Below, in pieces: positions 1-27,295 of a DNA stretch of 27,295 nucleotides. Both the position numbers and the translations under genes were made by a program. The stretch's first letter is position 1. Each line of letters begins with the position of its first letter. The notes below the pieces were generated by a model. The model was not told the DNA's origin. It worked only from the letters and a program-made list of their open reading frames with translations, and did not search any database. Origin of the DNA: a virus; the IMG/VR virus record IMGVR_UViG_3300047562_000437, positions 1-27,295 of that record; one strand, written 5' to 3'.

Positions 1-181
1 GGTCAATAAAGACATAGCCCAGCTCTTCGGCGCGGGCCTTGGCTTCGGCTTCGTCTGTGAAAACTTCCACGTCATACGGAGTGACCAGCTCAGTGCCGGC
101 ACCCATTTCACTGAACTGCAGGTATCCGTCATCGCTGTGAATGACGACATAGCTCTGCTCATCGAATGTGTAAAGGGCCAT
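1..181 (-). CDS. Small phage protein of unknown function, 3' end outside window
   Basis: The ATG is at 179-181, five bases after the stop of the repeat fiber gene, and the frame stays open to the window edge, giving about 60 visible residues. It begins MALYTFDEQSYVVIHSDDGY and ends in an acidic, alanine- and glutamate-rich helix-like stretch (about residues 47-58). The first half looks like short beta strands. No signal peptide or membrane segment is visible. I do not recognise the family. Its place directly after a tail fiber gene would fit a fiber-assembly chaperone or a small accessory protein, but nothing in the visible part proves that. The true C terminus lies outside the window. Confidence 0.6.
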   Translation of the reverse strand, partial: MALYTFDEQSYVVIHSDDGYLQFSEMGAGTELVTPYDVEVFTDEAEAKARAEELGYVFID

Positions 182-186
182 GGTGA

Positions 187-2928
187 TCAAGCGTTGCGGG
201 TGATGGTCCAGCCGCGAGCGACCAGAGCGTTGTAAGCGGTGACGGCTGCAGCTGTCCAGGTTGAAGCGCCTGCGTTGGTGCCTCCGCCAAGGCCGAGATT
301 GCCATTGGAAGTACCTGCAGACTCAATCGAAACGATGATGTTTTCGATGGATGCGGCGGTTAAGGCGCAATTAGTGAAAGCGTCGAGGTAGCGAGTGCAT
401 GTGGTGTTATCGAAGAGGTTGGCGGGGAAATTTGCAAGGGCGGTACAACCATTCCAAGTGTCGCGGAAGCCTGTGCTGATGCCTAAATCAGACGCAAGAC
501 CAGTTGCGGCGTCAAAGTTAAGAGCCGGGAATGCGGTAAGGCTGGTGCACCCAGACCAACTAGCTGAGAAGTTGGTTCCAGCCGATGTGTCGATTAGCGG
601 AAAGCTTGTTAAGTCGACACAGGTGGTCCAAGTAGCAACAAATTCCGTGCCGGAAGATGTGTCAATTAGTGGGAAACTTGCAAGATTTAAACATACATGC
701 CAAGCATAAGAGAAATTTGTGCCTGCCGAGGTGTCAATCAAAGGAAAGCTTGTTAGCCCTGTACAGCTATACCAAGCAGCGTAAAAGTATTCGCCTGCTC
801 CAGTATTGATCAGCGGAAAACTTGTGAGGCCAGTGCAGCCAAACCAACAATAACCAAAGTTGATGCCCGCTGAAGTATTGATCAGCGGAAAACTTGTGAG
901 GCCAGAGCAGGCAATCCAAGCAGCGTAGAAATTTGTGCCCGCTGAAGTATTGATTAACGGAAAACTTGTCAACCCAGAGCAACCGGACCAAGTATTAGAA
1001 AAGTTATCGCTGCTTGCAGTGTTGAGCAGCGGGAAGCTTGTCAAGCCTGAGCATCCATTCCAAGCGGAAGCAAAGCTCGTGCCTGATGAAGTATCAATCA
1101 AAGGAAAGCTTGTTAGCCCTGAGCAGCCATTCCAGGCTGCACTAAAATCAGTTACGTTTTGCGGCTGGCCACCTGCAGCCGTAAACGCTGTCATGCTGCT
1201 GCAGTTAAGCCATGTGAATCTAAAGGTCGTCGCAGCACTGAAATTAAATTGAGGGAAGATGCCGGTGATGCTGCTGCAGTTGTAGAACGCCTGAGACCAG
1301 TCTTGCACTGCGCTGGTATCCGGCAGATTCGTTGTTCTTGCAACGCTGGAGAAATCCATCTTGCTGCAGCCGTAGAAGGCGTTAGCCATCGTGCTCGGGC
1401 TGAGGAACACATCGTTGCCGTTGGCAGTTGTGCCCCACCGGACGATCTGCACCAAGTCAGGTGCGCTAGCGCTGTTGTTGAACTGCAGGTTCTCTAGCTT
1501 GCCTTCTACGAAGATCGAGTAGATGCCAGCGGCTGTGTATGTCTTCTGCAGGCCAGCAGCGCCAAGCTCAGCAGCAGCGTTTTCAAGGCCCGATTCAGTG
1601 CCATCACCCCATGTGATCACTAGATCATTGTCATTCGCGACGCTTTCAGCCGGCAGGGCGAATACCTTGTCTCCAGAGGCGCTAGCCCCCTGAGTGTTGA
1701 TGATGATCGATAGCGAGCCAGGGGGGCCAGTAGGCACGAAGGTGTCAGCATTGATTGGATCGAGATCGCTGCGCACCAAGGCCTCGGCCACTTCAGGCGT
1801 CAGCTCGCCTTGCCACAGGTAGACGCTGTTGATGTAGCCCTTAAACGCCTTGGTCGGATCGACAGCATCGTGGCCGATGGATAGCTGGTTGAGGCCAGTT
1901 GGCACTGAGCTGCTTAGCGACGTGGCAAAGCGTGAAGTGTTGCTGCCGTACTGATAGTTTTGTGAGCCATACGTGATGATGTTGCGCTCGCGGTTGGTGG
2001 TTGGCACCGGCAGGGGTAGAGAGCTTTTGCTTGTACCGTCGTAGTTGGAGATCAGCGCCAGCGAGTTGTAAGTTGCCGCATTGGAAAAGAAGCCTAGATC
2101 GATCTTGTCGTTGCTGCTGTTCTTGAGGCTGAGCAGCGTGTCGTTTTGATTAGTGCTGATTGCGCGGGCGTCGATGTAAACGGAGCCGCTAGTTGGCAGG
2201 GGGGCTTCTACGGAGAGGAGATCGGCGGCGCGGGTTGAAGTTGCAGTAGTTGTATAGATGTAATTAGTGGCTGCGGGCTGGTTCTCGTATTGAAAGCCCC
2301 AAACATACAGGCTTGTTGCGGTCAATCCGCTTACATTGCTTTGTAAGACAACCGTTCCAACCCCATTGCCTGTGTTCGTTTGAATTGTTAAGGCTACTTT
2401 TTGCCACTCTCCCGTTAGCGTGAAATCGGCTGCCTTGTAGGCATAGGCACCGCCACCCGTGCCCTCGGTGTAGAGCCTGGCCCTCTGGCCTTGGTTACCT
2501 TTTGCCCAGCATGAAACGCTATAAACAAGACCGCCAGTTATGCCGATAGCTTTTACGATATATGAATTAGTGCTATCGTTTTTAAACGTAATTTGATCGG
2601 CTGTTGGCGTGCCATCAGGAGCATCAATCACATCGCTAGCCCATGACAACAGCTCGTTTTTATTCCATGTACCGTCGGCAATGTTTCGGCTGTGGGTTAT
2701 TATGTTTGTTGATTGCGGCTCCAAAAGGAGCCCGCGATATTCTCCTGTTTCATAATCGTATTGAAATCGCGGCTGGTTTGCGCTAGCGGCACGCAAAACG
2801 CCATCGCGATCTATATATGTACCGGCCGAATCCCTCGTGAACTTAAACCTCGGGTCAATACGCTGCGACGCCCTAGGGTCCAGCAGCACCTGGGGGCGAT
2901 TGTCGTAGAAAAGCTCTTTGATGGCCAT
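187..2928 (-). CDS. Tail fiber / receptor-binding protein with BspA-like 24-residue repeats
   Basis: This 913-residue protein probably forms a host-contacting fiber or adhesin. The N terminus (about 1-75) carries the pattern DPRFKFTRDSAGTYIDRDGV followed by GLLLEPQSTN, which I know from phage fiber N termini. Residues about 80-240 look like a carbohydrate-binding beta-sandwich and about 245-385 like a LamG/concanavalin-type domain (GSVYIDARAIS, then GYINSVYLWQGELTPE). A PKD-like segment follows at about 405-478 (ITWGDGTESG, then YTAAGIYSIFVEG). From about 515 to 860 there is a BspA-type leucine-rich solenoid, with tryptophans exactly 24 residues apart from W599 to W791 and a core of CSGLTSFPLI. 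It starts 9 bases after the beta-helix fiber gene. The exact receptor is unknown. Confidence 0.8.
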   Translation of the reverse strand: MAIKELFYDNRPQVLLDPRASQRIDPRFKFTRDSAGTYIDRDGVLRAASANQPRFQYDYETGEYRGLLLEPQSTNIITHSRNIADGTWNKNELLSWASDVIDAPDGTPTADQITFKNDSTNSYIVKAIGITGGLVYSVSCWAKGNQGQRARLYTEGTGGGAYAYKAADFTLTGEWQKVALTIQTNTGNGVGTVVLQSNVSGLTATSLYVWGFQYENQPAATNYIYTTTATSTRAADLLSVEAPLPTSGSVYIDARAISTNQNDTLLSLKNSSNDKIDLGFFSNAATYNSLALISNYDGTSKSSLPLPVPTTNRERNIITYGSQNYQYGSNTSRFATSLSSSVPTGLNQLSIGHDAVDPTKAFKGYINSVYLWQGELTPEVAEALVRSDLDPINADTFVPTGPPGSLSIIINTQGASASGDKVFALPAESVANDNDLVITWGDGTESGLENAAAELGAAGLQKTYTAAGIYSIFVEGKLENLQFNNSASAPDLVQIVRWGTTANGNDVFLSPSTMANAFYGCSKMDFSSVARTTNLPDTSAVQDWSQAFYNCSSITGIFPQFNFSAATTFRFTWLNCSSMTAFTAAGGQPQNVTDFSAAWNGCSGLTSFPLIDTSSGTSFASAWNGCSGLTSFPLLNTASSDNFSNTWSGCSGLTSFPLINTSAGTNFYAAWIACSGLTSFPLINTSAGINFGYCWFGCTGLTSFPLINTGAGEYFYAAWYSCTGLTSFPLIDTSAGTNFSYAWHVCLNLASFPLIDTSSGTEFVATWTTCVDLTSFPLIDTSAGTNFSASWSGCTSLTAFPALNFDAATGLASDLGISTGFRDTWNGCTALANFPANLFDNTTCTRYLDAFTNCALTAASIENIIVSIESAGTSNGNLGLGGGTNAGASTWTAAAVTAYNALVARGWTITRNA
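559..1134 (-). repeat. Eight 72-bp in-frame tandem repeats in the fiber gene
   Basis: These are eight back-to-back units of 72 bases, coding for residues 599-790, with no change in spacing from unit to unit. Each codes for W-x-x-C-x-x-L-x-S-F-P-L-[IL]-[DN]-T-[AS]-[AS] and a variable tail. At DNA level neighbouring units are very close: bases 802-833 and 874-905 are identical over 32 bases at an offset of exactly 72, and 865-882 and 937-954 are identical over 18. More degenerate units flank the array on both sides, one with an insertion after residue 805. The near-identity suggests recent duplication or gene conversion. Confidence 0.9.
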
Positions 2929-2937
2929 GGCGAGGGA

Positions 2938-5900
2938 TCAGGCGGTGATGGTGGACTTGATAAGCACGAAGTTGAGAATCACCGCCTCAGACAGTGATCC
3001 AGCGGTGAGGTTTCGCAGAACGATTTTCACCGAACCGCTTGCGATGTCCAGGGTGCTGACGGAATAAGCGCCTGCTGTGGCGCCGGACTTAATGCTGACA
3101 GCGACAACATCCTGCGGGGCAATCTGGCTATTGGTCAGCGTAAACGCAACGGCTGTATCCGCAGCCAATGCCGCGCCGTTCATCGTGATCTGGCCGCAAG
3201 GCGTATTTAGCGTCACGCCCGTGGCCTTGTCAGTCAGCTGCGTGACGCTGCCGCCGCCCTGGGCATACCCGCACCATTCATCGACAAAAGCCAGCCGGCC
3301 CAGCATCCCTGCGACCGGCACCTCATCGGCATCAGTGCCAGTCTCAAAGCTGAAGTCCTTAGCGCTCAGCAGCGAGTTGTACTCTCGCCAATAGTTCAGG
3401 CCAAGATTGGTGATGGCCTTCGGCTGGTTGTTGTCCAGGATCGCGGCATCAGTCAAAGGCACCGAAGTGCCTTCAATGTCGGTAAGCGTTGCCAGCGAGA
3501 CCGGGCCAAGCGGCGACTCAGCAGATGACAGGTTGGCGCTCAGCGTGAAATTCGCCTGACCTGTGATCGTGATGTCGTTAAAGAAGCTCTCACCCTGTGC
3601 CGAAATGCCATTGGGGAACTCGGTGACAGGATCCTCATCCACGTTCGCCAGCGCAGTCAGGCTCTGGGTCTGGCCGGTGCTCAGATCCTCGATGCCGTTG
3701 CTCTTGACGATGTAGCCCTCTTCGTTGAAGCCAGAGGGATAGACGCGGCCGCCGAGCTCGTTGGTGAAGTAGTAGGTGAACTTATTGAGCGAGGTCAGCG
3801 TCTGCTGCACCGCTGGGAAGCCCTTGGTGTAGTTGAGCGTGCCAGCCCACTCAAAAGCATGAGCAAACAAGCGCAGCACTGAAGGCCGGCGGAATTCAGC
3901 AGCCCAGCAATTCCGCGTAGTGGCAAGCCCACCGGATGGTGCTGTTGGGAATTGCGTGGTGTTGTTCACATCACGCCTGCGATCAGCCTCAGCGCGGGGC
4001 TGTAGCGCTGCATGAGATGCAGCTTCACTGAATCCCAGGAAACGCAGCAGGGAGTAAGCCCCCTGGTAGTCGTTGCTGCTGCGGTACTGAGCTTGAATCG
4101 ATGCCTCAACTACGTTTGGCGAAGCCGTGGTCCACAGCGTGCTGAAATTGAATCCAAGCGTTGTGCTGGCCTGCTGGTTTGCTGTGTCGTTGTCGAGCAC
4201 CAGGCTGTAGCTCTGGTTGTCCAGCTTTTCGTCGGCCTGGTGGGCGCTGGGCATGTGGACATAGCTCTCTTGCCAGTCATCAGCAGCAGGGCCACCGCTG
4301 GCGGCTGTTGTCAGATCACGCAGCGCGGTGAAGTGCTTGCCGTTGTATTTGACCGTCGTGCCAGCTCTGTAGAAGGTGCTGTTCGCGTAGGTGATGTCGG
4401 GGTTGCTGCGGCGCAGCTGCACCTCCTGGGTCTTGTAGGTACCACCAAGAGCAAACTCCGGGTAGGTGGTGGTAGAGAAGTCCACCGCCGATACCGTCGT
4501 CACGATCAGCGGGTCGCTTGTGGGCAAGGTGCCATTCACGAACGGATCCACATCCCCGAACAGTGCTGCCGGGGTGGGGTCCAGTTGCAAGACGTATTCA
4601 CGCTGCACCAAGCGGGTCGGCGCCTCAGTGGCGAACATGCCAATCGCCAGACGCCGCTCTGATGCTGTGCGGTTGTCGATCAAACGCCGCACGTAGACGC
4701 GGCGCCCGATTGCTCGGTTTGTGCTGCTGTTCTGCGGGATGCCAGGGCTGACGCCGGTCTCATCCTGCAGAACGTCTTTAATGAAGATCCGATCTGCGTC
4801 GCTCGTGCTCCAGGCATTGGCAGCCAGTCGAGCTCTCCAGTCGGTGCCATTGGGGTTCTCGACCCAGATGTAGCTGTCCTCACGCAGGGTGTAGCCAAGA
4901 TCAGCCAAGATCTCTGGCACTGTGGTTGAGCCATCAGCTGCCACCAGCGCTTCGCTGAGATCGAAGCGGAACTGGCCGTCTGCATAGCTGCCGATAGTGC
5001 CCAAGAAGAACTTCTGGATGTTGCCGGTCTTCTGGCTGACATTCAGCGGGGTCTTGATGTAGCCAATCCGCCACTCCTTATCAAGGTCAAAAGCTTTGGC
5101 CTTGTAGCCGGTTGCGATCGCAACGCAGCCGCCAAACGAACTGTTGCTGTTGGTGATCGAGACCTCGCCACCGCTCTCAGTGGCGTGGTGAACGCCCTGG
5201 CCAATGGCGAAGATCGAGACTTCTTGGATGAAAGCGTTGTTGATCGCCCGGATGTGATAGCTACGCCGCGTGGGCTTCATCCGAACATTGTTCGGGTCGC
5301 TGCTGATGTATGTGGCGTAGCTCGGCATCTGAACCCAAGCGCTGCCGTTGTACAGCTCCCAACTGGACATGTCCTTTTGCAGGGACACGCCTGTGTAGTT
5401 AGCCGTCACCATCGAGCGCAGGCCTTCGACCTTGGCGCCATCGGCATGGATGCCACCCATGCCGTATTCAGAACGCACCGAACAGTTGAAGATGTAGGGC
5501 GAAGCTGAAGACGTGGTATCCCAGTCCTGGTCTGGGGTGTCGTCGATCGGGCCAACGATCTGGTACTCGGTGGGCCTTGTGACTGTCAGAGCGTTGCTCA
5601 GGTTGGCCGGGCTGCCCACATAGGTGCGCACCTTTGTGTAGAAGGCATCCAGCTCAGCCTTGCTGGCGAAGCCAAATCCAGACAGCAGGTGATGGCTGGT
5701 TGTGCTGTTGATCTTGTCGAAGAACGTGAAGCCGAAGAAGTAGCCGGTGCCAGTGATCTTGAAGATCTCGCTGCGGTTGCTGCGGTCTGCCAGCTCATCG
5801 GCAGGAGTTGGCACATACGTTGGGCGGAACGTGCATTTGCGCAGATCAGGGCCGCAGAGCGAGCAACCACGGGGCAGAAGGATGCCGCCGTTGGTTGGGT

Positions 5901-6444
5901 TGAATTTGATCAGGTCTTCTGGCGTCGGCTCATACCCGTCCACCCAAGTGACTGGGGTGCCAGAGCCAGGGTCGTTGTAGACCGTGTGAACACCAGGCGC
6001 CAGGATGATCGACACGCAATCCAGGTGCGCCTTTGGATCGGTGATCGAATACCAGTTCTTGCTGGTGATGATCGCGGCCTCAATGACCGCACGGTTAATC
6101 GTCTTGAACGGGCGCTGTGGGCTGAAACCGCAAGTGAGGCGCTGCTTGTCTAGGCGCTTGAGCTTGGCTTCGATGATCTCCTCATCAGTGCTGCCGCCGG
6201 GCGCTTCGTATGTGTTGTAGGAACCTGCCGCGAAGGTGTCCTGTCCGATGTATGGGTTGACGTACAGCGTGAACGGCGCCGTCAACGGGTCGATCTGTTG
6301 ACTACTGCCGGCGGCCACGTTGGCTGTGCCAGCCACCTGACGCATCAGGTCATTGAGCGCGGCGATCTGAGCCCTGAACTCTGCCTGCGTGGCATTGATG
6401 TTGTCTAGGGCGCCAGCAGCGCCAGCAAGCTCAAGGGAGGCCAC
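2938..6444 (-). CDS. Large tail fiber/spike protein with beta-helix (pectate-lyase-like) fold
   Basis: This is a 1168-residue structural protein, probably a trimeric fiber or spike at the tail tip. The start is GTG at 6442-6444; an in-frame stop lies only 9 bases upstream, so no longer start exists, and I see no Shine-Dalgarno. Residues about 10-40 are helical (NATQAEFRAQIAALNDLMRQ), likely a trimerising coiled coil. From about 58 there is NPYIGQDTFAAG and then SPQRPFKTINRAVIEAA, the entry to a right-handed beta-helix running to about 430 with a conspicuous cysteine cluster (GCSLCGPDLRKC). The rest is beta-rich, with no protease or lyase site that I can identify. The PFKTINRA-type entry resembles large structural proteins of cyanophages. 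It lies between tube-like proteins and the repeat fiber. Confidence 0.78.
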   Translation of the reverse strand: MASLELAGAAGALDNINATQAEFRAQIAALNDLMRQVAGTANVAAGSSQQIDPLTAPFTLYVNPYIGQDTFAAGSYNTYEAPGGSTDEEIIEAKLKRLDKQRLTCGFSPQRPFKTINRAVIEAAIITSKNWYSITDPKAHLDCVSIILAPGVHTVYNDPGSGTPVTWVDGYEPTPEDLIKFNPTNGGILLPRGCSLCGPDLRKCTFRPTYVPTPADELADRSNRSEIFKITGTGYFFGFTFFDKINSTTSHHLLSGFGFASKAELDAFYTKVRTYVGSPANLSNALTVTRPTEYQIVGPIDDTPDQDWDTTSSASPYIFNCSVRSEYGMGGIHADGAKVEGLRSMVTANYTGVSLQKDMSSWELYNGSAWVQMPSYATYISSDPNNVRMKPTRRSYHIRAINNAFIQEVSIFAIGQGVHHATESGGEVSITNSNSSFGGCVAIATGYKAKAFDLDKEWRIGYIKTPLNVSQKTGNIQKFFLGTIGSYADGQFRFDLSEALVAADGSTTVPEILADLGYTLREDSYIWVENPNGTDWRARLAANAWSTSDADRIFIKDVLQDETGVSPGIPQNSSTNRAIGRRVYVRRLIDNRTASERRLAIGMFATEAPTRLVQREYVLQLDPTPAALFGDVDPFVNGTLPTSDPLIVTTVSAVDFSTTTYPEFALGGTYKTQEVQLRRSNPDITYANSTFYRAGTTVKYNGKHFTALRDLTTAASGGPAADDWQESYVHMPSAHQADEKLDNQSYSLVLDNDTANQQASTTLGFNFSTLWTTASPNVVEASIQAQYRSSNDYQGAYSLLRFLGFSEAASHAALQPRAEADRRRDVNNTTQFPTAPSGGLATTRNCWAAEFRRPSVLRLFAHAFEWAGTLNYTKGFPAVQQTLTSLNKFTYYFTNELGGRVYPSGFNEEGYIVKSNGIEDLSTGQTQSLTALANVDEDPVTEFPNGISAQGESFFNDITITGQANFTLSANLSSAESPLGPVSLATLTDIEGTSVPLTDAAILDNNQPKAITNLGLNYWREYNSLLSAKDFSFETGTDADEVPVAGMLGRLAFVDEWCGYAQGGGSVTQLTDKATGVTLNTPCGQITMNGAALAADTAVAFTLTNSQIAPQDVVAVSIKSGATAGAYSVSTLDIASGSVKIVLRNLTAGSLSEAVILNFVLIKSTITA

Positions 6445-6485
6445 GCCACTTCAGTCACTATCTGCTGGAAGTCTACCGACGGTCC

Positions 6486-7499
6486 CTAGGTGAACCGGAG
6501 TGCGATCTCGCCACTGACAACGAAGTCGGTAGATCCGGCAATCAGTTCACCGGCCCTGACATTGATTCGTGAATTCGTGAGCAGCAGATCACAGCCGTAG
6601 TAGGCAGTGCTGCCGATCTGTGGCGAAACAGGAGTGCGGTTTTTGTACAGATAGAACTTGGCGCTTGCTTTGGTGTTGCGCTCAGTAAGCAGCACCAAGC
6701 GCAGCAGCGTGCTGCTGGTCTGCTCGCCAGCCTGCAGCTTGTTTTCAGCCAAGAACTGAAGCGAGCCGGCACCTCTGACCAGTGCTTTGGAGTTTTCGCC
6801 AAAGGTCTCGCCTATGGCGGTCATGTCCAGATTCGCTGCATCGATGTCCAGTGCCCATTCGGTCAGCTCACACTGGATCAGCCAGCCGCGGCCATCTGGG
6901 TCTTCAGAGATCGCGGTGATCGCAGCCGGCACAGCGGTCACATCTTCCAGCAGTTGGTTGTCGCTTGGCAAAACTACATTCTTGATGCTTTCGGCAACAC
7001 TAGAGATAGCCGCAAGGTATGCAGAGTCGCTGCTGTAGCGAGCAACCACGAAATTGATCGTTGAGAAAGGATTGATCGGAATTTCGGCACTTGTGTCTAA
7101 GTTGTAGGCCGCGAGCTCAGTGCTGAAGAGCCTGATCCGTCCAAGCGGATCGATGTTGATGTAGCCATAGGTGAATGGAGTGATTGGGTTGCTGTCGTAA
7201 AAAGCGACCGAATCATCGGCTTGGTAATAGTTGGCATTCGGACCCGTCACATGGAGCCTGGCCTGGCTCAGCACATAAACGCCGCCGAAGTAAACGCCGG
7301 AGCCTGGCGGGTTGCCTCCGGCGAATGGCGAACCATCAGGAAAGTTAAGAACGATCCGATCGCCTGTCCAGTAGTCAGTGTTGCCTAGATTGATGCGAGC
7401 TGGCGTAGTTGAGTGGATGATCGCCGTTGAGGCGAGCGCCATCGGCTCCGGCCATTCCCGGCTCAGCTCAAGAATGCCGCCGTTGCCGAGCAGTGCCAT
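6486..7499 (-). CDS. Putative minor tail protein, two-part beta-rich
   Basis: The product is 337 residues. Its ATG overlaps the previous stop in a TGATG junction at 7497-7501. The N-terminal half (about 1-150) is glycine- and tyrosine-rich and beta-like (LGNTDYWTGDRIVLNFPDG, YYQADDSVAFYDS). The C-terminal half (about 205-337) has the rhythm of a tail-tube-like barrel: WLIQCELTEWALDIDAANLD, a middle LLRLVLLTERNTKASAKFYLY, and a closing AGSTDFVVSGEIALRF. No catalytic residues stand out. The position, after the central tail protein and before the large fibers, suggests a baseplate or fiber-attachment ring protein. This role is inference, and I do not recognise a named family. Confidence 0.6.
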   Translation of the reverse strand: MALLGNGGILELSREWPEPMALASTAIIHSTTPARINLGNTDYWTGDRIVLNFPDGSPFAGGNPPGSGVYFGGVYVLSQARLHVTGPNANYYQADDSVAFYDSNPITPFTYGYINIDPLGRIRLFSTELAAYNLDTSAEIPINPFSTINFVVARYSSDSAYLAAISSVAESIKNVVLPSDNQLLEDVTAVPAAITAISEDPDGRGWLIQCELTEWALDIDAANLDMTAIGETFGENSKALVRGAGSLQFLAENKLQAGEQTSSTLLRLVLLTERNTKASAKFYLYKNRTPVSPQIGSTAYYGCDLLLTNSRINVRAGELIAGSTDFVVSGEIALRFT

Positions 7500-7915
7500 C
7501 AGAAGGATCCAGTGGGTTTGCCAGAGATCGTGAAGCTGACGGGCACAGAGATCAGATCGCCTGCACTTACGCCTGGGCCAACTGCCGTGATCAGGGCATC
7601 GCCTGAAATCGTGCCATCAGCGCCGCCGGTATTGAGTACCAGCTGCAAGCCTGAAAGCGTCGCGCTGTCTTCCAGGATCTGCTGCATCAGATCGGTCGTT
7701 GCCGTGTCATCAGGGTCGTAGAGCAACGTGCCGCTGCCGCTTGTGCCGCGGATGCCATAGGCATAAGTGCGATCGGTCTGCCCCACGCCAGTGGTCTCTA
7801 GGGCATCGCGAGTGATGTCAAGGCGCACGTCTCGCACCTTCGCAATCGTTGTGTAGGTGGCTGCCCCACCCAGCTTGAACTTTAAAAGCGCCGTGGCGCT
7901 CGTCTTGACGGCCAT
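7499..7915 (-). CDS. Tail-tube-like minor tail protein
   Basis: The product is 138 residues. It has the layout of small tail-tube fold proteins: an opening strand set (TTIAKVRDVRLDITRDALET), then GIRGTSGSGTLLYDPDDT, a helix (TTDLMQQILEDSA) and closing strands ending in VPVSFTISGKP. The GSGTLLYDPDD turn followed by a short helix is typical of tube proteins that stack as hexameric rings. The proper major tail protein is upstream in the usual place at 16412-17341, so this would be a second tube-type ring, perhaps at the tail tip. The start is ATG, 15 bases after the previous stop, with no Shine-Dalgarno; its stop overlaps the next start. The fold assignment is by eye only. Confidence 0.6.
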   Translation of the reverse strand: MAVKTSATALLKFKLGGAATYTTIAKVRDVRLDITRDALETTGVGQTDRTYAYGIRGTSGSGTLLYDPDDTATTDLMQQILEDSATLSGLQLVLNTGGADGTISGDALITAVGPGVSAGDLISVPVSFTISGKPTGSF

Positions 7916-7930
7916 CGGTCCGCTGGTGGT

Positions 7931-8335
7931 TTAAGCCAGTCTAAGTTCGGCGACAAGCCTCACACTCACGCTGGATCGGTTTGGCGCAACGCTTTCAAGG
8001 GTTGGAGGCTCTTCTGTAAAGAACCAAAGCATCCCGGCGCCAGTTGCTGATGTATCCAGCCAGGCCTTCAAACTGGTGGATGCGCCATTGAAGATTGCAG
8101 CTGGCAAGGTGAGATCTGTTGTTGCACCTTGGGCATCGTTGTATGCCTTGATGATCAGTGCTGCGTTGTCGTCTGTGATGTTGTTGAACTGCAGCTGCAG
8201 CTGAGCCTGGGTTGGCTTGCTGCCCCATAGGCGGCGGGTTGTGAGGCCGGATTGCGTAGTCAGGCCACTGGTGGGCCAGCGCGGTGCCGTGAAGTTCCGG
8301 CCGGTGGGCTCAATGCTCGGGAATGCAACAGCCAT
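7931..8335 (-). CDS. Hypothetical tail protein downstream of the central tail protein
   Basis: The product is 134 residues from the ATG at 8333-8335, which forms a TGATG overlap with the stop of the gpJ-like gene. A GTG one codon upstream (8336-8338, GTGA overlap) is equally possible and would add one residue. The sequence opens AVAFPSIEPTGRNFTAPRWP and continues with RLWGSKPTQAQLQLQFNNI, a helix (DDNAALIIKAYNDAQG), LTLPAAIF and a C-terminal strand SVSVRLVAELRLA. I associate the FPS-PTGR-N opening with small conserved proteins near cyanophage and siphophage tail tips, but I cannot name a family. A role in the tail tip or in attaching fibers is inferred from position. Confidence 0.6.
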   Translation of the reverse strand: MAVAFPSIEPTGRNFTAPRWPTSGLTTQSGLTTRRLWGSKPTQAQLQLQFNNITDDNAALIIKAYNDAQGATTDLTLPAAIFNGASTSLKAWLDTSATGAGMLWFFTEEPPTLESVAPNRSSVSVRLVAELRLA

Positions 8336-11300
8336 CACTCAATCACCCAACTACCAGCATCATCGAACGCCTCGGCCAGCTTGAGCACGCCCGAAGAATT
8401 CGTGGGCATGTGGACCGCCTCAATCGTAAAGGCGCCTTCTTCGTCAGGCGTCACTCGCTCGATCTGATAGGTGCGCACTTGCGTGCCAACCTTCTTGACC
8501 GTGAATACCACTCCGGCAGGGGTGGCTGTGCCATCGCTGCTGATCACGAGATTGGTATCAACTGGGGGGCTGCCTTCAGTGCCATCCCATGCGATGACCT
8601 CATAGGTGCCAGGGAATAGCGGTTTGGTGCTGACCACAGTCCCCTGCGCCGTGACTACGCCATTGTTGAACTCGTCATATTGGGTTTCGTCCATCGCCAC
8701 TCGGATGTAGTCGCTAGGGCCGAACTTCGCCAGGGCGCCTTCGTGGGTAGTGCGGAAGCTGATCACATGCGTTGGGATGCGGCGCATCCTTACAACAAAC
8801 TTGGCCGCGTCGATCGCCTGCTGGCGATTTGTCACGTAGTCGGACAGGTCCAGCGATTCGATCGGATCGGTTGCGCTGCCGTTGGGGGCCTGCTCACGCA
8901 CCAGCACCTCACGCTCAGTTGGGAAGATGCCTGGGTTGCTCAGATCACTGCTGGCCCGCTCTTCCCGATAACTGACTGAGACCTGAATCGGCTCCCGCTC
9001 TTCAGGTTCGAGATATTGCAGCTTGAAGCTGCCCTCAACGATGTTGCCTGCGGTGAATAGGCCTTTGATTGACACGGCATCGAACTGCAGGGCCGGACGG
9101 AGATAAAACTTGCCGTCAGCCTCGCCGAAGGTCAGCAGATTGGCAGCTGCGACATCGGCGGCCCATTGGCGCAGGTTGACGCGATCGGCCTGCACACCGT
9201 CGAAGAAGTATTTGCGGCTGTAGCACCAGTCAGCCGCAGCAGTGAAGGAAACGAAATCGACCATGCTGTCCTTGATCAGATCGCCAGCGCCGTAGGTGGT
9301 GTTGGTCATCAGATCGAGCAGCACATCAGGGAAAAGGTGGGTAGGCCCCAGCGTCTGGCCAGCCCGCAGCCTTCTGCAGGTTTTGCCGCCGGTCACGTAG
9401 CAGCTGAACTGCCCAAACTGCTGCCATTCGACAGAAGAGAGCACGTTGATGCCCACCAGGGCCAGGTCGTCATAGACCGGGGCCGGGCTGTTGGGCACAA
9501 TCTCATTCACATAAACCACCTCATGCTCAGGGCCGCTATCAGCGGATGACTTGATCTCTTCAAAGATGAAGGACTCAGCGAGCTTGCCCCAGGTGTCGAT
9601 GTAGGAATAGTCCCCGTTGGGAAAGTCGATGTTGTCTGTTCGTGGGTAGGAGAGGGTGCCCTTGCTCAGTTCGCGTCGGCCGGTGGGTATGGCGAAGGTG
9701 TCCGCTGATTTGGTGATAGAGGTGCCGTCGAAAACCACAGTGACGCCACCAACCTCGGAAACGGTCTGCCTAGTGCCAAGGCTTGCCTCAAGAACGTAGA
9801 GATTGCCGATGCTGGTGTTGCGCACCTCATAGCCGGAGTAGGGCTCGATCTGGAATTCCCACTGCTTGACCGAAGGCATGTTCAACTGGATGTAGTTGAA
9901 GACGTTCTGCTGCGTTGCGCCACGCACGCCGTAGGCATTGCTCAGCTTGGTGAAAGCCGCCTCTGAACCAGCCTCTCGGTAGTAGATCGCAAAGAAGCTG
10001 TAACGCTCAACCGGGGCGCTCAGGATGTTCGATTGGTAGACGTCCGTCTGGAGGACGCTGCCCTGTTCGACAATGTCGTTCCTGTAGTCAAGGCAAGCCC
10101 TGTTGTCACACTCTTCGTAGCTGAGCGCTTCGCGGAAGTTCGTGAGTCCGCTGATGCGGATGCCTAGCCGTGAACGGATGCCAAGCTCAACGCCTTGGCA
10201 TGGCCGTGTTGTGGAGATGCTGGCGATTGCACAGCGCAAGATGTGACCGTCTGTCGTTGCGACGTTGCGCCATTCGCGCAGCGAGAAATCGGTGTTGACC
10301 CATGTGAGGCCTGATGTCTCGATGTTCGCCTGGCTGTTGGTGCTGACTGATCCTGTGCGCACCGTTCTGAATGTGGCTGTGATCGGGTTGCCGCTGCCGC
10401 TGGCGATGTCAGCCTCAGAGATGAAAACGCCAGGGCTGCGGGAATCGCAAACGGCCAAGCCAGAACCGATCTTGTAGAGCTCGCCAATCACGAGGGAATC
10501 GTCCCAGGCCTTTTGGCGGCCTGCGACAGTAGAGGCGACATCGCCTGCGTTTTCGATGTAGGCCTTTTTGGCGTTGAACTTGAGATCGCGAGTGATGGAA
10601 ATCACCGAAGCTGCGGTTTCGTCAACTGCGGCTACGCCAGAGCCTCGGATCTTGAAGGTCGGCCTGAAGCGGGTGTTCGTGGTGGTGATGTTTGAAATCG
10701 TGCCCCCACCGCCAGCAATGCTCACGGCAGTGACCAGCCCATCTGCATTTGTAGTGACATTCAGGGTCGGGGCGCTGATTGTGCCACCTGTTTCAAACTG
10801 CTGCCTTGTCCTGCTCCTTACCAAAACCTTCAATGTGTACTTGACGACAACGTCATCCTCTGGATCACTGGCGGTGAGAGGATTCCGCCACTTCAGCTGG
10901 AATCGCGCGGACTTCAGAGTTTCTAGGTCTTCGTTGATCGTGTCAGTTGAATCGTCGTCGTTGTAGAAGCCGGTGATATTGAACGATATGGTGACATTCA
11001 GGTTGCCCTTGCCATTGGCGTCAACCGTAACGCTGTTGACCGTAGTCGAGATCTTGCTTTCAAGTGTGGCAATGGAAGCTGACTGGTCTCTTGTGTTGTC
11101 ATAGATGTTGTTCCAGCGTCTGCTGCTGGGCTTTGTGTAGACGCCGGCGCCGTCTTTGATGATCGTCTTTTTCTCTAGCACCCAGTCGCTAGTGTTCTGC
11201 AGGTTCTTCAGATCTCTGCTGAAGGCTGTGTTCTTATCGCTGCTGGCGAAGAGGGTGTAGCTGGTGGAGCCGCCAATGCTCCCCAGCCCGCTAGACGTGA

Positions 11301-12267
11301 TGCCGCTGCGCGATCCAAAGAATGCACGCATCTTGAGCCGCTGCGCCCATGCCGCGTCATCAACGATGCACTTCACCTTGGCATCGCCATCATCGCCTTC
11401 AGGGATCAGCTGAGCGCGGACCTGTGGCGCAAAGATGGGATTGATGCGCATCCCAAAGTCGTTGCCACACAAGGCGTAAACGCCGAAGGTGGTCTGGTTG
11501 TTGGGGCGGGTAGCTGAGCAGAAATCAGGCTGCCATGCGCCATTGCGCCAAACTCTGAAAACATCGCCGCCGCCATCGTTCTCAGCGTTGCCTGGATCAG
11601 TCGCTGCATTGCGGCCAAAGATCTGATCCCCTGAAGCGATGCGGGTAGTCAGTCCGCCGTCATAGCGGCCATAGACCGCCAGCCGTGAGCCGACTTGATT
11701 GGCTGCGGTATTGCCGAAGTCGTAGCTGGTGAGTGTGTTGCCGCCTGATGCGAAGTTGCCTGCATCTATGGCGCTGATTGGGCCCTCGCCAATCAGGAAG
11801 ATCGCACGCAACAGCTGAGAACCGCCAAGGCTGTAGATCTGGCTCCACAGCATTGGGGTCGAGACCCTAACGCCGCCGTAGGTTGTACCAGAGATGGCTT
11901 CGCGCAGGGCATAGACCACAGGCACGATGCTGCCCAGGGTCGTGATGTCCTGAGTGCTGTCGAAGCCATAGCGAGGGGTGAAGCGCTCGTTCTCTGTCCG
12001 TGCCTGGCCCCCACGGGCCCGTTCTTTGAGCTGAGCAGGCCTGCCGCCACTTGAGTCAGGGAGGGAAGGCTTGAGGAATGTGGCAGCGATCTGGAAGCCA
12101 ACGCTGATCACGCTGAGCGCGATCGCAATGATCACTTCAGTGCCAGCGACCACTGCAGGTTCAGGCTGTTCGCTGGCCCGCTTCCGCACCTCACACAGGA
12201 AAATCTCGAACTGCTCTTCTGTCAGCCCCAGCAGTTCAGCTAGATAGCGATCAGAAGGCAGCATCAT
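8335..12267 (-). CDS. Central tail tip (gpJ-like) host-specificity protein
   Basis: At 1310 residues this is the largest tail-tip protein. Its place after the tape measure, the gpL-like protein and the peptidase matches lambda gpJ, which closes the tube and binds the receptor. Residues about 44-65 form one strongly hydrophobic segment (VIIAIALSVISVGFQIAATF), as in lambda gpI or the starts of gpJ relatives; no separate gpI gene is present, so the two may be fused here. Next comes RYGFDSTQDITTLGSIVPVV and YGGVRVSTPML, a pattern I know from gpJ-type proteins. The C-terminal third has phage-tail-protein strands and ends QIERVTPDEEGAFTIEAVHM. The start overlaps the peptidase stop (ATGA at 12264-12267); a second ATG follows immediately. 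Confidence 0.82.
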   Translation of the reverse strand: MMLPSDRYLAELLGLTEEQFEIFLCEVRKRASEQPEPAVVAGTEVIIAIALSVISVGFQIAATFLKPSLPDSSGGRPAQLKERARGGQARTENERFTPRYGFDSTQDITTLGSIVPVVYALREAISGTTYGGVRVSTPMLWSQIYSLGGSQLLRAIFLIGEGPISAIDAGNFASGGNTLTSYDFGNTAANQVGSRLAVYGRYDGGLTTRIASGDQIFGRNAATDPGNAENDGGGDVFRVWRNGAWQPDFCSATRPNNQTTFGVYALCGNDFGMRINPIFAPQVRAQLIPEGDDGDAKVKCIVDDAAWAQRLKMRAFFGSRSGITSSGLGSIGGSTSYTLFASSDKNTAFSRDLKNLQNTSDWVLEKKTIIKDGAGVYTKPSSRRWNNIYDNTRDQSASIATLESKISTTVNSVTVDANGKGNLNVTISFNITGFYNDDDSTDTINEDLETLKSARFQLKWRNPLTASDPEDDVVVKYTLKVLVRSRTRQQFETGGTISAPTLNVTTNADGLVTAVSIAGGGGTISNITTTNTRFRPTFKIRGSGVAAVDETAASVISITRDLKFNAKKAYIENAGDVASTVAGRQKAWDDSLVIGELYKIGSGLAVCDSRSPGVFISEADIASGSGNPITATFRTVRTGSVSTNSQANIETSGLTWVNTDFSLREWRNVATTDGHILRCAIASISTTRPCQGVELGIRSRLGIRISGLTNFREALSYEECDNRACLDYRNDIVEQGSVLQTDVYQSNILSAPVERYSFFAIYYREAGSEAAFTKLSNAYGVRGATQQNVFNYIQLNMPSVKQWEFQIEPYSGYEVRNTSIGNLYVLEASLGTRQTVSEVGGVTVVFDGTSITKSADTFAIPTGRRELSKGTLSYPRTDNIDFPNGDYSYIDTWGKLAESFIFEEIKSSADSGPEHEVVYVNEIVPNSPAPVYDDLALVGINVLSSVEWQQFGQFSCYVTGGKTCRRLRAGQTLGPTHLFPDVLLDLMTNTTYGAGDLIKDSMVDFVSFTAAADWCYSRKYFFDGVQADRVNLRQWAADVAAANLLTFGEADGKFYLRPALQFDAVSIKGLFTAGNIVEGSFKLQYLEPEEREPIQVSVSYREERASSDLSNPGIFPTEREVLVREQAPNGSATDPIESLDLSDYVTNRQQAIDAAKFVVRMRRIPTHVISFRTTHEGALAKFGPSDYIRVAMDETQYDEFNNGVVTAQGTVVSTKPLFPGTYEVIAWDGTEGSPPVDTNLVISSDGTATPAGVVFTVKKVGTQVRTYQIERVTPDEEGAFTIEAVHMPTNSSGVLKLAEAFDDAGSWVIE

Positions 12268-12638
12268 TGAAAAACGTAGAAATGAAGGGTGGGCATGTAA
12301 GAAAGCGGCACCCAGCGAACGCCACGCTTGTGATGCACCAAAAGCAGCCCATCATCAACAACGATACCGACGCCAAGGCCTGCAGGGCCGTTGCGGAATA
12401 GCGTGACTGCGTGCTCCTGCGGTTTCTCCAGCTGCAGCGTTGCGTCATTCCATAACATCTCAAGCTCGCCCCAGCGTTTCTGCCTGGCCAGCTCAAGCCA
12501 GTAACCGTTGAACTCTGGGTGATCAATGCCGGCATCGTCGAGGATGTGCCAAACCATCAGCAAGCAGTCCGCTGCTTTGCCGTGCTCAGGATCAGCTCCA
12601 AACTCATGTGGCAGGCCGATCCAACGCTTCCAGTCCAT
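12264..12638 (-). CDS. NlpC/P60-like tail-associated cell-wall peptidase
   Basis: The product is 124 residues. NlpC/P60 cysteine peptidases cut peptide cross-links in peptidoglycan, and tail versions open a hole for DNA entry. Residues 20-28 (GKAADCLLM) carry a likely nucleophile C25 at the start of a helix, the usual place in this fold. The later segment GLGVGIVVDDGLLLVHHKRGV has histidines at 102-103, where the catalytic histidine is expected. The order gpL-like, peptidase, gpJ-like equals lambda L-K-J, but lambda gpK also has an N-terminal JAB metalloprotease domain that is absent here. The third polar residue of the triad cannot be assigned by eye. It is joined to both neighbours by stop/start overlaps. 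Confidence 0.72.
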   Translation of the reverse strand: MDWKRWIGLPHEFGADPEHGKAADCLLMVWHILDDAGIDHPEFNGYWLELARQKRWGELEMLWNDATLQLEKPQEHAVTLFRNGPAGLGVGIVVDDGLLLVHHKRGVRWVPLSYMPTLHFYVFQ

Positions 12639-13111
12639 CAGCTGATAACCAGGCTGCCGGTGCTAGGCAGAGCCCCCACAAGGCCGGTAGTCAGACGCCT
12701 GCGCGGAACATTGCTCTTGGTGGCATCCAATGGGCTTGAGAGCTTCAGGATGATGCGCTCAGTGTCCATTTCATACTGTGCGATGCGCCAAAGCTCAGTG
12801 CGCACCAGTACGTCATCGGCAAAGTTGACTGGCACCAAGCTGACGGTTTTGACCTCCAGCAGCCAGCGGCTCTGAACGGCCTCAGCGAACAGGTTGACCG
12901 TCAGCTGATCAAGGCCGGCCACCAGGCTGGAGTCACTGCGATCGCCGCCTCTACTGCCTGCGCCAAGGGTGTAAGCGAAGGGGGCGTAGAGGTAGGTTAC
13001 GCCTGAGTAGTCGCGCGATTGATTGATGCTGAAGTTCTGGTATGCGTAGATGGTCGGCGTGCCGTTCTGCTCCAGAAACCTGGCGTAGTTGACAAAGGCA
13101 AAGGTATTCAT
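12638..13111 (-). CDS. Minor tail protein (gpL/gpM position)
   Basis: The product is 157 residues between the tape measure and the peptidase, the slot of lambda gpM and gpL. The C-terminal stretch ILKLSSPLDATKSNVPRRRL resembles the gpL motif in which a strand and SPLD precede a PRR segment. Lambda gpL continues into a cysteine-containing metal-cluster domain; this protein has no cysteine at all, so if it is a gpL relative it lacks that module. The middle (VNLFAEAVQSRWLLEVKTVSLVPV) is beta-like. It probably caps the tape measure at the tail tip. Starts and stops overlap both neighbours as TGATG. Confidence 0.65.
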   Translation of the reverse strand: MNTFAFVNYARFLEQNGTPTIYAYQNFSINQSRDYSGVTYLYAPFAYTLGAGSRGGDRSDSSLVAGLDQLTVNLFAEAVQSRWLLEVKTVSLVPVNFADDVLVRTELWRIAQYEMDTERIILKLSSPLDATKSNVPRRRLTTGLVGALPSTGSLVIS

Positions 13112-15747
13112 CAGCCGATTCCGACGCGCTTACGGGTTCTGACTGAGTTTTGCAGCGCTGCCAAGGTGAGAGTCCTTCCACGTTCTGCCGCCTCCGTCAT
13201 GCCCTTGCGGTGCTGCTCTGCTGTGACGTATTCGACGCCGTTGATCACCTGCGACTCATAACGCACATCCAAGGGCTTGGGATTGTTGAGGGCTGCGATG
13301 GTTTCGCGTTCGCTGCGCTCCATCATCATCCGCTCAGTGGTCTTCGTGAAGGGGATCGAGGCAGATCCAAGCTGTGCGAAGCCGGCATCTGCAGGGCCCT
13401 GGCCATCGGCCAAGCCAGCCATCACTGAGCCCATCTTTGAGAACGGGATGATCGCCTCAGGCTCGCCACCTTCCCCAACCATGGCGAGGGTGGGCCTGGT
13501 GACAATGCCGCCAGCAGCAAAGCCAGGGATGAAACCACCAGCCTGAAAACCACCAAGTTGATAGGGGTTGGCCCCTAGTGTGCCGACTGATGAGCTAAGG
13601 CCAAGACCTGCGCCGGATACTGGGGTGCCGCTGATGTCGATCGCGCCAGAGCTGCCAAGAGCCCCAGCGCCGGTCAAGCTGCTGGCGCTGCTGAAGATCT
13701 TGGAAAGCGATTCGAGGATCGTGATCGTGATCAACTGAGCGATGATCTGCTGCGCCATCTCCAAGAATGCGTCAGCAGTCGCCTGGAAGAAATTTGCCAG
13801 CGCTTCCTTCGCGGTCATGCTGCCGGAGATCAAACCGCGGAATGAATCACTGAAAGCGCGGCCCATGCTCTCAGCAGCACCGCGGACCACATTGAGAGGG
13901 TTTACCAGTTCATCTAGGCGATCGCGCGCCTCTTGAATTGTGCTGGCCAGCCCACTAGCGAAGCCGCCCTCAGCTCCAAAATCCATAGCCTCCAGAGCAT
14001 CGGCCGCGGCCTGCTTTGCTTCGCTTGCCTGCAGTTCACCTAGCTTCAAGAGCCGGTCAATGTCGGCCTGCTGGCCTAGTGCGTTGAGAAACTGCTGAGC
14101 TAGCCCGGTCCCTTGCTCATTGACCAGACCTTCAAACATCAGGCGATCGCCGCTCAGCTCCCGCAATTCGAGGATCTTTTGCTTGAGATTCTCCCCTTCG
14201 TCTGTGACGTTATTGAGAGCCTCTTGATATTCCCGCTCGATTGCCTGCCGCGCGGTTTCGCCTAAGCCTTGAGTGCTCAGGTTGACGTCGCGGATGCGGC
14301 GCTTGAGATCTTCGGCCAACTCATTGCCGCGTTCTAAGGCGGTATTGAAGTCTTTGGCCGCTTTTTCGGCGGCTTTCTCTGCGTCGGTCTTGCCCTTTTT
14401 CTTTTTCTCTGCCTCTGCCGCAGCTGCAGCACCGTCAGCACCGCCACCAGCAAGAACTGGGGGAACCCTGGATGCGACTGCCTCACCGGCGGCAACATCT
14501 CTTCTCAGCCGATCCAGCTCAGCCCTAAGGCTGGCCAGGTTGGTGCCTGCTGCGCTTCGAGGGCCCGCCCCACCTCCGGCTGTGCCAGCTCTTTGTGATT
14601 GCTTTAACTCAGCGAGGCTGATCTCTTGCTGGAGTTCGACGATGCGATTGCGAGCCTTTGCCAGATCGCCAGCACCTCCCCCTTTTGCAGCTGTGCCAAG
14701 AGATTGTGAGAGCTTCTGGCTTTCTGTGCGATAGCTGCCCAGCGCTACAGCTGCCGCCGTGATGCCTGCTGCCAGTGCAATCCATGGGCCAGCAGCAACC
14801 AGCGAGGCGAACGCAGCTGACGTGCTGATTGCGATCACGCCCTGCATTGCAAACTTCAAAGCGACAAAGCCGCCAGTGAGGCCAACAAGGGCCGACGCAA
14901 ACGCCTTGACAGGATTTGGCAGGCTGTTGATCACAGGCAACAGCTGATTGCCAGTCACGTCTGCCGCAGTGGTCAGCGTTGCGATGAGAGGCTTTAGGGC
15001 GTCTTCAATAAGGGGGCCAAGGCCTTTCTGGACGTCATAGACCTTCTCCCCAAGCGTGTCGAGTGATCCAGCAAGGCCAGCAGCGGCCGCCACTGAAGCG
15101 CCGCCATATTGCTTCTCAAGCTCTTTGAAAATCAACTCCTGTGCCTTGGCCACCTGGCCCGTGTTCTCAAGCTCCTTAATCAGATCCTTCTGTGCGTCTG
15201 TGAACTGGATACCAGATCTAGCGAGAGCCGAAACACCTTGAGTAGGTGCGTTCAACGCCTTGGCAAGCTGTAGCAGTACCTGCTGGACGTCGGTGCCAGA
15301 GATCTGAGCGACATCAGAGGCCGCCCTTGCGACACGCTCGTATTGCTTAACGCCGATGTTGCCGAAAGATGTCAACAGGGCAAAGCCCTTGTTGAAATCT
15401 TCCTCGTTGAAGAGCGTTTGCTCGCCAAGATCTGAGGCAATCTTCTTGAGTGGCTCAAGGCTGCCGGGGGCGCCATTGCCCAAGTTTTTGAGGCCCCTCT
15501 CAAGCGCAAGGATGTCGGCCTGATAGCTGGCAAACGTATCGGCAACACCTTTCAAGGCGCCACCAGCTGCCAAAGCAGTCAATGCACCAGTGAGAACGCC
15601 GAAACCACCAGCCAGACCGCCGACAGCGTTCTGCAGATTCTTGACCTGGCCGGTCACTCCCTGCATGGAGTTGCCGAGCCTGCGGATGTTGTTCTCGCCT
15701 TGAACGTCCGCCTTAATGCGCAACAGCGCGTCGAGGTTCATCGCCAT
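13111..15747 (-). CDS. Tail tape measure protein
   Basis: This 878-residue protein sets tail length and is expelled ahead of the DNA. The start is helical and coiled-coil-like (IRRLGNSMQGVTGQVKNLQ). Two long hydrophobic stretches lie at about 280-345 (ASALVGLTGGFVALKFAMQ and WIALAAGITAAAVALGSY), a charged lysine-rich region near 445-480 is followed by helices to about 690, and a glycine-rich C-terminal part contains GGIVTRPTLAMVGEGGEPEA, a hallmark of tape measures. At roughly 1.5 angstrom per residue this predicts a tail of about 130 nm (inference). Its ATG directly abuts the stop of the frameshifted GT reading frame. A strong AAGGAGG sits 6 bases upstream; a second ATG is two codons in. Confidence 0.93.
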   Translation of the reverse strand: MAMNLDALLRIKADVQGENNIRRLGNSMQGVTGQVKNLQNAVGGLAGGFGVLTGALTALAAGGALKGVADTFASYQADILALERGLKNLGNGAPGSLEPLKKIASDLGEQTLFNEEDFNKGFALLTSFGNIGVKQYERVARAASDVAQISGTDVQQVLLQLAKALNAPTQGVSALARSGIQFTDAQKDLIKELENTGQVAKAQELIFKELEKQYGGASVAAAAGLAGSLDTLGEKVYDVQKGLGPLIEDALKPLIATLTTAADVTGNQLLPVINSLPNPVKAFASALVGLTGGFVALKFAMQGVIAISTSAAFASLVAAGPWIALAAGITAAAVALGSYRTESQKLSQSLGTAAKGGGAGDLAKARNRIVELQQEISLAELKQSQRAGTAGGGAGPRSAAGTNLASLRAELDRLRRDVAAGEAVASRVPPVLAGGGADGAAAAAEAEKKKKGKTDAEKAAEKAAKDFNTALERGNELAEDLKRRIRDVNLSTQGLGETARQAIEREYQEALNNVTDEGENLKQKILELRELSGDRLMFEGLVNEQGTGLAQQFLNALGQQADIDRLLKLGELQASEAKQAAADALEAMDFGAEGGFASGLASTIQEARDRLDELVNPLNVVRGAAESMGRAFSDSFRGLISGSMTAKEALANFFQATADAFLEMAQQIIAQLITITILESLSKIFSSASSLTGAGALGSSGAIDISGTPVSGAGLGLSSSVGTLGANPYQLGGFQAGGFIPGFAAGGIVTRPTLAMVGEGGEPEAIIPFSKMGSVMAGLADGQGPADAGFAQLGSASIPFTKTTERMMMERSERETIAALNNPKPLDVRYESQVINGVEYVTAEQHRKGMTEAAERGRTLTLAALQNSVRTRKRVGIG

Positions 15748-16071
15748 CTATCGCCTCCTTTTGCTGACCACATTCAAGACGCCCGCTTCCATGAGCTGCA
15801 AATCCTCCAGGACAGAGCGGGGGTCTTCTACTTCGTAAAGTCTAAGGAGCCAATGCACGGCTCCATAGTCGAGCCCGATCAGGCCGGCCATGCTTGTGCG
15901 CCATTGCGTCTGACAGCGGATGAACAGCTGCACGGACTCCCAGTTTTCGGGCAGCACTTCGAAGTGTTTTGAATCTTCGCTGGCGGGCAGGGCCACACCT
16001 AACGCAGCTGCATCCTCTTGCGTGTGATCGTCAACGCCGCCAGCGGCCCAGTGCTCAGCGGCTCCAATTAG
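15748..16071 (-). CDS. GT-type tail assembly chaperone extension (read by -1 frameshift)
   Basis: This is the T part of the G/GT pair, read in the -1 frame from gene G. From the slip site at 16071 the frame is open without a stop and adds about 107 residues to G: LIGAAEHWAAGG, then a GTG-headed stretch ALPASEDSKHFEVLPENW and SVQLFIRCQTQWRTSMAGLI. The tQWR-x(4)-GLIGLDY pattern matches the small DUF1799-like family I know at this position. The only alternative start is GTG at 15996, with no ribosome site, which would give 82 residues. In the lambda family the longer product binds the tape measure through its T domain and guides tube assembly. It is not part of the finished virion. Confidence 0.8.
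   Translation of the reverse strand, partial: LIGAAEHWAAGGVDDHTQEDAAALGVALPASEDSKHFEVLPENWESVQLFIRCQTQWRTSMAGLIGLDYGAVHWLLRLYEVEDPRSVLEDLQLMEAGVLNVVSKRRR
15754..15760 (-). promoter_or_regulatory. Strong Shine-Dalgarno of the tape measure gene
   Basis: The minus strand reads AAGGAGG, six bases before the ATG at 15745-15747. It lies inside the last codons of the GT frame. Most other starts in the operon have no recognisable ribosome binding site and rely on overlap with the previous stop, so this start looks independently tuned. It also supports the upstream of the two possible ATG codons. Confidence 0.75.
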
Positions 16072-16412
16072 TTTTTTGCCTTGGCCCCCTGCAGGCTCTT
16101 GAAATAGGTGGTCACGATCGCGGTGGCCAGCATCGGGATGTCGAGCAGGCGATCGAGAGCTGCCTTACTGAAGGGCACCTCTTCGCCATCGTCATCGGTG
16201 ATGCCGGCCCAGCCCACCAGCACTTCACGGGCGATCTCTTGATCGCTGGTTTCTTCGTTCTGAACTGCCTCACCAAGTTCCCGCAGGCGGGACTGACTAA
16301 CGCGGAGGAATTCTCCGTCGAATGTTTGGCGTTGGTGCCGGCCACCATCAACCGGCACATCGAAGCTGATCGGCCAAGTGAAGCGATCGTCTTGCTTCAG
16401 AACAAAAGCCAT
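16068..16412 (-). CDS. Tail assembly chaperone G
   Basis: The product is 114 residues. The start overlaps the major tail protein stop as TGATG. It begins MAFVLKQDDRFTWPISFDVP, a beta opening, and then GGRHQRQTFDGEFLRVSQ, a pattern usual in gpG-like chaperones, followed by helices with a conserved-looking EIAREVLVGWAGITDDDG segment. The stretch W-x-G-I-x-D-D-D-G followed by a PF-S-x-A-L-D-x-L-L-D helix is the classic feature of this family. The last codons, GCA AAA AAC TAA, form a slippery heptamer right at the stop. The G product is thought to coat the tape measure and recruit tail tube subunits. About 221 residues would be made after frameshifting. Confidence 0.85.
   Translation of the reverse strand: MAFVLKQDDRFTWPISFDVPVDGGRHQRQTFDGEFLRVSQSRLRELGEAVQNEETSDQEIAREVLVGWAGITDDDGEEVPFSKAALDRLLDIPMLATAIVTTYFKSLQGAKAKN
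16071..16077 (-). promoter_or_regulatory. Programmed -1 ribosomal frameshift slippery site (A AAA AAC)
   Basis: The minus strand reads A AAA AAC in the 0 frame of gene G, immediately before its TAA stop (16068-16070). It is a canonical X XXY YYZ heptamer. A -1 slip moves ribosomes into the frame of the T-like extension, which is open from here to 15748. Just downstream the sequence contains GCCGC and GCGGC segments that could pair into a stimulatory stem, but I did not fold it. Confidence 0.85.
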
Positions 16413-17341
16413 CAGGTGAATTCAATCTCCAGCTCATCATTGCCGGCATCGGTAGGAGTTGCAATGTATGGCAGATTCAACATCTGAATGCCGTCCTGAT
16501 CGCTGTAGGTGGGGCTGCCCAGGTCAGTCTGTGGCGAGCTGAAGGTGATGATGTTGCCAGCGGTCTGGCCATGCTGGAATGTCAGGTTGCCAGTATCCGA
16601 GCCAGCAGCAGCGCTGAAGTAGTCCTTAGCTGTGATGGTTGGAGCTTCGATGACCACTGTGCCATTGGGCGCCCGGTTGGTGATCAGCACCTCTTTGGTG
16701 CAGCCGATCAGCTCGCGGTAAACCATGTCATTGGACAGATCCATCGAGAACGACTGCAAACAGCCGGCATAGCTGAACAACTGGAATGCTGTGGTGTTGC
16801 CTTCCTTGAAGATGACCGGATCAGCTTGATCGTTGTAGGTGGTACTCGGTGGGGTCACATCACCAGGGGCGTTGTAGATGCCCATGAAGGTGAAGCTGAT
16901 TGTGGGGATCTGGCCCACTTCAGCGTTGATGGTGAAGCTACCGCGGGCACCTGTCAGCTTGTGGCGGATCTGATCGTTGAAGTAGTAGATGGTTGCCGAT
17001 GGGAAGCTGGCGCTCAGCGGGCTGTAGGTCACGCTGGTGCTGGCCACAGTGGCCACATCCATGCCGCAGGCCTCCAGCAGGATGCCATAGGCGGGGGCAG
17101 TGCCTGCAGCTCCAGAACCCGTCAGCTCAACGTCAAAGGTGAGCTCAACCCTTTGGTTGGCCAGTAGCTGCTCTGAATTGCCAAGAAAGGGCCGGATAAT
17201 CTCACGAGTCACCACATCCGACTGCAGGGGTGTGATGCTGATGTTGAGCACCTTGATTGCGTCAGCCCCTGCGGGGCTTGCATCAGTGCCGTATGTCGAT
17301 TCTTTGGCCGCGATGATTAGGCCTTTGCGTGTCAGAGCCAT
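16412..17341 (-). CDS. Major tail (tube) protein
   Basis: The product is 309 residues. It starts MALTRKGLIIAAKESTYGTD, the typical opening of long siphovirus tail tube proteins, and continues with IRPFLGNSEQLLANQRVELT, a strand-rich core, and TGARGSFTINAEVGQIPTIS. Many copies stack as hexamers to form the tube. The gene order (tail terminator, tube, G/GT, tape measure) is exactly that of lambda U-V-G-T-H. The start is ATG, 61 bases after the previous stop, the longest gap in the tail module, and contains a small hairpin. No clear Shine-Dalgarno is visible, although GAGGCTGAG lies just upstream of the start. No Ig-like domain is obvious at the end, which simply finishes TPTDAGNDELEIEFT. Confidence 0.85.
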   Translation of the reverse strand: MALTRKGLIIAAKESTYGTDASPAGADAIKVLNISITPLQSDVVTREIIRPFLGNSEQLLANQRVELTFDVELTGSGAAGTAPAYGILLEACGMDVATVASTSVTYSPLSASFPSATIYYFNDQIRHKLTGARGSFTINAEVGQIPTISFTFMGIYNAPGDVTPPSTTYNDQADPVIFKEGNTTAFQLFSYAGCLQSFSMDLSNDMVYRELIGCTKEVLITNRAPNGTVVIEAPTITAKDYFSAAAGSDTGNLTFQHGQTAGNIITFSSPQTDLGSPTYSDQDGIQMLNLPYIATPTDAGNDELEIEFT

Positions 17342-17364
17342 GGCTCAGCCTCAGCAGGAATTGG

Positions 17365-17381
17365 CCGGCTCTGAACGCCGG
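17365..17381 (-). other. Small hairpin before the major tail protein gene
   Basis: CCGGC and GCCGG flank a 7-base loop in the 61-base gap before the tube gene. There is no T tract on the minus strand, so it is not a normal terminator. It could be a processing or stability element, or chance. Confidence 0.35.
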
Positions 17382-17402
17382 GGTCTCGCCTCATCGTAGC
17401 TA

Positions 17403-17828
17403 TCACGAAATCGTGAGGTCTGTGACGCTAGTCCTGTAGCGCACGAGATATTCAAGGCTGACAACGCCGGCCGGCTGATCGGCTTCGATCATTTCAAAGT
17501 TGACGGCAACAGGCTGAACGTCCATGGCGTAGCCGCCAAGGGTCAGGTCGGCCATGATTTTGCCGTGAGCGCTTTGCACGATCGGATCAGCCAGCTGATC
17601 GGGCACATTGCCGCGCACGATGATCGCCACCCGAACCGTGAGGCTCCAGTCCAGCGTTGGTAGCGCGGTGTTCTGCTGCGCCGTGTCATTGACCGGCTCG
17701 ATGACGATGGCCGGGCTTTCGCCACGGGTGAAGGGCTCCACCCTGCTGCGGTAGATCCTGGTGCCCACCTGAGCGGTGCCAGTCAGCGCAGTGCGCAGTG
17801 CCGCCAGGATTTGCTCGCGCTTCGTCAT
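17403..17828 (-). CDS. Tail terminator / tail completion protein (gpU-like position)
   Basis: The product is 141 residues from ATG 17826-17828, which makes a TGATG overlap with the preceding stop. A GTG three codons upstream (17835-17837) is possible but less likely. The N terminus is a helix (TKREQILAALRTALTG), then RIYRSRVEPFTRGESPAIVI, a strand-turn pattern common in tail terminators, and an alternating sheet ending VSLEYLVRYRTSVTDLTIS. Tail terminators form a hexamer on the finished tube and contact the head. Position directly before the tube gene agrees. The family assignment comes from position and general strand layout rather than from a catalytic motif. Confidence 0.68.
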   Translation of the reverse strand: MTKREQILAALRTALTGTAQVGTRIYRSRVEPFTRGESPAIVIEPVNDTAQQNTALPTLDWSLTVRVAIIVRGNVPDQLADPIVQSAHGKIMADLTLGGYAMDVQPVAVNFEMIEADQPAGVVSLEYLVRYRTSVTDLTIS

Positions 17829-18148
17829 CAGTGGCACATCACGCTGATGTTGACGGTAACGCTCCCACTGACGCTGGTCACTGTCGAACGCACGTACAGC
17901 ACAGCGCGGCCTTCATAGAAGTGCCCATCAGTGCCGCTCTGACTGTGCGACTTTTCTGTGTCGATGGCGAACCAATGGATGCCATCGAGCGATCCCTCAT
18001 CTCGGATCGTCACGTTGCCAGTGACGCGATGCACGAAAGTGAGATGCGAGCCATGCACCATCACGGCTTCGGTTGAGCCCAGATCTGTGAGCTCAGCGAA
18101 GTGGTAGACGTTCCGGTTCAGCTCGCCGGAGGATCCGTAGACGGTCAT
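17828..18148 (-). CDS. Hypothetical beta-rich protein in the connector module
   Basis: The product is 106 residues. It reads as alternating short strands, including TEAVMVHGSHLTFVHRV, GSLDGIHWFAIDTE and a C-terminal YVRSTVTSVSGSVTVNISVM. The phrase SLDGIHWF and the final TVNISVM resemble small beta-sandwich decoration or binding domains. It occupies the place of lambda gpZ but is much shorter and does not look like it. Its start is an ATGA overlap with the stop of the connector gene upstream, and its own stop overlaps the tail terminator start. A head or neck decoration role is only a guess from fold impression and position. Confidence 0.5.
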   Translation of the reverse strand: MTVYGSSGELNRNVYHFAELTDLGSTEAVMVHGSHLTFVHRVTGNVTIRDEGSLDGIHWFAIDTEKSHSQSGTDGHFYEGRAVLYVRSTVTSVSGSVTVNISVMCH

Positions 18149-18423
18149 GTTTTTTGCAGGCCTAGTTCGACCAGTGCGCCATCGTCTATCAGTCTGGCCT
18201 CGCGCACTGTGTAAGCCACGCCAGCGACAGTGATCGCGTCTCCGTAAACCAGGCTGCCAAAGTCAGAGGCCTTGGCCGTGAGTGTGTAGTCAGTGCTGAG
18301 CACCTGATCGCCAACCAAAACCTGCGAGGGCATGTCCAGGATGCCCAAAGCAGAAACGGCGCCAGCCGTGCAGCTGACGCCGAAGTCGTTGAAGAATGCG
18401 CCGAGATCTTCAGTCAGCGGCAT
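18145..18423 (-). CDS. Head-tail joining protein (lambda gpFII-like)
   Basis: The product is 92 residues. It has the gpFII-type layout: a helical start (TEDLGAFFNDFGVSCTAG), an LGILDMPSQ linker, then a beta barrel with YGDAITVAGVAYTVREARLI and a closing DDGALVELGLQ. These proteins form a ring between the head connector and the tail terminator. The ATG at 18421-18423 lies inside the end of the preceding small gene, a 14-base overlap, and its stop forms an ATGA junction with the next gene. A run of six A occurs at its last codons (minus strand) but not in a frameshift-competent phase. Confidence 0.75.
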   Translation of the reverse strand: MPLTEDLGAFFNDFGVSCTAGAVSALGILDMPSQVLVGDQVLSTDYTLTAKASDFGSLVYGDAITVAGVAYTVREARLIDDGALVELGLQKT

Positions 18424-18586
18424 TGGCTTTTGCCTTTTTGACTGGTGTTTTCACTTCAGCGGGCGCCTCAACAGCGCGACCCATGCGGATCAACTGCTGT
18501 GCCACCTGCGTGTCCAGTTCGTAGGTCCCGCCTTCTTGAAGGTGGCCGCCAGCGGCGCAACAACTGCGCTTGACAAGGACTTTCAT
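18410..18586 (-). CDS. Small protein after the capsid gene
   Basis: The product is 58 residues, starting at ATG 18584-18586, the first gene after the capsid terminator. It reads MKVLVKRSCCAAGGHLQEGG, then TYELDTQVAQQLIRMGRAVE, and ends in a lysine/alanine-rich tail. The pattern of a strand, a glycine turn, then YEL and ALI-MGRA is common in tiny conserved proteins between capsid and connector genes in siphophages. The function is not known to me; the lambda equivalent position is gpFI or a decoration protein. A cysteine pair lies at residues 9-10. No Shine-Dalgarno is visible. Its end overlaps the next gene by 14 bases. Confidence 0.72.
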   Translation of the reverse strand: MKVLVKRSCCAAGGHLQEGGTYELDTQVAQQLIRMGRAVEAPAEVKTPVKKAKANAAD

Positions 18587-18592
18587 CAGATC

Positions 18593-18616
18593 AAAAAAGG
18601 GCCGGTTGCCCGGCCC
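18593..18616 (-). terminator. Intrinsic terminator after the capsid gene
   Basis: On the minus strand a perfect 7-bp stem GGGCCGG/CCGGCCC closes a GCAA tetraloop and is followed by six T, ending at 18593. It begins 9 bases after the capsid stop codon (18626-18628). The stable GNRA-type loop and uninterrupted T run make a strong terminator. All tail genes lie downstream in the same direction, so some read-through, antitermination or another promoter is needed. Confidence 0.88.
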
Positions 18617-18625
18617 CCTCTCCTA

Positions 18626-20512
18626 TCAGGTGGTGATGTCGAGGATTGCAGCGAAGCTCTCGGGGTGACGAACGGCCACGTCATAGGTGACGATGCCGCG
18701 CACGCTGGTCAGAGCCTTGCTGAAGTCGTCGCTGTCTTCGCCCACGGTGATTTCGAGGCCATTGCCCCAGAAGCCGACCATGGCCTGGCTGAAGTCGCCC
18801 ATCAGCATTGCGGAGCAAACGCCGCTGCTGGTGCCCTTCGTCAGGTTGCTGGGAACCTGATTGGTGACATACAGCGGGTAGCCGTTGGCCGAAGTGGGGG
18901 TAGCGCCGCGGCCGATTGCATCGAGCTGATTGTTCATCAGGAATGGGCCGTCGCCGGTGGTGGAGCCACCAGCGCGGAGCTTCTTGAGCTCAGCCAGCAC
19001 CTTCGCGTTGGTCACGTAGGCGATGCTGTCACGGTTCAGGGCGCCGTTGTCGATCAGCACCTGCTCTTCCAGATTGACCAGAGCCTCAACAGTGATGGGG
19101 CCGCCGTTGGTGCCCAGGGCCACCGAGCCGATGCCGGTGGTCTGCATGATGCCCTCAGGCTGGCCGGAGGAACCGGAGCCGTTGAGGATGCCCAGGTCGA
19201 TGCCCAGGTTGATGCCGTCGGTGATGTCCCGACGGACCAGCTGCTCGATGCCAGGGGTGCCCTGCAGCAGGGTCTGGCGGCTGTACTTAGACAGGGCTGC
19301 CAGGTTCTTCGGCGAGAGGGTCACCTGATCGAAAGTGGATTCCGATTGGGTGATCGCGGTGGTCTCAGTGCCCAGGTAGTAGGTGCTGGCCACAGAAGCG
19401 CGACGGGGGATCGCGACGTTGCCCACCAGGCCGGTCATGGTGCGAACACCAAGGCCGAGCATGATCGAGTTGTTGCGCAGGGCCTCGATGAACTCATCGG
19501 CCATCAGGTCGGTTTGGACCAGATTGCCGCCTGTGGTTGCGCCAGAGGTGACGTAGGTGGCGCGAAGTGCAGAGAAGGGAACGAAGAAAGAATTGCGGGC
19601 GGTCTTATTCAGGCCGGAGCGCTCAACCTCTTGGCTCATCTCGCGCACTAGGCCGGCATCGCGGGAAGACCAGTCGCCAGTCAGTGCGGCACGGATGCCG
19701 GCGGTGATGCTGTATTTGGCAGCATCACGCTGATCCATTTCGATCTGCTTGACGGGCTCAACAGGCTTGGCGTCAAGCTTGTCGAGTACAGCGGCGCGGG
19801 CTTCGTCAATGCTGCGGCCAGACTCGATCAGCTGACGGCCAAGGTCGCCCATGCCGTGCTTTTCGGTCAGTGCAGTGATGCCAGCGATTCGGGTGCGCTC
19901 AGCCTTAGCAGCCTCGGCAGCCGCTTCAGCCCGCACCACTGAGATGTCAGGGGTGTTGTCCATTTCAACCACAGGTTGAGGTATAGGGGTTTGTGGTGCG
20001 GCAGGGGCCGCGGGTTGAGCGTCAAGAGCACGCCCGACGCCGACCGTTGGGTCTGCAGGTATGCTAACCACGCTCACTTCGTGAACTCCCCACGAAGTGG
20101 CAACGAACTCTCCATCAGCGCGTTGATCCATCTCTCGGATCTGGTATCCGAAGGACACGTTGCGCAGAACTCCATCTTTCACATCCGCCAGGATCTCCTG
20201 AGCGAAGGCGTTGCGGCTGAACCGGACGTTCACGTAGCCGCGCTTTTTCTGTTCATCAATCCAGCCACGCTCAACCACGCCGATCACGCGATCAGGGTCG
20301 TGATTGAACAGGAGTGGGGCGCCATTGTTGAGGCGAGTTAGATCAGCGGCGCCACGTTCGTGGCTCAGGATCTCTTCGCCAAAATACCGGGCGACAGGGT
20401 ATTCAGAGCTGAAAGGGAATTCGATCGTGCGCTCATCATCGGCCACCTGAAAATCGGTGACCTCTGCCCTCTTGAGGATCTGACCTTCTAGGTCTCGCGA
20501 GATGTCATCCAT
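18626..20512 (-). CDS. Fused prohead protease and HK97-type major capsid protein
   Basis: This is one polypeptide of 628 residues from ATG 20510-20512; a TTG at 20534-20536, two bases after the portal stop, would add eight. Residues about 12-155 are a U35-type prohead protease: the pattern LLFNHDPDRVIGVV has the likely catalytic histidine (H71) and LRNVSFGYQI the serine (S120). A Pro/Ala linker and an alanine-rich helical delta domain (about 185-255) act like a scaffold. From about 290 on comes an HK97-fold capsid with GGNLVQTDLMADEFIEALRN, LGVRTMTGLVGNVAIPR and the ending IVTYDVAVRHPESFAAI. Proteolysis must free the capsid from the rest. Most relatives encode these as two genes. A terminator follows directly. 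Confidence 0.92.
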   Translation of the reverse strand: MDDISRDLEGQILKRAEVTDFQVADDERTIEFPFSSEYPVARYFGEEILSHERGAADLTRLNNGAPLLFNHDPDRVIGVVERGWIDEQKKRGYVNVRFSRNAFAQEILADVKDGVLRNVSFGYQIREMDQRADGEFVATSWGVHEVSVVSIPADPTVGVGRALDAQPAAPAAPQTPIPQPVVEMDNTPDISVVRAEAAAEAAKAERTRIAGITALTEKHGMGDLGRQLIESGRSIDEARAAVLDKLDAKPVEPVKQIEMDQRDAAKYSITAGIRAALTGDWSSRDAGLVREMSQEVERSGLNKTARNSFFVPFSALRATYVTSGATTGGNLVQTDLMADEFIEALRNNSIMLGLGVRTMTGLVGNVAIPRRASVASTYYLGTETTAITQSESTFDQVTLSPKNLAALSKYSRQTLLQGTPGIEQLVRRDITDGINLGIDLGILNGSGSSGQPEGIMQTTGIGSVALGTNGGPITVEALVNLEEQVLIDNGALNRDSIAYVTNAKVLAELKKLRAGGSTTGDGPFLMNNQLDAIGRGATPTSANGYPLYVTNQVPSNLTKGTSSGVCSAMLMGDFSQAMVGFWGNGLEITVGEDSDDFSKALTSVRGIVTYDVAVRHPESFAAILDITT

Positions 20513-20538
20513 GGCTAGCGCCGCACGGTTCTTCAACT

Positions 20539-22095
20539 TTATTCGACCTCGTTCGCATCATCCTCTTCTTCGTCGCCATCATCCTCCTCATCAGGGTCTG
20601 GTTGCTCAGGGGCTGCAGGCGCAGCAGGCGCAGCCTCTTCAGCTGGTTCCGCTTCAGCGATTCCCGTCGTTGTGTCGAAGGTGAGCTCCATCTCCTCCAT
20701 CAACTCCAGCTCAGCCTTACGGGCACGCAGCAGATCCTGGAGATCGCCGCCACCTTCGGCAACCACATCCGCCAGCGTCTTGAAGCCGTTGCGCACCGCG
20801 GCCGCATAGGCATCGACCTCCTTCGCCGGATCCACCCAGCTCCAGCCGCGCGGCATCCACCGCACACTCAGGTAACGCTCAGGATTCGACTCATAGTTCG
20901 GCAGGGGCAGCACACCGCTGAGCACTGCCATCTCCAGCCAGGCCGCATAGACGGGCTGGTGGAAGTTCTCGATCATGTAGTTCTGCAGCGCCCGCCAGTT
21001 GTCGCGATCCTCCAGCAGGCTGAGCCGGCTGCTGCTGTAGTTGGTTTGGCTGAAGTCGCGCGAGATGGTCTCATAGCTGCAGCCCAGGCCGCTGGCCATT
21101 GCTCGCAGCATGGCCCGCAGGAACGGCTCGAACTGCCCATCAGGTGCATCGAGCTGCGGCACTGACACGCTTTCACCTGGGGCCAGGTATTTGAAAACGC
21201 CAGGCTCGAAGTTGCTGACGCGATCGCCGTCGTAGATCTCATCACCCTGCAGCTCGCCCTCAGGGCTGGTGATGAAGCCCATCAGGGCGCTGCTTGCGCG
21301 GGCCCGGACAACTTCGGCCTCCTCATAGCCGCTCAAATGGTGCATCCGCTTGATTGCCGATGCGAACCAGGGAACACCTCGTGTCTGGCCGGGGCGCTCC
21401 TGCTGGTAGAGGTGAATGATCTCGTTGGCCGGGATCAGCTGGTGGCGATCGGCCACAGGCCGGGCGAACGGGGTGTCGCCTGGGTGGCTGGTCAAGAAGG
21501 CATATTGCACCGGCCGACCCCAGGGGTCAAGCTCGATGCCCATGCGCCATTCGTTGCCCGGCAACGTGCTAACGCCGGTGTATTCGTCATCGAGCAGATC
21601 GGCCTCGATCACATCCAAGGCAAAGGGGATGTTGCCGCCGCCGAATGGTCGCCGCACGATGCGGATGAACACCTCACCCGATTCGCACATTGCGGCAACG
21701 GCCAGGCGCTCGATGTCGTTGAAGCACAGCCGGCCCGCAGTGTTGCAGGTCTCCTTACGGCCCCACATTCTCCAGGCTTTTTCAATCGCATCGTTCACCG
21801 TGTGATCGAGCCGGCCAGCGCCGCGCTGCATCGGCACCTGCACCTGCAGGCGGACGCCGGTGCCAATCACGTTGTTCTTGACGGCCCTAACTGCCTGCCG
21901 CGCATAGTCGTTATCACGTACCAGCTGGCGGCTGCGATTGCGCAGGCGCTTCAGGCTGCCGTTGATTTCAGCATCGGCGCTAGTCCCGTTGGCGATCCAG
22001 TCGCTGGTGAGCCTGCTGACGCGGGCGCCTTCGTACATCCGGCGCCGGGGCCGGCGGAAGCCAAGGGCTTTCAGCAGCTGTGTACGGAGGCCCAT
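20539..22095 (-). CDS. Portal protein, lambda gpB family
   Basis: The product is 518 residues. Portal dodecamers sit at one capsid vertex and form the DNA channel and motor dock. The N terminus is basic (LLKALGFRRPRRRMYEGARV). Then follow SLKRLRNRSRQLVRDNDYAR and QAVRAVKNNVIGTGVRLQVQ, the well-known lambda-type portal opening. The middle has HLYQQERPGQTRGVPWFASA and SRDFSQTNYSSSRLSLLEDR, both hallmark segments. The C terminus is very acidic, ending in runs of D and E (PDPDEEDDGDEEEDDANE). Length is typical. Its ATG overlaps the preceding stop as TGATG, tying it to the gpW-like connector gene. Confidence 0.93.
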   Translation of the reverse strand: MGLRTQLLKALGFRRPRRRMYEGARVSRLTSDWIANGTSADAEINGSLKRLRNRSRQLVRDNDYARQAVRAVKNNVIGTGVRLQVQVPMQRGAGRLDHTVNDAIEKAWRMWGRKETCNTAGRLCFNDIERLAVAAMCESGEVFIRIVRRPFGGGNIPFALDVIEADLLDDEYTGVSTLPGNEWRMGIELDPWGRPVQYAFLTSHPGDTPFARPVADRHQLIPANEIIHLYQQERPGQTRGVPWFASAIKRMHHLSGYEEAEVVRARASSALMGFITSPEGELQGDEIYDGDRVSNFEPGVFKYLAPGESVSVPQLDAPDGQFEPFLRAMLRAMASGLGCSYETISRDFSQTNYSSSRLSLLEDRDNWRALQNYMIENFHQPVYAAWLEMAVLSGVLPLPNYESNPERYLSVRWMPRGWSWVDPAKEVDAYAAAVRNGFKTLADVVAEGGGDLQDLLRARKAELELMEEMELTFDTTTGIAEAEPAEEAAPAAPAAPEQPDPDEEDDGDEEEDDANEVE

Positions 22096-22664
22096 CAGAA
22101 GCGGACGAAGAGGTTATGGGGATTGCCCAGGCCGTTGGCCTGCAGCTGCGCAGCCTGCTCGCGCTTGACCTGCGCTTTCAACTGGCTTTCTAGGGCCAAC
22201 AGATCCTTCAGCTCGTATTTCGTCAGGCTTCGGCCAGCGATGCTGTATTGCTTGACTGCGCCACCGCTGATCAGCGTGCGGATCGCAGTCTGAACGGCTT
22301 CGAGATCTTGCTCTAGCCGTGTACGGCCATCAAAGGCCCCAGGGGTGCCGCTGTACTCAAGGGCCGCCAACACCTCAAGCTGGCCAGCGCCGAGGGTCAG
22401 TTTTTCGCTGCCCTGCTGAGCAACCGACTGCCAGTACCAAGTGCCAGCATCGAAGCCAACGCTGGTGGCGGCTGAGATGGTGAACTCCCAGCCCAGGCCG
22501 TAGGCCACGCCTGTGACTGTTGCGCCTTCGCTTGCTGTGTTGGTGCGCAGGTAGTAGGTCAGCGACCAGCTGCTGCTGTCGATCGAATTGCCGAGATTGT
22601 CGCGGCCAGCATCATCCCGCCACTTCACCGTGTCGCCAGCTCGGATCTGGGCAGGAATCGTCAC
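22095..22664 (-). CDS. gpW-like head-tail connector with an extra N-terminal beta domain
   Basis: The product is 189 residues from a GTG at 22662-22664; an in-frame stop upstream leaves no ATG start. The slot between large terminase and portal is that of lambda gpW, a 68-residue protein. Residues about 118-165 fit it: RLEQDLEAVQTAIRTLISGG, then VKQYSIAGRSLTKYELKDLL, which is a helix, hairpin, helix plan. The first ~100 residues are a separate beta-rich unit (TYYLRTNTASEGATVTGVA, GTWYWQSVAQQ). The end ANGLGNPHNLFVRF is basic and aromatic. I infer a connector closing the portal; the front domain is of unknown job. Confidence 0.68.
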   Translation of the reverse strand: MTIPAQIRAGDTVKWRDDAGRDNLGNSIDSSSWSLTYYLRTNTASEGATVTGVAYGLGWEFTISAATSVGFDAGTWYWQSVAQQGSEKLTLGAGQLEVLAALEYSGTPGAFDGRTRLEQDLEAVQTAIRTLISGGAVKQYSIAGRSLTKYELKDLLALESQLKAQVKREQAAQLQANGLGNPHNLFVRF

Positions 22665-22692
22665 GGCCTCTGCATCTGGCTAGCACCCCAAG

Positions 22693-22705
22693 GGTAAGAC
22701 TTACC
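22693..22705 (-). other. Inverted repeat at the end of the large terminase gene
   Basis: GGTAAG and CTTACC are separated by a single base, overlapping the terminase TAA at 22701-22703. The GTAAG/CTTAC core is the same as in the two repeats at 27147-27165 and 27236-27252, but the spacing is 1 rather than 5 or 3. With such a short loop it is not a hairpin; it may be a protein site or chance. Confidence 0.35.
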
Positions 22706-24587
22706 AACCGCTCACGTAGTTAGCGCCTGATTGCGTTGATCTGCGCCGCTGTTGTTTGGGCTTATCGGTTGGTGATTCGCGTTGCTGTTGCGATGCGGTC
22801 TCTAATTGATCCCACATCGTGGCCCGGTTGTAGCGGCGCTTGACCAGCTCCAATGCAGCTAGCGCATAAACGCAAAGGTCAAGCGGCTCGTTGCGAGCGC
22901 CGCTGGGCTTCTCCCATGTGAGCACTTGAAAGCCCTTGACGGTCTTGGGCACAAGTCGCTCACAGGTCAGGCCCTGCAGAAACTCCTCAGTCACATCGTT
23001 GCCAAAGTGAATAGCGCCGGGGCCAGTGCTGTCTTTCTTCAGGCGGGCGTAGATCGTGCGCTTCAGCGTGTCGCCGCCAACCATGTAGAGGGTGAGGCCA
23101 CGTTTGATTAAGCGGCCGCGCCAGTTCACATCCACCTTGCTGCCTTTGCCCAGGGCCGGCGCCGCCTTGGTACTGCTGCCCTTGATAGCCACAACGCCCT
23201 CGGATGCCCTGGCCCTGCAGTATTCATAGGCCTCCTGGGTGAAGTGGCCGCCGGTATCAACGGCGCAGTGGCGCACGGTCAGGATGCCGCCGCCCTCACG
23301 GGGCCATTGCGTCTTGCGGATGCTGTCGATCTGCTGCCACACCTCGTCATACGCCGGGCTGCCTTCAACCTTCTGATGCCAGATGCGCCACATCTCCTCA
23401 CCGCGGCCAAAGCCCCAGACGGTGGTCTCTAGCCAGGTGTCCTGCACGTCCACCGCCATCAGCAGGAGGGTGACGCCCTCAGGGCAGGTGCCGCTGCTGT
23501 AACTATCAGCCTGCGCCCTTGCCATCAAGCCATCGGCATTGATAGCGGCCACGGCCTCGTCCTCCCAGGCTTCAGCGGCTCGCTTGTTTACCCAGCCCTT
23601 GAGCAACAGCGGGTCAGTCTTGGCCCGCAAGAACTCATCGCGGATCTGCCCCCAGCTGGTCCAGCCGGCCGGCGCGTACCAGGCCGGCAGGTGAAAGCCT
23701 GCGGTGATGCCATCGCCCTTTGCCGTTGCCTGCCACTGCGCACCAGTGAGCATCGATGTTTTGTGGTTTTCGCCAACCCGCTCACCACAGGCAGGGCATT
23801 GCGCGAACACCTCACCATCAGGTGTGTCCCATTTCATGTGCTCGCGCCAGCGCAGCACCTCAAGCGCACCACAGCAGGGCATGAGCATGGCAAGATGTCG
23901 CCGGTCACTGCGAGCCTCAAACTCGTGGGTGATGCGACACATGCCGCGGGTGCCTGGGGTGCTGGTGATCAGCACCTTGCCCATCGGGAAGGTGGAGGTT
24001 CGGGCTTCGGCGTTCTCAAGCGGGTCGCCCTTGTCGTCGGCCTCGAAGGGATAGCTGGACACCTCATCGGCCAGCAGGTAGGCCGCGGGCATTGACTGCA
24101 GGCCGCTTGCGCTGTTGGCTCCGGACAGCACGAACATGCCACCACGGAACTCTTTGAGAAACATCGTGTTGCCGCTGTCGCGGGCCCGGGCCGGTGCCAC
24201 CAGCTCGGCCAGCACGGGCGTTTCGCGCAGCAGGGGCTCCAGGCGCTGACGGTTGAGGCGCTTAGCCATGTCGAGCGTTGGCTGCACAAGCAGCGTCGGC
24301 GCCGGCCACAGATGAATGATCGCGCCGAGCCAGTTCAACAGGGCCTCGGTCTTGCCCAGCTGGCTGCCGAACATCAGCACCACACGCCGGTAGGGGCTGC
24401 TGGGACTCAGGCACTCCATCGGCTCGCGCAAGTACGGCGTGCGATCTGTGCGCCAGGGGCCAGGCTCGGCTGATCCTTTCGAGGACAGAACACGAAAGCG
24501 GTCGGCCCATTCGGCAACAGTCATCGGGTCCGGTGGTATCCATCCATCGCGATAGGCAGGTGCATAGATCGACTGGCCTTCAAGCAT
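22701..24587 (-). CDS. Large terminase subunit, GpA family
   Basis: This 628-residue protein is the packaging motor and nuclease. Residues about 20-45 carry PMTVAEWADRFRVLSSKGSA and EPGPWRTDRTPYLREPME, the GpA signature. The Walker A-like motif is GSQLGKTE (74-81), Walker B is AYLLADEV (169-176) and the coupling motif is LITSTPG (206-212). Cysteines at 238/239 and 264/267 (CPACG) form a probable zinc ribbon. The nuclease domain shows acidic residues in LLMAVDVQDTW (D380) and CAVDTGGHFT (D444). The start overlaps the small terminase by 8 bases. Family membership implies cutting at specific cos-like sites, though no cos site is identified here. Confidence 0.96.
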   Translation of the reverse strand: MLEGQSIYAPAYRDGWIPPDPMTVAEWADRFRVLSSKGSAEPGPWRTDRTPYLREPMECLSPSSPYRRVVLMFGSQLGKTEALLNWLGAIIHLWPAPTLLVQPTLDMAKRLNRQRLEPLLRETPVLAELVAPARARDSGNTMFLKEFRGGMFVLSGANSASGLQSMPAAYLLADEVSSYPFEADDKGDPLENAEARTSTFPMGKVLITSTPGTRGMCRITHEFEARSDRRHLAMLMPCCGALEVLRWREHMKWDTPDGEVFAQCPACGERVGENHKTSMLTGAQWQATAKGDGITAGFHLPAWYAPAGWTSWGQIRDEFLRAKTDPLLLKGWVNKRAAEAWEDEAVAAINADGLMARAQADSYSSGTCPEGVTLLLMAVDVQDTWLETTVWGFGRGEEMWRIWHQKVEGSPAYDEVWQQIDSIRKTQWPREGGGILTVRHCAVDTGGHFTQEAYEYCRARASEGVVAIKGSSTKAAPALGKGSKVDVNWRGRLIKRGLTLYMVGGDTLKRTIYARLKKDSTGPGAIHFGNDVTEEFLQGLTCERLVPKTVKGFQVLTWEKPSGARNEPLDLCVYALAALELVKRRYNRATMWDQLETASQQQRESPTDKPKQQRRRSTQSGANYVSGW

Positions 24588-25095
24588 CAGACGACTCCGA
24601 GATAGTGCGACAGATCACGCGGATCTCTTCAGTGAGGATCGTGTGGCATTGCCTGATGTCACTGGTGCCAGCCACCTGGGCAGCCAGGCGATCAGGCAGC
24701 GTCATCAGCGCATCACGAGCGCGGCGTGCTTCGTTGAAGGCCGCGGCCTTGATCTCAGCAGCAGATACCAGCTCGCCCTTGAGCTTCATCACCTCCAAGC
24801 GCTCGCGCTCGGCTTGGTAGACGACCTTGGCTCGCTGGGCTTCGGCCATGGTTGGGCCGGCCTTCATCAACTTCTCGGTTGCAATCTCCTTTGGCGTGTC
24901 TGTGGTGACGCGGCTCTGAGTGTTTGAAGCCCATTGCAGATCGGCGAGCGTAGGGTCGATGAACCACTTGCCGTCGATCTTCTGAACCGCAGGCTCAGTG
25001 AGCCGGCCGGCCTGGATCGCCTGCAGGACAGCGACGTGACTGGTGCCGCGCAGGCCCTTCGCTTTGCGATGCGCGGCGTAGGCCTGCAGATTCAT
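24580..25095 (-). CDS. Small terminase subunit, Nu1-like
   Basis: The product is 171 residues from ATG 25093-25095, which forms an ATGA overlap with the dioxygenase stop. A longer frame reaching 25197 exists but would overlap that gene by over 100 bases, so I prefer this start. Residues about 1-55 look like the Nu1-type winged helix that recognises packaging DNA: GLRGTSHVAVLQAIQAGRL and IDGKWFIDPTLADLQWASNT. A long helical region follows (AEAQRAKVVYQAERERLEVM), with KLKGELVSAAEIKAAAFNEA typical of Nu1 relatives, and a C-terminal helix that would bind the large subunit. It lies immediately before the large terminase, as usual. Confidence 0.82.
   Translation of the reverse strand: MNLQAYAAHRKAKGLRGTSHVAVLQAIQAGRLTEPAVQKIDGKWFIDPTLADLQWASNTQSRVTTDTPKEIATEKLMKAGPTMAEAQRAKVVYQAERERLEVMKLKGELVSAAEIKAAAFNEARRARDALMTLPDRLAAQVAGTSDIRQCHTILTEEIRVICRTISESSDA

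Positions 25096-27295: not shown

What the first reader, a model, noticed from the sequence alone, without database searches (positions are those of the whole stretch)
559..1134. Exact 24-residue periodic repeats in the fiber, with near-identical DNA units
Nine tryptophans are spaced exactly 24 apart. Neighbouring units are identical over up to 32 bases at a 72-base offset, so the array can gain or lose units by recombination without breaking frame. That is a simple route to changing receptor reach or specificity. BspA-type repeats are known on bacterial surface proteins; their use on a tail fiber with a PKD-like stalk is less usual.
Basis: seen in the sequence. Interest (0 to 1): 0.65.

Follow-up and report, generated by a model that had tools for sequence, protein, structure and literature searches.

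The report
Repeat-bearing cyanophage fibre with turnover
A Synechococcus-phage-like virus carries a fibre protein whose far end is a coil of eight similar 24-residue units; in relatives the units are gained, lost and overwritten over evolutionary time, while a separate domain near the start of the same protein is swapped wholesale, so this is a two-part version of a known way to vary a surface protein.

Summary
Confirmed: window 559-1134 (minus strand) holds eight 24-residue units (nine Trp exactly 24 apart) in a 913-aa fibre gene. DNA units are 53-79% identical, with exact runs of 32 bp (72-bp offset) and 28 bp (360-bp offset), beyond synonymous-codon chance (0 of 400). The C-terminal half is a degenerate BspA/DUF285-type solenoid after a PKD-like segment. 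The window misses the Pfam cut-offs, but relatives pass them (L023, S-CBWM1 gp93), so the architecture is already known in phages. Terminase is 91% identical to Synechococcus siphovirus S-CBS3, which lacks both distal fibre genes. About 12 relatives show unit counts of 1-9 and concerted evolution: array synonymous sites look near-random where both flanks are conserved (10 of 10 close pairs). Equal counts (window and L009, both 8) hide lost positional correspondence. Fast, strain-level count change is not shown: the only near-identical pair that differs (L014/L016, 3 units) sits on a 125-bp exact repeat and could be assembler collapse. A receptor role is inferred, not shown.

The parts
187..2928 (-). 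Fibre gene, 913 aa, with the repeat array in its C-terminal half
   Evidence: PHROG matches phrog_5939 'tail protein' (8e-48, aa 12-383) and phrog_34853 (3e-53, repeat region)
559..1134 (-). Eight tandem 24-aa (72-bp) units, aa 599-790; invariant across the family: W1, C4, F10; near-invariant L7, P11, T15, F21; variable positions 2, 3, 20, 22, 23
   Evidence: AF2 pLDDT about 79-95 with one beta-bridge residue per unit at unit position 20
874..905 (-). First copy of the 32-base exact repeat (offset 72)
802..833 (-). Second copy of the 32-base exact repeat
1094..1121 (-). First copy of the 28-base exact repeat (offset 360, five units apart)
734..761 (-). Second copy of the 28-base exact repeat
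1135..1377 (-). Degenerate N-terminal cap units of the solenoid (aa 518-598), better conserved than the array
   Evidence: weak DUF285 match aa 513-603
190..558 (-). C-terminal cap: 34-residue unit at Trp791, last degenerate unit at Trp825 and a helix-strand-helix-strand end (aa 858-911)
1474..1719 (-). PKD-like segment (aa 404-485, motif ITWGDGTES...KTY..AGIYSIFVEG)
   Evidence: no Pfam PKD match in the window itself; aligns to S-CBWM1 gp93, which passes PF00801; low AF2 confidence here
2224..2727 (-). NF048003 'head spike fiber' domain (aa 68-235), carbohydrate-binding-like; the swapped module
   Evidence: NCBIfam 99.5 bits, cut-off 36; PF02018 CBM_4_9 sub-threshold; PDB 6tb9 GTA head spike 2e-13; 29-37% identity beside 86-92% downstream and 65-99% upstream in close pairs
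2938..6444 (-). Neighbouring tail fibre gene, 1168 aa, travelling with the repeat fibre
   Evidence: phrog_529 tail fiber 8e-103; 72-93% identical in all relatives tested

Best explanation
The gene encodes a distal fibre (adhesin) of an estuarine Synechococcus-type siphovirus. Its C-terminal half is a stack of 24-residue coils related to BspA/DUF285 leucine-rich repeats, carried on a PKD-like segment and closed by fixed caps. The array evolves by in-frame unit birth, death and overwriting (unequal recombination or gene conversion): shown by comparison. This keeps the scaffold residues homogeneous while residues at unit positions 2, 3, 20, 22 and 23 diversify: shown as variation, with suggestive selection. 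Those positions most likely form the contact surface for the host cell: inferred. A second variable part, the NF048003 domain near the N-terminus, is exchanged as a block: shown by comparison in close pairs, with chimeric assembly not excluded for any single contig. The two hotspots together would let the phage retune adsorption: inferred.
For: Unit counts 1-9 across relatives. 65% of units have their closest unit in their own array against 9% by label shuffling (max 22%); 8 of 8 in L014, 8 of 8 in L015, 9 of 9 in L025. In 10 of 10 close pairs the array has lower same-codon identity (mean 46%) than the upstream (68%) and downstream (66%) flanks of the same gene; distant-pair background is 37-40%. 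Window and L009 units keep no positional correspondence (0.615 on-diagonal, 0.601 off; p 0.14) although residues 240-560 are 82-95% identical. Exact intra-array runs exceed synonymous shuffles in window, L011, L012, L014, L015, L025 and L042, not in L009 or L017. In units duplicated recently, held-out variable positions have pN(variable)/pS(all) about 1.8 (bootstrap 0.97-3.0 or 1.13-3.0), with scaffold pN 0.025-0.039 against pS 0.16. Module swap. AF2 repeat domain pLDDT mostly 80-97. TerL 91% to S-CBS3.
Against: No binding or structural data. The selection test rests on six arrays and its interval touches 1. S-CBS1/S-CBS3, the nearest cultured phages by terminase, lack this gene, so the host link is indirect. 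The NF048003 family is named for a GTA head spike, so tail location rests on gene order and PHROG labels. L068 keeps only about one core unit in an intact frame, so a long array is not essential.
Confidence: 0.6

Rival explanations
1. The array is only a rigid spacer or scaffold whose unit number drifts neutrally; recognition sits in the swapped NF048003/CBM-like domain.
For: L015 and L024 are 98-99% identical, with no substitution in array or cap but a wholly different NF048003 domain (192 substitutions plus indels). That domain is the least conserved part in nearly every close pair. L068 has about one unit. Strong scaffold constraint.
Against: Non-synonymous excess at the variable positions in recent duplicates. 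NF048003 sits in the N-terminal third, where fibres usually attach (general knowledge), and the repeat domain is distal.
Confidence: 0.28
2. The array is a fast contingency locus: units are gained and lost within a population by slippage or recombination.
For: L014 (9 units) and L016 (6 units) are identical over 5000 bases upstream, the whole CDS and 1974 bases downstream, except for an exact 216-bp in-frame difference inside a 125-bp direct repeat.
Against: A 125-bp exact repeat is just what a short-read assembler with k at or below about 125 collapses, and nothing else differs. Other near-identical contigs keep counts: L017/L018 (99.96%), L015/L024, L012/L034, L009 in three contigs. The window's longest run is only 32 bp.
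Confidence: 0.12
3. The protein is a capsid (head) spike like the GTA Rcc01080 spike rather than a tail fibre.
For: NF048003 99.5 bits; PDB 6tb9 GTA head spike, 2e-13 over aa 28-244.
Against: Last gene of the tail module, directly after a phrog_529 tail fibre gene; PHROG calls the same N-terminal region 'tail protein' (phrog_5939, phrog_1419). The domain is a module also found on another phage's fibre-like protein (P12024S).
Confidence: 0.15
4. Hypervariation is produced by a diversity-generating retroelement.
For: Scattered hypervariable residues on a fixed scaffold.
Against: No reverse transcriptase (PF00078) in the window or eight related contigs, although three of the control genomes ring. 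The variation goes with synonymous turnover of whole units.
Confidence: 0.02

Closest known systems
PARCEL / DUF285 (PF03382) / TIGR02167 repeat surface proteins (Roske et al. 2010, PMC2996958)
   Same: Tandem repeats of about 25 residues in variable numbers, conserved hydrophobic scaffold with variable hydrophilic residues, surface-protein setting, horizontally spread
   Different: Unit is 24 residues with an invariant Trp; window below DUF285 cut-off and without TIGR02167 match; no dyad symmetry in the unit DNA; located on a phage fibre
Synechococcus phage S-CBWM1 gp93 and S-SKS1 SWZG_00142
   Same: PKD-like segment, W..CSSLTSFP units (25 and 24 aa) and the same C-terminal end (ENIL.....GGT.A...W); gp93 is annotated as a putative tail protein
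   Different: Short stand-alone proteins (336 and 353 aa), five to six units, no NF048003 domain
Nonlabens phage P12024S gene 10
   Same: NF048003 domain followed by W-type repeats and a similar C-terminal end in one protein
   Different: Few repeats without the Cys; no PKD-like segment found; Bacteroidota host
GTA head spike Rcc01080 (PDB 6tb9)
   Same: N-terminal domain homologous, aa 28-244
   Different: Capsid spike of a gene transfer agent; no match to the repeat array
Vibrio jumbo phage vB_VhaM_pir03 ORF200 and ORF287 (PMC7765460)
   Same: DUF285/BspA-type repeats annotated in a phage
   Different: Unrelated phage; no comparison made here beyond the paper's table

Membership tests
DUF285 (PF03382), BspA-type LRR | Pfam gathering score reached | tested here: not met
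   Window 12.8 bits, cut-off 25. Homologues reach it: L023 63.2 bits, S-CBWM1 gp93 26.7 bits. Six of ten relatives match at E<0.01. Relationship supported through intermediates, not by the window alone.
DUF285 (PF03382), BspA-type LRR | 24-25-residue tandem period with the (A)[FW]xxCxxLxxFP pattern | tested here: met
LRR_5 (PF13306), BspA/TpLRR | Pfam gathering score reached | tested here: not met
   No match in window; S-CBWM1 gp93 24.2 bits, cut-off 27.7
Leucine-rich repeat fold | Solenoid homologous to solved LRR structures | tested here: inconclusive
PARCEL / TIGR02167 | HMM match | tested here: not met
   No TIGR02167 match in window up to E=1; gp93 17.1 bits, cut-off 30
PARCEL / TIGR02167 | Dyad symmetry in repeat-coding DNA | tested here: not met
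   Inverted arms no longer than in shuffles (simple perfect-arm test, not the paper's motif method)
PARCEL / TIGR02167 | Variable number of tandem repeats in related ORFs | tested here: met
   1-9 units
PKD domain (PF00801/PF18911) | Pfam gathering score reached | tested here: not met
   No match in window; the homologue S-CBWM1 gp93 passes PF00801, 26.3 against 23.5
NF048003 phage head spike fiber domain | NCBIfam cut-off | tested here: met
   99.5 bits, cut-off 36
S-CBS1/S-CBS3-like cyanosiphovirus | Shared packaging/head genes | tested here: met
   TerL 91%/85%, portal 63-64%, head-tail joining 52-55%, phrog_290 tail protein 39-63%
S-CBS1/S-CBS3-like cyanosiphovirus | Shared distal tail/fibre genes | tested here: not met
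   No match of the two fibre genes at 187-6444 in S-CBS1 or S-CBS3
Tail fibre receptor-binding protein | Binds the host receptor | not testable with these tools
   inference from position and variation only

The most novel reading that the evidence does not exclude
A phage fibre with two independent diversification engines: a block-swapped carbohydrate-binding-like domain, and a leucine-rich-repeat array that gene conversion keeps uniform in its scaffold while exposed residues of each copy are driven apart by selection, a phage counterpart of repertoire-building LRR receptors.
Probability: 0.25. Interest if true: 0.7.

Novelty: new variant of a known kind. Interest (0 to 1): 0.45.

Why it matters
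It gives a concrete natural series (1 to 9 units on otherwise similar fibres) of estuarine cyanophage adhesins in which repeat number, variable residues and a swappable domain vary separately. That makes the question of which part of a repeat-bearing fibre sets host range directly testable, for an abundant aquatic host whose phage receptors are mostly unknown. It also warns that equal repeat counts do not mean a stable array, and that count differences between metagenome assemblies can be collapse artefacts.

Tried and rejected
Relatives in genome contigs: none confirmed. Diversity-generating retroelement: no RT. PARCEL-type palindromes: none above shuffles. L014/L016 as proof of strain-level count change: set aside, because everything compared outside the 125-bp exact repeat is identical. 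BLAST's initial 98-99.5% figure for that pair came from repeat mis-registration; the base-by-base comparison shows no differences. L024 as a broken fibre gene: its terminase is also split by frame changes, so indel error is likelier than a real pseudogene. Cultured phages holding the L015 version of the swapped domain: none.

Full report
Observation. The finding lies in the minus-strand ORF 187-2928 (913 aa). Nine tryptophans at aa 599-791 are exactly 24 apart and the eight full units fill 559-1134. TRF reports the array. Exact runs are 32 bp at offset 72 and 28 bp at offset 360. With the protein held fixed and synonymous codons redrawn from the gene, the longest run averages 14.2 and never reached 32 in 400 trials, so some DNA exchange between units is recent. 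Whole units are nevertheless only 53-79% identical in DNA.

Anatomy. NCBIfam NF048003 (99.5 bits, cut-off 36) covers aa 68-235, and aa 28-244 match the GTA head spike Rcc01080 (PDB 6tb9, 2e-13). A PKD-like segment follows at about aa 404-485, then degenerate cap units, eight regular units, a longer capping unit and a helix-strand-helix-strand end. AlphaFold2 gives low confidence to the PKD-like segment and mostly 80-97 to the solenoid, with one beta-bridge residue per unit at unit position 20. The window itself is below the DUF285, LRR_5 and PKD cut-offs. Its homologue L023 reaches DUF285 with 63 bits, and cultured phage S-CBWM1 gp93 passes both DUF285 and PKD. A profile of the family matches solved LRR proteins, a match that compositional similarity may inflate.

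Which phage. The window is a 27,295-base virus record. Its terminase is 91% identical to Synechococcus siphovirus S-CBS3 and 85% to S-CBS1; portal, head-tail joining and several tail proteins also match, but both distal fibre genes are absent from S-CBS1/3. The neighbouring tail fibre gene (2938-6444) accompanies the repeat fibre in all relatives tested, 72-93% identical, although L015's terminase is only 38% identical and six other contigs show none. The two-fibre cassette therefore seems to travel between phages with different packaging genes. Fragmentary contigs limit this inference.

Unit number. Scans of IMG/VR gave about a dozen independent relatives. Core unit counts: L068 about 1, L042 4, L011 7, L017 7, window 8, L009 8, L012 8, L013 8 (one of 29 aa), L015 8, L014 9 (one of 25 aa), L025 9. 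The raw script count for L012, L013 and L017 is one higher because it includes a 26-27-residue C-terminal cap unit; the numbers here leave that unit out. L023 has Phe-type units of similar period, about seven, counted by eye. All array length differences respect the frame.

Turnover without count change. In 10 of 10 close pairs the array has lower same-codon identity than either flank of the same gene (means 46 against 68 and 66%; background about 37-40%). The pairs share members, so they are not independent. Sixty-five percent of units have their nearest unit in their own array (label shuffle 9%, max 22%). The window and L009 both have eight units, yet the units show no positional correspondence (p 0.14). 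This is the signature of concerted evolution: unit duplication, loss or conversion.

Strain-level change. L014 and L016 are identical over 5000 bases upstream, through the coding sequence and over 1974 bases downstream, except for 216 bp lost within a 125-bp exact repeat. I treat this as unproven, because a short-read assembler would produce the same result by collapse; that the two records may come from reassemblies of related estuary samples is my recollection, not checked. Other near-identical contigs keep their counts, though some may be the same population sampled twice.

Where residues vary. Across 74 units, W1, C4 and F10 never vary; positions 2, 3, 20, 22 and 23 vary most. Choosing variable positions from four arrays and testing on recent duplicates in six others gave pN(variable)/pS(all) of about 1.8 (bootstrap 1.13-3.0 for four positions, 0.97-3.0 for five) against scaffold pN of 0.025-0.039 with pS about 0.16. 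This is suggestive of diversifying selection, no more.

Second hotspot. In the closest pairs the NF048003 domain is 29-37% identical, while the next 330 residues are 86-92% identical (88 for the frame-shifted L024) and the first 70 are 65-99% identical; L012 and L025 are an exception and share a domain type at 66%. L015 and L024 differ by 192 substitutions plus indels there but by none in the array and cap. Chimeric assembly cannot be excluded for a single contig, but the pattern recurs in independent pairs.

Known context. Variable-number DUF285/TIGR02167 arrays with variable hydrophilic residues are described as PARCELs in bacteria and eukaryotic microbes (PMC2996958). The window lacks the TIGR02167 match and dyad symmetry. 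Phage cases exist: S-CBWM1, S-SKS1, P12024S and Vibrio phage pir03 (PMC7765460). I therefore rate it a new variant of a known kind.

Verdict.

Noticed in passing
window 2224-2727; L015/L024 aa 81-245: The NF048003 'spike fibre' domain of the same gene seems replaced as a block between near-identical phages, more sharply than the array changes.
   Followed up: partly
window 187-6444: The two distal fibre genes are absent from S-CBS1/S-CBS3 although terminase is 85-91% identical, and occur beside a terminase only 38% identical in L015: an exchanged fibre cassette.
   Followed up: partly
L024 (contig IMGVR_UViG_3300046170_000364): Fibre and terminase frames are both broken by indels, suggesting an indel-prone assembly rather than pseudogenes.
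   Followed up: partly
L068 5403-7676: A relative with an intact frame but only about one core unit: a natural near-minimum of the array.
   Followed up: no
window 25092-25853: Gene near the terminase matches phrog_6059, labelled queuine tRNA-ribosyltransferase (2e-67); the label looks doubtful and was not examined.
   Followed up: no
L023 5001-7754: Relative with classical Phe-type DUF285 units in place of Trp-type units behind the same N-terminal parts; a possible intermediate between the two repeat types.
   Followed up: partly
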